Assembly (NCBI RefSeq): GCF_000332275.1
Contig: NZ_CM001776.1
Coordinates: forward strand, 124,001 to 188,000
DNA: 64,000 bases
Reading direction: 5' to 3'
Source of the DNA: Synechococcus sp. PCC 7336
GTDB lineage: Bacteria; Cyanobacteriota; Cyanobacteriia; Thermostichales; PCC-7336
Positions 1 to 64,000 of this stretch are shown one piece after another. The position numbers were made by a program, and so were the translations under genes. Each line of letters opens with the position of its first letter. The stretch's first letter is position 1. Below the pieces are notes generated by a model. That model did not search any database, had not been told where the DNA came from, and worked only from the letters and a program-made list of their open reading frames with translations.

Positions 1-403
1 GTCGAACAGAGTTTGTTGCAATCGCAGACTTTGATGGGAAGTTTGGTTGCCCATTGGCCCCCGACCTAACCTCCCTCGTTCCCACTCGGATGCGAGTAGT
101 CTTGGTTCGCTTTTTATAGTGAATGTTTTGCAACAGATCTCATTTTGCAAAACGTTACAACACCTGGCGTTCGCGCTGGCAATAATGGGGAAAATTCACA
201 GGGGAAGACCCCTTCTAGCCTTTTTCTTTAGGTCAACAGAGAGGCGCTCTCGCCGATCGATGCACAATTCCATACACTAGAATTGCGTTCTACTTCCTCT
301 AGGGGCGTATTTGACAAATCTCGTCAAATATCTGGCTAGCCAGCTCATCAGTAAAGTTATTTCGCAACCGCTCTTGACTCTGTTTTTATCCGCGAGACTC
401 AGA
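1..403. other. non-coding left edge with a hairpin
   Basis: I see no convincing gene here. A 9-bp perfect inverted repeat (GTTTTGCAA at 125-133, TTGCAAAAC at 145-153, 11-nt loop) could be a terminator for a gene ending left of the window or an operator for the sensor gene to the right. An in-frame TTG at 311 would extend the next gene leftward, so the true boundary lies at 311 or 404. Confidence 0.4.
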
Positions 404-2443
404 ATGCAATGGGGGCTGCGATCGCTGCCTGTCCGTTTGATGTTGGCTTTTGCCGGACTGGCGATCGCTTCCATTAGCGCAGTCACCTATCTATCCGTCA
501 ATCGAGAGCGGCAGGCATTTCAGAGCCACCTGCAGCAGCAGGCAGATTTGCTGTTAGAAAGTCTCGAAGCAACCGCCTCCAATTCCTACGAGCAAGAGGA
601 TATTGATGCCTGGTACCGTATGATTCGGGCCTATATGGTGAGCGAATCGCCCACGTCTTTAAAGGGCACCATCTATGCTCCCAACGGAGAGACGCTCGCT
701 CAAACCAGCGAACACTCAGCCCAAATTCCGATTGGCCTGGAGGTGCTGCCAACAGGAACACCTGTCTATATCTGGAATGCCGAACATTTGACGGCCATTC
801 GCAAGACAACTCGCGATCGCACGCAGTTGGGAGCAGTTGCAGTGGAGCTGTCTACCGAACGCCTTGAAGACGACATCGAGACAGCCTGGCTCAATGCGCT
901 TAATGTTGCCTTCGGTGCTAGCACGATCAGTACTCTGTTGGCCCTCTTGCTCGGGCGCACCATCACCGGTCCACTCGGACGAATGGTGAAAGTGACCGAG
1001 CAAATTGCGGCAGGTGATTTCTCTCAGCGGCTGCCCCATCGCGGCGGCGGCTCGGAGTTGTCGGTGTTGGCGGGCTCGTTCAATGATATGGCCACCCAGC
1101 TACAAGACCTCATCGCCCGCAAGGGTGCCATTCTCAAATACGCCCCCGATCCAATTGTCACCTTTGACGCCGCAGGCTGCATCGTCGATTTCAATCCGGC
1201 TGCCGAGCAGGTTTTTGGCTGCAGTAGCGAGGCAGCTCTGGGGCGCTCCCTCGCCCGCTTGGTGCTTCCCTCCCCTTGGAAAGAGCAACTGGAAGCGGAC
1301 ATCGAGCGCGGCATTGGCGGAAATAGCCGCCAATTTCTCGATCGCCGCACGGAATTGCCTGCCATTCGTGCTGACGGCAGTCAGTTTCTCGTGGAGATGG
1401 CGATTAGTTTAATGACAGTTCGGGAAACTCCTCTCTACACCGCTACGTTCCGGGATATGACCGAACGCCGACAGGCGGAAGCCGCCCTGCAGGAGAGTGA
1501 GGCTCGATTTCGGCAAATTTTCCACAATGCTCCCATCGGTATTGCCACGATCGCCGCTCGCAACCAAAAAATTTTGCAGGTCAATCCCACTTGGTGCCAG
1601 ATTTTGGGCTACACGCCCTCGGAGTCGATGCAGTTAACGCTATCTGATGTGGCGGCTCCCGTTCGGGCTGGAGATCGGCAGCTTGCCGAAGCCACTCACT
1701 TCGCGATTGCGGGCGAGAACCTGCAACAGGAATGGCGCTTGGTGCGTCGAGACGGACAGGAAATTTGGGCCCTGGTGACGCTGACCGATTTACCGGCTGC
1801 CGATGGGGAACCGCCCGTTAGCTTGGCCATGCTGGAAGACATTACTCAACGCAAGCAGGTTGAGGCCAAATTGCGCCACGATGCCTTTCACGATGCCCTA
1901 ACGGGGTTGCCCAATCGCACGCTGTTGCTGGCGCGGTTGGAGCGTGCTTACACCCGCTATTGCCAGTATGGAGAGGGCCATGCATTTGCCTTGCTGTTTG
2001 TGGATTGCGATCGGTTTAAGGCTATCAACGATAACTTAGGTCACGATACTGGCGATCGCCTTTTAGTCGCATTGGCTCGCCGTCTAGAGGCGTGCGTGCG
2101 GGAAGGGGATACGGTCGCCCGCTTGGGGGGTGACGAATTTACGATTTTGCTGGAGCACGTTCGCGAGCTGGACGAAGGTTCTAGAGTGGCCGAACGAATC
2201 TTGGGGGAAATCGATTCTCCCTTTCAGATTGGCGAGCATCTGATTCACACCAGCGTCAGTGTCGGTGTTTTACCCAGCCGTAATGGATACACTTCGGCAG
2301 AAGCGATTTTGCGCGATGCCGATCGCGCCATGTATCGGGCTAAATCTCTCGGTCGCGACCAATATGCGGTTTTCGATGCCTCTTTTGAGGTTCGAGCGGC
2401 TAGCCTCGACTCTGAAACGCTTGAATCTCGACCTTTGAGTTGA
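404..2443 (+). CDS. membrane-bound diguanylate cyclase (HAMP-PAS-PAS-GGDEF)
   Basis: This is a predicted inner-membrane sensor that makes c-di-GMP from two GTP. The order is a short N-terminus, a membrane segment (about residues 10-29), an extracytoplasmic region to about 160, a second membrane segment (about 163-185), HAMP (186-240), two PAS domains (about 240-490) and a C-terminal GGDEF domain. The catalytic motif GGDEF is intact at 575-579. An RxxD inhibitory I-site (REGD, 566-569) lies five residues before it, so product feedback is expected. There is no EAL domain. I chose ATG 404 because the protein then begins just before the first membrane helix; an in-frame TTG at 311 would add 31 residues. 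The ligand of the extracytoplasmic domain cannot be inferred. Confidence 0.9.
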   Translation: MQWGLRSLPVRLMLAFAGLAIASISAVTYLSVNRERQAFQSHLQQQADLLLESLEATASNSYEQEDIDAWYRMIRAYMVSESPTSLKGTIYAPNGETLAQTSEHSAQIPIGLEVLPTGTPVYIWNAEHLTAIRKTTRDRTQLGAVAVELSTERLEDDIETAWLNALNVAFGASTISTLLALLLGRTITGPLGRMVKVTEQIAAGDFSQRLPHRGGGSELSVLAGSFNDMATQLQDLIARKGAILKYAPDPIVTFDAAGCIVDFNPAAEQVFGCSSEAALGRSLARLVLPSPWKEQLEADIERGIGGNSRQFLDRRTELPAIRADGSQFLVEMAISLMTVRETPLYTATFRDMTERRQAEAALQESEARFRQIFHNAPIGIATIAARNQKILQVNPTWCQILGYTPSESMQLTLSDVAAPVRAGDRQLAEATHFAIAGENLQQEWRLVRRDGQEIWALVTLTDLPAADGEPPVSLAMLEDITQRKQVEAKLRHDAFHDALTGLPNRTLLLARLERAYTRYCQYGEGHAFALLFVDCDRFKAINDNLGHDTGDRLLVALARRLEACVREGDTVARLGGDEFTILLEHVRELDEGSRVAERILGEIDSPFQIGEHLIHTSVSVGVLPSRNGYTSAEAILRDADRAMYRAKSLGRDQYAVFDASFEVRAASLDSETLESRPLS

Positions 2444-2540
2444 GGGATTTGTTCTCATTCTCAGTTGTCTTTGCAGCAGGTATCCCTCTGGGCAGAGTAG
2501 TATTGGAGCAAGGAGCACGCTTTAGGGAGGAACACAATCG

Positions 2541-3308
2541 ATGGGAATGTTCGATCGGGTTAGTCGGATTTTACGCGGCAACATCAATTCGATGATCGAT
2601 AAGGCGGAAGACCCGAAAGTTGTGCTCGATCAGGCGATTCGCGACATGGTCGAGGAGCAGGTGAAAGTGCGCCAGGGGGTGGCCAAGGCGATCGCTGCCC
2701 AAAAGAACTTGCAGCGGCAGTACGCGCAGGCGAAAGAAAATGCGGCCAAGTGGCAGGAGCGGGCCAAGCTGGCCTTGAGTAAAGGGGAGGAAGCCCTAGC
2801 TCGGGAAGCGCTGGTGAGTAAGAACCGTCACGAAGAGTCGGCGGCGGGGGTAAAGCAGCAGCTCGATAGCCAGAGTACGCAGGTGGCGTCGCTAAAAAGC
2901 AGCTTAATGAAGCTGGAAAGCAAAATTTCTGAGGCGAAGGCCCGCCGCAATATGTTGGTGGCGCGGGCGCAGTCGGCCAAAGCCACCCAACAAATCAACG
3001 AAACCCTCGGTCGAGTGAGCACCGACTCTGCCTTCTCAGCCTTCGATCGGATGGAAGAAAAGGTGAATATGTTAGAGGCAGAATCTTCGGCGGTGGGCGA
3101 ACTGTTCACGGATTCGTTGGAAGGTCAGTTTGCTGCTTTGGAAGCAGAAGGGGGCGATATCGAGGGGGAATTGGCGGCAATGAAAGCGCAGATGGCGCTC
3201 GAAAGTGGCGAAACCCAAGCGGCGCTGCCGGAGGGAGACAGTCCTAAAGTAGAAACACAAGCAGATGCGGAGTTAGAAGCTTTGCGGGCCGAGATCGATA
3301 AGCTATAG
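2541..3308 (+). CDS. vipp1: VIPP1/IM30 (PspA family) membrane-remodelling protein
   Basis: This is a 255-residue, almost wholly helical protein with the PspA/IM30 start MGMFDRVSRILRGNINSMID, which is the amphipathic membrane-binding helix, followed by long charged coiled-coil helices. Family members form rings and spirals that protect and build thylakoid and plasma membranes. Compared with PspA it keeps an extra C-terminal stretch ending in a short helix (about 225-255), which is characteristic of VIPP1 in cyanobacteria and chloroplasts. A strong Shine-Dalgarno (AGGGAGG, about 2524-2530) precedes the ATG. It stands as a single gene between the GGDEF sensor and a membrane protein. Confidence 0.93.
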   Translation: MGMFDRVSRILRGNINSMIDKAEDPKVVLDQAIRDMVEEQVKVRQGVAKAIAAQKNLQRQYAQAKENAAKWQERAKLALSKGEEALAREALVSKNRHEESAAGVKQQLDSQSTQVASLKSSLMKLESKISEAKARRNMLVARAQSAKATQQINETLGRVSTDSAFSAFDRMEEKVNMLEAESSAVGELFTDSLEGQFAALEAEGGDIEGELAAMKAQMALESGETQAALPEGDSPKVETQADAELEALRAEIDKL

Positions 3309-3323
3309 CGATCGCGAACAGTT

Positions 3324-4691
3324 GTGAAAGGGATGCTGGCGCATGAAGGCGATCGCCCTATGAAGGCTGCTGAAGGGGCGGGATCGTCTCTGGCGGTATC
3401 GCCTTTGCGAATCCTGTTGAATGTTTGGGAACAGCGAGATGAATGGTTGCTGGCGGCAATGGTATTGCTGCCAGTCAGTTTGTTGGGATCGGGGTTACTG
3501 TTGGTTGTGGGGTCGGGATTGGCGATCGTAGCTGCGGGCTGGAAGCGCGATCGCCGCTTCGATCGGGCTTTGATGATTGTGGCGGCGGTGCTGTTGGGGG
3601 TGACAGCAGCGGCAGGGACTGGCAAAAGTTGGTTGGGGCTGGCGAACTACCTTCCCTTTATGGGGGGATTTGCGCTTGTCAGTCAGGTGTTGCGATCGCG
3701 GCGGCAGATACGGCGGTTTTTGCTGGCGTTGGTGGCGGGCAGTTGGGGGTTTTCGATTTTTGGCTGGGGCCAGGTGATGTGGGGCTGGTCGTTTCGGTTT
3801 GTGACTTGGGGGTCGCTGATTCACGTCAAGCTGGTTGGCATTCATGCGCCGCGCCCGACATCGGTGTTTGAGAATCCGAATGGATTGGCGATTTTGTTGT
3901 TGATGGTGTTGGCGATCGCCTGGGGATTGTGGTGCGATCGCGACGAGGGCTCGGAGGGGGGTCGAGATCGCTGGGTAGAGCAGGTCATTTTGGCGGGAGC
4001 GATGGGGTTGGGGGGGCCGCTGTTGGTTTTGACGGAGTCGCGCAATGGTTGGTTGGTGGCTCTGTTGGCGTTGGGATCGGTTTTAGTGCTGATGCGGCGG
4101 TGGCGGTGGGTGGCTCTGCTGGGGGTAGTGGCAATGGTGCCGGTGGGGGCAGCGGCGAATTTGCTGGGGTTGCGGTGGATTGTGCCGTCGTTTGTGTGGC
4201 AGCGGTTGCTGGCCTCACTCGATCCGAATTCGGTGGCGTTTGAGTCGATGGTGTCCCGTTGGGATGGGTGGGTGTTTGCTTTTCAGATGTGGCGGGAGCG
4301 GCCTCTAACGGGCTGGGGGTGGCAGAGTTTTGCCGATCGCTGGGCAGCACAGGTGCCGCCGCCGGAGGTGCCATTGTTTCACGCGCACAATATTTATTTG
4401 TCTCTGGCGGCTGAGGGGGGATTGTTGGCGTTGGGGGCGTTTGGACTGGTGTGGGGCTGGACGTTGTGGCGGGGTTGGCAAGCTTGGCGCTGGGAGCGGC
4501 GGGCCGGGGCTGGCGGTTTTTTGCTGTTGGGGGTGAACGTGGCGCTGGGGGCGTATTTTGTGGCGGGGCTGTTGGATGCGGCGTTTTTTGACGGGCGCTT
4601 GAATGTAATGGTGTGGATGGTGTTGGCGGTGGCGAATAGTTATTGGCGCTGGTTGAAGGGTGGGGGCGATCGGGCTGAATTGACGAAGTGA
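3324..4691 (+). CDS. O-antigen ligase / IctB-type polytopic membrane protein
   Basis: This is a 455-residue hydrophobic protein with about 10-12 membrane segments. The conserved Wzy_C/O-antigen-ligase core is visible: TESRNGW in the middle, then RPLTGWGWQSF and HAHNIYLSLAAEGG before the last helices. Wzy_C proteins polymerise or ligate lipid-linked glycans. Cyanobacterial members are often annotated IctB because of an old proposal of inorganic carbon transport, and the sequence does not decide between these roles. The GTG at 3324 starts only 15 bp after vipp1; in-frame ATGs at 3333 and 3360 are alternatives. None has a clear Shine-Dalgarno, so the start is uncertain. The third codon positions are very G-rich, which opens long false frames on the other strand. 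Confidence 0.8.
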   Translation: MKGMLAHEGDRPMKAAEGAGSSLAVSPLRILLNVWEQRDEWLLAAMVLLPVSLLGSGLLLVVGSGLAIVAAGWKRDRRFDRALMIVAAVLLGVTAAAGTGKSWLGLANYLPFMGGFALVSQVLRSRRQIRRFLLALVAGSWGFSIFGWGQVMWGWSFRFVTWGSLIHVKLVGIHAPRPTSVFENPNGLAILLLMVLAIAWGLWCDRDEGSEGGRDRWVEQVILAGAMGLGGPLLVLTESRNGWLVALLALGSVLVLMRRWRWVALLGVVAMVPVGAAANLLGLRWIVPSFVWQRLLASLDPNSVAFESMVSRWDGWVFAFQMWRERPLTGWGWQSFADRWAAQVPPPEVPLFHAHNIYLSLAAEGGLLALGAFGLVWGWTLWRGWQAWRWERRAGAGGFLLLGVNVALGAYFVAGLLDAAFFDGRLNVMVWMVLAVANSYWRWLKGGGDRAELTK

Positions 4692-4704
4692 AGTGAAGAT
4701 CGTG

Positions 4705-4768
4705 CCCGATCTCAATAACGTCCGATCTCAATAACGCCCGATCTCAATAACGCCCGATCTCAAACAAA
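4705..4768. repeat. four 16-bp tandem repeats
   Basis: There are four consecutive units of CCCGATCTCAATAACG at 4705, 4721, 4737 and 4753. The second unit begins with T and the fourth ends differently. They fill the gap between two convergent genes. No stem-loop with a T tract is evident, so this looks like a minisatellite rather than a terminator. Confidence 0.8.
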
Positions 4769-4770
4769 GC

Positions 4771-7700
4771 CTACGTGGATAGCGCTTTACTCTCAGCAGT
4801 AGACTCAGTGGCTTCCGCCGAGATGGAGAGTGCTTGGCGCGATTGATGTTTGTCAGTTTCTCGTAGGCGCTGACTGAGAAATCGACAGATTTCCAAGATG
4901 ATATGGGGGCGTTGGGCGATCAGGCTGAGGAAGCGGCTTTTTCCCAGCTTGAGCAAGGTACAATCTGCAATCGCGATCGCGCCATTCCAACGAGGGGCAT
5001 CGTCGAATAGGGCCACCTCGCCAAAATACTGGCCTTGCGTCAGTTGCTCGATCTCGCGGGGAATGCCGCCAATGTCTTTGATCGACTGCACGCTACCGTC
5101 AGCAATGATGTAGAGATGCGTGCCCCAGTCACCTTCGGCGAAAATGGTTTCCCCCGCCAGTGCTTGAGTCTGCTCCAGGCTTTTATCGATTAGCAGCAAC
5201 TCATCGAGGGAAAGGTTCTTGAACAGTGGCACGTTTTTTAGCAATAGCAATCGGTTCATGGCAGTATTCGCAGGCGAAGTTGGTGGATCGTTCTCGCCAA
5301 AAATTTGGCTGGCGATCTGTTTGACAAAGGGGTCGGGATCGTTCACTAGTGCCGATGGCACTGTCGAAAGGGCAATCAGAGCACCGGTTCTGAGCCAGCG
5401 ATCTTTGGACTCCAGAGCCTCCAGCAAAAGTCGGTAGCCTTTCGTACGGAGCCATTGGGGCGTAGCTTTAACGCGATCGGAAGTGGGTTTGGAGGCATCC
5501 TGCACTTCTTCTAATAATGGCATCAATGGCATGACAAATCGGCGGTGAGGGAGGGAGGCCAGTGCTTCGAGAGCGTTCTCCAATTCGCTGCGATCGCCGA
5601 TCGCCAAGAGTCGATTGACGGTGTTAACGGTACGAGCGTGCCCCAGAGCCGAGAGAACGTACAGCACTTTTTGAATCGAGCGATCGTGATAGTCGGCGAT
5701 CGCCGCTCTGAATGGCTGCCACCTCGGATCGTTGCTGGGAATTTGCTGCTGCCACTTGCGGGTGCGAGCCAGTTGCTTATAGATGGGAGCTAGGTGATCG
5801 AACAGCAAGTTGCTGGCATATCGGGTGCGTACCGAGCCAATAGCCGCGATGGCTGTGTCGACAACCTCGTCCTGCGGAGCCGCGAGATGCTCTTTTGCAA
5901 CCGCTAAACCGGGACGGCCGTAGGCGGCTAAAGTCTTGGCGACTCGCTGGCGTACCCGTGGGTCCGGATCGCCCAGACTAGCGCCAATAGCAGCCAGTTG
6001 CTGCGGGCAACCTGTCACCCGCAGCAGATCGAAGGCGGCCATTCGGACCATCGGATCGGGATGGTCTAGCTTGGCGCTAGCAATAGCAGCAATCGCTGTG
6101 TCGCCGCTTTGTGTTAGCGGCAGCAGGGCCTCCAAACCAGCCTGAATAACATCTGCGCTGGATTGAGTCAGAATCACCTCGGGAATGAGGGAAGATAGGG
6201 ATGGTTTGTTGCTGTAGGCAACGATGCGAGTGATGATTCGCGCTGTGGTGCCATCGAGTTCGCTAGGCCAAGTTGGCTCGGACGCGGGATCGGTAAGGGT
6301 TTGTGCAACAGCTCCCAGTACTTGTAACTCCTGCTGCGGACTTTCCAGCCAAGTCTCGATCTGTTCTCGACTGGGCCGATATTGATTAATCAGCAAAAGC
6401 TCGAGCGCAAAGGCTTGCAAGGCAGGATTTTGCAGTTGCTGCTGGAAGTGTCCGAGGAGGTTGGAGCAGTCGCTAAAAAGGGCGATCGCTTTCCCGTAAA
6501 CCTGAGTATCTGCCTCGGGGATCGACGCCTCTACCTCGGTCAAAAACTCCTCTGGCTGGTTCATTCTGGCTGCCAATTCTAAGCCCTTGAGCTGGGTGTA
6601 TCGGTCTCGGTCAGTCAGCAGGGCTCGCACAGCCTCTCTAGACTGGGGCGATAGCGGAATGGCATAGGTGTCAAACTCGTCTAGATTGATGCTATTGGAG
6701 CGAATCATCTCCTCGAGGCCGCTGGCATAGAGCTGCCCCATCGGGAGCCGCAGCAACAGCAGTATCCCCGTCAGCCCCGCGACGAGCCAAGTAATCTGTA
6801 TTAGGCTCAGATGGACTTCGCACAGCCACAACATCGCTCCGGCCAATGTCAGTCCGATGGCATAGATAAAGCCGTCACTGAGGACTCGAATACGACCGAT
6901 AAATTCGCGCGGGATAGCGTTGTAGTTGAGTTGATGAACGGGGAGGTTGATCGCCTTGTAGAGTGCGTCACCGTTGATATGCAAGCCGATCGCCGCCGAC
7001 AAACCAAAATGAGTCCCCAGCCCTAGAACGCTCGCCAATGTTGTCAGCGGATAGATCGGATTCAGTCGGGCTACGCCCAAAGTGCTCAACAGGGGCCGCG
7101 TTATTCCATAAATTACAGCGATTTGCACCACACTGATGGGTATGCGCATGAAGCCCAAGAAGCTGGTCAGGGCGCGATCGTTAAAGTTGTCTCCATAGAT
7201 GTTGAACCAGAGAAACTCAGAGCTGATGTAAATAATGACTAGCAAGAAGCTACTACCGGCCAGAAACAGCGCTAATGGATGGCGTTGCACTAGGTCGGGA
7301 AATGTTTGCAAGGAATCTAGGATGCCGGTAGACCGATCCGATTGAGTCGCAGTCAACTGACGTTGAGAACGGCCTAAGTACAGTAACTGGGCAATAGCGA
7401 TCGCAAATAGGATGGGCAGACACAACAATAAGTCTCCCGTCCCGAAAAAGTGGGACAGCAGAGTCGTTAGTCCTCCCCCCAACAACGTTCCTACCGCTTG
7501 GGCAATACTGATATGAGGGGCGTACCGTTTGTATTCCAGAGTTGTGAAGTAGTCAGTCAGTAAGCTGGGATACAGGACGTTATTGTGAAAGTCCCATTGA
7601 AAGAAAACAGCAATCAGCAGAATGTAGTAAACGTAGAGGGAGTCTTGTGCCAGCAGCAAGCGTAGCCCGAGCGCGATAAAAATGGAACCCAGCAGTACGG

Positions 7701-7947
7701 CCCGAAAGAGTTGGGGACGACTGTAACGGTCTACTACCTGCGAAAATAAGACGTAAGCAGGTATCGAACATCCCCCTATCAGTACAAAAGCCTGCGGCAG
7801 ACAGTCTGCCCCTACATAGCTGACAAAGAGGGAGTTGCCGATCGCCATGCTCAAGACGCAGTAGACCGGCACCGTTGCAGCTAAAAGCCACAATTGAATC
7901 AGCCGATTTGGCAAGACTTGGGTCCACTCGAGTCTAGTCAGTTGCAC
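4771..7947 (-). CDS. NTT-like transporter fused to HEAT repeats and a cNMP-binding domain
   Basis: This 1058-residue protein has three parts. Residues about 1-420 form roughly 12 membrane helices resembling the ATP/ADP (Npt/NTT) translocase family, including a DFHNNVLYPSLLTDYF segment. Residues about 430-890 are HEAT-like helical repeats. Residues about 905-1040 are a cyclic-nucleotide-binding domain with GEVALFDDAPRWNGA, in which the phosphate-binding Arg is kept. The architecture suggests a membrane carrier whose activity is gated by a cytosolic nucleotide sensor; that is inference and the substrate is unknown. NTT-HEAT fusions exist in several bacterial phyla and some lack proven nucleotide transport. 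The gene is followed 66 bp upstream by the MFS gene on the same strand, so the two may be co-transcribed. Confidence 0.8.
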   Translation of the reverse strand: MQLTRLEWTQVLPNRLIQLWLLAATVPVYCVLSMAIGNSLFVSYVGADCLPQAFVLIGGCSIPAYVLFSQVVDRYSRPQLFRAVLLGSIFIALGLRLLLAQDSLYVYYILLIAVFFQWDFHNNVLYPSLLTDYFTTLEYKRYAPHISIAQAVGTLLGGGLTTLLSHFFGTGDLLLCLPILFAIAIAQLLYLGRSQRQLTATQSDRSTGILDSLQTFPDLVQRHPLALFLAGSSFLLVIIYISSEFLWFNIYGDNFNDRALTSFLGFMRIPISVVQIAVIYGITRPLLSTLGVARLNPIYPLTTLASVLGLGTHFGLSAAIGLHINGDALYKAINLPVHQLNYNAIPREFIGRIRVLSDGFIYAIGLTLAGAMLWLCEVHLSLIQITWLVAGLTGILLLLRLPMGQLYASGLEEMIRSNSINLDEFDTYAIPLSPQSREAVRALLTDRDRYTQLKGLELAARMNQPEEFLTEVEASIPEADTQVYGKAIALFSDCSNLLGHFQQQLQNPALQAFALELLLINQYRPSREQIETWLESPQQELQVLGAVAQTLTDPASEPTWPSELDGTTARIITRIVAYSNKPSLSSLIPEVILTQSSADVIQAGLEALLPLTQSGDTAIAAIASAKLDHPDPMVRMAAFDLLRVTGCPQQLAAIGASLGDPDPRVRQRVAKTLAAYGRPGLAVAKEHLAAPQDEVVDTAIAAIGSVRTRYASNLLFDHLAPIYKQLARTRKWQQQIPSNDPRWQPFRAAIADYHDRSIQKVLYVLSALGHARTVNTVNRLLAIGDRSELENALEALASLPHRRFVMPLMPLLEEVQDASKPTSDRVKATPQWLRTKGYRLLLEALESKDRWLRTGALIALSTVPSALVNDPDPFVKQIASQIFGENDPPTSPANTAMNRLLLLKNVPLFKNLSLDELLLIDKSLEQTQALAGETIFAEGDWGTHLYIIADGSVQSIKDIGGIPREIEQLTQGQYFGEVALFDDAPRWNGAIAIADCTLLKLGKSRFLSLIAQRPHIILEICRFLSQRLRETDKHQSRQALSISAEATESTAESKALST

Positions 7948-8013
7948 GTATACCCTCGGTGTCTGAAATCAGTTAGTCAGTCAACTGGCAAAAGATCGAT
8001 CCTAATGGGTTTT

Positions 8014-9483
8014 CTATAAAGATGATGGCAGAGGACTATCGCTTGCCTCCTCTGTATCTTCCCGGTCTTCCTCTGATTGAGGTGGGATGTCGGATTGAGC
8101 GACAGAGAGATCGGCAAGAGAGCTGACAGGTGCCTGTACGAACAACGTTAGGACAGCGGCCACCAGCAAAAAGCCACCGCCAACCACGACAGCCATCAGC
8201 CGATCGTCATGGAGTAGGTATTTCATCACCCAACCGAAGGCAAGGGAAACGCCGATTTCGGGCAGCACGATAAAGAAGTTAAAGATGCCCTGATAAATTC
8301 CACGCTGCTGCGTTGGAATTGCGTAAGTCAATATGGCGTAAGGAATAGACTGCGCGCTAGCCCAGGCCATGCCAAACCCCACCATCGATAGCAAGAGTAG
8401 CAAGGGCCGGTGAACGAACAGCAGCACCATTAAACTGAGGCCGCCGCAGACCAAACAAATGCTGTGAACAACTTTTCGGCTGATACGGCGAGTCAGGAGG
8501 GGGAGCAGGAATGAAAAGCCGATGCAAACTGCATTGAAGGCGGCAAAGCAGAGACCGGCCCACTCAATGCCCTCGTTATATAACGCCGAACTAATATCCT
8601 CTGCTCCGAAAATATTGTGGGCTACCGCTGGTGGAAAGTAGATAAAAAAGCAGAAAATCCCCAGCCAGGTAAACAGTTGCACTCGAGCGAGTTGCTGCAT
8701 TGTGGTTGGCATGTCGCCTAGGGCGCGCCAAGTCTCTTGCAAGCTGTTCCAGAGACCGCCCCGCTCTTCTTGAAGCCGCTCGAATCGGTCCAAGTTCTTG
8801 GGCGGACGTTCGGGGGTAGTGACGATCGTCCACAAAATTGTGCTGAGAAACAATACGGCCCCGAGGTAAAACGACAGCTCGACGGTTAGTGGGACGCGTC
8901 GCACGGCGTTAGTAGCGGGATCGACAGAAAAGAAGTGGTTGAGGAGCCAAGGCATACTGGAGGCTGCGATCGCTCCTATCCCCACCATCACGCTCTGCAT
9001 CGTAAACCCCTGCGTCCGCTGCTCTTTGGGCAATAGGTCGCCCACAAAAGCTCGAAACGGCACCATGCTCACGTTCGCACTTGTATCCAAGAGCCACAGC
9101 AGCCCCGCAGCCATCCACAATGCCGAGCAGCGCGGCATCGAGATCAGCGCAATGGATGCCAAAATGGCTCCCACTAGTAAATAGGGGCGTCTGCGCCCCA
9201 GCGGTCCCCAAGTGTAGTCGCTCAGGTTGCCCACAATAGGCTGCACCACCAATCCGGTTAGCGGTGCTGCCAACCACAAGATCGGAATTTCATCGGCCCC
9301 CGCACCCAAGTGCTCGAAAATGGAGCTCATATTGGCCATCTGCAAGCCCCAGCCAAATTGAATGCCCAGAAAACCAACATTCATATTCCACAGCTCGGAG
9401 AGAGCAAACTCTGGCTTGGGGGGAGTGCCCGCAGCCGTTTCGGTCGGCTGAGACTCAGTCAAGTCCGAATTCATGTCCGTCAT
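8014..9483 (-). CDS. MFS permease, SLC45/sugar-transporter-like
   Basis: This is a 489-residue major facilitator with 12 predicted membrane segments. The conserved loop between helices 2 and 3 is present as GNLSDYTWGPLGRRRPYL, typical of the GPH/SLC45-like branch that moves sugars with cations. Both termini are hydrophilic and cytosolic; the C-terminal tail is acidic. ATGs at 9483 and 9474 are both possible starts. It lies directly upstream of the NTT-HEAT-cNMP gene in the same direction. The substrate cannot be predicted. Confidence 0.85.
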   Translation of the reverse strand: MTDMNSDLTESQPTETAAGTPPKPEFALSELWNMNVGFLGIQFGWGLQMANMSSIFEHLGAGADEIPILWLAAPLTGLVVQPIVGNLSDYTWGPLGRRRPYLLVGAILASIALISMPRCSALWMAAGLLWLLDTSANVSMVPFRAFVGDLLPKEQRTQGFTMQSVMVGIGAIAASSMPWLLNHFFSVDPATNAVRRVPLTVELSFYLGAVLFLSTILWTIVTTPERPPKNLDRFERLQEERGGLWNSLQETWRALGDMPTTMQQLARVQLFTWLGIFCFFIYFPPAVAHNIFGAEDISSALYNEGIEWAGLCFAAFNAVCIGFSFLLPLLTRRISRKVVHSICLVCGGLSLMVLLFVHRPLLLLLSMVGFGMAWASAQSIPYAILTYAIPTQQRGIYQGIFNFFIVLPEIGVSLAFGWVMKYLLHDDRLMAVVVGGGFLLVAAVLTLFVQAPVSSLADLSVAQSDIPPQSEEDREDTEEASDSPLPSSL

Positions 9484-9701
9484 GCTCTAAAGTTGCCCCA
9501 GTATTTGCAAAACCGTGTTGCTTCTATATGTTAGTTGCCTTGTTTGCTGCTAAGTTGCTAGCAAGCTTCTCCGCCCACCCACGTTACTACCATTTCACGG
9601 GCCAATTGCAAGAGGGGTGGATTCATCAAGGCAAACCTGTAGCGATTATAGACAGATGGCTCTCTCAAGCCGTACTGCACCCGAACCTTCGACTGACCAA
9701 T

Positions 9702-9762
9702 CTTAGAGTATGGCGTCTTAGAATTATGGAGTCTTAGAATATGGAGTCTTAGAATATGGAGC
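9702..9762. repeat. 15-bp tandem repeats running into the tRNA remnant
   Basis: Four units of about 15 bp (CTTAGAATATGGAGT and close variants) start at 9702, 9717, 9733 and 9748. The last unit merges with the tRNA-Ala 3' fragment that starts at 9756; ATGGAGCTTAG in the tRNA is nearly the repeat unit. The array therefore looks like a slippage product of the attachment-site end. Confidence 0.7.
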
Positions 9763-9798
9763 TTAGCGGACTCGAACCGCTGACCCCTTCAATGCCAT

Positions 9799-10334
9799 GG
9801 AAAATACCACCCAAGATTGCCCAAGATATAAAATACCTGCAAGCCCATATAGTGCAGTGGTTCAGCCGGGTTTCGTTCCTTTGCCAGCAAGGTGGGATGA
9901 TAGCGTATAACGTACCCCAAGCGTACCAAAATGGCCTGACATCTATGTGGTTGGGTATGAGGTCAGCATAGATCGCAAGTGCAAAAAAGGGACGGTTTCA
10001 GAGGAGTCAATTCATGAATGTTCGAGATGACCAAACCCATCTAAGGGCGATCGAGAACTTCGCATCTGAACTCTCATCAAAATGGTCTGTGAAGTGCTTG
10101 CAACCGTTTATTGGGTAAGGGAGTGCGGAGGTTGGGCCCATGGGACTTTAGTTAGCGTCTCAAAACGGCCAACATGACATTGAAGCAATAAAAGTTTTAT
10201 GGTAGCCTCAACAAGGCTTATACATAGACGTAGCCTGCCTTGGGCCTATTTCACAAAGAAGCCTTTCTGACTGGTAAAAAATAGCACTTTCAATTCTGTT
10301 CGCGTAAAATGATACGCAGGTAGTCCGATCTGAC
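9799..10334. other. island segment without a convincing gene
   Basis: There is no supported coding region in these 536 bases. A 28-codon frame starting at ATG 10014 and a short frame ending near 10030 look like debris. The segment just upstream of 10335 is AT-rich and probably carries the subtilase promoter, but I cannot assign boxes with confidence. Confidence 0.4.
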
Positions 10335-11711
10335 ATGAGCAAGTCTAGCAAAATATCAGAAGCTTTTGATTTGGTATTGGCAAGCGATCCGCCAAACAAA
10401 CGGCGCTCAGCTATTGTCGTCTTTAAGCCCCCTGAGTCCAATCTAATCACAACCGATCGCGCTTTCCGCAAGATAGCCGATCGAGTGAAGCTTTTTGAGC
10501 AGGCAAAACAAGAAAATAGACAAGTTTTCAACAACGTCTTGCAAGGCTATATGAGTGGGAAGCCCACACAGGCCCTAGAGGCCAGGAGAGGGGTACGCCA
10601 TCGTATCGTGGGTAATGGCATATTGCCCCTTGCAACTCTTGATGTCAACAAGGACACCTTGAAGGTACTTGCGGCTCAAGACAGAGTTGTAGCAGTTATG
10701 CCCAATCAGCGTGTTAAGCTGCTGACTCCCGATGAACCTGACAATCTACTAAGTAAGTTTGAAAAAGATAATGAGTCAACTTGGGGAATTCAAGAGTTGG
10801 CTGTTAAAGAACTATGGGAACAAGCTGAAACCAAGGGTCGAGGAGTTAAGGTTGCCGTCCTAGATACAGGAGTTTATGGCGATCATCCTGCATTGCAGGG
10901 CAAAGTTTCAGACTTTACTATCATCGATTCCACAGGGCAGCGGCTAGAGCTACTGAATCAAAAGACCTTTGATTATCATCGTCACGGTACTCATATTTGT
11001 GGGACCATAGCTGGGGGGGAAACTTCTGATGGGGTTGCTATTGGAGTTGCACCAGGGGTCAATTTGGCTGTAGCTCAGATTCATTTCGGCGATCGCTCTT
11101 TCCTCAGTCATATTATTGACGGAATTGACTGGTCTATTGGGGTTGGTGCTGACATTATCAATATGTCAATAGGCATACAGTATTACGATGAAAAAATTGA
11201 CAATCTTTTTCAGCTCTTAGTTGAACGTGGTATAGCTCCTATTGTTGCAATTGGCAACGAATCTCACGGTAGCACTAGTTGCCCTGGAAATGCTGGAAGT
11301 GTTCTAGGGATTGGTGCTTTGGAAAGGAAGAAGACTGGAGGAGTTGATGTTGCGCCCTACAGCGGAGGAAGTAGTATTGATACTCCTGGAGCGCTCTTGG
11401 AGCGGATTGTCAAGCCGGATGTAGTTGCTCCAGGCTCTAACGTCTACTCGTGTGTTCCACCCACCAGTGAGGCCAATGATGAAGAGTATCGATTGATGGA
11501 CGGCACATCAATGGCTGCTCCCCATGTTGCGGGCGTGATGGCTATTCTGATGGCTTCTTGTCCTGAAAAGCCAGTGATAGAAATTTTCAAAGCAATACGT
11601 GAGACTGCAAGGCATCCACGAGGTAAAAAGCGTCGCCCAGATAATCGGTGGGGATATGGGGCAATCGAGCCCTTGGCAGCACTCAATGTGTTACAAGGAA
11701 TGGAGGGGTGA
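10335..11711 (+). CDS. cytosolic subtilisin-like serine protease (S8) with prodomain
   Basis: This is a 458-residue subtilase with an intact catalytic triad: Asp177 in VAVLDTGV, His217 in RHGTHICGT and Ser392 in GTSMAAPHVAG. The oxyanion Asn308 (AIGNES) is also present. Residues about 25-130 form an I9-like prodomain ending in RVVAVMPNQRVKLL, the usual last strand before the catalytic domain. There is no signal peptide or membrane segment, so it should act in the cytoplasm, like intracellular subtilisins. The stop codon lies 6 bp before the next gene, which looks like a free inhibitor. The pair sits alone on a tRNA-bounded island. What triggers the protease and what it cleaves is unknown. Confidence 0.92.
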   Translation: MSKSSKISEAFDLVLASDPPNKRRSAIVVFKPPESNLITTDRAFRKIADRVKLFEQAKQENRQVFNNVLQGYMSGKPTQALEARRGVRHRIVGNGILPLATLDVNKDTLKVLAAQDRVVAVMPNQRVKLLTPDEPDNLLSKFEKDNESTWGIQELAVKELWEQAETKGRGVKVAVLDTGVYGDHPALQGKVSDFTIIDSTGQRLELLNQKTFDYHRHGTHICGTIAGGETSDGVAIGVAPGVNLAVAQIHFGDRSFLSHIIDGIDWSIGVGADIINMSIGIQYYDEKIDNLFQLLVERGIAPIVAIGNESHGSTSCPGNAGSVLGIGALERKKTGGVDVAPYSGGSSIDTPGALLERIVKPDVVAPGSNVYSCVPPTSEANDEEYRLMDGTSMAAPHVAGVMAILMASCPEKPVIEIFKAIRETARHPRGKKRRPDNRWGYGAIEPLAALNVLQGMEG

Positions 11712-11717
11712 ATTAGA

Positions 11718-12122
11718 ATGATTAAGATTAGTAAGGCTTATCTCCAAAAACTTGACGAATTAAAGTCTGGCGAGTTTTCACGAGCAATTGTGGATCTTTC
11801 ACCAAAGTCACAGAATCAGCCTGCTCGTCGAATGGATCGTGAGGAGCGGCTTAGACTGGCAGATGAAACTCGCCAGCTTGCTGAGAGTGCCTTACCGGAA
11901 ATAGATAAACAACTTTCTCGGAACCAAGGAAGGCGGCTTTCAGAAGTTCCTAACAACTTGGGACTCATTGTTGTTGAAGGTCCGGCCTCTGCAATTATTG
12001 CTTTGTCAGAAATTGAGCAAGTTAAAGCAATTCTTGAGGATCAATTAGTAGTATCGAATCAAGGTACTACAATGAAGCAGTTTCGGAAAGCTGTAGGCAC
12101 TCAACTGAAGGTCCTCAAGTAG
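11718..12122 (+). CDS. small protein resembling a free I9 protease inhibitor
   Basis: This is a 134-residue soluble protein without a signal peptide, 6 bp downstream of the subtilase. Its layout mirrors the protease prodomain. A first strand SRAIVDLSP parallels RSAIVVFKP. A charged helix containing RLADETRQLAE parallels KIADRVKLFEQ. A strand LGLIVVEGP parallels ILPLATLDV. A helix with IEQVKAILEDQLVV parallels AQDRVVAVMPNQRV. By eye this is the I9 inhibitor/prodomain fold. The simplest reading is a cognate trans-acting inhibitor or chaperone for the neighbouring protease, giving a protease-antidote module. This is inference from layout; no inhibition data exist here. It could instead be an unrelated alpha/beta protein. 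Confidence 0.65.
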   Translation: MIKISKAYLQKLDELKSGEFSRAIVDLSPKSQNQPARRMDREERLRLADETRQLAESALPEIDKQLSRNQGRRLSEVPNNLGLIVVEGPASAIIALSEIEQVKAILEDQLVVSNQGTTMKQFRKAVGTQLKVLK

Positions 12123-12248
12123 TAACGTTTGGCAGGTAATGCCAACTCAAACAACTTGTAACCGCAAGCGGATCCGCTCGCTGTCAACTTAAGACTGCCG
12201 CATAAATTTGTGTATGCCTTTTAGGGGGTATGGGAAAATCCCAGAAGC

Positions 12249-12277
12249 AAGCGCTCTAGGGGCAACCTAGAGCGCTT
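12249..12277 (-). terminator. 12-bp hairpin downstream of tRNA-Ala
   Basis: The arms AAGCGCTCTAGG (12249-12260) and CCTAGAGCGCTT (12266-12277) pair perfectly around a 5-nt loop. It lies about 33 bp beyond the tRNA 3' end in the tRNA's direction and downstream of the island genes on the other strand, so it could serve both. No long T tract follows on either strand. Confidence 0.55.
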
Positions 12278-12309
12278 GTATCTCTTATCCAATAAGGGTT
12301 TTATGGGGA

Positions 12310-12382
12310 TGGAGCTTAGCGGACTCGAACCGCTGACCCCTTCAATGCCATTGAAGTGCTCTACCAGCTGAGCTAAAGCCCC
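12310..12382 (-). tRNA. tRNA-Ala (anticodon GGC)
   Basis: The reverse complement folds into a standard cloverleaf. The acceptor GGGGCTT pairs with AAGCTCC, including the G3:U70 wobble that identifies alanine tRNAs. The D arm is GCTC/GAGC, the anticodon stem CTTCA/TGAAG encloses ATGGCAT with anticodon GGC, and the T arm is AGCGG/CCGCT with loop TTCGAGT. The discriminator is A and CCA is not encoded. It reads GCC (and GCU) codons. Its 3' half is repeated at 9756-9798, marking it as an integration site. Confidence 0.96.
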
Positions 12383-12483
12383 ATGTATCTCACGGATATC
12401 TAGGATGCAGGATGGACGAGCGGATGTCAACCAGCCAAACCTGAGAACTGCCTCATTCCCCAAGAGAGCGCGGCGATCGCCTT

Positions 12484-13149
12484 TCAATTGGCGGCAGATA
12501 GAGAATCTTCCTCTGCGAGCTTTTGTCCGATGCGGGGCTCTGTGCCAGCCAGCAGCCGCCGAATATTACTGCGGTGCCGCCAAATCACATAAAGTCCCCC
12601 GACGATCGCAAACGCAATAAACGGCCAATCCAAGCCAAACACCGCCATGAAAATGGCAGCCGATCCCGCTGCGAGCATAGAGCTCAGCGAGACAATTCGA
12701 GCGATCGCCAATGTCCCCAGCCACACCCCCAACACCGACAGTCCCACCGGCCAGGAGATTGCCAACAATACCCCCAAACTGGTTGCCGCCGACTTCCCCC
12801 CCTTAAAATTCATCCAGATCGACCGGCTGTGTCCCACAATCGCCAACAGGGCCGCCGCGATCGCGAACCAAGACCACCACCGTTCTGCTTGAGCGGGAAT
12901 CAGGACTGTCTGCACCACCGCCCGCGCAGCCACCACCGCCAACGCCCCCTTCAACAAATCCACCCCCAAAACGATTGCTGCCGGACCTTTGCCCAGCGTG
13001 CGCAAAACATTCGTTGCCCCAGTAGACCCCGAGCCCTGCTCGCGCATGTCAATTCCGCCAATGACCCAGCCCACCCAATAACCCGTCGGAATGGAGCCGA
13101 GTAGGTATCCAATCACAGTGCAGAGGAGGAGGGCGATCGCTGCGGTCAT
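12484..13149 (-). CDS. plsY: glycerol-3-phosphate acyltransferase PlsY
   Basis: This 221-residue membrane protein transfers the acyl group from acyl-phosphate to glycerol-3-phosphate, the first step of phospholipid synthesis in most bacteria. The three signature motifs are present: GSIPTGY near the N-terminus, GSGSTGATNVLR after the first helices and NFKGGKSAATSLG in the middle. About five membrane segments are predicted. The length is normal for the family, and the ATG at 13149 gives the usual N-terminal helix. It stands alone between the tRNA-Ala gene and a non-coding stretch. Confidence 0.95.
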   Translation of the reverse strand: MTAAIALLLCTVIGYLLGSIPTGYWVGWVIGGIDMREQGSGSTGATNVLRTLGKGPAAIVLGVDLLKGALAVVAARAVVQTVLIPAQAERWWSWFAIAAALLAIVGHSRSIWMNFKGGKSAATSLGVLLAISWPVGLSVLGVWLGTLAIARIVSLSSMLAAGSAAIFMAVFGLDWPFIAFAIVGGLYVIWRHRSNIRRLLAGTEPRIGQKLAEEDSLSAAN

Positions 13150-13271
13150 ATCGGCAACTCTCAGACATTGCCCTCATTGTACGGAGTCCCGCGTACACGC
13201 GGTTTTCGAGCGCCCTCAATTGCAGACTAGAAAACAACAGAGATGCCAAGCAGTGCAGCGATTCCATCGAT

Positions 13272-13418
13272 CTATATTCTTGACGAAGAGCGCAATGCCC
13301 AAGCTAAAAATTTTTCGGTGGCGATCGGGGCGGAAAGCACAATCCAGAGACTGAGGAATAACCCCACCCCACTAAGTAGGAGGGAGAGCATTGGAATCAT
13401 CGAAAGAATCAGCTTCAT
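13272..13418 (-). pseudogene. internally deleted relic of the 17.7-kb esterase gene
   Basis: This frame encodes 48 residues: ATG at 13418, a hydrophobic N-terminus SMIPMLSLLLSGVGLFLSLW, then directly TEKFLAWALR before a stop. Both parts match the intact esterase at 17695-18906, its first ~35 residues and its last ~12, with about 1 kb of catalytic core missing. DNA matches are 13291-13320 with 17721-17750 (27 of 30 identical) and 13321-13450 with the 5' part of the esterase. The junction is in frame. It is most likely a dead deletion product of a duplicated gene; translation into a membrane microprotein is possible but unproven. Confidence 0.8.
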
Positions 13419-13946
13419 ATGCGCTCTCGCTCGGTTCGTTCTCGACAGAGATTAATTGAATGGGCTGCTATGCCGATCGCCTCCTGTTATCTCGGCAGCA
13501 AGCCTTGTCTCTTTAATTTTGGCGAGCGTTACGGGCACATTATGAACGTTATGTCGAGCCCTCAATGAACCGAGGTCGAAGGCTCTTAGTGGCTTGAGGT
13601 CAATGCTTTGGAAGATATCACCTTCGTCAAATGACCAGAAACATTAGTTGACAAAAATTGAGATATTAACGTAAATTTATTCTTATAAAGCTTAATCTAT
13701 TCATAAATACCGTGTTTATGCGTATATACAGGCCGCTTTGATTGATGCTTTCCGTAAAAACTTCGATCTTCACGATCTCTTCATGAAGATAAAATGAAGC
13801 TGGACATTCGTGAAAGCTCGATAAAGTCGATCGCGATCGCATGGGGTCCATCGTTGCAAAGCAACTTCCTCTCAGTTGCCTCTCGATAAGTTGTCGTCGA
13901 ACTCAACTTCGTCGGACTTTGAAGAGATTCTCCCCTTGAGCTGTTT
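13419..13946. other. non-coding stretch before the minor-pilin operon
   Basis: The first ~35 bases still match the region upstream of the intact esterase. Beyond about 13455 the sequence turns AT-rich with many stops in all frames. I see no gene. The promoter of the pilin operon should lie near the right end, but no clear boxes can be assigned. Confidence 0.5.
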
Positions 13947-13961
13947 TTGTGGGTCAGGATT

Positions 13962-15320
13962 GTGAAGACATCAGTGCAGGAGCGCAGATCGAGTCAAGGC
14001 TATATCTTGCCACTGTCGCTCGCGGTGGGGTTGACGGTGACGTTGGTTGCCTTGACCATGATCGCCAGAGTCAGGACCAATAAGGTCGCCGCCAGGAGCC
14101 AGGTTTCTTCAGCAGGAAGTCTAGCGGCAGCCGAAGCGGGTATGGATCGCACCATAGCGCGGCTGAATCAGACTCAATTCAGTCACTTACTTGCATTAGA
14201 TTATGACTCGCTCGACCCGAATACTCCTTGGCTAAATCCTGATAACTTTCCGGCTTGTTTTGCAAATCAAGCCGCATTTGAAGCCGAGTTTTTATCTGGT
14301 GATGTCGGGGGTTCCAGTCAAACCTTCAATGTCATCAGTTATGACTACGACCCTACTGTAGGAGCACAATCTGGCCTACTCACTGTTGAAGGCCAGTCGG
14401 GCTTATCGAGAACGAGGGTTCAGCAAAGAGTGCCTATCGCTTTCCGACCGGGAACCTTTCCAGGATTGTTGGGTACATATGATGTCAGCATCGGAGGTAA
14501 CGATGTTGAAGGTGTCGAAGGCAACGTGGTCTGTACAAATTTGGAACAGTGTCCAGTTAGCTGCACGGGAGATAATAATACAGCAACTGAACTCAACTTG
14601 TTGGCTGCAATTAATGGCAATGAGAATACTACCATGATAGGAGGAAGTATCTTTCTTGGTAACGTCAATCTTCCTCCAGTGTTGACATTCCCAGGTGTCA
14701 TTACTGGTAATGGTAATGGAGCATACACCATTCCTGCTATCACCACTGGCCCTACCACATTACCTCGATCTACAGACAATCCCAATCCGGTAGATAATGT
14801 TTATCACTATCAAGTACCCAGCATCGATCTTGGTGGAAATTCGAGCCAGCAACTTATTATCGATATTAAGGCTGGGGAATCTGTCTATTTGTACTTGCAA
14901 GGGGATTTGACATTAAGTGGGAACGCTACTATTGTCACCCGAGTAGTCGATGCTCTCGACATGCCTATCCTCGATGCATCTGGTCAGCCTATAGATGTCC
15001 CTCCTGCTGCAGTACGCATTTATGGTAATGATGACGCCCTACCTGATAACATGACCAATCAGACCATTATGTTAAATGGCAATACCTGTCTGTCTGCTTT
15101 TGTTTATGCCCCTAATGCTTTAATGGGAGTTAATGGTGGTGGCAGTTGTTCTCCAAATATTGATGGTGCTGTATGGGTTAAAAGATGGGATGGTTCAAAT
15201 GGAAATGGCGTTGAAATTTCTGTCCCTGACGGTATAGCAGCGGCTTTAGGCAACTCAACTGCGAATTTTGCAAACAACACACAAGCCCCTGAAGATTGGA
15301 GTCGCCAAGGAGTTAACTGA
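13962..15320 (+). CDS. PilX-like minor pilin-associated protein
   Basis: This is a 452-residue protein with one N-terminal hydrophobic helix introduced by SSQGYILPLSLAVGLTVTLV, then a long extracytoplasmic part rich in Asn, Thr and Gly with several Cys (CTNLEQCPVSC). The N-terminus matches the PilX/type IV pilus assembly class found first in minor-pilin operons. Such proteins prime pilus assembly and affect adhesion or DNA uptake. The GTG at 13962 follows an AGG at good distance; a TTG at 13947 is the alternative. Its TGA overlaps the ATG of the next gene (TGATG at 15318-15322), so translation is coupled. The large variable C-terminal region may be the adhesive part; that is inference. Confidence 0.78.
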   Translation: MKTSVQERRSSQGYILPLSLAVGLTVTLVALTMIARVRTNKVAARSQVSSAGSLAAAEAGMDRTIARLNQTQFSHLLALDYDSLDPNTPWLNPDNFPACFANQAAFEAEFLSGDVGGSSQTFNVISYDYDPTVGAQSGLLTVEGQSGLSRTRVQQRVPIAFRPGTFPGLLGTYDVSIGGNDVEGVEGNVVCTNLEQCPVSCTGDNNTATELNLLAAINGNENTTMIGGSIFLGNVNLPPVLTFPGVITGNGNGAYTIPAITTGPTTLPRSTDNPNPVDNVYHYQVPSIDLGGNSSQQLIIDIKAGESVYLYLQGDLTLSGNATIVTRVVDALDMPILDASGQPIDVPPAAVRIYGNDDALPDNMTNQTIMLNGNTCLSAFVYAPNALMGVNGGGSCSPNIDGAVWVKRWDGSNGNGVEISVPDGIAAALGNSTANFANNTQAPEDWSRQGVN

Positions 15321-15793
15321 TGAAATCTATTAACTTTAAAAAAGTCACTCCTAATGGGTTCACCTTGGCTGAGGTTTTGGCGGCCACAATTGTAGTCCTT
15401 GCTTTTGCAGGGGGAAGCTTTCCCCTGCTGGCCCTATCGTCAATTGGATTGTCCGGCAGCGAGCGATTCAGTACAGCCACAACTCTAGTTCAGCAGGATC
15501 TAGATTTGATTCGCGATCGCGCATCTAGATTTAATGGCGGTGCTATGTGTACAACGACGACAATTGCTGCATTCGACGCTTTTCTATCTTTGCCCACCAG
15601 CTTGCCCGATCCTATCAATACAGGAAATTATTCAGTGGGTGACTATTCTGTCGTGCGAACAACTGCTATAAGTGCGGGTGTGGAAACGCTTCAGGTTACT
15701 TATCAGGTTCAGCACGATCCCAGTGGAGAAGTGATTATTGATGGTTTGGCATCCGAGGTTATGCCTAGCTATGTTTACCTTTGTCCGACGTAA
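15320..15793 (+). CDS. type IV minor prepilin (PilV-like)
   Basis: This is a 157-residue prepilin. The class III signal NGFTLAEVLAATIVVLAFAG gives cleavage after Gly, a mature Phe1, Glu5 and the hydrophobic assembly helix. The C-terminal part has two Cys (CTTTT and YLCPT) that could form the D-region disulfide. It is second in a four-gene operon and overlaps the stop of the first gene by one base. The role is minor pilin in pilus initiation. Confidence 0.85.
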   Translation: MKSINFKKVTPNGFTLAEVLAATIVVLAFAGGSFPLLALSSIGLSGSERFSTATTLVQQDLDLIRDRASRFNGGAMCTTTTIAAFDAFLSLPTSLPDPINTGNYSVGDYSVVRTTAISAGVETLQVTYQVQHDPSGEVIIDGLASEVMPSYVYLCPT

Positions 15794-15820
15794 TTAAGAG
15801 TGAGGCTGGAGGAAATGAAT

Positions 15821-16297
15821 ATGCTGTGTCGAAGGACAATTAACCGCCCAAATATTAGGGGATTTTCCCTAGTAGAATCATTGGCAGTTCTCGGGATGGT
15901 AAGCATCCTTGCTGTAGTCGCTGCACCTAGCTTGCGCCCAATCTTCGATCGGCAAACCCTACTGCGATCGACCACTTTAGTTAGAAGGGCGCTCAAAGAG
16001 GCACAGCGGCAAGCCATGCGAGATGGCTCCTCTTGCTCAGTAATGTTTTCTGCCACCGATATTGAAACCCGGTGCCCACCTACTAGTCCTACCGCCACTC
16101 GAATAGAGCAGCTTCCCGATGAAGTATCTATCCCTTTAAACAGTACCGTTACATATACGTTTCGAGGCACTGCAACGGGCGCAGGAAGCATTATTCAACT
16201 GGATATGGATGGGTTAACGAGTCGATGTGTAGAAGTTGTGTCAATTGTGGGTAAACTTCGCACTGGCGTTATCAATAGTGGTAATTGCGTGCTGTAA
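15821..16297 (+). CDS. type IV minor prepilin (FimT/GspH-like)
   Basis: A prepilin signal RGFSLVESLAVLGMVSILAV is followed by a FimT/GspH-type body with RALKEAQRQAMRDGSSC. GspH-class proteins are minor pseudopilins that cap or initiate the fibre, and FimT homologues can bind DNA during uptake. I chose ATG 15821 because GGAGG at 15808-15812 is then 8 nt away; ATG 15815 and GTG 15800 are in frame but poorly spaced. The stop codon overlaps the next ATG (TAATG at 16295-16299). Confidence 0.83.
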   Translation: MLCRRTINRPNIRGFSLVESLAVLGMVSILAVVAAPSLRPIFDRQTLLRSTTLVRRALKEAQRQAMRDGSSCSVMFSATDIETRCPPTSPTATRIEQLPDEVSIPLNSTVTYTFRGTATGAGSIIQLDMDGLTSRCVEVVSIVGKLRTGVINSGNCVL

Positions 16298-16926
16298 TGA
16301 AACCGAATCAAATCTCTCAGCTAAAAATTCAAGCAATCTCAAAAGGATTTACCTTAATTGAAATCCTAGTTGCTTTAGTTGTTGCTGCAATTGCATCTAC
16401 CCTATTTGTTAGTCTTATCAGAGTGTATTTAGCTGCTAACGAAACTAACGAAACTCGTTCCACTAACCAATTAAACCTCAATCTAGCTTTGGACCTGATT
16501 GCCGACGAGATCCGCAGCGGTAATCAGTTAAATCTTGCTGCTCCAGCCTGTCCTCCTACGCTTGCTGGTGAACCACTCTGTACTCAAGCAGTTTTATCCA
16601 TTCAAGATGATATGTCAATGGAGATCGTTGCATATTATCTTGCGGATGCCATCTCAGGTGAACACGAAGGGGATAGAGTCATTCAACGATGGGGCAATGC
16701 ATTTGATGCCACTGGAAATGCCACAGGGACAGCAAGAAATGACACATTACTGGATGGACTTGGTAGCACAATGCCAGTTACATCTACAGATTGTCAGGAT
16801 ACATCTCTGACGCCGCGAGGAGACTCCTCGTTTTATATATGTGTGAGTGGCAATCAAACGGCAGAAATTCATATCCAGACTCCAGATGGAACTGCAGTTT
16901 CTACTACTGTATCTACTCGGTTGTAA
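16297..16926 (+). CDS. type IV minor prepilin (PilW-like)
   Basis: This is a prepilin of 209 residues with the signal SKGFTLIEILVALVVAAIAS, cleavage after Gly and Glu5 retained. The body contains four to five Cys and low-complexity Thr/Asn stretches. Position last in the set PilX-PilV-FimT-PilW fits PilW. ATG 16297 overlaps the upstream stop; an in-frame TTG at 16285 is less likely. The four genes form one tightly coupled operon. Confidence 0.82.
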   Translation: MKPNQISQLKIQAISKGFTLIEILVALVVAAIASTLFVSLIRVYLAANETNETRSTNQLNLNLALDLIADEIRSGNQLNLAAPACPPTLAGEPLCTQAVLSIQDDMSMEIVAYYLADAISGEHEGDRVIQRWGNAFDATGNATGTARNDTLLDGLGSTMPVTSTDCQDTSLTPRGDSSFYICVSGNQTAEIHIQTPDGTAVSTTVSTRL

Positions 16927-17694
16927 GTCTGTAATGCAGTTCTTGAACAAAATTATACCAGCTCTACCAGGCTTGGGATGCTAGTTCCGGCCTGGTAATT
17001 CCTCAAAGCCTGACTAGCTAAGGGTTTGTCGGCAAATCCCCTTTTCTTCAGGCAAGATGGCATATAAGCCTTACTGAGTAAGGGGTTTGGTCATTTACAA
17101 GCTTCCATCAGCATAACAGATACATAAAGGCTATTATATCTATAGCAATCCTAAATGAATTGTAAATTCAGATCCTTGCCAGCACTGGGCTTTAGTCCCT
17201 TCATTGTTTACGAATGAATTAGGACTGATATATATAACTGAAGCTTTAGAACAAAGTCGAGCACCTCTCACAAATCCTGACGATCGCCCCTTTCGACTCG
17301 GCGGCAAGTATGCAGCTTTAACTTTAGTAAGAGCTGTGGTCATAACTATTAAAAAGGAATCAACAGACTCCCAAGCGCTTAGCTACGGTTTGCGATCGTA
17401 GCTTTAACAGTGATGCTAGGGGCAGTGCTGATAATTAATGCCAATCTGCTGGGCTCTAGCTGCGATGGTGGGGCGGCTACGGAATTAGCCAACCATGTGA
17501 ATACAGCTGCAGGCTTTACCGTCGATGCAGATCCGGGAGTATCCTTTCCTCCGCTACCACAGGCAGGAGTTTCAATACCCAGTGGCACTAAAGTATAAAA
17601 ATCAATAGATATTAAGTAAGTGGGTCAAACAACTGCATTATTGCGCCAACTACGGGGACGCAACGCGAGTTCGGCAATGGACTTTGGCACGAGC
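16927..17694. other. intergenic region with hairpin and a ~93-bp repeat
   Basis: An imperfect terminator-like hairpin (TACCAGGC 16965-16972, GCCTGGTA 16990-16997) follows the pilin operon. A ~93-bp repeat lies at 17141-17233. A 62-codon frame at 17410-17598 begins with a hydrophobic stretch (MLGAVLIINANLLGSSC) and could encode a tiny exported peptide, but I found no ribosome-binding site or recognisable family, so I do not call it a gene. Confidence 0.5.
17141..17233. repeat. MITE-like repeat, copy 1
   Basis: This is a 93-bp sequence sharing its whole length with 22511-22603. It starts TATAGCAATCCTAA and ends in an imperfect inverted version (TTAGGACTGATATA). The size, terminal inverted repeats and two dispersed copies fit a miniature inverted-repeat element; this copy has the more degraded right end. 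Confidence 0.65.
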
Positions 17695-18906
17695 TCAGCC
17701 CGGTGAGGGCGGTTCGGCATCGCGCAAGGCCCAAGCTAAAAATCGTTCGGTGTAGTAAAGCGACAGTTGGCTGCTAACGCCATTAAATACAGTATCGAAG
17801 GCATGGTCTGCCCAAGGAATTTCGATGAGGGCAGCCCGATTGCCAGCAGCGTGCAACTGCTCCGCCAACCCTCTTGCGTAGCGGGCCTCCACAACGCGAT
17901 CGCGACTGCCATAAACCAGCAGCGTCGGCGGTAGATTTTCTTTCACTAAATGGATCGGAGAGGCTTGTCGATAGAGGCTCGGGAATTGGGCGGGCGATCC
18001 TCCCAGGAATGTCTCTAGAACCCTACGAGTGCCGATGGGATCGGGAAAGGGGGGATGGCGATAGCCATTGGCAAGGTCAATCGGACCGTAGTAACTGACC
18101 ACCGCTCGAAGGGGAGGAGTTTCGGGGGAATAGGCTAGCAGCATGGCGAGCTGTGCCCCCGCCGATCGCCCCAAGACGGCGATACGATCGGTATCGACGC
18201 GGTACTCTGCAGCGCGATCGCGAATCCAGGCGATCGCCGTTTGTACATCTTCCAGTTGGGTGGGGAATCGATACTCGGGGGCATGGCGGTAATCAATCGA
18301 GATCGCGGTATATCCGCGTCCAGCCATATAACGGTTGAAAGCCTCATGGTCAGAGGGACTCCCCCTCTGCCACGAGCCCCCGTAAATCGTCACGATCGCA
18401 GGATTGTTTCCCCCACGCAAGGGGCGATAGATCGCCAAGTGTAGGGGTATCCCTTCAGGGGTAGCAAACGGAATGGCCTCGCTGCGATAGACGGCAGGAC
18501 TGGGAATGCCCAGAAAGGTATCGACAAGGCTGAAGGGTTGCGATCGCAGTGGGGACTGGACCAGTTGGGGCAACAGATCTGAGGCAATCCCCAACTGCTG
18601 CTGAAATTCTGCCGTGGTGCGTCGTACTGTTGCCGGGAGTCGCAGCAAGGGCCAACTGCTGAGGATGAGCCCCAGAATGCTGAGGGCCACGGCTATTCTC
18701 CACATTGGAAAGGCCCGAGAACTGAGAGCAAAGAGAACGGCGATCGCATTCCCCAGCATCAGCCAAGGGCTGATTTCAGGCGCACCGACGGACAACGGCA
18801 GCAGGAATGCGGTAGGGGCAGGGAGCACAATCCACAGGCTGAGAAATAAACCCACACCACCGAGCAAGAGTGAAAGCATTGGAATAATCGAAAGAATTTG
18901 CTTCAC
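17695..18906 (-). CDS. alpha/beta hydrolase, HSL/carboxylesterase type, membrane-anchored
   Basis: The N-terminal ~120 residues hold about three hydrophobic segments, and the rest is an alpha/beta hydrolase. Motifs seen are the oxyanion turn IYGGSW (HGGG-like), nucleophile elbow GRSAG, acid in VYGSRDRVV and His in WADHAFD, plus DYRHAPEYRFP typical of hormone-sensitive-lipase-like esterases. It should hydrolyse short acyl or feruloyl-type esters; the substrate is unknown. I chose GTG 18906 because it aligns with the ATG of the deleted relic at 13418; an upstream ATG at 18954 would add 16 residues. Confidence 0.85.
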   Translation of the reverse strand: MKQILSIIPMLSLLLGGVGLFLSLWIVLPAPTAFLLPLSVGAPEISPWLMLGNAIAVLFALSSRAFPMWRIAVALSILGLILSSWPLLRLPATVRRTTAEFQQQLGIASDLLPQLVQSPLRSQPFSLVDTFLGIPSPAVYRSEAIPFATPEGIPLHLAIYRPLRGGNNPAIVTIYGGSWQRGSPSDHEAFNRYMAGRGYTAISIDYRHAPEYRFPTQLEDVQTAIAWIRDRAAEYRVDTDRIAVLGRSAGAQLAMLLAYSPETPPLRAVVSYYGPIDLANGYRHPPFPDPIGTRRVLETFLGGSPAQFPSLYRQASPIHLVKENLPPTLLVYGSRDRVVEARYARGLAEQLHAAGNRAALIEIPWADHAFDTVFNGVSSQLSLYYTERFLAWALRDAEPPSPG

Positions 18907-18954
18907 ACCTACTCTCGCTCGGTTCGCTCTCGACAGACATGTGCTGAAAGGCAC

Positions 18955-19124
18955 TTATATCTCCAACTCACACCTCAAATTGATATGAGTGGACTCGATC
19001 CCACAGTATTCGCTCGAACTCTTACATCCGAGTTTTCGACTAATACTACTCTGTCTGTAGTCACTATTGAACGTGAAACACCATAGTTTCCTGGCCATTA
19101 TGAGTATAAATTTAACAATTTTAG
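18955..19124. other. short intergenic stretch
   Basis: I see no gene. A frame reaching 19086 lacks a ribosome-binding site and recognisable content. Confidence 0.4.
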
Positions 19125-19668
19125 TCTAGATCTAGGCTGTCATACGCAATTCTGTATCCATATTTTGCATTCATACCGCAATTCTACGGAGAACAAGCGG
19201 ATGAGGCTTTAACTCCCTTGCAGTCTCGATTGGCGTCAGAAGTAGAAGTGCTGCGTTGGCGCGTTAATTGGTTGGAAGAGCTTGAGACGCAGGAATACGT
19301 CTCGGTTAACTTACGGCCTCCGAGCGATGAGCAGCGTAAGGAGGTCCCCTTCGATCGGACGCTAACTGTATTGTCACTTGATACATCATCAACAGAGCGA
19401 TGAGCAGCGTAAGGAGGTCCCCTTCGATCGGCCTCGTGTTTTACGCGTTCTTTCAAGAGTCGTCTCAGATTTAGAGCGCCTTGCCCTCGCTGAGGAATCT
19501 ACACTCAGCAAGCGGCAAAAGGTGGATCCGATCCAACAACATCGTGAACGACTTGCTGAGCCAGAACCTCAGCCCCGTGAGCTAACGCCAAAAGAGAAGC
19601 GCGCCATTTTACGAAAATCTCTGGGCCTGCCTCCTGGGTACACACGCTCAGACTTAATTGGCAGCTAG
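19125..19668 (+). pseudogene. unknown coiled-coil protein gene broken by a 73-bp duplication
   Basis: Two adjacent frames read as one protein if 73 bp are removed. The first frame ends ...LRPPSDEQRKEVPFDR and the second repeats SDEQRKEVPFDR and continues PRVLRVLSRVVSDLERLA to a C-terminus ending GLPPGYTRSDLIGS. The break is a 37-bp direct repeat (19322-19358 and 19395-19431) with 36 bp between; 73 is not a multiple of three. The frame is open upstream to 19125 without a clear start, so the 5' end may also be lost. Charged heptad-like stretches suggest coiled coil. I do not recognise the family. Confidence 0.6.
19322..19431. repeat. 37-bp direct repeat pair causing a frameshift
   Basis: The copies at 19322-19358 and 19395-19431 are identical, beginning GAGCGATGAGCAGCGTAAGG and ending CCTTCGATCGG. 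Recombination or slippage between them would restore the reading frame of the surrounding gene. Confidence 0.9.
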
Positions 19669-19803
19669 AGACAGAAGCAACTGTCTCACTTTCGATGCTT
19701 GGAGCTTGTCAAGCAAAGCCCTGAAAGCTATACGTAGCAACGATCGAGTCGAGAAACTGTCCTATTAATGGTCGATCTCGGGACAGTATGCTAGAAGTCA
19801 TGC

Positions 19804-19819
19804 GTTCAGTAAACTGAAC
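19804..19819. promoter_or_regulatory. palindrome upstream of cas6 (candidate operator)
   Basis: GTTCAGT and ACTGAAC form perfect 7-bp arms with a 2-bp spacer, about 100 bp before the cas6 start. The size and symmetry suit a dimeric repressor; the second domain of the adjacent Cas6 (helix-turn-helix-like) is one candidate partner, which is speculation. Confidence 0.4.
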
Positions 19820-19915
19820 ACTTTATTGCCACAAAATGCGCAACTGATAAATAAAGGCGATCCTCGCGTGGGGATGGTAATAATCGAGCCAGGAATGTTT
19901 CGATAGAGAGATCGC

Positions 19916-21067
19916 ATGGAATTTCCCAATCGTTTAGCGGCTCGAAGGGCAGCAGATCTGCTGCACAAGCAGGGGAAACGACTGTGGCCTCAGGGGACGG
20001 AAATCGTTGGGGTTGAGTTTGAGTTGAAAGCGATCGCGGATAGTGCCTTAGAGAGAACTTATGCCAAGGGGTTACATGCCTGGTTATTAAAGCAGTTTCA
20101 GGCGATAGACCCAGAGTTGTCGGCGCGGATGCACGATCGCGCGGATGAGAAGGGATTTACCATGTCGAGATTGCGTGGGGATCTGCTGCTGCAACAGGGG
20201 GGATTTCGTATCAAGCAAGGCGATCGCTTCTATTGGTCTGTGTCGGGATTGAATCGTGAAGTGGTGGAGGGGTTGCATGGATGGCTGAGATCTCCGATGG
20301 AGCGGGTGGAGCTGCATGGGGCACCGTTGGAGGTCGTAGCTTGCCGATTGGAATTGAAGGGTAAGACCTATGCTCAGTTGTGGAAGAGCGGGTTGCAAAA
20401 TCAAGTGACGCTGAGCTTTGTGTCTCCCTGTGGGTTTCGGCGGAAGGGACAGCATTTGCCGTTGCCTTGGCCGTTCAATGTGTTTCAGAGTTACTTGCGA
20501 CGGTGGCTGTCGTTTGCTGATGTGAAGGTGGATCGAGAAGAGTTTTTGGAATGGGTGGATGCAGGAGCGATCGTGCGGCAACATCGGCTTGAATCTTGCA
20601 AGGTGGCAGCGGGCAAGCAGGGTATGGTGACGGGTTTTGTGGGGGCGGTGACGTTTGGGTTGTCGGCAGAAGCACGTAAAAGGGAAGAGTTTGTGCGGAT
20701 GTTTGGGGCGTTGTGCCAGTACGCGCCCTATTGCGGGACGGGACATAAGACGGCGTTTGGTTTGGGGCAAACTCGCTCGGGCTGGCTGGCAATGGAGGGG
20801 GAAAGTTCTGTCATTGATGCTAACGAGCTGTTGGCGAAGCGGATTGAAGAGCTGCAAGGGGAGTTTTTTGCCCAGAGACAGAGGCAAGGGGGGGAGCGGG
20901 CAGCGCAGACGGCGCAGCTATGGGCGACGATTTTGGCGCGGCGGGAGACTGGGGAGTCTTTAGGCGCGATCGCGGAGGATTTGGACATGCTTTACGAGAC
21001 AGTAAAGACTTACGTAAAGTTGGCGCGGCGAGCGTTGAGGGAGAAGGCAGAACAGAGTAATAGTTAG
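19916..21067 (+). CDS. cas6: Cas6 pre-crRNA endonuclease with C-terminal HTH-like extension
   Basis: Residues about 1-290 are Cas6 of the RAMP superfamily: a ferredoxin-like N-half, a loop with GFVGAVTFGL and the C-terminal Gly-rich signature CGTGHKTAFGLG at 273-284. Cas6 cuts repeat RNA to make crRNAs. Residues about 290-383 are an extra region not found in ordinary 250-290-residue Cas6 proteins. It contains a charged helix and a helix-turn-helix-like unit GESLGAIAEDLDMLYETVKT. That tail might bind DNA or RNA; its role is unknown. The gene lies immediately left of the CRISPR array, and a 16-bp palindrome sits about 100 bp upstream. Confidence 0.9.
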   Translation: MEFPNRLAARRAADLLHKQGKRLWPQGTEIVGVEFELKAIADSALERTYAKGLHAWLLKQFQAIDPELSARMHDRADEKGFTMSRLRGDLLLQQGGFRIKQGDRFYWSVSGLNREVVEGLHGWLRSPMERVELHGAPLEVVACRLELKGKTYAQLWKSGLQNQVTLSFVSPCGFRRKGQHLPLPWPFNVFQSYLRRWLSFADVKVDREEFLEWVDAGAIVRQHRLESCKVAAGKQGMVTGFVGAVTFGLSAEARKREEFVRMFGALCQYAPYCGTGHKTAFGLGQTRSGWLAMEGESSVIDANELLAKRIEELQGEFFAQRQRQGGERAAQTAQLWATILARRETGESLGAIAEDLDMLYETVKTYVKLARRALREKAEQSNS

Positions 21068-21086
21068 AGGGAATCGGCATCATGCG

Positions 21087-21706
21087 CTTTCCATCCCCTT
21101 GCGGGGAAGAAGAGGTTGAAACATTACGTTTGGGTTTAATTATCCGCCAGACTTAAAGGTGATCATGGTTCCATCCCCTTGCGGGGAAAAGGTGGAAAGC
21201 AGCTCAAGAACGTATCCTCGAACGGGTATCTGGTTACGTTTCCATCCCCTTGCGGGGAAAAGGTGGAAAGCAGTTGAGGTCGACGCACGTGCCAACGGCA
21301 ATTTCGGGAGGTTTCCATCCCCTTGCGGGGAAAAGGTGGAAAGCAGATGATGTGGCGTTCATTCAAGTTGTCATCCGGTTCAAGTTTCCATCCCCTTGCG
21401 GGGAAAAGGTGGAAAGCAGTTATGGATGTGCAGCCACAGCTACAGCACTCGAAGTGTTTCCATCCCCTTGCGGGGAAAAGGTGGAAAGCAGACTGGTTAC
21501 CAATCCTTTAGTTACAGGAGGATTGGTGTTTCCATCCCCTTGCGGGGAAAAGGTGGAAAGCAGGTCGATCGACAATTCCGGTACACTAGAGGGAACGGGG
21601 TTTCCATCCCCTTGCGGGGAAAAGGTGGAAAGCAGTTGAAAAAATTCTACGACGTCAATCTCCCTCTGGCGTTTCCATCCCCTTGCGGGGAAAAGGTGGA
21701 AAGTCC
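21087..21706 (-). CRISPR. CRISPR array, 9 repeats of 36 bp, 8 spacers
   Basis: Repeats start at 21087, 21167, 21238, 21311, 21384, 21456, 21528, 21600 and 21671. Spacers are 35-37 nt except the leftmost (44 nt). On the plus strand the repeat has 5' part GTTTCCATCCCCTTGCGGGG and 3' part AAAAGGTGGAAAGCAG. The first repeat instead ends AAGAAGAGGTTGAAAC, a second repeat family. I infer minus-strand transcription. Read that way the repeat has its CCCC/GGGG hairpin close to the 3' end, leaving an ATGGAAAC-type handle as in cyanobacterial type III repeats. The two left-most repeats carry changes at that 3' end, as expected for a leader-distal end. The rightmost repeat differs only in its first three bases. 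Confidence 0.95.
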
Positions 21707-22777
21707 TTGCGGGTAAGCATTCCAGAGGTCAAATCGACGCAGGGCATTTTGAAGGCATCCAAAAAACCCCAAAAATCCATTTACATCGAAACAGGAAACA
21801 TCAAAAGCCTTGCAGTACAAGGCATCGACACAAGTCTAGGAAATATTAGAATGTCAAGGTTCAGAGAGAGCATCAAAGTACCCTCACGTGCCCACACTAT
21901 CCCCAACAACCAACCAAATCTCAACACATTTACAAACATATATACCGCCCCTACCCCCATCTCCTTAACTGCGCGTGGAAACTTTACCCCTCAAAACGCT
22001 CGTATAGGTCTCCCCAGCTCCACCAGGCCCCTGACGATCGGGAAACAGCGCGCCCACTTATAAAAAGCTGTCAGGATTGGGTCACTTTTGACGCAGGCCA
22101 GCCATAAGAACACAGTCGCATGACCATTTGCGATCACCTGAAAGCCCTGAGGAAACGAGGGTAGTCCTCAATCTACTATCTCGCCCAGTGTAAGCCAGTG
22201 CCCGCAACACTACTTATGTATTCCATATTAATTATGTATTCCCCTTGCGGGGATCGGGTAATATTTCAACTTAGTTAAGGTCGTCAGTCCATTAGAAGCC
22301 AATGCTTCAGTCCCCGCTAGGGGAAGTTTTTGGCACCTACTTAAGATCGAGTATAGGTCTTCCAGCAACAGTCTGGAAAGTTTTTGGGCCAAGTCTGTAA
22401 AGATTGCGGAGGTAAGGGTCCGTAGGATTATTGATTTTTCTCAAGGTTAGGTCTGGAGCTGACATTGAATAAGAATATGCTATCTCATAGCTTGACAGAG
22501 TTTTGGTTGCTATAGCAATCCTAGATGAGTTATAAATTTGAGTCCTTGCCAGCGTTGGGTTTCAGCCCTCAAGTCGTCTACGGCTGACGTAGGATCGCTA
22601 TATCGACCCCTTGAGTACTGCTCGGAATATTGTCCCAAGATATGCATTCGGAAAAGCCTATGATATGCTAGGAGCACGTCCTCAAGATTCAAGGAGTAAC
22701 TTATGTTGCCTTTGCTTAGTTAGAACAACATCTACTTATTTAAGCCCGTCTGTCCACCACCTCAAAGAGAGTCTAAA
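21707..22777. other. probable CRISPR leader side and non-coding region
   Basis: I see no gene in these 1070 bases. If the array is read leftward, the leader lies at the left of this stretch. Two short hairpins with repeat-like cores occur: CCCCTTGCGGGG at 22241-22252 and TCCCCGCTAGGGGA at 22311-22324, possibly decayed CRISPR repeats in opposite orientations. A MITE-like repeat is at 22511-22603. A long frame starting inside the last repeat is an artefact of repeat periodicity. Confidence 0.5.
22511..22603. repeat. MITE-like repeat, copy 2
   Basis: This is a 93-bp homologue of 17141-17233. The ends are TATAGCAATCCTA and TAGGATCGCTATA, a 13-bp terminal inverted repeat with one mismatch. It carries no coding capacity. 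It resembles the ends of a transposon with the middle deleted. Confidence 0.7.
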
Positions 22778-22918
22778 ATGAAATATTCCCCAATCAACGA
22801 GCTAGTTGCAATAGCGGCTGATACGCTAGTCAAGTTTTTTCACCGAAGCTTGGGTTTTAAGCTCAAGTATTCCCATATAACTGGCCTCGAAATCGAGATT
22901 ACTTTAAACTCAGGCTAG
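22778..22918 (+). CDS. 46-residue small protein next to cas10
   Basis: ATG 22778 opens 46 codons (start MKYSPINELVAIAADTLVKF, end EIEITLNSG). A weak AGAGAG Shine-Dalgarno lies about 8 nt upstream, and a near-perfect terminator starts 9 bp after the stop. The presence of its own terminator argues for a real transcript. The sequence is a helix followed by a short strand; I do not recognise it. It lies between the array and cas10, so it could be a small CRISPR-linked factor or an unrelated gene. Alternatively the transcript is a non-coding RNA. Confidence 0.4.
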   Translation: MKYSPINELVAIAADTLVKFFHRSLGFKLKYSHITGLEIEITLNSG

Positions 22919-22926
22919 TTTAGCTA

Positions 22927-22962
22927 TAGGGCTGGAGGTCACTACGTCTACCTCCAGCCCTA
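22927..22962 (+). terminator. intrinsic terminator, 13-bp stem
   Basis: The arms TAGGGCTGGAGGT (22927-22939) and ACCTCCAGCCCTA (22950-22962) are fully complementary with a 10-nt loop, followed by TGTTTTAA. It insulates the cas10 operon from upstream transcription. Confidence 0.85.
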
Positions 22963-23019
22963 TGTTTTAATACGCATCATTTATTCTCCGGTCCTAAGTG
23001 AACGTGGAAAGCTCCCAGT

Positions 23020-25359
23020 ATGACCGAAATATCCCATCAAATCGCCCTCAATATCTTTCAACAAGCCCTATTAAACCTCGCACAATGGGCCAACACCCCC
23101 TTAGCCCACCAACCATCACCCGTACCCCCCAACGCCGATCGCGCCATCCAAACCACCAAACACCTCACCCAATGGCTCCCTAACGCAACCATCGGCCCCC
23201 TCAAAGTCATCTTCGACACGATCGCTCTTCGCCAAACCCAGCCCTGCAACCACTACTGGCCTCCCCAAGCGATCGCCACCCCCCCAAGCGATCGCCCCAA
23301 CCCATCCCCAGCCATCCCTTACCCCACAACCCAACCCCCCTTACAAGCAGAACTCGACACCCTCAAACAAGACATCAAAACTGCCCTAGCCACCCTGACC
23401 CCAACAGACTGGCAAAACCTCCCCTATCTGATGCTGTTCCTCGAAAAATACGGCACCTATCTCAGCTATACCCAGCCAGACATCGCCCTCTACGACCTCG
23501 TCAAAACCACAGCCGCGATCGCCTCCAGCCTCGGTAACACCCCCGACGCCCCCAAACTCAGCCTCATCGCAGGCGACCTCTCCGGCATCCAAGACTTCAT
23601 CTACACCATCGCCTCCGACGGAGCCCTTAAATCCCTACGAGCCCGCAGCTTCACGCTGGAACTCGTGACCGAAGAAATCGTTCAGCAACTATCCATCCGC
23701 CTGAACCTCCCGAGATCGAACACCCTCTACGCAGGCGGCGGCAACCTCTACCTGTTGGCACCCGCCAATGACTTCACAGCCTCCACCGTTGCCGCCATTC
23801 GGGATGAATTCAACACCTGGCTTTTCGACGAATTTCAAGGGAAAGTCTTTTTAAGCTTGGCCCAGCAGACATTTCAGACAGAAACTGTCGCCACCCCAGC
23901 CTTTACCAATAGCTGGCAAGGCGCGATCGCCCAACTCAGCCTCCAAAAAAGCCGCAAATTCGAGAGCCAACTCGACCGCCTCTTAGCGATATCGGCCTCC
24001 CACGAGCCTTGTAAAGTCTGTCACCGAGACGACATTGAAACCCTGAAACCCCTCGACGGCGAAGATGGCGTCGATGCCTGCCCCACCTGTCGAAAGATGT
24101 TTGCACTGGGGGGCCAGCTTTTGGATGTGGGGGCGTTAGTTCGCTCGTCTGTCTCCCCCCAAGGCAATCAGCAGAATTACATCCAAATCTTTTCAAAAGA
24201 TCGCGCTACTTACTACTATCTTTTCCCAAACGCCAAAGCCATCCCTCCAGAACCCCAAACCGTTTACCTCATCAACAATTGGGATCTTTCCCTCTACAAA
24301 TTCCCCCATTTCGAGAACCCGACCCCCCTGCTGCTGGGCAACTACGGAGAAAGAACCGCCCTCGCATCCGAAACAGGCGTTATGACTGCCGCAGAAATGG
24401 CAGAACGAGCCACAGGCATTCAGCGGGTGGGTCACCTGCGCATGGACGTCGATCGACTGGGACAGATATTTGCCGAAGGCTTGGGGGAGCACTACACCTT
24501 GCCCAGACTGGCGGGACTCTCGCGGCAAATGAGCTATTTTTTCAAGGTCTATCTCAACAGCTTGGCCGCATTCCGCGCTCGCAACTTCCTCGACCTTGCC
24601 GATACGCAACCCTTTCGCAGCATCACCAAGCAACCCCGTCAGGAACTTCTCTTCATCTACGCAGGCGGAGACGATCTGTTCGTCAGTGGAGCCTGGGATC
24701 GGGTCGTGGAATTCGCCTTCGATGTCTACCAGAGCTTTCGAGCCTTCACCGGCTGGCATCCCGACATCACCCTTTCCGGCGGTATCAGCCTCAGCCTGCC
24801 CAAGTATCCCCTCTACCAATCCGCAGCCGATTCCGGTCGGGCTGAAAGCAACGCCAAAGGCAACGGTCGCGATAGTTTGGGATTGTTCGATCGCGTCTTT
24901 AAATGGCGGGAATGGCTGGGGGAATTCGATAGCAAAGTCGCAGCGATCGACAGCATCCCCGAAGACATCCGCACCTACATCGGCGACGACAGCTCGCTGG
25001 CTTTGTTTGGGGTTCTACCCTTCGTGGAGCGATTGCAAGAACTGCTAGGCACCGACACTTCCAAAGGCTTCGTTCGCAATCTCCTCGCCACCGCCCAGTT
25101 ACAAGAAAAGTGGCTGGAAAGCGCAGACAAGCAGGACGTCGAGCACCGTCGCGATATCCGTTATTTCCTGCACCTACCGAAAGTTGCCTACACCCTCTCC
25201 CGGCTTCCCAACGCGGTCAAAAACGCGCAAGGCTTCGATGACATCAGTACATCCCTAAAAAGCCCGTACAACGCCCCATACTTTCGCGCGATCGCCACCT
25301 GGCTAGACCTTCTCAATCGCTCAACTGCTTCAGTAAAGGGAATCCCCACCCATGAGTAG
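23020..25359 (+). CDS. cas10: Cas10/Csm1, HD-inactive, cyclase motif intact
   Basis: This is the large subunit of a type III-A effector, 779 residues. GDLSGIQDFIY marks the first palm domain. A zinc knuckle is at Cys331/334 and Cys354/357. YAGGDDLF (GGDD at 549-552) is the second palm, expected to make cyclic oligoadenylates on target-RNA binding. The N-terminal HD nuclease has lost its metal ligands: where Csm1 has ALLHDIGK this protein has ALLNLAQW, and the later YDH motif reads LYDLVKTTAA. DNA cutting by Cas10 is therefore unlikely, leaving second-messenger signalling and Csm3 RNA cleavage. It is first in the csm operon and overlaps csm2 by 8 bp. Confidence 0.93.
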   Translation: MTEISHQIALNIFQQALLNLAQWANTPLAHQPSPVPPNADRAIQTTKHLTQWLPNATIGPLKVIFDTIALRQTQPCNHYWPPQAIATPPSDRPNPSPAIPYPTTQPPLQAELDTLKQDIKTALATLTPTDWQNLPYLMLFLEKYGTYLSYTQPDIALYDLVKTTAAIASSLGNTPDAPKLSLIAGDLSGIQDFIYTIASDGALKSLRARSFTLELVTEEIVQQLSIRLNLPRSNTLYAGGGNLYLLAPANDFTASTVAAIRDEFNTWLFDEFQGKVFLSLAQQTFQTETVATPAFTNSWQGAIAQLSLQKSRKFESQLDRLLAISASHEPCKVCHRDDIETLKPLDGEDGVDACPTCRKMFALGGQLLDVGALVRSSVSPQGNQQNYIQIFSKDRATYYYLFPNAKAIPPEPQTVYLINNWDLSLYKFPHFENPTPLLLGNYGERTALASETGVMTAAEMAERATGIQRVGHLRMDVDRLGQIFAEGLGEHYTLPRLAGLSRQMSYFFKVYLNSLAAFRARNFLDLADTQPFRSITKQPRQELLFIYAGGDDLFVSGAWDRVVEFAFDVYQSFRAFTGWHPDITLSGGISLSLPKYPLYQSAADSGRAESNAKGNGRDSLGLFDRVFKWREWLGEFDSKVAAIDSIPEDIRTYIGDDSSLALFGVLPFVERLQELLGTDTSKGFVRNLLATAQLQEKWLESADKQDVEHRRDIRYFLHLPKVAYTLSRLPNAVKNAQGFDDISTSLKSPYNAPYFRAIATWLDLLNRSTASVKGIPTHE

Positions 25360-25864
25360 ACCCAACAAACCCGTCCACAAATCATCCGGCAAAGGCCAAC
25401 ACGATCGGCATCAGCCATCCGATCGCAACCCGTCAGACAGGATCGATCGCCAAATGATTGCCACAATTCAGGGTCTCGAAGACGGCTTGCATACCTACAA
25501 CATCCGTACTCTCGTAGAACATGCCGCCACATTTGGTCCGTACCTGCGCAATCAACCTCTGGAAACCAACCAAATTCGCAAGTTCCTCGATGCGATCAAC
25601 CGTCTCAAAGCTCAACTGACGGGCGGCGAGACGGGCGCGGGCAATGCCAGGGACGATGCCGCCCTATTTGCCAATATTGAAACCGATATTGTCCTGCTCA
25701 AGCCAAAACTCGCCTACGCTGCGGCTCGACAAAAAGCGGCGAAACCCTTAAGCGATGTCATGTCAGCAGCCATCGACAAAGTCCGCAGCCTGGAGGATTT
25801 CGAACGCTTGGTTCAACTGATCGAATCCACCATCGCCTATCACAAAGCCGAGGGAGGCAAATAA
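25352..25864 (+). CDS. csm2: Csm2, small subunit of the type III-A complex
   Basis: This is a 170-residue protein with a disordered, basic N-terminus (about 1-35), then a helical bundle with QIRKFLDAINRLKAQL and VLLKPKLAYAAARQKAAKPL, both signatures of Csm2. Csm2 stacks along the crRNA-target duplex. The start ATG overlaps the end of cas10 by 8 bp, and csm3 begins 2 bp after the stop, so translation is coupled. Confidence 0.92.
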   Translation: MSRPNKPVHKSSGKGQHDRHQPSDRNPSDRIDRQMIATIQGLEDGLHTYNIRTLVEHAATFGPYLRNQPLETNQIRKFLDAINRLKAQLTGGETGAGNARDDAALFANIETDIVLLKPKLAYAAARQKAAKPLSDVMSAAIDKVRSLEDFERLVQLIESTIAYHKAEGGK

Positions 25865-25866
25865 GT

Positions 25867-26838
25867 ATGACCGTTGTCGAACGACCCCAAAAAGCTTTAC
25901 TCGGAAAACTGCGCGTCACCAGCACGTTAGTGGTAGAGACGGGCTTGCATATCGGTGGAGGCGGTGAAACCCTCGAGATCGGCGGGGTGGACAAGTTGGT
26001 TGTTCGCGATCCGATTACTCAACAACCCTACCTACCCGGCTCGTCCATTAAAGGAAAGCTGCGAGCAATTCTGGAACGCTTGCTCAACAAGCCCCTTAAC
26101 CGCGTTGGCAATAAAATCTGGCGTTACGAAAGTGACGATCTAGTGGATGGTTACACCGAGCTAGGCACCGAAGTCTACGTTGCCTATGAAGGAGCGGCAA
26201 CCTGTACCGTCAGCCGCGTCTTTGGCTCCACCGGCGGTTCTAAATGCTGGATTCCCTCTGAGATTGCCCGCGAGGAAGAATTAGCTCCCGTCAACGCGCC
26301 CAAGACCGCCATCAAAGGAGAAGAGTACACCTGCATTCAAGGCCGTAACTCTCCAGCGCGTTTAATCGTGCGCGACGCCCATCTGCTGCCCGAATCGGCG
26401 CAGCAACTGGCCAAGATCGATACCGGCTTGTATATGACCGAATGGAAATTCGAGAACGGCATCGATCGCATTACCTCCGCCGCCAACCCGAGACAAGTGG
26501 AGCGCATCCCGGCAGGAACTAAGTTCCGCTTCGAGATGGTTTACACCGTGGAGGACGAAGCCCAAGCCATCGAAGACTTGAACAACCTGGCGATCGCCCT
26601 TGCCATTCTCGAAGACGACGCCCTCGGGGGACACGGTTCGCGCGGCTACGGCAAAGTCCGCTTCGAGCAATTCCGGTTTTATTACCGGGGGGTGGCGCAG
26701 TACCGCCAAGTGACGGCAGGAACTGCGGATTTCTTACAACCCATTTTCGAGATGGCAGATACTGCCGCCCTGTTGCAGCAATTTGGCGAACTGACCGGTG
26801 CAGTCCGAGAACGACTCCTACCGGGAGGCGATGCTTAG
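25867..26838 (+). CDS. csm3: Csm3, RAMP backbone and target-RNA nuclease
   Basis: This is a 323-residue RAMP protein. The Gly-rich loop TGLHIGGGGETLEIGGVDKL includes Asp42, which lines up with the catalytic Asp of Csm3 that cuts target RNA every 6 nt. PYLPGSSIKGKLRAILE follows, and a C-terminal GGHGSRGYGKVRF matches the usual Gly-rich loop. Multiple copies form the helical backbone of the Csm complex. The protein is somewhat longer than the ~220-residue Csm3 of model systems, with an insert around residues 85-160. Confidence 0.93.
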   Translation: MTVVERPQKALLGKLRVTSTLVVETGLHIGGGGETLEIGGVDKLVVRDPITQQPYLPGSSIKGKLRAILERLLNKPLNRVGNKIWRYESDDLVDGYTELGTEVYVAYEGAATCTVSRVFGSTGGSKCWIPSEIAREEELAPVNAPKTAIKGEEYTCIQGRNSPARLIVRDAHLLPESAQQLAKIDTGLYMTEWKFENGIDRITSAANPRQVERIPAGTKFRFEMVYTVEDEAQAIEDLNNLAIALAILEDDALGGHGSRGYGKVRFEQFRFYYRGVAQYRQVTAGTADFLQPIFEMADTAALLQQFGELTGAVRERLLPGGDA

Positions 26839-26840
26839 GG

Positions 26841-27971
26841 ATGGGAAGTCACTGGAGATTAATTCGTTTGAACTTTGGCCGCAGCCCCACCCACTTCGGC
26901 GAATTGGGGATCGGTCTCGAACAAACCTCCGAACGGGTGCGCTCTGACACCCTCTTCAGCGCTTGGGTCAGTGCCTACGCCAAGATCTTCCAAAAGGAAG
27001 GGGTAGAAGCCTTGCTGGCTCGATTCAACCACTCGCCAGCGCCTCCCTTTCGAGTCAGTTCGACCTTCGTTTATCGGCGAGAAGGCGATCGCTTCATCGA
27101 CTATCTACCCAAACTCGTCGAACGCCCCAACGGCTATCCCGATAACGACCTCGCCTTCGCCAAGACCTATCGAAAGCTCGCTTACCTCCCCCTCCCCATC
27201 TGGCGGCGGTGGTATCAGGGTGGGCGATTTACACCGAGCGATGCTGCAGAGCTCGCACACTACAGCGACAATCCCTCCGAGAGTTCGTCGCTGTCTTTAT
27301 TTGAAGCAGGATGCTTCAGCTACGGCGATGCCTTTGAGTCCTACGAATTACCCAAGGTCTCGATCGATCGCACCACCCGCGCCACCAACTTCTACCACAC
27401 CGGCTACACCCAGTTTGCTTGGGAGGCGGGGGCCGAGCTGGCGGACGTATGGGAAGAGGACTGGAACGATGAGGGCATCAGAAGCTTGGCAGGATTGTAC
27501 TTTCTCTTAGAATTGCCCGAAGAATCGCCAGAATTGGAGGAGCAGCTGAGACAGGCTCTGATGGTGTTGGGGGAAGAGGGGATCGGTGGAGAGCGCTCCA
27601 GTGGGGCCGGACGATTTCGCGTAGCGAAATCTTGGCAGCTGCCGGAGCACTGGCAGGCAGTGGTGGAACCCAAAGTAGAGGCCGATCGCCATGCGTTGCT
27701 GAGCCTGTTCTACCAAGCGGGCCTGCAGTCGAGCTGGTTGGGGGAAGAAGCTCGCTACGCTATCCAAGAACGGGGCGGCTGGATTGCCTCGCCATTCTCG
27801 GGGCGGCAGTTGCGACGAAAGAGGGTGCGGATGTTTGCGGAGGGCTCTGTTTTTCCGCAGAAGCCTGAAGGGCAGTTGGCGGATGTGACGCCCGAGCAAT
27901 TCACCCTCCATCCGATTTACCGCAATGGCATTGCGGTGAGTTTGCCAGTCAAACTGAAAGCAGCTAGCTGA
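26841..27971 (+). CDS. csm4: Csm4, crRNA 5'-handle-binding RAMP
   Basis: This is 376 residues with the Csm4 signature FGRSPTHFGELGIGLEQTSE near the N-terminus and IGGERSSGAGRF in the middle. Csm4 holds the 5' handle of crRNA and contacts Cas10. It starts 2 bp after csm3. The antitoxin-like gene follows 16 bp downstream, so the operon continues but with a foreign insertion before csm5. Confidence 0.92.
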   Translation: MGSHWRLIRLNFGRSPTHFGELGIGLEQTSERVRSDTLFSAWVSAYAKIFQKEGVEALLARFNHSPAPPFRVSSTFVYRREGDRFIDYLPKLVERPNGYPDNDLAFAKTYRKLAYLPLPIWRRWYQGGRFTPSDAAELAHYSDNPSESSSLSLFEAGCFSYGDAFESYELPKVSIDRTTRATNFYHTGYTQFAWEAGAELADVWEEDWNDEGIRSLAGLYFLLELPEESPELEEQLRQALMVLGEEGIGGERSSGAGRFRVAKSWQLPEHWQAVVEPKVEADRHALLSLFYQAGLQSSWLGEEARYAIQERGGWIASPFSGRQLRRKRVRMFAEGSVFPQKPEGQLADVTPEQFTLHPIYRNGIAVSLPVKLKAAS

Positions 27972-27987
27972 ACGGGGAGGTATTCTG

Positions 27988-28284
27988 ATGACCGAGCAAT
28001 ACTCGATCGATCGCATCCAAACTGACTGGAAAGAGATCGCCGACGAACTGGCCAAAGGCAATCCAGTCGAGCTGTTGGGCACAGACAAACGCATTGGCAT
28101 TCTGGTCTCTAGCGACGACGACAAACGGCTGGCCGCCTCCCAAGCCTCACCCTTTCGAGAGGAATCATTTTGGGACGGCTATCGCGCATTCCGGCAGAAA
28201 GCCGATTCCTCGGCGATCGACCCCGACGACGATCTGTTTGCCAACGTCCGAGATCCTTCTCCCGGTCGCGAGGTGAATTGGTGA
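27988..28284 (+). CDS. Phd/VapB-like antitoxin inside the csm operon
   Basis: This is a 98-residue protein: an N-terminal Phd/YefM-like fold (IADELAKGNPVELLGTDKRI), then a flexible tail with FWDGYRAFRQKADSSAIDP and FANVRDPSPGREVNW. This tail is characteristic of cyanobacterial antitoxins paired with PIN toxins. A Shine-Dalgarno (GGGGAGG) precedes ATG 27988. Its TGA overlaps a GTG (GTGA at 28281-28284), the usual start of the toxin, but only a 26-codon stub follows. The antitoxin therefore persists without a complete partner here. It might protect the locus by antidoting a toxin elsewhere, or simply be a leftover insertion. Confidence 0.7.
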   Translation: MTEQYSIDRIQTDWKEIADELAKGNPVELLGTDKRIGILVSSDDDKRLAASQASPFREESFWDGYRAFRQKADSSAIDPDDDLFANVRDPSPGREVNW

Positions 28285-28361
28285 GTCTGCGCTATCTGAT
28301 TGTCGATTTCCAGTTCTTCAACGACCTCTCTATCGAAAATTGGTATGACTCTCGCCCCTAG
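28281..28361 (+). pseudogene. 26-codon stub of a VapC-like toxin
   Basis: GTG 28281 overlaps the antitoxin stop by 4 bp. The first residues MSLRYLI look like the first strand of a PIN toxin, but the conserved Asp-Thr-Asn does not follow and the frame stops after 26 codons, overlapping the csm5 start. The match is very short, so the assignment rests mainly on gene order. Confidence 0.4.
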
Positions 28362-29619
28362 CACTGCTATCTTCAAACCCAACCTCGCCGATTCCCGCAC
28401 TGTGCGGCTAACGGGACGCTTCCTCCACATTGGCTCGGCGGTTCGACAATTGAATCCTTACGAGTACGTCCAAAGTGGCAAGTTTGTCTATTTGACCGAT
28501 ACGGATTTGCTGGCGCGAGAGCTCCAGCGGCGAGGCTTTTTGAACGAGTACATTCGTTGCGTCGAGGCGCGCGACCCGATTGCGTCATTGTTAGAGGATG
28601 CTCTGGGCAAGGAGTGGGCAGCCGCCAGAGCGCCAGATGGCGAAGCGATCTTTCCGAAAAACCGGCGCATCTTGAAACAGACCTCCCAAAAGATTACCGA
28701 TCTGCGCCCCGCGATTCGAGATGGCTTCTGGCGACATTACGTTCCGGGTTCTTCGATTAAAGGGGCGATTCGAACCGCGATCGCCTATCGTCTGCTCAAA
28801 TATGCCGAGTATTATCGAGTGCCCCAACAACAACGTCCCAGCGCGATCGAGCAACGCCTTAGAGAGTCGATGGGTGAGCTGAAGCATCGGGCAAAAAAAA
28901 CAGATGACGACCTATTCATGGACGAGCTGTTTACCAATTACGGCTTGAGCTACGGCGATCGCGAGGTGAAGGCGCGGCAGGGACCGAATACGGATATTAT
29001 GCGGGCGGTGTCGGTGTCGGATTCAGAGCCGCTGCTGGAGGAGAAAGTCGAGCGGCAGGGGCGTAAGCCGGGATTTATCAATTTGCCAGTGGTGTCGGAG
29101 GTATTGGTGTCCAGCCACTACCAGAACTCCAGAGCGAAGTACCGAGCATCTATCTATGCGGAACTGATTTTTAACTTGCGAACCCAATTTACCCTCGCGG
29201 TAGATACCGAGATGCTGGCTTGGTTCCACCACAATCGCGACATGCAGCTTCCCTTCGAATCGGTCGAGGATTTGCTCCAGATCTGCGCGGAGTTCGGGCA
29301 GGACCAATGGGAGCTAGAGCGAGATTATTGGAGCGAGCTCAAGAATAACTACGACGATCGGGATCGTTCTTTGGATTTTGGCTACATCCGGGAGTTTTAC
29401 GAGAAAGACTGTCCCTACAGCTTTCGCTTGGGGTGGGGGAGTGGCTTGATGGGGACGACGATTAATTTGGGGATGCCCGAGGACTTGGTAGAACAGATTC
29501 GAGATACTTGCGGGATTGCTGCGCCTGGATTTCAAGCCCCCAAATCTCGTCGAACGATTATCAGTCCCCAGGGAGAGATCCGGTTCGTACCCGCCTGGGT
29601 CAAGCTGGAGGCACTCTGA
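28345..29619 (+). CDS. csm5: Csm5, RAMP at the crRNA 3' end
   Basis: This protein has 424 residues from ATG 28345. It begins with a RAMP strand (TVRLTGRFLHIGSAVRQLNP), has HYVPGSSIKGAIRTAIAYRL in the first third and a Gly-rich SFRLGWGSGLMGTTINLG near the end, the pattern of Csm5. Csm5 caps the complex at the crRNA 3' end and recruits trimming nucleases. An in-frame TTG at 28300 would add 15 residues of low-complexity Ser/Thr and overlaps the toxin stub, so I prefer the ATG. It is separated from csm4 by the antitoxin insertion. The second cas6 begins 1 bp downstream. Confidence 0.9.
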   Translation: MTLAPSTAIFKPNLADSRTVRLTGRFLHIGSAVRQLNPYEYVQSGKFVYLTDTDLLARELQRRGFLNEYIRCVEARDPIASLLEDALGKEWAAARAPDGEAIFPKNRRILKQTSQKITDLRPAIRDGFWRHYVPGSSIKGAIRTAIAYRLLKYAEYYRVPQQQRPSAIEQRLRESMGELKHRAKKTDDDLFMDELFTNYGLSYGDREVKARQGPNTDIMRAVSVSDSEPLLEEKVERQGRKPGFINLPVVSEVLVSSHYQNSRAKYRASIYAELIFNLRTQFTLAVDTEMLAWFHHNRDMQLPFESVEDLLQICAEFGQDQWELERDYWSELKNNYDDRDRSLDFGYIREFYEKDCPYSFRLGWGSGLMGTTINLGMPEDLVEQIRDTCGIAAPGFQAPKSRRTIISPQGEIRFVPAWVKLEAL

Positions 29620-29620
29620 G

Positions 29621-30379
29621 GTGTTGGTGCAGGCGACTTGGCCGCTGAGGGTGGACGAGCCGGTCTCTTTGCCGCAATCTTATGGCTTGGAGTTGGTCCG
29701 GCTGTTGCACAAGCGGCTGGGGATTGAGATGGGAAGTGAGGCGGTACCGTCTACGTCTTGTTCGGGCATTGTCGGTCGCTGCTCGCTGTCGCGGGAGTTT
29801 GTGACATTTGAACCGCAGCAGGACTATTGGCTGTCTTTGTGTGGCTTGCAGGGGGAGTCTTCGAAGGCAATTTTAGATTTGGGGATGGGCGATCGCCTGG
29901 AGATGTTGGGGGGATGTTTTGAGGTGGGCGATCGCGAAGTGGATGTGACGAGTTACGAGCAGATGTATCAGGAGAAGGTGGCGCAAGAGCCAGAGCCTTT
30001 GAAGTATCTCGATCTAGAGTTCATAACGCCGACGACTTTTTCCCAGAATCGGCTTTATTTGCCTTTACCGGTGCCGGTGATGATGTTTCGCAGTTGGTTG
30101 GAGCGCTGGAATCGGTTTGCGCCAGTGTATTTGGGGGGGGACGAGTTGTTGATGTTTTTGGGGGAGGGGGTGGCGGTGTCGCGGCATCGGATTCAGTCGC
30201 GATCGTTAGTGGTGGGGACCAGTCGGGTGACAGGATTTGTAGGGAATGTGTCGTTGCGGGTGATGGGGTGGGTCGATCCGTTGTTGGGGAATGTAGCACG
30301 GCTGTTGGTGGAATATGGGAGCTTTGCAGGGACCGGAACTAAGACTCGGATTGGAATGGGCTGTACTCGGGTCAAGTAA
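29621..30379 (+). CDS. cas6: second Cas6-family endoribonuclease
   Basis: This is 252 residues from GTG 29621, one base after the csm5 stop. The C-terminus carries the Cas6 Gly-rich signature FAGTGTKTRIGMG, preceded by VTGFVGNVSLRV, and the middle has LYLPLPVPVMMFRSWLERW, which parallels LPLPWPFNVFQSYLRRW in the first Cas6. It lacks the HTH-like tail of that protein. The two Cas6 proteins are clearly divergent and each lies next to a different repeat variant, so each may process its own repeat family. That pairing is inference. Confidence 0.87.
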   Translation: MLVQATWPLRVDEPVSLPQSYGLELVRLLHKRLGIEMGSEAVPSTSCSGIVGRCSLSREFVTFEPQQDYWLSLCGLQGESSKAILDLGMGDRLEMLGGCFEVGDREVDVTSYEQMYQEKVAQEPEPLKYLDLEFITPTTFSQNRLYLPLPVPVMMFRSWLERWNRFAPVYLGGDELLMFLGEGVAVSRHRIQSRSLVVGTSRVTGFVGNVSLRVMGWVDPLLGNVARLLVEYGSFAGTGTKTRIGMGCTRVK

Positions 30380-30394
30380 GCGGGTGACCTTTTA

Positions 30395-30430
30395 GTTTCC
30401 ATCCCCTTACGGGGAAGAAGAGGTTGAAAC
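30395..30430. CRISPR. orphan 36-bp CRISPR repeat after the csm operon
   Basis: A single repeat begins GTTTCCATCCCCTTACGGGG and ends AAGAAGAGGTTGAAAC, the same family as the leftmost repeat of the array at 21087. No second copy follows within the next kilobase. It is either the remnant of a lost array or a solo repeat. Confidence 0.85.
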
Positions 30431-30445
30431 TTCAGGCTTAACGGC

Positions 30446-30759
30446 CTCATGCCGAGATACGTGTAGAAACCTGTAGAATAAGCCTCAAAGCCTTGCCAGA
30501 TAAAGGTTTCCAGTTTTCTTAAATATGCAGATATCCTTGAAAGCTATACCAGGAAAGGATTTCAGGCTCTTCTTATAGCCTGAGTTATTTATTCAAGAGT
30601 CCTTTCTATTCGGAAAAAGCTCGGTAAAATAGACTGAAACGCAGTAAATTCGTTGATTTTGACGTGAGATTAGCACTGTAGAGCAAGAATCCATCAAAGC
30701 CATATCCCATAAGGCTTTGAGCACTAATCTGCAGGTTTCTACACGTATCTCGGCATGAG
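30446..30759. repeat. 28-bp perfect inverted repeat bounding a 314-bp segment
   Basis: The left arm 30446-30473 starts CTCATGCCGAGATACGTGTA; the right arm 30732-30759 is its exact reverse complement. Imperfect complementarity continues inward (CTCAAAGCCTT against AAGGCTTTGAG). The enclosed ~258 bp is AT-rich without a gene. It has the look of a MITE, or of a duplicated and inverted end, inserted between the orphan repeat and the next gene. Confidence 0.75.
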
Positions 30760-30794
30760 ACCAATATTGAACCATGGCATGTGAGAGGAATGAG

Positions 30795-31445
30795 ATGAAG
30801 ATAGTTTCCCGAAATATCCTAGAAAAGGAATATCTGTCTTGTTCATCTATTCACATTCAAGACTTTTTTTTAGATGAAACTTGGGGGTCTTTACCTATAA
30901 AATCAAGCACAAATGAATGGATTTTAATGGATATATTCTCTTCTAAAAATATTGAAGAAATTGAATTGATGTATGCAATTTTTTATTGTGCATCATTAGT
31001 CAGAGATGAAGGTATTTATTTTCTGTATCCTGGCAGGAATGCTTCACAAGATCACAACGAATGGGGACATTACATCGAAATTCCTGCACTAGAAGATATT
31101 TCAGAAGAAATTTATTCTTCAGATAGTGAATATAAATCTTGTTTTTATCAAAGTATTTTCAATATCAATCCATTTTATCGACTACTTTCCTCATCTGGAA
31201 AATGGGCATTGGAAGTAGGTGATAAAACTATTCTAATTGGAGGCAGCAAAGAATTTATACTTGCTCTTACAGAGCTTCTTCCTAACATAAAAAAACGATA
31301 CCTGACTCTTATATCAAATATTCAGTATGATTATGATTCAGGCCAAATAAAAGATGTACATTGGTTGATAGATATTTTAAAGAATATTTTCTCAAAGGAA
31401 AAATTCAACGAACTTTTATTGAACTTCCCATGCCTCAAAGAGTAA
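30795..31445 (+). CDS. AT-rich orphan gene, unknown function
   Basis: This is a 216-residue soluble, acidic protein with no signal peptide. I chose ATG 30795 because GAGAGG at 30783-30788 is 6 nt away; ATG 30774 is in frame. Codon use is very AT-rich compared with every neighbour, which indicates recent acquisition. Aromatic-rich segments such as YFLYPGR-like IYFLYPGRN and a C-terminal all-helical part are visible, but I recognise no domain. Position after a type III locus invites a search for a CARF or effector fold; I see no Rossmann-like glycine motif or HEPN RxxxxH, so I do not claim one. An immunity-protein type fold is another possibility. Confidence 0.7.
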   Translation: MKIVSRNILEKEYLSCSSIHIQDFFLDETWGSLPIKSSTNEWILMDIFSSKNIEEIELMYAIFYCASLVRDEGIYFLYPGRNASQDHNEWGHYIEIPALEDISEEIYSSDSEYKSCFYQSIFNINPFYRLLSSSGKWALEVGDKTILIGGSKEFILALTELLPNIKKRYLTLISNIQYDYDSGQIKDVHWLIDILKNIFSKEKFNELLLNFPCLKE

Positions 31446-32239
31446 CGGGGTTTGAGTAGTCGGCGACCCAAAAACTACGCTAATCCGTCCAGTTTGGCGC
31501 GGTTCAAGATCGGGAATTTTGGGGTAACACTTTCACGACAAAGCGGGCCATCACGGGAGGATGACCAGGCTAGACATATGGGGTCGGACGCTCTTTGGAA
31601 GCGTTGGAACCCCAACAATTTGAGCCAGTGTGGATGAGCGCTCCCCGTCATCAGCTCGGTAGGTGTGGCGGCTCGCAAACAGAATCGGCAGGGCTTACAA
31701 ATAAGGCAATTTTGGGCTCACATTAATTGCAAATAAGGTGGGCTCAGGAGGCTATCCACTTAAGCCGGGACAGCAGACGGGGCAGGCATTTGAGGTCGTG
31801 TCCCTTTTCTAAATTTTCTGGGCAAAGGTAACTCGCCCATCTGCTCAAGCAAGGACTCAAACAAGTCAGGAAAAGAGCGTAAGTTGGTAGCCCTCCGAGG
31901 CTTTAGATTCTCATGTCAATGCCAGTCTCATGGCACTGAATTTAGCCAAAACCGCCTTGCAACAGCAGCGGCCGACCCATGAGCCGCTCAGCTTCTCCAT
32001 AGCTTCTTACAAACGGTTGGCTCTCAACGAACCTCTTTTAGACTTATTTATTTCCATGTTTGAGCTAAAGCCGACTTTAATTAAATCTCATCCCAACTAC
32101 CAGAACCTGCTTGCCTACGGGGCTATAGCCGCCTGATTCTGTCCGAAGTATTGCCAGAAACTGTCTAGATTATCTTACACCAATCATAATGTAACGCGTA
32201 GGGGGTGGGAAGCCAGAGATCTCAAACCACATTCCATTG
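31446..32239. other. non-coding stretch with possible gene debris
   Basis: There are short open frames (31452-31637, 31930-32136) but none has a ribosome-binding site, normal codon use or recognisable content. The stretch separates the AT-rich orphan gene from a minus-strand gene, and no repeat or RNA gene is apparent. Confidence 0.4.
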
Positions 32240-33355
32240 TTAAGGAGCGACCCGATCGGTCAAACTATCTGGAGGATTAAATTTCAGACCTTGCGATTGG
32301 GCAGATTTGGTAATTTTGAGGTGAATTTTGTTGGCACTGTCGAGCAAAATTTGGGGGTTTGCTTGTTCGGGGGACAAGATATTGGAACGACCTCTCACTT
32401 CGACGATCGTCTCTGGTTCAATTAGCCAGTTTCTACCGGAAATTGCCTTGTCGGCACGATCGTCCCAGATTTCGGCCAGCCGATCGCGGATGGCTTGAAA
32501 CTCGTCGAGATCTTCAAAATTCACCAAGGTAAAATATCGTTTAACTCCTCGTGTATGCACCTCGATCGCATAGACATCAAACTGAATCTGCGGACTTTGA
32601 GGGAATTTGACCAGCGGGCCTGCTAACGTTTGTTCGCGTCCGTGCCAATCAGCGATCGCATCGAGAACTTCGATCGGCTGTGCTGTTTCGAGATCGAGTT
32701 TTAAGTGTGTCGGTCTGGAGGGGAAAGCTTGGATGCGATAGGAGAGTCGAATAATATCTCCGCGATACAACCCTTCCGTGTACTCTGGTGATTCGACAAA
32801 GATGGGCAGGACGCCGTCTTTGTATTCCACGACTAAGATTCGACCGCCCTCTCCGATCGCGTGGACTTTGCCGACAAAATTCGTGCGATCGACTAATTCA
32901 GCAGGAATATTGGCTCCTCTTTCATACGCGGGAAACCCATCTAAGCCCGACCAAGATTCTAATACTTGTATAGCGTTGACCAGAATATGCTTTTGGGGGC
33001 TAGGATTGGGGATAAAAGACCCCTGAACACAAACGCGATCGTGGCGACTGATTTGGCTTAACTTGGTTTGAATTTCTCCATTTCGAGCTAACAGAGAAAA
33101 TTCTCGACGATTGAAGAAATTTTCGGGTTCTTGCACCGACATCACATAAAGTTGGGATGGGGCAGCCGCTCCGTGAACTCTGCCGATTAGGCCGGTATTT
33201 TGCAGCTCGTTTGACAATTGGGTTAGGTTTAAGTCTTCGTAAGCCCCAGCATGATAGCTACAGGGTTCGGCTGAAGATCCAAAAACTTTTAACCCAACGA
33301 TGAGGAGGATTCCAAAAGCAATCAGAAGAGTTTTAAGATATCTTGTGGAGAACAT
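32240..33355 (-). CDS. secreted or membrane-anchored protein of unknown function
   Basis: This is 371 residues starting with a signal or anchor segment (YLKTLLIAFGILLIVGLKVF) and continuing as a beta-rich soluble domain. Strand patterns such as GLIGRVHGAAAPSQLYVMSV, FVGKVHAIGEGGRILVVEY and LAGPLVKFPQ occur at regular spacing and suggest three OB-like barrels, which is inference. One conserved-looking Cys pair is possible (Cys32, Cys109 region). It is not a family I can name. It is probably extracytoplasmic. The start ATG lies 39 bp from the stop of the small gene upstream on the same strand, so the two may be co-transcribed. Confidence 0.7.
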   Translation of the reverse strand: MFSTRYLKTLLIAFGILLIVGLKVFGSSAEPCSYHAGAYEDLNLTQLSNELQNTGLIGRVHGAAAPSQLYVMSVQEPENFFNRREFSLLARNGEIQTKLSQISRHDRVCVQGSFIPNPSPQKHILVNAIQVLESWSGLDGFPAYERGANIPAELVDRTNFVGKVHAIGEGGRILVVEYKDGVLPIFVESPEYTEGLYRGDIIRLSYRIQAFPSRPTHLKLDLETAQPIEVLDAIADWHGREQTLAGPLVKFPQSPQIQFDVYAIEVHTRGVKRYFTLVNFEDLDEFQAIRDRLAEIWDDRADKAISGRNWLIEPETIVEVRGRSNILSPEQANPQILLDSANKIHLKITKSAQSQGLKFNPPDSLTDRVAP

Positions 33356-33394
33356 GAATGCCAGATAGTGCTAAATTCAAATACCGGTGCAGCG

Positions 33395-33574
33395 TCAATC
33401 TAAAGGCGTCGGATTGCCGTACTGGAAGTCTCCGCGATTACTCGACTGAATTTCTACATAGGCTTGTGTTTCCATATTAAAATAGTCTTCGCCCCACAGC
33501 TCCATCTCAGTAATGTACCAAGTGCCGGTGAAAGGATTCTCTAAATCCATAGAATTCAGTTTTTTTACAGCCAT
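33395..33574 (-). CDS. 59-residue small protein (WYITEMELW family-like)
   Basis: ATG 33574 is preceded on the minus strand by GAGAGGG at 7-nt spacing. The protein has FTGTWYITEMELWGEDYFN followed by AYVEIQSSNRGDFQYG, the pattern of a conserved small beta protein family in which a W-x-I-x-E-M-x-x-W strand pair is followed by a Gly-rich GxFQFG strand. Usual members are about twice as long, so this copy may be C-terminally truncated. It ends 39 bp before the secreted-protein gene. Confidence 0.6.
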   Translation of the reverse strand: MAVKKLNSMDLENPFTGTWYITEMELWGEDYFNMETQAYVEIQSSNRGDFQYGNPTPLD

Positions 33575-33884
33575 GGTTGGACCCTCTCACAAATCCCCCA
33601 CTGGTGGATAGCTTTTCTTTCCACTCCTTCCTCAAAACGGTCTGGAGTATTGCAATGAAAACCAGTCTATATCAAACCAATGTTGAGGGAAGCGAGACAG
33701 CAGTATTGACAAACTACATGTTACCTGATGGTAGCCGACTGCAGATGCCAGCTTTCTCGATGCTGATTTAGCCAAAGTCCAGATAGCACGCGATCGGCTG
33801 GACTCCACCTCAGCCAGTCAGCTCCACGATCGCCTGCAGGCATTATCTGCCGTAAGCTTGGATGAGGTTTTTTAGGACTGAGGC
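33575..33884. other. gene debris upstream of recF
   Basis: In two different frames there are coding-like pieces. The first is MKTSLYQTNVEGSETAVLTN up to a stop at about 33771. The other frame has ADASFLDADLAKVQIARDRLD up to a stop at 33873-33875. The second piece has a pentapeptide-repeat look at its start and a helical tail. Together they resemble a small frameshifted gene. The stop lies 9 bp before the recF start. Confidence 0.35.
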
Positions 33885-35003
33885 TTGTATCTGCGATCGC
33901 TTCACCTGCGCCACTTTCGCAACTACACCGACCAACTGGCCACCTTCGAGTCGCCAAAAACCATTTTGGTGGGAGATAACGCGCAGGGGAAATCGAACTT
34001 ACTCGAAGCCGTGGAGCTGTTGGCGACACTCGCCTCCCATCGAGCCAACCGCGATCGCGAATTCGTCCAAAACACCCACCCGGTAGGAGCGCTCGCCGCC
34101 GAGCTCGATCGCCACGGTACCCTACACGAACTTTCAATTGACCTGCGCGCCCAAGGGCGGCGATCGCTGCGGGTAGATGGCCAACTGGTGCGGCGGCGGG
34201 CAGAATTTCTCGGACAGCTCAACGCCGTCAACTTCTCTAGCCTCGACCTCGACTTAGTCCGGGGTAGCCCCAGCACCCGCCGCGACTGGCTGGACGGCAT
34301 TTTGCTGCAACTGGAGCCCGTCTACGGCGAAATTCTCGACCAATATCGACAGGTGCTCAAACAGCGCAATGCCCTGCTCAAATCCCCCACAGTCCCTAAC
34401 GAAAGCACTCTAGCGGCTTGGAATGCCCAATTGGTGGCGACCGGCACCCGCGCGATTCGACGGCGATCGCGACTGCTGCAGCGACTGCAGCCCCTTGCCA
34501 GCCAGTGGCACGCCGCCATCAGTGGCGATCGCGAAACTCTGAGGGTGACCTACGAGCCGCAAGTGGCGATCGCCACACCCAACCCCACCGCCCTAGAGGT
34601 AGAGGATGTCTTTTGGCAGGCGATCGCCGAAAAAACAACCGCCGAGCGGCTGCGGGGCACATCGCTGGTGGGGCCGCATCGGGACGACGTTCAGTTGATT
34701 GTCAACGATGCCCCCGCGCGCCAATACGGGTCGCAGGGGCAGCAGCGCACGCTGGTCCTCTCGCTCAAATTGGCCGAACTGGAACTGATTGAAACGGTCG
34801 TGGGCGACTCGCCCCTACTGTTGCTGGACGATGTTTTGGCAGAACTGGACTTGCAGCGCCAAGATCGCCTCCTCGATGCGATCGGCAACCGCGTTCAAAC
34901 TCTGGTGACTGCCACGCATTTAGGCAATTTCGATGCCCGCTGGCTAGATGCTGCCCAAATTGTCACCGTGCGCCAGGGCAGCCTCGATTTTGGCTCGTCG
35001 TGA
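33885..35003 (+). CDS. recF: DNA replication and repair protein RecF
   Basis: This is a 372-residue SMC-like ATPase that loads RecA at gaps with RecO and RecR. Walker A is GDNAQGKSN, the ABC signature is YGSQGQQRT and Walker B is LLLLDDVLAELD; the N-terminus LRSLHLRHFRNY is typical. The length is normal. The start is TTG 33885; no ATG lies near the conserved N-terminus. It is not next to dnaN or gyrB here, as is common in cyanobacteria. Confidence 0.96.
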   Translation: MYLRSLHLRHFRNYTDQLATFESPKTILVGDNAQGKSNLLEAVELLATLASHRANRDREFVQNTHPVGALAAELDRHGTLHELSIDLRAQGRRSLRVDGQLVRRRAEFLGQLNAVNFSSLDLDLVRGSPSTRRDWLDGILLQLEPVYGEILDQYRQVLKQRNALLKSPTVPNESTLAAWNAQLVATGTRAIRRRSRLLQRLQPLASQWHAAISGDRETLRVTYEPQVAIATPNPTALEVEDVFWQAIAEKTTAERLRGTSLVGPHRDDVQLIVNDAPARQYGSQGQQRTLVLSLKLAELELIETVVGDSPLLLLDDVLAELDLQRQDRLLDAIGNRVQTLVTATHLGNFDARWLDAAQIVTVRQGSLDFGSS

Positions 35004-35043
35004 AGTTTAGGAAAGCGTCGAGGAGAGCACGCGAACTCTCTAT

Positions 35044-35130
35044 TCAAGCGGTGTATCGCGCACCTGCCCCTGCCGAGACATCAATTGTCGCACCCGTAAT
35101 GTACGAGGTTGAATCAATGGTTTGCAGATG
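35044..35130 (-). pseudogene. 3' fragment of a short-chain dehydrogenase gene
   Basis: The minus-strand frame reads TIDSTSYITGATIDVSAGAG before a stop at 35044. SYITGATIDVSGG is the standard C-terminal end of SDR proteins. Nothing of the rest of the gene is present; upstream lies the end of the aldo/keto reductase. It is a scar of a gene replacement or deletion. Confidence 0.55.
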
Positions 35131-35132
35131 AA

Positions 35133-36248
35133 TTATGTGTCGCTGGCTGTTACCCCTCCCCCGCTGCCTGTTATCAAGATGGGTTGGTGGTAGCCCGCAG
35201 GTTTGTCGCCCACTGTCGCGCCACCAGCGATCGTGCTCTGAATTTCAGGCTCGAAGAAGGTATAAGGGAAGCGCGTCTCGGGTTTACTCGCCGCATCCAA
35301 TCGCTGCTGCAACTCGGTAGGAATCTCAAAATCGAGCGCGCCCAGATTGTCTTCGAGTTGATGTAGCTTGGTTGCACCCATCAGCACCGAAGCAACGCCA
35401 GGTCGGTTGGTCACCCAGTTGACAGCTACCTGAGCCATAGAGCGTCCCAACTCATTGGCCACCTTTTCTAACTCAGCCACAATCTCCCAGTTCCGCTCTG
35501 TGAACTTATTGAAGGCGGGGTTGCCACTATCCGCGACAGTGGCTAAACGTCCCAATCCCTCTGCCCCATCCTGGGAAGGTTTGTATTTTCCGGACAGTAG
35601 CCCGCTAGCTAGGGGCGACCACACCGTGATGCCGCTGCCGAGTGCCCGAACTAGGGGGACATATTCAAATTCAATGTTGCGCTCCACCAGGGAGTATTCC
35701 AACTGGATGGTACTTATCGGTTCTAAATGGCGCTCTCGGGCAATCGTTTGAGCCTGGGCTGCATACCAAGCCGGGACATCGGATAGGGCTACGTGGCGGA
35801 CCTTGCCGGAACGCACCAGATCGTCGAGGGTGCGAACCACCTCCTCTGCCGGGGTGACTCGATCCCAGGTGTGCAGCATATAGAGATCGATGTAATCCGT
35901 CCCCAAACGTTGCAGAGACCCTTCCACCGCCCGCAGGATATTCTTGCGTCCGTTCCCCCCAGCATTGGGATTGTCGGGTTGGGCGCTGTAGCTAAATTTG
36001 GTGGTGATGACAACGCGATCGCGGCTATCGGTTGCTTGAATGAAGCGGCCCAGCATCCGCTCGCTATTGCCGTTGGTGTATAGATCCGCAGTATCGATGA
36101 AGTTGCCCCCCGCTTCGAGGTAGGTGTCAAACAACTGACGGGCATTGGTTTCATCGGCTCCCCAGCCCCAATCATCCCCAAAGGTCATGGTGCCGAGGGC
36201 CAGACGGCTGACTTTCAGCCCTGTTTGACCGAGCGTATAATAATGCAT
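35133..36248 (-). CDS. aldo/keto reductase
   Basis: This is a 371-residue NAD(P)H-dependent oxidoreductase of the AKR (YghZ/Tas-like) group. The catalytic tetrad is visible: Asp and Tyr in FIDTADLYTNG, Lys in ITTKFS and His in YMLHTWD. Nucleotide-binding segments WSPLASGLLSGKYK and VLMGATKLHQLEDNL are also present. The last ~15 residues (ILITGSGGGVTASDT) look unlike the family and run into the SDR fragment, so the C-terminus may be altered. Physiological substrate is unknown; reduction of aldehydes or ketones is expected. Confidence 0.92.
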   Translation of the reverse strand: MHYYTLGQTGLKVSRLALGTMTFGDDWGWGADETNARQLFDTYLEAGGNFIDTADLYTNGNSERMLGRFIQATDSRDRVVITTKFSYSAQPDNPNAGGNGRKNILRAVEGSLQRLGTDYIDLYMLHTWDRVTPAEEVVRTLDDLVRSGKVRHVALSDVPAWYAAQAQTIARERHLEPISTIQLEYSLVERNIEFEYVPLVRALGSGITVWSPLASGLLSGKYKPSQDGAEGLGRLATVADSGNPAFNKFTERNWEIVAELEKVANELGRSMAQVAVNWVTNRPGVASVLMGATKLHQLEDNLGALDFEIPTELQQRLDAASKPETRFPYTFFEPEIQSTIAGGATVGDKPAGYHQPILITGSGGGVTASDT

Positions 36249-36397
36249 CAGTCTTTCTCTCCTCTGGAGCCGTTGCTCCCTCGATGCGTCATCGCCCTAC
36301 ATTGACCATTATCGGCGACCCTCAGCGGAGGAAATTGGATTTTGTTGCTCAGCTTTGGTACGAAATTGCTAAACGCAGTTTTGTCTAGTCCCAACCC

Positions 36398-36736
36398 ATG
36401 CAAAGCCAGATTCGCTTCGTCGATAGCCAAACCCTTCAACCCAAGCCAGCCGTGAATGCGGGGCGGATTTTGGTCTCTAGTCAAGAGCTCAGTTGGGATG
36501 GCATTCACATCGAAAAAGGGGAGAACCGCGAGTTTAACCCCGACGATGTCACTGTCCCCCAGCACTATTTTGCAATGAACGTCGGGCAGCCCTTCGAGTG
36601 GGAGTGGAAAGACGGCAAAACCTTCAAAACCCATTGCTACGAGCCGGGGGAGATATGGGTAAACCCAGCAGGGGTGCCCTTTTCCCATCACGACCTCCGG
36701 GGTACTCCCGCCAGAACGCAGAGCGTTTGGCGGTGA
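36398..36736 (+). pseudogene. AraC-type regulator truncated by IS insertion
   Basis: About 98 residues of a cupin-like AraC-family sensory domain are left (LSWDGIHIEKGE, EWEWKDGKTFKTHCYEPGE, IWVNPAGVPFSHH). At 36692 the IS left end begins, and the frame runs 15 codons into it before a stop. The DNA-binding AraC HTH half is missing on the other side of the element, so the regulator cannot work. Confidence 0.75.
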
Positions 36737-36751
36737 GGGGGATAGGAGTGC

Positions 36752-37183
36752 TCAGTCGGTGGGTTCAACGCCCACCGACTGAGCAGGAGAGTTTTGTTGC
36801 TCAACATACTGCTTAATCTGTTCAAGAGTAACGCCTCCTGTTGAGGCGATGAAGTATGTACCAGTCCAAAAGACCGGCTTTTGGAAGAACTGTGCGACCC
36901 GTTCAGGAAACTGTTTACGAATCAACCGACTCGATACCGTTTTGAGGTTGTTGACCAGCTTACTAAGCGCTACATCAGGCGGGAACTCAATCAGCAGATG
37001 AACGCGATCTACCTCACCGTTGAACTCGACTAGAGTGCAATTCCACTTTTGACAGGTCTGCTCAAAGATCTCTTTCAGCCTGCTCAGCATCTCCTGATTG
37101 ATGACTCTGGCCCTGTACTTTGTCACGAGCACTAAATGAATATTTAGATCGTAAACGTTTCTGTAGCCTCGTTTTAATGACAT
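36752..37183 (-). CDS. tnpA: IS200-type TnpA (Y1 HUH transposase), HUH altered
   Basis: This is 143 residues, the usual size. YDLNIHLVLVTKYRARV is the N-terminal strand and EQIKQYVEQQ holds the catalytic Tyr. The HUH motif normally reads H-x-H, but here it is DRVHLLI, with Arg in place of the first His. Loss of that metal ligand should weaken or abolish strand cleavage. The last codons overlap a perfect 13-bp hairpin (36751-36763 with 36771-36783), a likely terminator. Start ATG 37183 is 26 bp from the divergent tnpB. Confidence 0.88.
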   Translation of the reverse strand: MSLKRGYRNVYDLNIHLVLVTKYRARVINQEMLSRLKEIFEQTCQKWNCTLVEFNGEVDRVHLLIEFPPDVALSKLVNNLKTVSSRLIRKQFPERVAQFFQKPVFWTGTYFIASTGGVTLEQIKQYVEQQNSPAQSVGVEPTD

Positions 37184-37209
37184 AGCGCTAAGCGAGGTAT
37201 AATACGCCT

Positions 37210-38460
37210 ATGCTACTCACGTATCAGTACAAACTCAAGCCGACCGAAGCTCAGGCCGCCGTCATGGAGGTCTGGGGCGAGCGGCTGCGCCGTCACTGGA
37301 ACTATGCCCTAGGTGAACGACTCGATGCGTTCTACCGCAGTCGCTGCCAGATTGACCGATGCAGCATCGTGGCTGAACCGATCGGTGACATTCCAAAGGA
37401 GGTGAACTACTACACTCAAGCATCAGCACTGAAGGAGACCAAACGACTGTTCCCGGACTACAAAGGCATCTATGCCGACTGTCAGCAGCAGAACCTGATG
37501 CGGCTTGACAGGGCATGGAAACGCTGGAGGAAGCCCGATCGGAACGGCAAGCGGGGTGGGCGACCTCGGTTCAAAAAGCGGAGTGATATCTGCTCGTTCA
37601 CGTTTCCGAGAGTGAACAACCCCAAAGCGGGCGCACACCTGACGGGGAATGTGTTGCAGCTCTCGAAGATTGGCGAGATTGAGCTGATTCTGCATCGTCC
37701 AATCCCTGAAGGCTTCGTTCTCAAGCAGGCGACGTTGGTGAGGAAGGCCGATGGCTGGTATGTCAGCTTCTCGATGGCGGATGAAACCGTTCCTGAAGCG
37801 CTGCCAGTGGAGCGGGTCAAAACGGCCTGCGGTATCGATGTGGGACTGGAGAAGTTCCTGGTCACATCCGAGGGGGAAGCGGTCAGCATGCCGCAGTTCT
37901 TTCGCCAGTCTCAGCAGCGTTTGGCCCGTCAGCAAAAGAAGCTGGCTCGGATGCAGAAAGGGTCTGAGAACTATAAAAGACAGGCGAACGAGGTCGCTCG
38001 ACTTCATCTGCATGTATCGCGCCAGCGGCGTGAGTTTCACTATCAGGTCGCTCACTGGCTTTGCGACCTCTACGACCTCATCAGCTTTGAGGGGCTCAAC
38101 ATCCGAGGGCTGGCGAGAACCCGATTGGCGAAGTCGATCCTGGATGCCGCGTGGGGTGGCTTTCTTCAGATTCTGCAAGCAGTGGCGGTAAAACGCGGCA
38201 AGCGGACGGTTGAAGTTAACCCACGCGGAACAAGCATCGAGTGCTGCGGTTGTGGCGAGAGGGTGAAAAAGACTCTCAGTGAACGGGTTCATCGTTGCGG
38301 TTGTGGCGTTGTCATTGACCGGGACTGGAACGCGGGAATCAACATCAAAGTTCGTGGACTCAGGGCGGTTGGACTACCGCTTTCTGGCTGTGGAGGCTTA
38401 TCCGCTGGGATGCCTGTGAAACAGCAACTCTCACTCGTGAGTCTGAGAAGCTCCCGCTAG
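37210..38460 (+). CDS. tnpB: TnpB RNA-guided nuclease (RuvC-like)
   Basis: This is a 416-residue TnpB. The RuvC acidic residues are all present: Asp210 in GIDVGLEKF, Glu294 in ISFEGLNIRG and Asp372 in DRDWNAG. The zinc ribbon ECCGCG...HRCGCG lies between the last two. An N-terminal helical wedge with KLKPTEAQ is normal. TnpB uses an RNA from the IS right end to cut DNA next to a TAM, which helps the element persist. The stop codon lies inside the right-end hairpin. The protein looks intact, unlike TnpA. Confidence 0.93.
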   Translation: MLLTYQYKLKPTEAQAAVMEVWGERLRRHWNYALGERLDAFYRSRCQIDRCSIVAEPIGDIPKEVNYYTQASALKETKRLFPDYKGIYADCQQQNLMRLDRAWKRWRKPDRNGKRGGRPRFKKRSDICSFTFPRVNNPKAGAHLTGNVLQLSKIGEIELILHRPIPEGFVLKQATLVRKADGWYVSFSMADETVPEALPVERVKTACGIDVGLEKFLVTSEGEAVSMPQFFRQSQQRLARQQKKLARMQKGSENYKRQANEVARLHLHVSRQRREFHYQVAHWLCDLYDLISFEGLNIRGLARTRLAKSILDAAWGGFLQILQAVAVKRGKRTVEVNPRGTSIECCGCGERVKKTLSERVHRCGCGVVIDRDWNAGINIKVRGLRAVGLPLSGCGGLSAGMPVKQQLSLVSLRSSR

Positions 38461-38491
38461 GCCCGTAGGGTTAGCGGTGAGAGTAGTCACT
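38361..38491 (+). ncRNA. candidate omega RNA at the IS right end
   Basis: In TnpB systems the guide RNA covers the 3' end of tnpB and the right end of the element, with the guide beyond it. This 131-bp segment is the part also kept almost unchanged in the deleted copy at 48257-48387. It contains several hairpins, including CCGCTA/TAGCGG close to the end. The guide would be the bases after 38491. The exact RNA ends are not visible. Confidence 0.5.
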
Positions 38492-39549
38492 TAACTCAAG
38501 CAGATCTGACTCATCGAGTCCAGGTCGCCGCCATTTGCGATCCCGTTCCCGGTCGGGCACGAGCCGCTGCAGATAAATTTGGGGTCGCTAAGGCGTTTGA
38601 GAGCTATGCAGAATTGCTCGATGCCAATTGTATAGATGCAGTCACGATCGCCTCTCCCATTGGCCTGCACTATCAACAGGGGAAAATGGCGATCGCCCGT
38701 GGAATTCACATCCACTTTAATAAAACAATGTCCACGACTGTGGCAGAAGCGAACGAGTTGATTGAACTGGCCAAACAAAATAGTGTCAAAATCGTGGCTT
38801 CTCCCGGTGAAATGTTGCGGCCTATCTACCAAAAAATTCGCCAATTAGTTGTAGAGGGAGCCTTGGGGGTGCCCACCTGGGCTGCGGCAGGGGCCGCGTT
38901 TGGGCGCTATCACGAAGAAGAATCCGTGCGGCAGGGGAGCGATATTCTCTCGAATGTCAATCCAGCCTGGTACTTTCGCTCGCCAGGAGGAGGGCCGCTG
39001 TACGACATGGCCGTTTACGGACTTCACGTTTTGACGGGAATTTTCGGTGCGGCAAAACGGGTGACAGCGTTCTCGGGGATTCGCCTTCCGATGCGAGAGT
39101 TGCGGGGGGAGACAGTGTCCTGCGAGATGGACGACAACACGCTGATGCTCTTAGATTTTGGCGACTCGCTGTTCGGCTTTATTTATGGGGTGGCGGCGGG
39201 AGAGTTCTCGAAGGAGCATGTCGGGCAACCGACGATCTTCGGGACAAAGGGGGTCATTCGAGGAAATGCGATCGACGGGCGACCGATTGATTATCCGGGC
39301 AAAGATAGGGAGGGAATCGACTCGGATTACGTCATTTTGCCGCATGTGGTGGGGAAGCATCGTCAGATTGAAGAGCCGCACGTGTTTGAAGACATCATGC
39401 AATTGGTGGATTGGATTTTGGACGATCGCCCGACGATTGTGACGGCGGAGCACGCTCGCCACGCGATCGAAATTATTGAGGCCACCTATCGGGCTGCCCG
39501 CACTGGAAAAACTCAAACTTTACAAACAACGTTTGAGCCTTGGGTTTGA
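38492..39549 (+). pseudogene. Gfo/Idh/MocA oxidoreductase, 5' end lost at the IS
   Basis: From 38492 the frame encodes about 350 residues of a Gfo/Idh/MocA dehydrogenase: VAAICDPVPGRARAAADKFG, ASPIGLHYQQ, then a C-terminal substrate domain with WYFRSPGGGPLYDMAVYGLH. The first ~30 residues with the Rossmann GxGxxG are replaced by the IS right end, and an in-frame stop (38458-38460) lies just upstream. Translation could begin only at internal codons, so NAD(P) binding would be defective. Together with the AraC stump on the left this implies a deletion next to the insertion. Confidence 0.8.
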
Positions 39550-39575
39550 GCGATTGAAACCCAAGGCTGTCCGTT

Positions 39576-42365
39576 TCAACTAACTTGCTTTTGCAATAGT
39601 TTTTCCACCTCCAACAACATGTCTCGCGGCTGAAATGGCTTGGAGAAATAGGCAGTAGCCCCTAAACTGAAGGCTTTTTGGCGATGGCGATCGTTTTCCC
39701 GCGAGGTCAGCATCGCCACGGGCAGAGACGAAGTGCGATCGCGAATCGCCTGCAACACCCCAAACCCATCCAAACGAGGCATTTCAATATCGGTAATCAC
39801 CAAATCGAACGCTTGGTGGCTGCTGGTGAAGGTGTCTAGCGCTTCTTTACCATCGCGACATTCAAGCACTTGATAGCCCGCTTGCGTCAAAAGACGGGTG
39901 AGGGCGCGCCGAACGGCAATGGAATCATCTGCGACCAAAATGGTGGATGCCACATCTGTGCTGTCAGCCTGGGATGGGGCAGGCGTTTGAGAAGCGATCG
40001 AAGGCGTCGAGGTCAGTTGACTGGAAGCCGTCCATAATTCTTCTAGCAGATCGGGGTCTAGCACCGGCACCACCCGACCGTCTCCCAGCACCGTACAGCC
40101 TGCTAGATATCCGGGGACGGGGACGGTGGTATCGAAAGGCTTGAGCACTAACTCTCGCTCGCCTTCTAAAGCATCGATTCTCAGCGCGATCTCCGTTCCC
40201 CCCATATCCGCCACCAATGCAAGGGGACAATCCCCAGAAGAAGGCTGCTCGGCATAGGGCAGCAGATCGAGTAGAGACTTCAACGGCAGCGATCGCTCTT
40301 GCCAGAGAAGGCGATCGCCCTCCACCCGGCCCAATTCCCGATATTCCTGCAGACTAATGGCTTCTAAAACCTTGACCGACGGCATCGCCAGTAACTGCTG
40401 CTGGCAGCGGCAAATCAAGAGCGGCAGGATATTCAGCGATAGCGGAATGGAGAGGGTAAACACGGTCCCCCGACCGGGGGTGGAACTGACGCGCACCAGC
40501 CCCCGCAGGCGATCGACCTGCAGTTGGACGATGTCGAGACCGACGCCACGACCGGCTAGAGACGTGGTGGCCGTGGCGGTGGAAAAACCGGGGGTAAACA
40601 GAAAACCGTAGATTTGTTGGGGGGTGAGACGGCTGGCTGCGTCGGGCGAGCACAGTCTCTGCTGAATGGCTTTGTCCAGAACGGCCTGGCGATCGATGCC
40701 GCGTCCGTCATCCGAGATGGAGAGGGAGACTCGATTGCTTTGCACCTGGGCCGATAGGGTAATGGTTGCGTCGGCAGATTTGCCTGCAGCTAGCCGCTCT
40801 GCCGGGTCTTCGATGCCGTGGGCAAAGGCATTGCGAAACAGTTGGGTTAAGGGGGTTTGCAACTGTTCGAGAATGGCGAGATCGATGGGAATATCTGCCC
40901 CTTCGATCGCCAGAGACACAGACTTGTTGTACTCGCGGTTGAGGGATTGCAGTGGGGCGAAGAAGCGATCGGTCAGGGTGTGGAAGGGGGCTAGCCGGGA
41001 TTGCGTCAGTTCCGAGCGCAGTCCGTCCAAGTCTTGGCGCAGGCTTTCCAGCGATTCGCCAAAGTCCAGTTGAATGACATCAATATCCGAGCGGGTTTCC
41101 TGGACCCGCACCATCAGTTCCTGGAAGTCTTGCAGGGTGCTGTGCAGTTCGGTGTAGCGATCGAGTTCTAGGGCATCAAATTCGGGACTGGAAGCGGCTG
41201 AGTCCGTTGGAGTCGCTGCCTGCTGGTTGAGGGCGCGATCGCGGCTGTTGTGGGTTGGAACGTTAGTGGAGAGGCGATCGTAGACGGAGGAGATGCGCTC
41301 GTTGAGGGGGGCGAGTTGCTGTGCCCGCTGATGGAGGGTGCGGTTGGCTTGTTGCAGTTGCCGGTGGTGCAGCATCAGGCGTTCGCGGGCAATCAGCAGT
41401 TCTCCCAGAACGTTGTTGATGCGATTCAGCCGCGTCACCGGTATGCGCAGGTTGATACCTGGGGTCGCGATCTCGCTGGCAGTGGATTCGGTCCCTGACG
41501 ATTCCTGTTGCACAGATGGAGGGATGGCAAGATCGCTAACGGGATTCGATTCGGGCGTAGCGGGGACCGGATCGCTGGCGATCTCGCGGGACTCCGTTTT
41601 GTTGGGGGCTGCAGGTGAAGGGGAGAGGAGACGCTCGCGACGCTCGCGAATGGTGGCGATCGCCTCTCGCACCTCCGTCTGGATGGTGTCGGCATCCTCG
41701 ATCGGAGCCGCTTGCAAAGGCAATACCGACTGCGCCAGCCACGCTAAATTCAGCGCCTCCCCCAACAGCGTGCATTCCTCCACAAATCCCGGCACAACTT
41801 CAGACAGCTTTCCCCTCTTTAGGGCTACCTCCACCCGCTCGATGCACTCCTCTAAGTCCACCGTCAGCGCCGTTTGAATCAAAAAATCATTGGGGGCGAT
41901 CGCCGCCGCCCCCCTATCCTCTTCGACTGCTTCGGGCAGCGTTTCGAGAAACTGTTCGAGCAGTTTAAAAATTTCCAGGTCAGTGGCAGCAGCGGCTTCT
42001 CCACCTTCTCCGCCGCGAATGGAGGCTGCAATCAGATGATTTGCACTCTCCACCCCAGCTGTCAACAGCGAGTGGGCCTGTTGGGTTTGCTCCACCCGTC
42101 CCCCGTGCAGCGCTTCCAACAAGTCCTCGATTTGGTGAGCCAGCAGTTGCAAATGGGGCAATTGCGCGATTCCCGCCCCCCCTTTCAAAGAATGGGCCGT
42201 GCGCATCAGACCGTTATAGGTATGGGCCTCGGGCACAGTGTCTGCCCCCAGCGCCAACTGCTGCAGATCGCGTTCGAACGCCACCAGATATTCGGGGGCA
42301 TCTTCGTAGAGAAAACAGGCACGGGCCTCTTGGGTGATGGCATCTAAACTGGCGGTGTCGAGCAC
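39576..42365 (-). CDS. pilL: CheA-type hybrid histidine kinase PilL
   Basis: This is 929 residues: an Hpt domain with phosphorylatable His in MRTAHSLKGGAG, a second Hpt-like bundle without His, a linker, and a CheA HATPase (FRNAFAHGIEDP, DDGRGID). A CheW-like regulatory domain and a C-terminal receiver (VITDIEMPRLDGFG, phospho-Asp) follow. In Pil-type chemotaxis the kinase signals from PilJ to PilG and PilH to control type IV pilus motors and phototaxis. I chose GTG 42365 because AGGAGA is 7 nt upstream and the Hpt domain follows; a TTG at 42449 would overlap pilJ and add 28 unrelated residues. It is last in a five-gene operon. Confidence 0.9.
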   Translation of the reverse strand: MLDTASLDAITQEARACFLYEDAPEYLVAFERDLQQLALGADTVPEAHTYNGLMRTAHSLKGGAGIAQLPHLQLLAHQIEDLLEALHGGRVEQTQQAHSLLTAGVESANHLIAASIRGGEGGEAAAATDLEIFKLLEQFLETLPEAVEEDRGAAAIAPNDFLIQTALTVDLEECIERVEVALKRGKLSEVVPGFVEECTLLGEALNLAWLAQSVLPLQAAPIEDADTIQTEVREAIATIRERRERLLSPSPAAPNKTESREIASDPVPATPESNPVSDLAIPPSVQQESSGTESTASEIATPGINLRIPVTRLNRINNVLGELLIARERLMLHHRQLQQANRTLHQRAQQLAPLNERISSVYDRLSTNVPTHNSRDRALNQQAATPTDSAASSPEFDALELDRYTELHSTLQDFQELMVRVQETRSDIDVIQLDFGESLESLRQDLDGLRSELTQSRLAPFHTLTDRFFAPLQSLNREYNKSVSLAIEGADIPIDLAILEQLQTPLTQLFRNAFAHGIEDPAERLAAGKSADATITLSAQVQSNRVSLSISDDGRGIDRQAVLDKAIQQRLCSPDAASRLTPQQIYGFLFTPGFSTATATTSLAGRGVGLDIVQLQVDRLRGLVRVSSTPGRGTVFTLSIPLSLNILPLLICRCQQQLLAMPSVKVLEAISLQEYRELGRVEGDRLLWQERSLPLKSLLDLLPYAEQPSSGDCPLALVADMGGTEIALRIDALEGERELVLKPFDTTVPVPGYLAGCTVLGDGRVVPVLDPDLLEELWTASSQLTSTPSIASQTPAPSQADSTDVASTILVADDSIAVRRALTRLLTQAGYQVLECRDGKEALDTFTSSHQAFDLVITDIEMPRLDGFGVLQAIRDRTSSLPVAMLTSRENDRHRQKAFSLGATAYFSKPFQPRDMLLEVEKLLQKQVS

Positions 42366-42435
42366 GGCTGAGTCTCCTGGCGATCGAGCTCTGATGGGTG
42401 TAGAGGTTGATAGTGTCCTGAAGGAACGAGTTCCC

Positions 42436-45078
42436 CTACTGAGCCTCAACCTGGAACTTCGAAACCGATGCCTGCAAGTTCGACGCCACCCCCACCAGTT
42501 CCTGCAGCGACTCTGACATCTCTTGCGATTCGGCGGACGTGTTTTGGGCGATCGCCACCACCTCCTGCATGGTTTGGGTCACCGCTGCCGAAGCTGCGGT
42601 CTGAGATTCAGTACTTCTAGAAATGGACTGCAGCAGTTCGTCTGCCTTCTGACTGATGGAGGCTAGACGCTGCAGCGTGCTCTTAGTGCGGCTGACCAAT
42701 TGCGTCCCTTCCACCACGTGGGTGGTGCTGGCTTCCATCTGCTGTAACACGTCGCCGGTTTCAGCCTGAATCGTGGTGACGAGCTGTTCGATTTCTTTGG
42801 TGGATTCCGTCACCCGTTCCGCCAGCCGTCTGACTTCGTCCGCCACAATGCGGAAGCCTTGGCCGTTTTCCCCCGCCCGAGCCGCCTCAATTGAGGCGTT
42901 AAAGGCCAGCAGGTTGGTTTTTTCCGAAATGCTGGAAATAATCCCGACAATCTTGGAAATCTCTTGGGAGGATTCCGCCAGTCGCTTCACCTTCTTGGAG
43001 GTTTCGGCGGCACTGTTGCGGATATTGTCGATGCTGCTGACCGTTTGGTCCATGGTGGCTTCGCCCTCTTGGGTGGCCTCCAGGGTCAAGTGGGCAATAT
43101 CGGCTGCCTCCTGCGCGGATTCCGCCACCGTCTGAATCGATTGGCTCATGCCTTCTACCGAAGTTAGGGCTGTCAAAATGGCCCGAGCCTGGTTGGTGGC
43201 TTCCCGCGCTAGCTTTTGCACCGACTCTTCACTTTGGTTGGCGGAGGTTTGCACCTGTTCGGAGGTGGTTTGGACTTTAGACACCAAGTCCTGCAGGTTG
43301 CGCACTGTGGCGTTAAAGGCATCCCCCACCGAACCCATTTCGCCACTGTCCACCTTGGCTCTAACGGTCAAGTCCCCTTCCCTCGCCCCTTCAATGTCCA
43401 GCAGCAGTTGCACCACTTCCCGCTGCAGTTGCTCTTTCTCCTGTCGTTGGAAGTCAGCCTCCGCTTGTCGCTGCTGCGATTGCTCGGCCATAGCCTGCTC
43501 TTGCTGGCCGATGTTTGCGGCCATTTCGTTAAAGTTTTGCGTCAGTGCGCCAATTTCGTCGCTGGCAATCACTTCGGCACGAACGGTGCGATCGCCCTTG
43601 GCAAAGTCCTTTGTGGCCTGTATCAGTTTTTTGATCGGGCGCACAAACGACCGGGTCAGCCAACCGGCCAATAGAAAGTCCATCCCCACTGCTAAAACGG
43701 CAATGCCCGCTTGTAAACCAATATTGCGTCGCACCAGTGCCCCAGCAGTTGCTTCGGGAGTACCCCGTACCATCACCGCCACGGGATTGCCAGAAAAATC
43801 TGTTAGGGCGCTGGCGGCCAGCGTGTATTTCGCATCCCCAATTCTTTGGGCTTGAGCGGTGACAATCTCGCCCTCAGCGGCGATCGCCCGCTCCAGAATC
43901 GACACATCGGGCAGTTCGAGACGATCGAGATCGGTTCGGGCAGCCGTTCGAGCTGCTTGCATGGAATCATCGTTGGAACTGTCACTGACAAATGCGGTGG
44001 ATAAAACGTAGTCCCCATCGCCTTCCACCTGATAAACGGCACTGTAGCCACCGTCAAATGCGTTGACCGTGTTGGCCGCGATCGCGAATTTTTGGTTGAC
44101 GATGTCTCCCGAGACGAGAGCGCCAACCACCCGACCTTCCGCTCTGACCGGTGTGACGGTATAGCGTACGAGGGCGTCTTCACCCTCTGTCAGGCCCTCT
44201 GGCAAGGGGGGATTTTCTCGCGTTAGATCTTCCCAACTGACGATTTCGCTGGTCTTGATTTGCTCTGGATTGGCCAAGACTGCGGTGACCAAACCGTCGG
44301 GGTCGAACGCTTCGCCACGGCGATCGGCATTGGCACTGGCAATAATGCGGCGATCGGCCCCCACCAAGGTCGCATACTCGATCCTGCGGGCACTAATTTC
44401 ATTGCGCAGAATGGCTTCCACTTGCGCTTTGAGTTCGGGAGACAGCTCTTCGCCATTGCTATAAGCCGAAGCTGCTGCAATCACCGCCGCATTATCCGAC
44501 TGGCCCCGGAAACCGAAACCCATTTGGTTGATTTTGATGTTGTAGTTGATGTCGTTAACGGCGAGTTCCGATTCGGCCTGCGATCGCAGCTGGGTCTGGC
44601 TACTGGTTACCAACAACACCATGCTCAAACCGGCCAGACCGAAGACGGAAAACAATTCCGAGCTAAACAAACCCACATACTGCTTGCCGCGCACGGGTAG
44701 GTTCGCCAGCCGACTCCATAAGCCTTTTGACTTGGGCTCGGGCATCCTCAGGCTTTCAACCGCAGGAGTGGAACTGGAGCCAAATCGAGGGCTGAAGCTA
44801 GCCAGCTCTTCGACTGGCTTCGTCCTTAGCTCGGCAGGATGAGCAATCTCCAGAGCATCCAAGGCTCTGCGGGCACTGGTCCCCAAACTGCCATTGGGAT
44901 CGCTCTCTACAACTTGCCAGTATAGTTCTTTCGCCGCTTCAATATTTCCCGCTTGTTCCAAGGTATGTGCTTGAGAAATCTGGGCGATGAGTTGATTGAT
45001 GTCGGGGGTAAAGCCAGTCGTAGAGACGCTTGCGAGAGAGGAGCGGGAGTTGGAAAGACGGGAGTTGGTGGCAGTCAT
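42436..45078 (-). CDS. pilJ: methyl-accepting chemotaxis protein PilJ
   Basis: This is 880 residues: a soluble N-terminus (about 1-140) with a TPR-like helix pair, a membrane segment at 143-159 and a large extracytoplasmic sensor to about 450. A second membrane segment, two HAMP-like units and the signalling hairpin with tip [20 protein letters not shown] complete it. No GAF or bilin-binding domain is present, so this is PilJ-type, not the photoreceptor PixJ. The soluble N-terminal extension before the first membrane segment is typical of cyanobacterial PilJ. Its ATG overlaps the pilI stop (ATGA). Confidence 0.9.
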
Positions 45079-45587
45079 GGGTTTACTGACAAACGACGAG
45101 AGAAACTGTTGGCTCTGAGGGTGCGAAATACAGCGGCAATATCGAGGATGGCAACTAATGAATCACCCACCGGGACAATGCCGTGCAAATAAGGACGAAC
45201 TTGCTTTGATAATTGACTGGGCAGCGGTTTGAGCTGGCGGGGGTCGAGGTTAATTACCCCTTTCAATTCGGTGACGAGACAGCCCACCTGCGGGAGCTCG
45301 GCCGTGTCGAGATTGTTCGCTTGGCGATCGCGACTCAGTGCCAGCAAGGTCAGCTTCTCGGCAGAGCCCCCCGATCCCCTAGGGGTTTCTACCCCTAGCA
45401 GAGCGGCCAAATCTAAAACCCACAGCAACCGCCCCCGCTGATTCACCACTCCGGGCAGGTGGGGAGGGACGCCGGGAATCGCGCAGATGTTGCGGCGCAC
45501 CTCAGTCATGGCTTCACTGGTATTTTCCAGCGGCATCGCCAATTGCACTCTAGGTCCGAGTTGAATCTGAAAGTATTCCTTCAGCAT
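45075..45587 (-). CDS. pilI: CheW-like adaptor PilI
   Basis: This is a CheW domain of about 170 residues ([20 protein letters not shown] and [17 protein letters not shown] are the standard CheW strands). It links PilJ to PilL. I place the start at the ATG giving [11 protein letters not shown]; an upstream ATG at 45641 would add 18 residues. The stop overlaps the pilJ start by 4 bp. Confidence 0.88.
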
Positions 45588-45715
45588 GGGTTGCGACTGC
45601 CGAGAGTGAGAGAAGTGGGGAACAGTGGTTCTGGAAGGCACGGCGCTGCCCGAACGCGTTCGGGACTTGCAGCCATTTGTGGAAAAGATTTTGCCGAGCT
45701 GCGATCGCGCGGAGA

Positions 45716-46084
45716 TTAGTGCAGATATTGCTGCACGGTGGTCATAAATTCATTGGGGGCAAAGGGTTTGGTAATGTAGGCATTTCCCCCCTGTCGCAAG
45801 GCCCAAAACTGGTCGAATTCTTTGTCTTTTGAGGAGCAAAAGATGACGGGAATGCTGTCAAATTCGGAAGATTGGCGCAGCTCGCGGCAAAAGTCGAGGC
45901 CAGTGGCCCCCGGCATAATGATGTCGAGCACAATCATATCTGGCTTGGCGGGGCTTTTCTTCAACCATTCCCAGGCTTCTTCGGCAGAGCTGGCAAACTG
46001 AACGTGGTGTCCTGCATTTTGTAGCAGCGAGACAATTAATTGCTGTTCGGCGCGGGAATCTTCAACCACTAAGATAGATTTCAT
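45716..46084 (-). CDS. pilH: CheY-like response regulator PilH
   Basis: This is a 122-residue stand-alone receiver. The acidic pocket (VVEDSRAE), phospho-Asp in MIVLDIIMPG, Ser/Thr in VIFCSS and Lys in YITKPFAP are all present. It has no output domain, as for PilH, which acts as phosphate sink or motor-binding protein. Its ATG overlaps the pilG stop by 4 bp. Confidence 0.92.
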   Translation of the reverse strand: MKSILVVEDSRAEQQLIVSLLQNAGHHVQFASSAEEAWEWLKKSPAKPDMIVLDIIMPGATGLDFCRELRQSSEFDSIPVIFCSSKDKEFDQFWALRQGGNAYITKPFAPNEFMTTVQQYLH

Positions 46085-47208
46085 ACTTGAGGTACCTTTG
46101 ATGAAATGAGGCGTTCAATGCGAGACAAGAGGTCTTGAGAATTGAACGGTTTGGTGATGTAATCCGTCGAGCCAGCCATGCGGGCTCGCAAGCGATCGAT
46201 CGCACCATCGCGGCCGGTCAACATCAGAATCGGCACGTCTTTTAATGCAGCAGATTGCCGCAGTAGCCGACAGAGCTCGTAGCCACTAATCTCCGGCATC
46301 GTAATGTCCAGCAAAATGGCACTGGGTTTGCGACGCACTAGCGCTGTCAGAGCCCGAGCCGGTTCCAGCAACTCCAACACGTCGTATCCAGCCGATTCGA
46401 GGGTTAAGCGAACTTTCCGCTGTACCGCTTTGCTGTCATCAATACAGGCGATGGTAAGTCGGGGCCGATCGCTCGCCGCCTGCAGGTTACCCAACCGAAT
46501 GGCACCACTTTCCACCAGCGGGCCGATCAGTTCGGCCAGCCTCAGAACATCGACTGAGAAACATTCGGCCATGCGATAGAGACAGGGGGATTCATCCAGC
46601 AGGGCATCGAACCGATCGCGAGGGGGGAGGTGCCTCAGTAGCTCGCTCAAATGCTCGAACAGTTGCCCTCGATCGCCTGAAACAATCCGCTGAAAGGGGG
46701 AGGGGATGGTGGGACGCAATTGTCGCCAGCGCTGAATCTGCGTCCTGCGAGAGGCGATCGCCGTTTGGATCGGTACGTCCAGCAAAATGGGATCTAGGCC
46801 CAAAACCCGTTCGAATTGAATGTCGGTCTGCGGAATTGCCAACAGTTGGGTCATCCCCTCGCTGGTAACTTCCAGGAGCGCCTGTCGCACTTGCTTCAGG
46901 GTGAGTTCGCCAGATTGCCAAAAGTGGCAAATCAGATCGTAGGGGCCGAGGGATGGGATAGGATGCCATGCGAGGCTGGGAAAATTGGAACTGAGACAAT
47001 ATTTCAATCGGTCTAGATCCCCTTGAGTACTGGCAGCAAAATGCAGCTTTCCATTACCCACAACAACCTCCCAGAAGATGCCGCTGCCCTCTTTATCGTG
47101 AAAAACCAATCGCCCCGAAAGACGATTATCGATAATTCTCCTCAGTACTTTGGCAGGGGAGGAGTTGGATCGAGGTGAACTTGAAGGTAAAGGCGCGCTA
47201 GCAACCAT
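46081..47208 (-). CDS. pilG: PatA-family response regulator PilG
   Basis: Residues about 15-250 are a PATAN-type N-terminal domain (LRRIIDNRLSGRLVFHD), and the C-terminal 125 residues are a receiver with CIDDSKAVQRKVR, LLDITMPEISGYEL and ITKPFN. This architecture is that of cyanobacterial PilG/PixG and PatA, which bind PilB or related targets to steer pili. I chose ATG 47208; a TTG at 47229 would add seven residues. It is the first gene of the operon, which overlaps or abuts down to pilL. Confidence 0.9.
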   Translation of the reverse strand: MVASAPLPSSSPRSNSSPAKVLRRIIDNRLSGRLVFHDKEGSGIFWEVVVGNGKLHFAASTQGDLDRLKYCLSSNFPSLAWHPIPSLGPYDLICHFWQSGELTLKQVRQALLEVTSEGMTQLLAIPQTDIQFERVLGLDPILLDVPIQTAIASRRTQIQRWRQLRPTIPSPFQRIVSGDRGQLFEHLSELLRHLPPRDRFDALLDESPCLYRMAECFSVDVLRLAELIGPLVESGAIRLGNLQAASDRPRLTIACIDDSKAVQRKVRLTLESAGYDVLELLEPARALTALVRRKPSAILLDITMPEISGYELCRLLRQSAALKDVPILMLTGRDGAIDRLRARMAGSTDYITKPFNSQDLLSRIERLISSKVPQV

Positions 47209-47643
47209 GCAAACCTCGCTGCGAGACAAATTTCATGTTTCATGGGAAGCCCAGAGGCAGATAATTGAGATCGCGAGCAATGACAGCCCGACAATGACAG
47301 ACCGAATCTGAGCCAATCGATTCCCGGGAAGCGGCCCGAGAATTTCATCCGATGCGTAGCGCATGATGCACCTGCACAACCGCGATCTTACCCAGACCGT
47401 ATACTTTGATTAACTTGCCACTAGTTTTTCCTGAGAACCTTTCAAACGGACATCAACGGACATCCCTTGCTGCAACGGCAGGTGAGACTGTTGGCTTAGG
47501 TTACAGGTTTGTTTGCGTCCTACTTCAAATATCGGGCATTCCTGACAAACCTATTGATTTCGACAGGTCCATCTCTTCAGCCGATCGCCTACCCGCCGCA
47601 AACGCCAGTTGGCCTCAGATAAAGATCTAGTTTTTGGAGATAT
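47209..47643. other. divergent intergenic region
   Basis: I see no gene between pilG (leftward) and the Nit1C cluster (rightward). The promoter of the pil operon should lie at the left end, but no boxes are clear. The NtcA-type promoter of the right-hand operon starts at 47644. Confidence 0.5.
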
Positions 47644-47685
47644 GTAGTCAGAGTTACAAAAGACCGGATCTTTACCTCGTAAGCT
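47644..47685 (+). promoter_or_regulatory. NtcA-activated promoter of the Nit1C operon
   Basis: GTA at 47644-47646 and TAC at 47655-47657 are separated by exactly 8 nt, matching the NtcA palindrome GTAN8TAC. After 22 nt comes TAAGCT at 47680-47685, a TAN3T -10 box. This is the class II NtcA promoter layout, and no -35 box is needed. Transcription would start near 47692. It implies induction under nitrogen limitation, as known for sll0783 in Synechocystis. Confidence 0.85.
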
Positions 47686-47775
47686 ACGCCCATTCATGCA
47701 AAGACAGCCGATTTCAGCTCGATGGAGCGGGTTCGAGATCGAGTTGTGATGCTTTGCGAATCGAGGAATGCAGCT

Positions 47776-48258
47776 ATGCCTGAAGTCACTTTTCCCGCCT
47801 ATAAAACGGGCGATTTTTTAGTAGATTATGAAGAAAAAGTTTTTCCCGATGTTCAGGCTGAACCTGGGGAGAAAGCGCTCGTCACCTTCCACACGGTTGC
47901 ATTTGAGGGCTCGATTGGGCTCGTCAATCTGTTGCAAGCCACCCGTTTGATTCGCAAAGGCTTCGAAACCTCCGTGCTGCTCTACGGTCCTGGCGTTACC
48001 CTCGGCGTGCAGCGGGGCTTTCCCAAGCTGGGAGATGGGGCATTTCCCGGTCACCTAGCCATGAACGACCAACTGGTCAAGATTATGGAAGAAGGGGGGA
48101 AAGTTTACGCCTGCAGATTTGCGCTACAAGCACTGTACGGCCATGGCGAACCTTCTTTGATCCCCGGCATTACTCCCATTAATCCCCTCGATGTTTTGGA
48201 CATCGTATTAGTCCATCGCAAAGAGGGAGCCTTTATTTTGGATACCTGGACGATGTAG
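47776..48258 (+). CDS. Sll0783/MSMEG_0572 family nitrogen-starvation protein
   Basis: This is 160 residues from ATG 47776, which has GAGGA 8 nt upstream; ATG 47722 in frame would add 18. [20 protein letters not shown] and [15 protein letters not shown] are family hallmarks. Homologues open the Nit1C cluster, found in Synechocystis (sll0783, needed for normal PHB formation in nitrogen starvation) and in cyanide-using bacteria. Its biochemical role is unknown. The last base pair of its TAG comes from an IS remnant that begins at 48257. Confidence 0.88.
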
Positions 48259-48453
48259 TGACTACTCTCACCGCTACCCCTACGGGGCTAGCGGGAGCTT
48301 CTCAGACTCACGAGTGAGAGTTGCTGTTTCACAGGCATCCCAGCGGATAAGCCTCCACAGCCAGAGAGCGGTAGTCCAACCGCCCTGCGTTTAACTATCC
48401 TATCCCCCTCACCGCCAAACGCTCTGCGTTCTGGCGGGAGTACCCCGGAGGTC
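48257..48453 (-). mobile_element. 197-bp deletion derivative of the IS200/IS605 element
   Basis: In reverse orientation it contains the 56-bp left end and 131-bp right end of the element at 36692-38491, joined by 10 unrelated bases, with tnpA and tnpB gone. Both subterminal hairpins are kept and the right-end hairpin is a better palindrome than in the full copy. It fills the whole gap between two Nit1C genes: the upstream stop codon includes its first bases, and the downstream ATG touches its last base. Confidence 0.93.
48447..48451 (+). promoter_or_regulatory. Shine-Dalgarno supplied by the IS left end
   Basis: GGAGG lies within the last 7 bases of the IS remnant. It is 5 nt from ATG 48457 and 2 nt from ATG 48454. 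The same bases, as CCTCC, form the extreme left end of the full element at 36692, so they are native IS sequence and not an adaptation made after insertion. Confidence 0.8.
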
Positions 48454-49485
48454 ATGATGGACAAATCCCCCACGATTCGAGTCGCTGCCGCACAAATCAG
48501 TCCGGTGTTATTTAGCCGGGAGGGAACGACCGAGAAGGTGCTGGCGGCGATCGCCGATGCCGCCCAACAGGGAGTGGAGCTAATCGTCTTTCCCGAGACC
48601 TTCATTCCCTACTATCCCTATTTCTCCTTCGTGCAGCCCCCTGTGCTGATGGGCAAGGAACACATGCGTCTTTACGAAGAAGCTGTGGTCGTTCCCGGTC
48701 CAGTCGTGGATGCCGTCAGCCAAGTGGCCAAAGATCGCGGCATAGTGGTGGTTTTGGGCATAAACGAGTTGGATGGGGGGTCTCTCTACAACAGTCAGTT
48801 GCTATTCGATGCGGACGGGTCGCTGTTGCTAAAACGGCGCAAGCTTACCCCCACCTTTCACGAGCGCATGGTGTGGGGACAGGGGGACGGAGCCGGACTC
48901 AAAGTGGTGGAGACTGCCGTGGGTCGGGTGGGCGCTCTCGCTTGCTGGGAGCATTACAACCCTCTGGCGCGCTATGCCTTGATTGCCCAGCGGGAGCAAA
49001 TTCACTGCGCCCAATTCCCCGGTTCGATGGTGGGGGATATCTTTGCCGAGCAAATCGAGGTCACCATTCGCCACCACGCTCTGGAGTCCGGCTGTTTTGT
49101 CGTCAATGCCACTGGCTGGCTGTCCGCCGAACAGGTGCGGCAGATTGCGGACGATCCCAAATTGCAGCGGGTATTGGCGGGGGGCTGCCACACCGCCATT
49201 ATCAGCCCCGAGGGAAAACACCTGTGCGAGCCCATTCGAGAGGGGGAAGGACTGGCGATCGCCGATCTGGACTTTTCTCTGATTATCAAGCGCAAGCGCA
49301 TGGTGGATGCGGTCGGTCACTACGCTCGCCCCGAGTTGCTCAAGTTGTGGATGAACAGCGACCCGCAGCCCTACTCGCTGGAGACCGGAACAGGGGCGAT
49401 CGCGCCAGCAGTCCCCCCACCGGAGGCAGAGCCTGCCCATTCCTCAAACGCGATCGCCCACTGCGACCCCCAACCGGTCGCTTGA
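48454..49485 (+). CDS. Nit1-type nitrilase
   Basis: This is a 343-residue carbon-nitrogen hydrolase. The catalytic triad is Glu48 ([10 protein letters not shown]), Lys130 ([10 protein letters not shown]) and Cys164 ([14 protein letters not shown]), with WEHYNPL typical of true nitrilases. It converts nitriles to acids and ammonia; the Nit1C enzyme is required for growth on cyanide in other bacteria. The first codons ATGATG abut the IS remnant. The ~50 C-terminal residues (Pro/Glu-rich) look disordered. It is second in the operon. Confidence 0.93.
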
Positions 49486-49536
49486 GTCAACCCTTTCCCA
49501 ACCCAACCGTTCCTGCAGTCGAGCCTAGCCAAGTCA

Positions 49537-50643
49537 ATGAATAAACAACGATTGATTACCGAGCTGCAATCCCGAGGACTGAACCTCTGCCGAGACGATC
49601 TGGGGGTGTCCGGTCGCAAGGGGGGAGCGGGACCCTCCGACCACAAGGCCGCGATCGTGGATGGTACGACCGTGATGGTGCCAGTGTTTACAGGAACCGC
49701 CTCCCAGTCCCCCTACAGCTCCAGAGCAATTCCTCAACCCCAGGCCAACCGAGAAACTCCCACCGCCACCCTGACTAAGGCTGGCGAGGCGATCGCCACC
49801 GTTCAGTTCCCCCCCGAGCCCGAGTTTTACAGTCTGACCACTGCGGATGGCATTCCCTATCGAAAAATCGCCCTGCTGCACGGTCGAGATGTGCTGGCTA
49901 CGACCGTCTTGCAAACTTGTATTCGCTATGGCGATCGCGACACTGCCTGCCAATTTTGTGCCATTGGCGAGTCTCTCGCCAGCGGGCAAACGATCGCGCG
50001 CAAAACACCCGAACAATTGGCGGAAGTGGCGGAGGCAGCGGTGCGGCTGGATGGGGTGAAGCATTTGGTGATGACCACCGGTACCCCGAACGGTCGCGAT
50101 CGCGGCGCAGCCTATTTAGCCGACTGTGCCCGTGCCATTAAAGCGAGGGTGAATCTGCCCATTCAAGCCCAGTGCGAACCCCCGGACGATTTTGTCTGGT
50201 TCGAGCGTATGAAAGCAGCGGGCATCGACAGCTTGGGTATGCATTTGGAGGCCGTTTCTGCCGGGGTGAGAGCCCGCATTATGCCCGGAAAAGCGGAGGT
50301 TTCGGTGGAGACCTATATGGAGGCATTTGCCGCCGCAGTGAAGGTGTTTGGCTGGGGGCAAGTGAGTACTTACCTACTAGCAGGTTTGGGAGACAGTTTG
50401 GAGACTCTCGTGGAAACCAGCGATCGCCTCATTGCACTGGGGGTCTATCCCTTTGTGGTGCCCTTCGTGCCCATTTCCGGTACGCCGCTGGCCAACCATC
50501 CCGCCCCCAAGAGTGACTTTATGTATTCCCTTTACGAGGCGATCGGCCCCAAATTACAGGCAGCGGGCATGACCTCCGACTCAGTCAAGGCAGGATGCGC
50601 CAAATGTGGTGCTTGCTCGGCCTTATCTACGTTTGAGTCTTAA
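49537..50643 (+). CDS. radical SAM protein, MSMEG_0568 family
   Basis: This is a 368-residue radical SAM enzyme with cysteines arranged TCIRYGDRDTACQFCAIG, that is CX9CX2C, instead of the usual CX3CX2C. A second Cys-rich tail (GCAKCGACS) near the C-terminus may bind another cluster. It is a standard member of Nit1C clusters (Sll0785 type). The reaction is unknown. It starts 51 bp after the nitrilase. Confidence 0.9.
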   Translation: MNKQRLITELQSRGLNLCRDDLGVSGRKGGAGPSDHKAAIVDGTTVMVPVFTGTASQSPYSSRAIPQPQANRETPTATLTKAGEAIATVQFPPEPEFYSLTTADGIPYRKIALLHGRDVLATTVLQTCIRYGDRDTACQFCAIGESLASGQTIARKTPEQLAEVAEAAVRLDGVKHLVMTTGTPNGRDRGAAYLADCARAIKARVNLPIQAQCEPPDDFVWFERMKAAGIDSLGMHLEAVSAGVRARIMPGKAEVSVETYMEAFAAAVKVFGWGQVSTYLLAGLGDSLETLVETSDRLIALGVYPFVVPFVPISGTPLANHPAPKSDFMYSLYEAIGPKLQAAGMTSDSVKAGCAKCGACSALSTFES

Positions 50644-50700
50644 CTCAACGATCGCGATCGCTCGAACATCCCGTTCAAGTTTCTGACTCCTTTCACGCTC

Positions 50701-51219
50701 ATGGCTCAACTCAGCTACACTTTCGAACTGGCCCAATCCCCCGAACACCTGCGGGGATATTTCAACTTGCGCCAGTCGATCTTTTGCGACGAGCAACAGC
50801 TTTTTAGCCACAGCGATATCGATCGCACGGACAATATTGCCTATCCCATCGTGGCGCTCGATCGCGACTGGGTGGCAGGCGATCGCGTCGTGGGCGTCGT
50901 GCGCATTTACGAAGCAGAACCGCGCCTGTGGTACGGCGGACGCTTGGGCGTCCATGCCAGATTTCGCCGCCGGGGACGAATCGGTCAAGGGCTGATTCAG
51001 AAAGCCGTGACCACTGCCAATGCTTGGGGATGCGATCGCTTTCTGGCCACCGTGCAATGGCAAAACGTCCGCTTCTTCCGCCGCCTCCATTGGACTTCTC
51101 TGGAAGAAATCGCGCTCTGCGGCCAGCGCCATCACCTGATGGAAGCCGACCTCAACTACTATCCCCTTAACCCCGCACCTCGCATGCCCCAGCCCCTCGT
51201 TCTAGCCGAGGTGTCTTAG
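50701..51219 (+). CDS. GNAT acetyltransferase, MSMEG_0567 N-terminal type
   Basis: This is 172 residues with a GNAT fold: LGVHARFRRRGRIGQGLIQK is the acetyl-CoA binding motif A. In some genomes this domain is fused to the next protein; here the two genes overlap (TAGTG at 51217-51221). It is Sll0786-like. The substrate is unknown. Confidence 0.87.
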   Translation: MAQLSYTFELAQSPEHLRGYFNLRQSIFCDEQQLFSHSDIDRTDNIAYPIVALDRDWVAGDRVVGVVRIYEAEPRLWYGGRLGVHARFRRRGRIGQGLIQKAVTTANAWGCDRFLATVQWQNVRFFRRLHWTSLEEIALCGQRHHLMEADLNYYPLNPAPRMPQPLVLAEVS

Positions 51220-52178
51220 TGCTAGCCGCTGTTGTGGAGCAAGTGCGTCAGTCGTTCGGCCTTCGGCAAAAACAGGATATTCAATGGGCTGCTCGCTATC
51301 TTGCTTCGACCTCTCGCGGGATCGCGATGGGGGATGACTGTGCGGCGATCGCCGATGGCGACTCCTATTTGCTGCTAGCCGCTGAGGGTCTGTGGCCGCA
51401 GTTCGTCAGCGATGAACCCTGGTTTGCCGGCTGGTGTGGGGTGATGGTGAATGTCAGCGATATCTATGCGATGGGGGGCACCCCGATCGCTGTTGTGGAT
51501 ACCCTGTGGTGTCAGAGCCCTGCTGCTAGCGCTCCCCTCTGGGAGGGGTTGCGAGCTGCCGCTAATGCCTATGGCGTCCCGATTGTGGGGGGGCACACCA
51601 ACTGTCACAGTCCTTATGATGGCCTGTCAGTGGCGATCTTGGGCCGAGCCACCCACCCCATTTCCAGCTTTACAGCGCGGCCAGGGGACTGTCTGATGGT
51701 GGCCGTCGATTTGCAGGGGCAGCGGTTCAAACGCTATCCCTTTTGGAATGCAGCAACGCAGGCCGATCCCGCTCGCCTGCGATCGCAGTTAGCTCTGTTG
51801 CCCCAACTGGCCGAGATGGAACTGTGCAATAGCGGTAAAGACATCAGTATGGGGGGCGTTTTAGGCACGGCGCTGATGTTGCTGGAAGCCTCGCGGGTGG
51901 GTGCGGACCTGAGCATGGAGGCCATCCCGCGCCCATCCGATATACCCCTGTCGGAGTGGTTGCACTGTTTCCCCAGCTACGGTTTTTTGTTGAGTGTCAG
52001 TCCCCCAAATGCCCCGACTGTCAGGGACTTGTTTTTGCAGCAGGAGTTGAGTTGCGAGGTTGTCGGCACGGTTGCGGGCGATCGGCAGGTGTGCCTCCAC
52101 TCAGGTCAGCAGTCGGCGCTGTTGTGGGATTTCGAGCGAGAAGCCCTGACGGGATTTGCGGGGGAGTCCTGCCCGTGA
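51219..52178 (+). CDS. AIR synthase (PurM)-related protein, Sll0787 family
   Basis: This is 319 residues with a PurM/ThiL-type ATP-binding N-half (MGDDCAAIADGDSYLLLAAEG; GGTPIAVVDTLW; GGHTNCHSPY) and a PurM C-terminal half. Members of this superfamily phosphorylate or cyclise amide-like substrates using ATP. GTG 51219 overlaps the previous stop. The TGA overlaps the GTG of the glycosyltransferase gene (GTGA at 52175-52178). Confidence 0.87.
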   Translation: MLAAVVEQVRQSFGLRQKQDIQWAARYLASTSRGIAMGDDCAAIADGDSYLLLAAEGLWPQFVSDEPWFAGWCGVMVNVSDIYAMGGTPIAVVDTLWCQSPAASAPLWEGLRAAANAYGVPIVGGHTNCHSPYDGLSVAILGRATHPISSFTARPGDCLMVAVDLQGQRFKRYPFWNAATQADPARLRSQLALLPQLAEMELCNSGKDISMGGVLGTALMLLEASRVGADLSMEAIPRPSDIPLSEWLHCFPSYGFLLSVSPPNAPTVRDLFLQQELSCEVVGTVAGDRQVCLHSGQQSALLWDFEREALTGFAGESCP

Positions 52179-53356
52179 CCCCTTTGCGAATTGCCCTGCT
52201 CACCTATTCCACTCAACCTCGGGGCGGCGTCATTCACGCGATGGAACTGGCAGAAGCTCTTTATACCCTCGGACATTCAGTTTGTCTATTTGCCCTCGAT
52301 AAAACTGGCGCTGGCTTCCCCCGTCCCCTCAACTGCGAGGCGGTCTGTGTCCCTGCAGCGCCTGCCCCCTCAGATATCGGCGAACTGGTGCAGTGGCGCA
52401 TCCGAGAATATGTGGACTATTTCACAAAATGCGATCGCCCTTTTGACTGCTACCACGCCCAAGACTGTCTTAGTGCCAATGCTTTGGTTGCTCTGCGCGA
52501 TCGCCAGATCGTCCCCCATGTCATCCGCACCGTTCACCACATTGACGAGTTCAACAGTTCCTATCTGAGGACCTGTCAAGATCGGTCGATTTTAGAGGTC
52601 GATCGCTGCTTCTGCGTGAGTGAGTACTGGCAGCAGCAGTTGCGCGTCCATTACGGGGTGGAAGCCCTCCAAGTGGCAAATGGCGTCAATCTAAAGCGAT
52701 ATTCCCCTCAACCCAGCGGGCGAGAATCTGCTTTAAAACAGCGCTTGGGAATGTCACAATCCCCTATTTTTCTGACCGTCGGCGGCATCGAACCCCGCAA
52801 AAATTCCATTCGGCTCCTGCAGGCATTTGCCCGGGTGTTGCAGCAGCATCCCCAAGCTCAATTGGCGATCGCGGGCGGAGCGACGTTATTTGACTACGAA
52901 GCCTATCGCCAGGAGTTTTTTGCCGAAGTCGAGCGCTTAAAGATTTCCGTCGGGCAATCGCTCCTCTTGCCGGGACCCATTGCCGATGCAGACATGGCCG
53001 ATCTCTATCGCTGTGCGGATGTGTTTGTGTTTCCGTCGCTGAAAGAAGGCTGGGGGCTGGTGGCGCTGGAGGCGATCGCTTCTGGTTTACCGGCGGTCAC
53101 CTCCAATCGCCCTCCCTTCACAGAGTTTCTCGATCGCGATCGCGCCCTGTTAGTCGATCCGGAATCGCCCGAGGCGATCGCTGAGGGGATGTGCAGAGCC
53201 CTCGATGCTACAGTCTGCCAATCTCTCATCCAGCACAGCCAAGCGGTTGTCCGACACTACAGTTGGGCAACCTCCGCCCAGCTCCACCTCCGCCACTATC
53301 GACAAGTTCTCAGCGAATTTGCTAAAGGAGTCAGTCATGCCAGAAATGCAATTTAA
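52175..53356 (+). CDS. glycosyltransferase family 4, MSMEG_0565 type
   Basis: This is 393 residues from GTG 52175. The N-terminal Rossmann domain (ALLTYSTQPRGGVIHAMELA) and C-terminal GT-B domain (VGGIEPRKNSIRLLQAF and FPSLKEGWGLVALEAIASGL, containing the conserved EX7E-like pair) fit GT4. It is part of the conserved Nit1C set. The 3' end overlaps the next gene by 20 bp. Confidence 0.9.
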   Translation: MTPLRIALLTYSTQPRGGVIHAMELAEALYTLGHSVCLFALDKTGAGFPRPLNCEAVCVPAAPAPSDIGELVQWRIREYVDYFTKCDRPFDCYHAQDCLSANALVALRDRQIVPHVIRTVHHIDEFNSSYLRTCQDRSILEVDRCFCVSEYWQQQLRVHYGVEALQVANGVNLKRYSPQPSGRESALKQRLGMSQSPIFLTVGGIEPRKNSIRLLQAFARVLQQHPQAQLAIAGGATLFDYEAYRQEFFAEVERLKISVGQSLLLPGPIADADMADLYRCADVFVFPSLKEGWGLVALEAIASGLPAVTSNRPPFTEFLDRDRALLVDPESPEAIAEGMCRALDATVCQSLIQHSQAVVRHYSWATSAQLHLRHYRQVLSEFAKGVSHARNAI

Positions 53357-53624
53357 AGTGGAATGGCCGGATAGCGAGCAGGAGATCTACTACTCCCCAT
53401 CGTTGGTGATTAAAGACTATTTCTCATTAATGACCGACTATTCCGTTGATGAGTTTCTAGAACGCTCCCGAAGCGCTTTAACGATCGCTAGCGATCGCGT
53501 TCGAGCGAAATATGGATTTCCCTGCGGTCGAGCTCTCGGCGAACTCCGACGGATTGAGGGAGCTTGCGATCGCTGTAGCGATCGCGCCAACGGTACGGTA
53601 CGAATCATCCAATTTATTGAATGA
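53337..53624 (+). CDS. MSMEG_0570 family nitrogen-starvation protein
   Basis: This is 95 residues from ATG 53337 with AAAGGAG just upstream. It contains EMQFKVEWPDSEQEIYYSPS and KYGFPCGRALGELRRIE, hallmarks of the last small member of Nit1C clusters. Two C-terminal Cys may bind metal. The function is unknown. It closes the operon in this window; the flavoprotein often found in Nit1C (MSMEG_0569 type) is not here. Confidence 0.88.
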   Translation: MPEMQFKVEWPDSEQEIYYSPSLVIKDYFSLMTDYSVDEFLERSRSALTIASDRVRAKYGFPCGRALGELRRIEGACDRCSDRANGTVRIIQFIE

Positions 53625-53663
53625 GAACAATAGCTAAGAAAGTCTATATTTACACCCAATCTT

Positions 53664-54053
53664 CTACAGAAACAGGGTGTAGTCAACCGAAAAGAGTTGA
53701 CCGAGCGATCGCGCCTGCTGCTTCGATATCTCGCGCTTTCCCTGAATGACCTCCGATACGACTCCGCTAGAGCCAATAACGCCAACTAGATCTGCTTGCC
53801 GACAACCTCTTTGTTCCATAAAAAATTGCAGCATAGCATGAGGATCGGCATTATCAATAGGATAATTAATCTCTTCGTACTGTTCGATTAGATTAACCAA
53901 TAGATCGAATAGTTCAGATTCTGAATCGGACAAGTCTTTGCTCATCATGCTCTCAACAGCCGCCAATGCTTGCCGATAGTCAGCATCGCTCTTGATTAAG
54001 CGAGGGGTACGCCAAGGGAAATATGCTGCAGTCAGGTCAGAAGTAGCGGTCAT
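53664..54053 (-). CDS. higA: HigA-type antitoxin with Xre HTH
   Basis: This is 129 residues from ATG 54053: an N-terminal helical region and a C-terminal HTH (FFMEQRGCRQADLVGVIGSS and SEVIQGKREISKQQARSLG). It should neutralise the adjacent toxin and repress the operon. The order toxin-antitoxin is that of higBA. The 5' end overlaps the toxin by 17 bp. Longer starts up to 54095 are open but less likely. Confidence 0.87.
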   Translation of the reverse strand: MTATSDLTAAYFPWRTPRLIKSDADYRQALAAVESMMSKDLSDSESELFDLLVNLIEQYEEINYPIDNADPHAMLQFFMEQRGCRQADLVGVIGSSGVVSEVIQGKREISKQQARSLGQLFSVDYTLFL

Positions 54054-54357
54054 TTTTCCAGTCATTCTTGTCGTATTCAGCGTGGGTAAAAACATATTTA
54101 ATGAAGATTATTTGTCGCGTATATTGAATATCTACTATCAAGCGATATCTATTTCCTCGGATATTGAAGACAGTAAAGTTACCAACTGCTTCAGCGGAAG
54201 GGAACTGTGACTGCACATCAAGCAAATCAGTCCATCGCGCTTTAAGTGCTGCTTTGTACCAGCTATTGAGTGACTGCTTGGCATTAGCGTGCTTGTCGAT
54301 AAACTGGCGCAGCCTGGATTTGCTGATTACACGCAACTGGGTATCTCTACACTGCAC
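54037..54357 (-). CDS. higB: HigB-type mRNA interferase toxin
   Basis: This is about 100-106 residues: LRVISKSRLRQFIDKHANAK, SWYKAAL, NFTVFNIRGNRYRLIVDI and FTHAEYDKNDWKN, all typical of HigB in the RelE superfamily. It cleaves mRNA on the ribosome. The start is GTG 54357 or TTG 54336; the latter matches the usual N-terminus. Confidence 0.88.
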   Translation of the reverse strand: MQCRDTQLRVISKSRLRQFIDKHANAKQSLNSWYKAALKARWTDLLDVQSQFPSAEAVGNFTVFNIRGNRYRLIVDIQYTRQIIFIKYVFTHAEYDKNDWKNDRYF

Positions 54358-54481
54358 CTATCCTCTCACAATGAGAGCAACGCTGCAAGTTACTGCGCTA
54401 ATCTCCTCCAAGGCTTTTTTGAGACGTTTGCATGTCTGTATCGTGTTGAAAGAACCAAAATGCTTTTACGGATCGTTGACT

Positions 54482-56611
54482 TCAATTCGTTTGCCGAACT
54501 TCGCCAGTCTTTGGATCGATGGAATAGATGGTCTGTGAATCGTATCCAACGACCACAGCTAAATAATCGCCATTGCTGGCTAGTTGGATGAGTGGCAGCG
54601 CCTCAGACGCCGCCGCAAGATAGTGAGACAATTCAATCCGTCTGACTAGACTTCCGTCAGTGCGCAATTCCACCAGTCGGTGAGGACCCTTGCGGTCACC
54701 CCAATTGGTTTCAATGCCGAACAGGCGATCGTGTTGGGGCGAGTAGGCGATCGCTTCGAGATCGATATTGTTCAAGCTATGTGCCGCCACCCACTCGTTT
54801 GTGTCAACTCGATACTCGTACAGGTATCCTTCACCTCCCAAAGTAGCGACAAACATTCGGCGACGCTCGGGATCGTAGGTAATCCCCTGAGTCCAACTGA
54901 GTTCGGGGAAAGTAGGCGGAATCGTCATTTCTGTAACGGTCCCAGTCTCTAAATCGATTTCGTACAGACTGTGATTGCTGATGGCATAGGCTGCAGAGGA
55001 GTCGGGAATGGTAGCAACATCGGTCAATCTTACGGACAGCGATCGCCTGACTTCGGGCGAGGAGCCAGACCAAGAAAATTCTGTTAGGGCACTGTTGACT
55101 GAGTTACGGCTAATTATGACATCTGGTCTAGTGCTGACCAGATCGAGGGCATAAAATCTGCGCGCATTTGGAGGGGGACCGACAGGGGGTGGATCGTCCG
55201 ATGCAAAGCGCACGACATCAACGCGTTCAAACGGTTCTGGTTCGAGGCCCACATTCTCGAGAACTACACCTAAGTCCGCAGTTGGAGAGGGCGATCGCAC
55301 AAATAATCTAGCTACAAGAAAAATACTATATAGAGTCAGTAGAGAGCCAAAAACGCCCCGCAGAATTATCAATTTGGTATTTTTTTCTCCAGAAACTTCA
55401 GGCAGATTGGGTTGGGATAAACGGTCTTCCCGATATCGATGTAGTAGCGGGAAATGGCGGCTTAACCACGGGGTAATTTGAAATAAAACACGATTGAGGA
55501 CCCGAGTTGGGCTATTTGAGATCTCTAGCGGACGAGCGCTAGCCTGTGGCTCGATCCACGGATTGGAGACTACTTCTGGTTGGGAAAAGTTCCGAGGGAT
55601 GGATGCAGGCTCGGGTCGAGACTGCTGAGTTGTAGCTGTAGGCTCATCTTCTGGAAGTCGGCGATCGCCAAATGCTTTTGGCGTCAATGAGTTGGGCTTG
55701 ACATCAGCTTCTACAAAGGGGCCGACTGCTGGTTTGAGGATCTCGTTAGTCCCGTTTGACTTGGGTTCAGGTAGAAACGGAGCAAAATCTGCAAGCACTT
55801 CTTCAACTGATTGATAGCGATGACTCACCGCCTGCTCCAACAGACCGTCTAAAATCCACCCGAGGTCTTCGCTAATCGACTGCAGGAGAAAGTCATCCCA
55901 AACCCAACGATCGGTATGAATGTCGAACAGTGTAAACGGCGAAATTTGGGTGAGTAGATAAATACAGGTCACCCCGAGACTGTACAAATCGCTGGCAAAA
56001 AATGCTTGACCGCGCAATTGCTCGGGAGCCGCATATTCAGCACTGCCAATGGTGGTGCCGTAGCCAGCTATTAGAGTTCCCGTCGCAAACCTCGCTGCCC
56101 CATAATCCACCAAAACAAATTGACCGTCCTGCTTGCGGCGAATAATGTTGGCCGGTTTGACATCGCGATGAATAATATTCTGGCTGTGGATAAATTGCAG
56201 CGTGGGCAACAAATTGGTCAGCAATCGCCAAATTTGCGCTTCGCTAAAGGGGCCGAGCTTCTCCAGCTCCTCTTCGAGATTCGGGCCTTCGATAAATTCT
56301 TGAATCAGATAGCGATGCTGCCCCGCTTCGAGATAGTCGAGACAAGTGGGAATGCAATCGTGATTGCCCAGCTCCTTGAGTCGAGCAGCTTCCTGCTCGA
56401 ATAGCAGTGACGCCTTATCTGCGTGCAGTTGATTTTGGGGTTGGAGAAAAAATTGCTTGACCGCACAACGGGGCTTGCTGGGCTGGCTCTCGTCAACCGC
56501 CAGAAACGTCCGGCTAAAGCCCCCTTGGCCAATCTGATGGAGGATGCGGTAGCGATCGCCGATAAGACCTTCTACCGGATTGGATGAGTTGGAGGTGGCA
56601 TCTGGAATCAT
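54482..56611 (-). CDS. Hanks-type Ser/Thr protein kinase with C-terminal sensor-like domain
   Basis: Residues about 15-280 are a kinase domain: glycine loop IGQGGFSRTF, Lys in CAVKQF, catalytic HRDVKPANI, DFG replaced by DYG (LVDYGAARF) and APE in SAEYAAPEQL. A Pro/Ser-rich linker follows, then one membrane helix (around 425-445). The extracytoplasmic C-terminal part has repeated strands such as YDPERRRMFVATLGGEGYLY and YSPQHDRLFGIETN, like a beta-propeller. The kinase is therefore cytosolic and may sense an outside ligand. I chose ATG 56611; TTG 56662 is open upstream. Confidence 0.9.
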   Translation of the reverse strand: MIPDATSNSSNPVEGLIGDRYRILHQIGQGGFSRTFLAVDESQPSKPRCAVKQFFLQPQNQLHADKASLLFEQEAARLKELGNHDCIPTCLDYLEAGQHRYLIQEFIEGPNLEEELEKLGPFSEAQIWRLLTNLLPTLQFIHSQNIIHRDVKPANIIRRKQDGQFVLVDYGAARFATGTLIAGYGTTIGSAEYAAPEQLRGQAFFASDLYSLGVTCIYLLTQISPFTLFDIHTDRWVWDDFLLQSISEDLGWILDGLLEQAVSHRYQSVEEVLADFAPFLPEPKSNGTNEILKPAVGPFVEADVKPNSLTPKAFGDRRLPEDEPTATTQQSRPEPASIPRNFSQPEVVSNPWIEPQASARPLEISNSPTRVLNRVLFQITPWLSRHFPLLHRYREDRLSQPNLPEVSGEKNTKLIILRGVFGSLLTLYSIFLVARLFVRSPSPTADLGVVLENVGLEPEPFERVDVVRFASDDPPPVGPPPNARRFYALDLVSTRPDVIISRNSVNSALTEFSWSGSSPEVRRSLSVRLTDVATIPDSSAAYAISNHSLYEIDLETGTVTEMTIPPTFPELSWTQGITYDPERRRMFVATLGGEGYLYEYRVDTNEWVAAHSLNNIDLEAIAYSPQHDRLFGIETNWGDRKGPHRLVELRTDGSLVRRIELSHYLAAASEALPLIQLASNGDYLAVVVGYDSQTIYSIDPKTGEVRQTN

Positions 56612-56806
56612 GGTGGCAGCGTTACAGAAGTGTCGCGAACTCCAGTATAATTTGATTTTCAAGGCTGTCCCGCAAATCCTCTATGCCTGGGACTTCCACG
56701 AGAAGGACTTTTATCGCCATTGACATCGCGGCCACTGTCAGAACTAGCAGCAAAATCGATTCCGATCGGATGGCAGCATTGCTCGGAGAAAGTTCTGGGT
56801 TAAGAC

Positions 56807-57253
56807 TTAAGACGGTTGAATGGGATCGCCTTCGGGAGGATGCCGATCGAGCTGACGATCGGCTGCGCGAATTGCGATCGTCCTTTGCCGATTTAAGACC
56901 AAGACTGCCACAGTTGCCCGCCCAGTTGGGGTGAGACCCACAATCGACAGACCGTCTGCCGACCAAATGAAGTGGTCGCTCCATTGCATTTGTCTCGGAT
57001 GGAAGAGAGAGGTGCTTTTCCCTGTCAGCAGATCGATCCCCGTCAATTGGTTTGACTTTCTGCGATTGCAGTGAAAACAAGCTAGAGCCAAGTTGTCGAG
57101 AGTATCGTCGCCTCCAGCAGATAGAGGTAGGACATGGTCTATCGTAAAACGGATGTACTGCCATTGCTCGCTAGCATGACAGTATTCACACAAGTAATGG
57201 GCTCGCTGTCGGACTCTCTGCCGGACGGATGCGGAAAGCTTGGTGCGAGCCAC
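56807..57253 (-). CDS. HNH endonuclease family protein
   Basis: This is 148 residues with an HNH core of about 75: CEYCHASEQWQYIRFTIDHV, then LALACFHCNRRKSN. Two CxxC pairs bind zinc, and the His-Asn-His set is in place. In cyanobacteria such proteins are common and mostly uncharacterised. It lies 11 bp after a small acidic protein gene on the same strand; the pair recurs as a unit in cyanobacteria, from memory. Confidence 0.85.
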   Translation of the reverse strand: MARTKLSASVRQRVRQRAHYLCEYCHASEQWQYIRFTIDHVLPLSAGGDDTLDNLALACFHCNRRKSNQLTGIDLLTGKSTSLFHPRQMQWSDHFIWSADGLSIVGLTPTGRATVAVLVLNRQRTIAIRAADRQLDRHPPEGDPIQPS

Positions 57254-57264
57254 TCGTGCGATCC

Positions 57265-57534
57265 CTAGGTTGGCTGTCCGAGGGCGAGGTTGCGCACAGT
57301 GCGATTCACCAGGCTGAGGTAATCGTCAATGACTTCGTAGCGATCTAATTCTTCTTCTTCTTTTGGGCTGAGAGTAGACTCGCGCTGTTTGGACAATAAC
57401 GCCTCAATGTGAGACTGCACGAACTGGGAGGCTCTAAAAACAGGAATTCCTTCTTCCAAATCAATTCGTACAGCCCCTTCAACGGGTAATGACTCGGGTA
57501 GGCGATCGAGTTGTGGCAGCGAGGGCAAGAACAT
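57265..57534 (-). CDS. small conserved protein paired with the HNH nuclease
   Basis: This is 89 residues from ATG 57534 (an upstream ATG at 57609 is open). It contains VRIDLEEGIPVFRASQFVQ and EEEELDRYEVIDDYLSLVNR, a pattern seen in cyanobacterial proteins encoded next to HNH nucleases. It is acidic, with helical content in the second half. It may be an inhibitor or subunit of the HNH protein; this is a guess from gene order. Confidence 0.7.
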   Translation of the reverse strand: MFLPSLPQLDRLPESLPVEGAVRIDLEEGIPVFRASQFVQSHIEALLSKQRESTLSPKEEEELDRYEVIDDYLSLVNRTVRNLALGQPT

Positions 57535-58258
57535 AGCACCCACCAAAAACTGTGGCGAGTCAATTATATCTGTCACTGTCTTCCTACATCTGCTGGGCAT
57601 AAACCTCATCCATGTTGAGACCTGGAGTTTTTAGGCATTGCACTCAGCCCCCTAAATCCCCCACCAGTGGGGGACTTGTGAAAGGTTCTCGACTTCGTTC
57701 TACAGCTTTAACAACAGCGATCTCGTTCCCCGTCTCCCAAAGCCAGCTAGTCCTGTAGTCAAGTCCCCCAGAATGGGGGATTAGGGGGCGAATGCAGCGA
57801 GTGACAGCGCTAGTGAGATCGGCTAATAGGCATCTCCTCAAAACTACGGGTTTCAGACTAGATGCGGTTTATATAGCGGTTTCGGGATGAATGAGGTACA
57901 TCAAAAGCTTTGCCATGACAACGTTACAGATGCCATGCTATACCTCACTCCAATGAAAACTGCTATAAGCAGCGAGATTGACGAGCCCCCAACCTTTTTT
58001 TGCCGTCCGTGCCCGCGCATCAACATTGCCGATGCCGTAATGACGAGATCCATAACATTTAGGCGAACCGATCGCATCCTGTGGCAAGCACTGGATTTTA
58101 GCTGAGGTTCTGTTCTCCCTTTCAATATCAACGTGCCATACCCTTTCATCGTGACAATTTATTCATCGTGACAAATTATCGCAAATGCTGGGTTAAAGTC
58201 TCAGTGAGTCCCTGGCTTGAGTACGATAGAAACAATTGAAGTCTCGAACGGTCCATCC
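57535..58258. other. intergenic region containing a MITE
   Basis: The only clear structure is an inverted-repeat element at 57647-57789. The rest has no gene I can support; a 72-codon frame at 57887 lacks a ribosome-binding site. Confidence 0.5.
57647..57789. repeat. 143-bp MITE with CCCCCTAAATCCCCC ends
   Basis: The left end (57647-57677) and the right end (57761-57789) are inverted repeats of about 30 bp with a few mismatches. Each also folds into its own small hairpin (CCCCCACCAGTGGGGG on the left, CCCCCAGAATGGGGG on the right). There is no coding capacity. Similar CCCCTAAATCCCCC repeats are dispersed in many cyanobacteria. Confidence 0.75.
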
Positions 58259-58909
58259 ATGCGTGAGACAAAATATTCGCTGCTCGACCTGCAAAAGCGC
58301 TATCGCATCGATCTAGATGAATTAACACAGTGGTTGCAGTTGCTCGACATTGAAATTTATCCCCATGCTGACGGGGTCGATCGCCATGCGGCAGTGGATG
58401 AAGAAGAACTGCCGCTCCTCGACGCCCTCCACCGCCACCTCCAGGCGGGAGGCAAATTAGCAGAGTTTTCGGGGGCGATGCTGCCCGAGGTCTTGCCCGC
58501 CAGCAACTTATCTCCCCAACCCGGCGATCGCCTCCAATCGATACCGCGATCGCCAATGCTGGCTCCCCTGCCCCGCTTGCTGTCAGACGACGATCGGTAT
58601 GGGAGCAACAATAATGGCGATCGCCTGTCTTTAAGTCAATTGAGAGAGCAGTTCGAGTTTTTAGACGACTGCGCAGCCCGCCTGTGGTTGCTCACCACCG
58701 AGCAGGTGTGTTCCATCACGGGGCTCAAAGCCAGTACGCTATTGGCCCGAGTCAAAGCAACAGGCGACTGTCGCTGGCAGTCGTGGACGTTTACCCGTGC
58801 GGGACGTCAGGGTCGCGAATCTCTCTGGAAGGTGGGCAGCCCTCGCATTACCTCCTCTGTCGCCATTGAGCTAGCAGGCAAGAAATCCAAGGTTCATTCG
58901 ACCAATTAG
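58259..58909 (+). CDS. protein of unknown function with MerR-like N-terminus
   Basis: This is 216 residues from ATG 58259 (TTG 58217 would add 14). The first ~75 residues (YSLLDLQKRYRIDLDELTQW) look like a small helix-turn-helix similar to MerR-type domains in cyanobacterial proteins. A linker and a C-terminal region with a second HTH-like unit (LTTEQVCSITGLKASTLLAR) follow. It is probably a DNA-binding or regulatory protein. I do not recognise a named family. Confidence 0.65.
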   Translation: MRETKYSLLDLQKRYRIDLDELTQWLQLLDIEIYPHADGVDRHAAVDEEELPLLDALHRHLQAGGKLAEFSGAMLPEVLPASNLSPQPGDRLQSIPRSPMLAPLPRLLSDDDRYGSNNNGDRLSLSQLREQFEFLDDCAARLWLLTTEQVCSITGLKASTLLARVKATGDCRWQSWTFTRAGRQGRESLWKVGSPRITSSVAIELAGKKSKVHSTN

Positions 58910-59046
58910 CTCAATTTTGCGGAAACCCTGCACTCCACCGCTGGCCCCGCTTCCAGGCGGTCCCCTCAATCGGGTTAAATTTTGGTTGAATTCCGTTCCA
59001 GATCGGATAGAACTGGCTATGGTGGGGAGAAAGTGAGGGTTAGCCC

Positions 59047-59706
59047 GTGCGAGCTTGGGGTTTAGCAGTTCTGGCAGGGTTAGCGGTGGCCGCCCCAGCG
59101 GCGGCACAGGTGCCGGAAGGACCCATCTGCCAGGTGGACCGAGAATTTGGCTTGCGCTGCCAGCCCCTGCGCCGCCCTTCGCGCTTGCAGGAAAGGTCCA
59201 CCTACTCTGCCACCCTCTCCAGCGATCGCGATCGCTTGCTAGACATCGGTCGCCAGCGGTTCGACGCGGGGGACATACAGGGAGCCATTGCTTTTTACAC
59301 GCAGGCGATCGACCGCGACAGCCGCTCTGCTGAAGCCTTTGCCCTTCGCGCCACAGCCTATCTCTCTAGCGACAATCCCCAACAGGCCGTCAGAGATTAC
59401 AGTCAGGCGATCGCAGTGGGTACGGGCGATCCCTTGACCGATGCGGCTAACTACGTCGGGCGCAGTTTTGCCCACAGTCGCTTGGGCCAAGCCCGAGAGG
59501 CGATCGCCGATGCCACTCAAGCCATCTCCCTCCATCCCTCCTTTGCCGCAGCCTACGCATTGCGAGGCAATGCTCGCATATCCTTGCAAGATTCCAGTGG
59601 TGCTTGCGCCGACTGGCAGCAAGCCGCACATTTGTACTGGCAAAGGCAGGAATTCGACCGCTACTCCGGCACATTGACACAAATCCGCTCAGTCCCCTGT
59701 CGGTAG
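59047..59706 (+). CDS. exported TPR protein
   Basis: This is 219 residues from GTG 59047, with GAGGG upstream. A signal peptide (LAVLAGLAVAAPAAAQ) with an AxA-type cleavage site is followed by a Cys pair and three TPR motifs (GDIQGAIAFYTQAIDRDSRS and similar). It is predicted periplasmic and would scaffold protein contacts; the partner is unknown. Confidence 0.85.
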   Translation: MRAWGLAVLAGLAVAAPAAAQVPEGPICQVDREFGLRCQPLRRPSRLQERSTYSATLSSDRDRLLDIGRQRFDAGDIQGAIAFYTQAIDRDSRSAEAFALRATAYLSSDNPQQAVRDYSQAIAVGTGDPLTDAANYVGRSFAHSRLGQAREAIADATQAISLHPSFAAAYALRGNARISLQDSSGACADWQQAAHLYWQRQEFDRYSGTLTQIRSVPCR

Positions 59707-59950
59707 CCCGTGCGTTCGCTCGGTTTGAGGCTTATAGAGGGAATTTCAGGGCGATCGAGAGATTAGTGCTAGAATCTGCTTATGTAATTTCACTCAATGA
59801 CTGGGTAAATACTTAACTTAGTTCGATCCACAGAATCGATATACATTCGTCGACTATATATTCGTCGGTTCCATTGGGTAGGTGCGGCAGTCGATTCTCT
59901 TCTCGTCCATTGATTTGTCTAGCCATAGAGCGGTTAGGGGGCAGTTCTGA

Positions 59951-60835
59951 ATGGGTAGCACCATCTCTACGCAATTAGCTCAATATTTGCAACCGTGGGA
60001 TCGATGCATCACTCGCGCAAGTGGGATCGCAAAATACCCGATCGCCAACCCCAGCCCCGCCTTGCTGGCCAATCGCTATTATTTTAGCCGCCCGGAATGG
60101 GCGAGAGAATATTTTGAGGCGTGCCACCGCAACGAGACATTTGAAGCCCGTTGGAGGGCAGCCCTCGGCAGTTGGGATGGCAAGGTGGTGGTAGATATTG
60201 GCTGCGGTCCGGGCAATCTGTACGCCACCCTCGGAGGGAAACCCGAGCTGCCGATCGGGGTTGATGTCTCAGAGAAAACTTTGGAGATGGCGCAGGAGAT
60301 GGGATACGCGCCCCTGCTGGCAGATGCCCACGATCTTCCCCTCAAGTCTGGCTTTGCAGATGTTGTCGCCTTAAATGCAACCTTGCACCATTGCGATAAC
60401 ATGCCTCGGGTCTTAAGTGAGGCCGCCCGTTTAGTTCGCCCGAACGGCCTGCTGATTACCGATTGCGATCCTCAACAGTCAGCTTGGAACTTTCGAGGTC
60501 TGGGATGGTGGTTGTGGCGGTTGAGGTTGCCCGTGTATCGCTGCATTCAGCGGGGCGGGCATCGATCGATCGAGCAACAAAGATGGTGCGAAGCCTCGGA
60601 AGTTCACCACAGGCCGGGATATGGCGTCACGCCGAGCTTATTCCATCAGGTTTTAAGGCCGTTAGGGTTTGACGTCCAGGTTGTACCCCACAACCATACC
60701 GTTGGCGTACAGGCGTTAAAGGGAGACTGCGGTCGGGCGGCCAGCAAATATCGCTGGGCTCAACGACTCTCCGGGATCGACCCCGATTCTGTGGAGGCAG
60801 CCCTGTCATTAATGTGCATTGCCAAAAAGCGCTAA
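59951..60835 (+). CDS. class I SAM-dependent methyltransferase
   Basis: This is 294 residues. Motif I is VVDIGCGPGNLYATL, followed by PIGVDVSEKTLEMAQEMG and the post-motif region LPLKSGFADVVALNATLHHC. The fold is that of small-molecule methyltransferases of the UbiE/Methyltransf_11 type. The substrate is unknown. It lies 81 bp before lysS on the same strand. Confidence 0.87.
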   Translation: MGSTISTQLAQYLQPWDRCITRASGIAKYPIANPSPALLANRYYFSRPEWAREYFEACHRNETFEARWRAALGSWDGKVVVDIGCGPGNLYATLGGKPELPIGVDVSEKTLEMAQEMGYAPLLADAHDLPLKSGFADVVALNATLHHCDNMPRVLSEAARLVRPNGLLITDCDPQQSAWNFRGLGWWLWRLRLPVYRCIQRGGHRSIEQQRWCEASEVHHRPGYGVTPSLFHQVLRPLGFDVQVVPHNHTVGVQALKGDCGRAASKYRWAQRLSGIDPDSVEAALSLMCIAKKR

Positions 60836-60916
60836 GGTCGGCCGAGCATCTAACATCCCTTGGAGCGCAAGCCAATCGTCCCCTAGACTGTTGGAGGTCT
60901 GAAACATCTCGTTCAC

Positions 60917-62458
60917 ATGTCTACTCCACCTGCTTCTCCCGATCGACCGCCAGAGGATATCGATGCTCTCAAAGCCGCGCGCATCGAGAAAGTGCATCAA
61001 TTGCGATCGCAGGGAATCGAACCCTATGCCTACCAGTTCGATCGCACCCACATGGCCCGAGATCTGCAAGACAAATATGCCGATCTGGCGGCTGGGGAAG
61101 AAGTCGGCGATCGCGTTTCGATCGCCGGTCGCATCATGTTGCGGCGCGTCTTTGGCAAACTGGCCTTTTTCACCCTGCAAGATGATTCCGGTACCATTCA
61201 GCTCTATCTAGATAAGCAGCGGATTGGTGCGGGCATGGGGGAAGGGGCCTTCAACACCCTGAAAAAAATGACCGACGCAGGCGACTGGTTGGGAGTTTCG
61301 GGAACCATCAAACGCACCGATAAAGGGGAATTGTCGGTGGCAGTGGACGAATACCAAATCCTGAGTAAGTCGCTGCTGCCACTCCCCGACAAGTGGCACG
61401 GGCTCAAAGATGTGGAAAAGCGCTATCGCCAACGCTACATCGACATGATGGTCAATCCAGAGGTGCGCGAAACCTTTCGGCAGCGGGCGATCGTCGTGCG
61501 TACGATTCGCCATACCCTCGAAGATCGCGGCTTTTTAGAAATTGAAACCCCCGTCTTGCAGTCGGAAGCGGGGGGGGCCGAAGCGCGTCCGTTTAGCACC
61601 CACCATAACGCCCTCGGTCTCGATCTATTCCTGCGCATTGCCACCGAACTCCATCTCAAGCGTCTCGTTGTGGGCGGTTTCGAAAAGGTGTTCGAATTGG
61701 GCCGTATCTTCCGCAACGAAGGCATCTCCACCCGCCACAACCCCGAGTTCACTTCTGTCGAGGTGTATCAAGCCTACGGCGACTATCGCGACATGATGGC
61801 CCTGACCGAGACGATAATTGTCAACTGCGCCCGAGCGGTATTGGGTACCACAACGTTGACCTATCAGGACGAGGCGATCGATCTGACCCCCCCTTGGCGT
61901 CGGGTGACGATGCACGACTTAGTGCAAGAGAAGACGGGGATTGATTTCGAGCAATTTGCCGGTAAACCGGCAGATGAGGCGCTCGCGGCAGCAAAGACAG
62001 CAGTCGCCGGTTTGAATCTGAAGGGCATGGAGGACTGTGACAGTTTGGGACTGCTGTTAGTCAAGACCTTTGAGGATTGCTGCGAAGCGGATCTGCGCCA
62101 GCCCACGTTCGTGCTGGATTATCCGGTGGAAAACTCGCCGCTGGCTCGGGTGCATCGCTCTAAGCCCGGATTGGTGGAGCGGTTCGAGCTCTTCATTGTC
62201 GGTCGCGAAACGGCAAATGGCTATTCGGAGTTGAACGATCCGCTCGATCAGCGCGCTCGCCTAGAAGCTCAGGCGGCCCTCAAAGCTGCTGGCAACGAAG
62301 AAGCGCACTTTTTAGATGAGGACTTTGTCACGGCGATCGAACACGGCCTCCCCCCCACAATGGGTCTGGGGATTGGCATCGATCGCCTTTGCATGCTGCT
62401 GACCGACTCCGCTAGCATCCGCGATGTTATCGCTTTCCCCCTCTTGCGCCCCGAGTAA
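60917..62458 (+). CDS. lysS: lysyl-tRNA synthetase, class II
   Basis: This is 513 residues with an OB-fold anticodon-binding domain ([20 protein letters not shown]) and a class II catalytic core: motif 2 [20 protein letters not shown] and motif 3 [13 protein letters not shown]. The ending [12 protein letters not shown] is typical. The length is normal. It charges tRNA-Lys. Confidence 0.97.
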
Positions 62459-62462
62459 GGAT

Positions 62463-63125
62463 TTACGCGGCAGTTCTGACAAACTCGCAGCGGCGTCTGA
62501 GCGAGCAATCCCCGCATTTGGGCCGTTTGGCCTTACAAACCAGCGCTCCAAAATCCAGCAAGGCCAGGTTCCACCGATCCACACGCCGTTGTGGGGCGAC
62601 AAGTTCCGCGAGGGCTTTGTAGTCGGGATCTCGTTGGGGCAAGCGCAGCAGCGGCAAGCCGAAAAAGCGACCGAGGATGCGAGCCACATTCACGTCTAAA
62701 ACGGGCGTGCGCTGGCCGTGGGCACAGGCGCAGATGGCTTTGGCGGTATACGGTCCCACGCCGGGGAGCGCGAGTAGTTCCGTTTCGCGTTTGGGAATGC
62801 GACTGCGATAGTCCTGAATGAGAAGATGGGCGGATTGGTGCAGGCGTTCGGCTCTAAACCGCAGCCCGAGGGGGGCCAACAGCCGTTCTAGCTCGGCTAC
62901 GTCAGCTCGGGCGAGGCGATCGAGATTGGGGTATTGGACTAGAAAGCGATCGTAGATGGGCACAACGCGATCGGCGTCGGTTTTTTGCAACAAAAATTCG
63001 GCGATGAAAATTTTGTAAGGTTCGCGGGTTCGTCGCCAGGGAAAGTCTCTCGTATTGTATTTGGCCCAGGCTTTAATGTGATGCCGGAACCAGTTGAGTC
63101 GAGCAGCTGAGGGAGAGATGCCCAT
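62463..63125 (-). CDS. MutY/Mig-like HhH-GPD DNA glycosylase with FeS cluster
   Basis: This is 220 residues. IAEFLLQKTDADRV holds the catalytic Glu region, LPGVGPYTAKAI is the helix-hairpin-helix, and VLDVNVARILGR has the catalytic Asp. CKAKRPKCGDCSLRRRC is the C-X6-C-X2-C-X5-C cluster. It lacks the C-terminal MutT-like domain of MutY (usually about 350 residues). The residue where EndoIII has its Schiff-base Lys is Tyr, as in the T/G-mismatch glycosylase Mig. It may therefore repair T/G or A/G mismatches. It converges with lysS, 4 bp apart. Confidence 0.82.
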   Translation of the reverse strand: MGISPSAARLNWFRHHIKAWAKYNTRDFPWRRTREPYKIFIAEFLLQKTDADRVVPIYDRFLVQYPNLDRLARADVAELERLLAPLGLRFRAERLHQSAHLLIQDYRSRIPKRETELLALPGVGPYTAKAICACAHGQRTPVLDVNVARILGRFFGLPLLRLPQRDPDYKALAELVAPQRRVDRWNLALLDFGALVCKAKRPKCGDCSLRRRCEFVRTAA

Positions 63126-63877
63126 CGAAGTCTACAACACTTTCCCCAAGCTTAATATACGTGAGGAATTTGCTCCCAAATACTTGTTAAAGATAAGGTG
63201 GCGGCGATCGCAGGCGGCAACACCACAATCTCAAATTATCATAAGCAAAGCTCTGGAAATCTGTCTAAAGGTTTAAGTTCAACTTCAACTTCACAACATT
63301 TCACATTGAGCGATCGCCAGTGTTGCTTGCAGTGCGGCTCACCGCTCGCTATAGCTCGGCTTGCGACAGCCGGCATTTTGTTTCCCCTCTTGTTGTCGTT
63401 GGTTTAAACTAGTTAGCGGTAGAGTCACACTTGCAGAATGGGGCGGCATTCAGCAACAGCTTACTGAGTAGCCTGTTGAAGTTTTGACGCTAGATCGAAA
63501 TGATTGTCTTCATTTGAACAACGCCTTGGCTTCGAACGTAATCTAGGGCTTTATGGATGTCTCGATCGACTCGTATTGATTAGAAGTAGACCGAATGATT
63601 GAGAATGCCCAACTTGAGAATGTCCAACTTGAGAATATCCAACTTGCAGAATGTCCAACTTGAGAATGTCCAACTTGAGAATATCCAACTTGAGAATGTC
63701 CAACTTGAGAATGTCCAATGAGTTTCAAAGGAGTTAAATTACTGCTTTTTTAAATAATTGTTTGAGTTTTCTTGAGGAAAAAAACTGGCCATTTCCCCTT
63801 TAGCATATCTCTAGGGGTATGAGACCTAAGAACAAAGATGGGATTGATAATATCTCAGCGCCATTCTGTCTCCTGTC
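63126..63877. other. non-coding stretch with a 15-bp minisatellite
   Basis: I see no gene. The main structure is the tandem array at 63603-63721. The region just before 63878 should carry the promoter of the gene running off the right edge. Confidence 0.5.
63603..63721. repeat. eight-unit 15-bp tandem repeat
   Basis: Units of GAATGTCCAACTTGA (with a second type GAATATCCAACTTGA) begin at 63603, 63618, 63633, 63649, 63664, 63679, 63694 and 63709. The third is 16 bp and the last is truncated. The unit length is a multiple of three, but no start or ribosome site supports translation. Confidence 0.9.
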
Positions 63878-64000
63878 ATGCATCGGTTCCCTGCCTACGC
63901 CCAAACCACTCAACTTGTCGGCAGTCTCGCGATCGCCACTCTCCTCTCAACCCTTGCGATTCCGGCTCGGGCAGACAACCCTCTACCCCTGACAGAAGCC
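63878..64000 (+). CDS. start of an exported protein, cut by the window edge
   Basis: ATG 63878 opens a frame that continues to the end of the window. The first 33 residues form a signal peptide (LVGSLAIATLLSTLAIPARA, cleavage after ARA) and the mature part begins DNPLPLTEA. Only 41 residues are visible, so the family cannot be told. Confidence 0.6.
   Translation, partial: MHRFPAYAQTTQLVGSLAIATLLSTLAIPARADNPLPLTEA

What the first reader, a model, noticed from the sequence alone, without database searches (positions are those of the whole stretch)
9756..12382. A two-gene protease island built into tRNA-Ala
The 43-bp repeat covers exactly the anticodon loop to the 3' end of tRNA-Ala, and the displaced copy lies at the far end of the segment. 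This is a classical integration footprint. The cargo is only a subtilase and a small partner, with no integrase. Minimal two-gene cargo at a tRNA hotspot is typical of defence or conflict modules carried by satellites.
Basis: partly seen in the sequence, partly recalled or inferred. Interest (0 to 1): 0.75.

Follow-up and report, generated by a model that had tools for sequence, protein, structure and literature searches.

The report
Protease and inhibitor cassette in tRNA-Ala
A small piece of foreign DNA has inserted into a tRNA gene of this cyanobacterium; it carries a cell-internal protease together with a stand-alone copy of that protease's own "safety catch" domain, a gene pair found in at least six bacterial phyla and often placed right behind an immune-receptor-like NACHT gene, so it looks like part of a bacterial defence or self-destruct switch.

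Summary
A 43-nt perfect repeat (9756-9798 / 12309-12351) runs from the first anticodon-loop base of tRNA-Ala(GGC) to its 3' end. It brackets 2,510 bp of lower G+C DNA holding two genes and no integrase. Other cargo at the same tRNA with a matching 3'-half repeat (44.7 kb, prophage-like, with adjacent integrase, in G040; 1.1 kb in G009) supports an integration site. The element now looks non-autonomous (CIME-like). Nothing shows a satellite.

The cargo matters more than the footprint. The 134-aa partner is a stand-alone homologue of the subtilase's own prodomain (hhalign 97.9%, E 3.7e-13; best structural matches are subtilase propeptides). A homologue lies directly downstream of 46 of 54 related subtilases in six phyla. 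In 13-14 loci a NACHT STAND NTPase (~950 aa) directly precedes the pair.

Best reading: a cytoplasmic zymogen protease plus trans-acting propeptide inhibitor, elsewhere the effector arm of a NACHT conflict operon. The window copy lacks the NTPase, so its own defence role is inferred. Inhibition and defence are untested; a fused docking model failed. New variant of known kinds (trans propeptide inhibitors; peptidase-armed STAND systems).

The parts
9756..9798 (-). displaced att-like copy of the 3' part of tRNA-Ala(GGC), nt 32 to 3' end
   Evidence: 43-nt identity
12309..12351 (-). matching block inside the intact tRNA gene (first anticodon-loop base to 3' end, plus 1 nt)
   Evidence: position by hand
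12310..12382 (-). tRNA-Ala(GGC), intact, no encoded CCA (ARAGORN span 12307-12383)
   Evidence: and sequence
9799..12308 (.). inserted element, 2,510 bp, 46.2% G+C
   Evidence: bounded by the repeats; composition
10335..11711 (+). S8 subtilase, 458 aa, triad D177/H217/S392 with oxyanion N308, no apparent signal peptide (no hydrophobic N-terminus)
   Evidence: Pfam PF00082 E 1.1e-47; invariant catalytic columns
10335..10730 (+). N-terminal prodomain of the subtilase (about residues 1-132), weak Inhibitor_I9 match
11718..12122 (+). 134-aa stand-alone propeptide-type partner (proposed trans inhibitor) with the invariant E107-x-Q109 motif
11702..11708 (+). GGAGGGG, Shine-Dalgarno-like, inside the end of the subtilase gene, 9 nt before the partner ATG
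   Evidence: sequence
12247..12279 (+). terminator-like hairpin (14 pairs) after the partner; number of such sites in the region is not above chance

Best explanation
A small element inserted by site-specific recombination into the 3' end of tRNA-Ala(GGC) and is now stranded without its own integrase. It carries a two-gene operon: a cytoplasmic zymogen subtilase, and a stand-alone protein that shares its origin with the protease's own propeptide. The partner most likely binds the mature protease like a cleaved propeptide, its beta-sheet against the two surface helices (invariant Glu of the E-x-Q motif) and its C-terminal tail in the substrate cleft, keeping the protease off until it is removed or degraded. 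In many other genomes the pair sits directly behind a NACHT STAND NTPase, so a common role is probably as the protease effector of a STAND-type conflict (defence or cell-death) system; in this genome the pair stands alone. Shown here: repeat, gene pair, conservation of the pair, propeptide homology and fold, NACHT linkage elsewhere. Inferred: inhibition, defence role, mode of release.
For: Repeat and composition; other cargo at the same tRNA, with integrase. Partner homologue directly downstream of 46 of 54 clade subtilases in six phyla. Profile-profile match of partner with the subtilases' own prodomain, 97.9%, E 3.7e-13, 114 columns end to end; the partner profile also finds the subtilase prodomains of G031 and G298 in a genome scan, E 1.8e-7 and 2.7e-6. 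AF2 model pLDDT 88; Foldseek's best high-probability matches are ProN-Tk-SP, Tk-subtilisin propeptide, pro-subtilisin E, CspB, BPN' prosegment and PCSK9 prodomain; VIA-align Z 8.6 to ProN-Tk-SP. Invariant E107 and Q109 fall where subtilisin propeptides carry the helix-capping E-x-D or E-x-N (PMC6993865). In 14 of 48 partners the chain ends 3-8 residues after the EDQ motif, 4 of them exactly 6, about where P1 lies in the BPN' propeptide (D71 to Y77). NACHT NTPase upstream in relatives.
Against: No inhibition data. The fused catalytic-domain-plus-partner model was poor (pLDDT 65, pTM 0.57), so binding is not supported by prediction. The window partner has a 25-residue tail after EDQ. No Pfam match for the partner. 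Foldseek E-values are above 0.001. 35 of 48 scored subtilases have no NTPase within the fetched upstream DNA, the window's included. Eight subtilases lack the partner, so it is dispensable in some lineages.
Confidence: 0.62

Rival explanations
1. The partner is a folding helper acting in trans (intermolecular chaperone), not a regulator: it helps the subtilase fold as propeptides do.
For: Maturation of most subtilases needs the propeptide, which aids folding as well as inhibiting (PMC6993865); the partner has a propeptide fold.
Against: The subtilases keep a full prodomain in cis, so a second chaperone seems unneeded; some members lack the partner.
Confidence: 0.15
2. An ordinary intracellular protease with its housekeeping inhibitor (like Bacillus Isp1 with IPI), used for protein turnover and unrelated to defence; NACHT linkage is a side recruitment.
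For: Most copies lack the NTPase; Isp1/IPI shows that such pairs exist (PMC3901451).
Against: Very patchy: intact partner in 2 of 292 cyanobacterial genomes sampled; here it lies on an inserted element; NACHT linkage spans five phyla and needs at least 6 changes on the tree.
Confidence: 0.3
3. An addiction (toxin-antitoxin-like) pair that keeps the stranded element in the chromosome: stable protease, labile inhibitor.
For: Two-gene operon on a small element without other functions.
Against: No plasmid in the collection carries the partner; other pairs are not on obvious tRNA-borne elements; the subtilase has its own prodomain.
Confidence: 0.1
4. The repeat is an old tandem tRNA duplication that decayed, not an integration scar.
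For: Short 15-16-bp tandem units resembling the tRNA 3' end abut the displaced copy (9701-9761).
Against: 43 nt of perfect identity ending abruptly at the anticodon loop; the same kind of repeat bounds other cargo in G009 and, with an integrase beside it, in G040; foreign composition.
Confidence: 0.05

Closest known systems
Stand-alone subtilisin propeptide-like inhibitors (Plasmodium SUB1-ProM, Toxoplasma MIC5, yeast proteinase B inhibitor, Arabidopsis SPI-1; family I9)
   Same: Propeptide fold as a free protein; SUB1-ProM is encoded next to subtilase genes and is a potent SUB1 inhibitor (PMC6993865).
   Different: Here bacterial, in a two-gene operon with a leaderless subtilase, not matched by the Pfam I9 model; inhibition untested.
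Bacillus subtilis intracellular protease Isp1 and its inhibitor IPI
   Same: Cytoplasmic subtilisin with a dedicated small inhibitor (PMC3901451).
   Different: IPI has an Ig-like fold; this partner has a propeptide fold.
Streptococcal SpeB and Spi (from memory, not tested)
   Same: Propeptide-like inhibitor gene directly behind the protease gene.
   Different: Secreted cysteine protease; unrelated folds.
NACHT/STAND conflict systems with peptidase partners (for example a NACHT protein beside a WD40-S8 peptidase in Thiohalocapsa PB-PSB1, PMC10907252)
   Same: In 13-14 relatives a NACHT NTPase, several with an NNH1 N-terminus, directly precedes the S8 gene.
   Different: Separate leaderless zymogen subtilase plus a trans propeptide as third gene; the window copy has no linked NTPase.
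CIMEs (cis-mobilizable elements; from memory)
   Same: Flanked by att-like repeats, no recombinase or transfer genes.
   Different: Only 2.5 kb; mobilisation in trans not shown.

Membership tests
CIME / decayed integrative element | flanked by att-like repeats at an integration site | tested here: met
   matching occupied sites
CIME / decayed integrative element | no integrase or transfer genes of its own | tested here: met
CIME / decayed integrative element | can be mobilised in trans | not testable with these tools
   14 tyrosine-recombinase matches in the genome, none tied to this site
Satellite / phage-inducible island | integrase, replication or packaging genes | tested here: not met
Propeptide-like (I9-type) inhibitor | subtilase propeptide fold as a free protein | tested here: met
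Propeptide-like (I9-type) inhibitor | sequence match to Pfam PF05922 | tested here: not met
   no I9 match in 31 members; the cis prodomains match weakly
Propeptide-like (I9-type) inhibitor | inhibits a subtilase | not testable with these tools
   fused model inconclusive
NACHT STAND conflict system (relatives) | NACHT NTPase in the same operon | tested here: met
   PF05729 E 7e-14 to 3e-18 in 8 proteins directly upstream of the pair
NACHT STAND conflict system (window copy) | NACHT NTPase linked to the pair | tested here: not met
   none in the window; one NACHT relative 1.7 Mb away
IetAS | IetS-type S8 protease next to an AAA+ ATPase (IetA) | tested here: not met
   IetS match only E 7e-5; no ATPase neighbour in the element
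Anti-phage defence system | protects against phage | not testable with these tools
   needs an experiment

The most novel reading that the evidence does not exclude
An undescribed three-part bacterial immune or cell-death system: a NACHT STAND receptor, a cytoplasmic zymogen subtilase, and a detached propeptide that holds the protease off in trans until the receptor fires, with two-gene derivatives (as in the window) that travel without the receptor, here into a tRNA integration site.
Probability: 0.38. Interest if true: 0.85.

Novelty: new variant of a known kind. Interest (0 to 1): 0.62.

Why it matters
Bacterial NLR-like proteins usually carry fused or adaptor-linked effectors. A conserved operon in which a NACHT protein is paired with a protease and with a detached copy of that protease's propeptide suggests a simple, testable activation logic: removing an inhibitor. 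It also gives a bacterial counterpart to the eukaryotic stand-alone propeptide inhibitors, and defines a protein family without a Pfam entry that can be annotated at once.

Tried and rejected
Phage or satellite origin: no relatives in IMG/VR, none of the partner in plasmids, only generic subtilases in phages. Orthologous empty site: relatives of the order have tRNA-Ala(GGC) in other gene contexts, and plsY and the MFS gene are not near it. Integrase or NTPase remnant in 9799-10334: none above noise. An integrase in the genome resembling that of G040: only about 25% identity. Docking by reading through the stop (TGA read as W; the partner is in frame) gave a low-confidence model. A first joint alignment misplaced partners onto the catalytic domain and was discarded. 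The partner profile against PDB sequences found no relative, so only profile-profile, genome-scan and fold comparison show the kinship. att-like repeats next to tRNAs near other pairs (L101, L107, L140): none found in the DNA held. The place of the window subtilase in the tree is unresolved (very long branch). Papers: nothing found on a NACHT plus subtilase plus propeptide operon, in open-licence papers only.

Full report
OBSERVATION. The repeat is real. 9756-9798 and 12309-12351 are identical over 43 nt, and the only tRNA ARAGORN finds in the window is Ala(GGC) at 12307-12383 minus. Numbered by hand, the block begins at tRNA nt 32, the first base of the anticodon loop, and ends just past the 3' end. 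The intact gene is at the right; the displaced half is 2.5 kb downstream of it. The segment between has 46.2% G+C (flanks 54-59%) and clearly lower third-position G+C. It holds a subtilase (10335-11711) and a 134-aa ORF (11718-12122), followed by a 14-pair hairpin. A GGAGGGG lies 9 nt before the partner's ATG inside the end of the subtilase gene, so the genes are probably translated together.

INTEGRATION SITE. The whole genome has one intact tRNA-Ala(GGC) and this one half copy; its other matches are other tRNA genes at about 80% identity. Among 59 relatives searched with the tRNA, the genomes of the same order show no half copy. Two others do. In G009 a 1.1-kb segment lies between the intact tRNA and a half copy of about 50 nt. 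In G040 a half copy (91% over 46 nt) lies 44.7 kb downstream of the tRNA, with an integrase at L092:1308-2390 beside it and tail, baseplate and endolysin genes inside, that is, a prophage. So this tRNA end is used by integrases, and the window element is best read as an insertion that now lacks its recombinase. Its flanking genes are not found around the tRNA in the same-order relatives examined, so an orthologous empty site is still missing.

THE PROTEASE. It is an S8 subtilase with all catalytic residues (D177, H217, N308, S392), no apparent signal peptide, and an N-terminal prodomain of about 130 residues that matches Inhibitor_I9 weakly. Only 3 other genomes of 292 cyanobacteria sampled hold a close relative. 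A scan of the species-representative genome collection gave 54 members, mostly cyanobacteria, but also Chloroflexota, Planctomycetota, Pseudomonadota, Methylomirabilota, Acidobacteriota and one distant Bacteroidota.

THE PARTNER. In 46 of these 54 a homologue of the 134-aa ORF lies directly downstream, also in G031. The alignment has invariant K3, S5, G82, V102, E107, Q109. No Pfam family matches. Three lines show that it is a detached subtilase propeptide: profile-profile comparison with the subtilases' own prodomains (97.9%, E 3.7e-13); a genome search with the partner profile, which picks up the subtilase prodomains in G031 and G298; and structure (pLDDT 88), where Foldseek's best high-probability matches are propeptides of Tk-SP, Tk-subtilisin, subtilisin E, CspB, BPN' and PCSK9, with Z 8.6 for ProN-Tk-SP. 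Foldseek E-values are modest and Z values of 5-7 are common for this small alpha-beta fold, so the fold result counts mainly together with the sequence result. In known propeptides a Glu, and an Asp or Asn two residues on, cap two catalytic-domain helices (PMC6993865); here E107-x-Q109 is invariant, whereas the cis prodomain of the same protease has P-N-Q at that place. In 14 of 48 partners the protein ends 3-8 residues after this motif, about where the P1 residue of a cleaved propeptide would lie. That is the anatomy of a product-like inhibitor. The window member has a longer tail.

A THIRD GENE ELSEWHERE. Comparing the flanks of all loci showed one more shared gene: a protein of about 950 aa directly upstream of the subtilase, often overlapping its start, in 13 complete or partial cases plus a frameshifted locus L142. 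It has a P-loop and a NACHT domain above the curated cut-off (PF05729), with an NNH1 N-terminal helical domain in several, and weak similarity to the antiphage NACHT protein EruA. The lineages include Acidobacteriota, Planctomycetota, Pseudomonadota, Chloroflexota and cyanobacteria. On the subtilase tree its presence needs at least 6 changes, so it has been gained or lost repeatedly. A fragment of partner near such a NACHT gene also occurs in G178. The window has no NTPase; the genome's one distant NACHT relative lies 1.7 Mb away.

MECHANISM. The best-supported reading is a cytoplasmic protease held by a trans-acting propeptide. In the three-gene form the NACHT protein would sense an infection or damage signal and free the protease. 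In the two-gene form release must come from another cue, such as loss or degradation of the inhibitor. The inhibition step rests on homology, fold and motif; no binding prediction supports it. The defence role rests on gene linkage only.

KNOWN OR NEW. Free propeptide-like inhibitors are known in eukaryotes, also beside their subtilase genes (SUB1-ProM, PMC6993865). A cytoplasmic subtilisin with an inhibitor is known in Bacillus, but with an Ig fold (PMC3901451). NACHT or other STAND proteins beside peptidases are known, including a WD40-S8 peptidase next to a NACHT protein (PMC10907252). I found no description of the combination in open-licence papers, which is not proof of absence. PADLOC and NCBIfam gave no specific model for the partner or the operon. 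I therefore call it a new variant of known kinds.

Noticed in passing
window 9701-9761: Just outside the displaced tRNA half lie three to four 15-16-bp tandem units (..TCTTAGAATATGGAG..) whose ATGGAG(T)CTTAG core resembles the tRNA 3' end itself; perhaps slippage copies or scars of repeated integration and excision.
   Followed up: no
L092-L094 (G040:C23:1181-45973): A 44.7-kb prophage-like element in tRNA-Ala(GGC), with integrase next to the displaced half copy and tail, baseplate and endolysin genes.
   Followed up: partly
L095:1958-3150 (G009): A 1.1-kb element at tRNA-Ala(GGC) in a small (1.7 Mb) cyanobacterial genome, holding one 213-aa ORF without PHROGs match.
   Followed up: partly
L142: The subtilase is split by a frameshift in this locus while part of the NTPase and the partner remain.
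   Followed up: no
L181 (G178): A partner fragment lies near a NACHT gene of the same family; no full-length partner is seen there and the subtilase was not looked for.
   Followed up: partly
G000:C1:1153173-1164191: Three tyrosine-recombinase genes lie within 11 kb in the window's genome, 14 recombinase matches in all.
   Followed up: no
window 13947-16297: Low-G+C cluster with prepilin-like N-termini (GFTLAEVLA, GFSLVESLA), probably minor pilin genes.
   Followed up: no
window 56807-57253: ORF resembling an HNH endonuclease next to a serine/threonine-kinase-like ORF (54482-56662).
   Followed up: no
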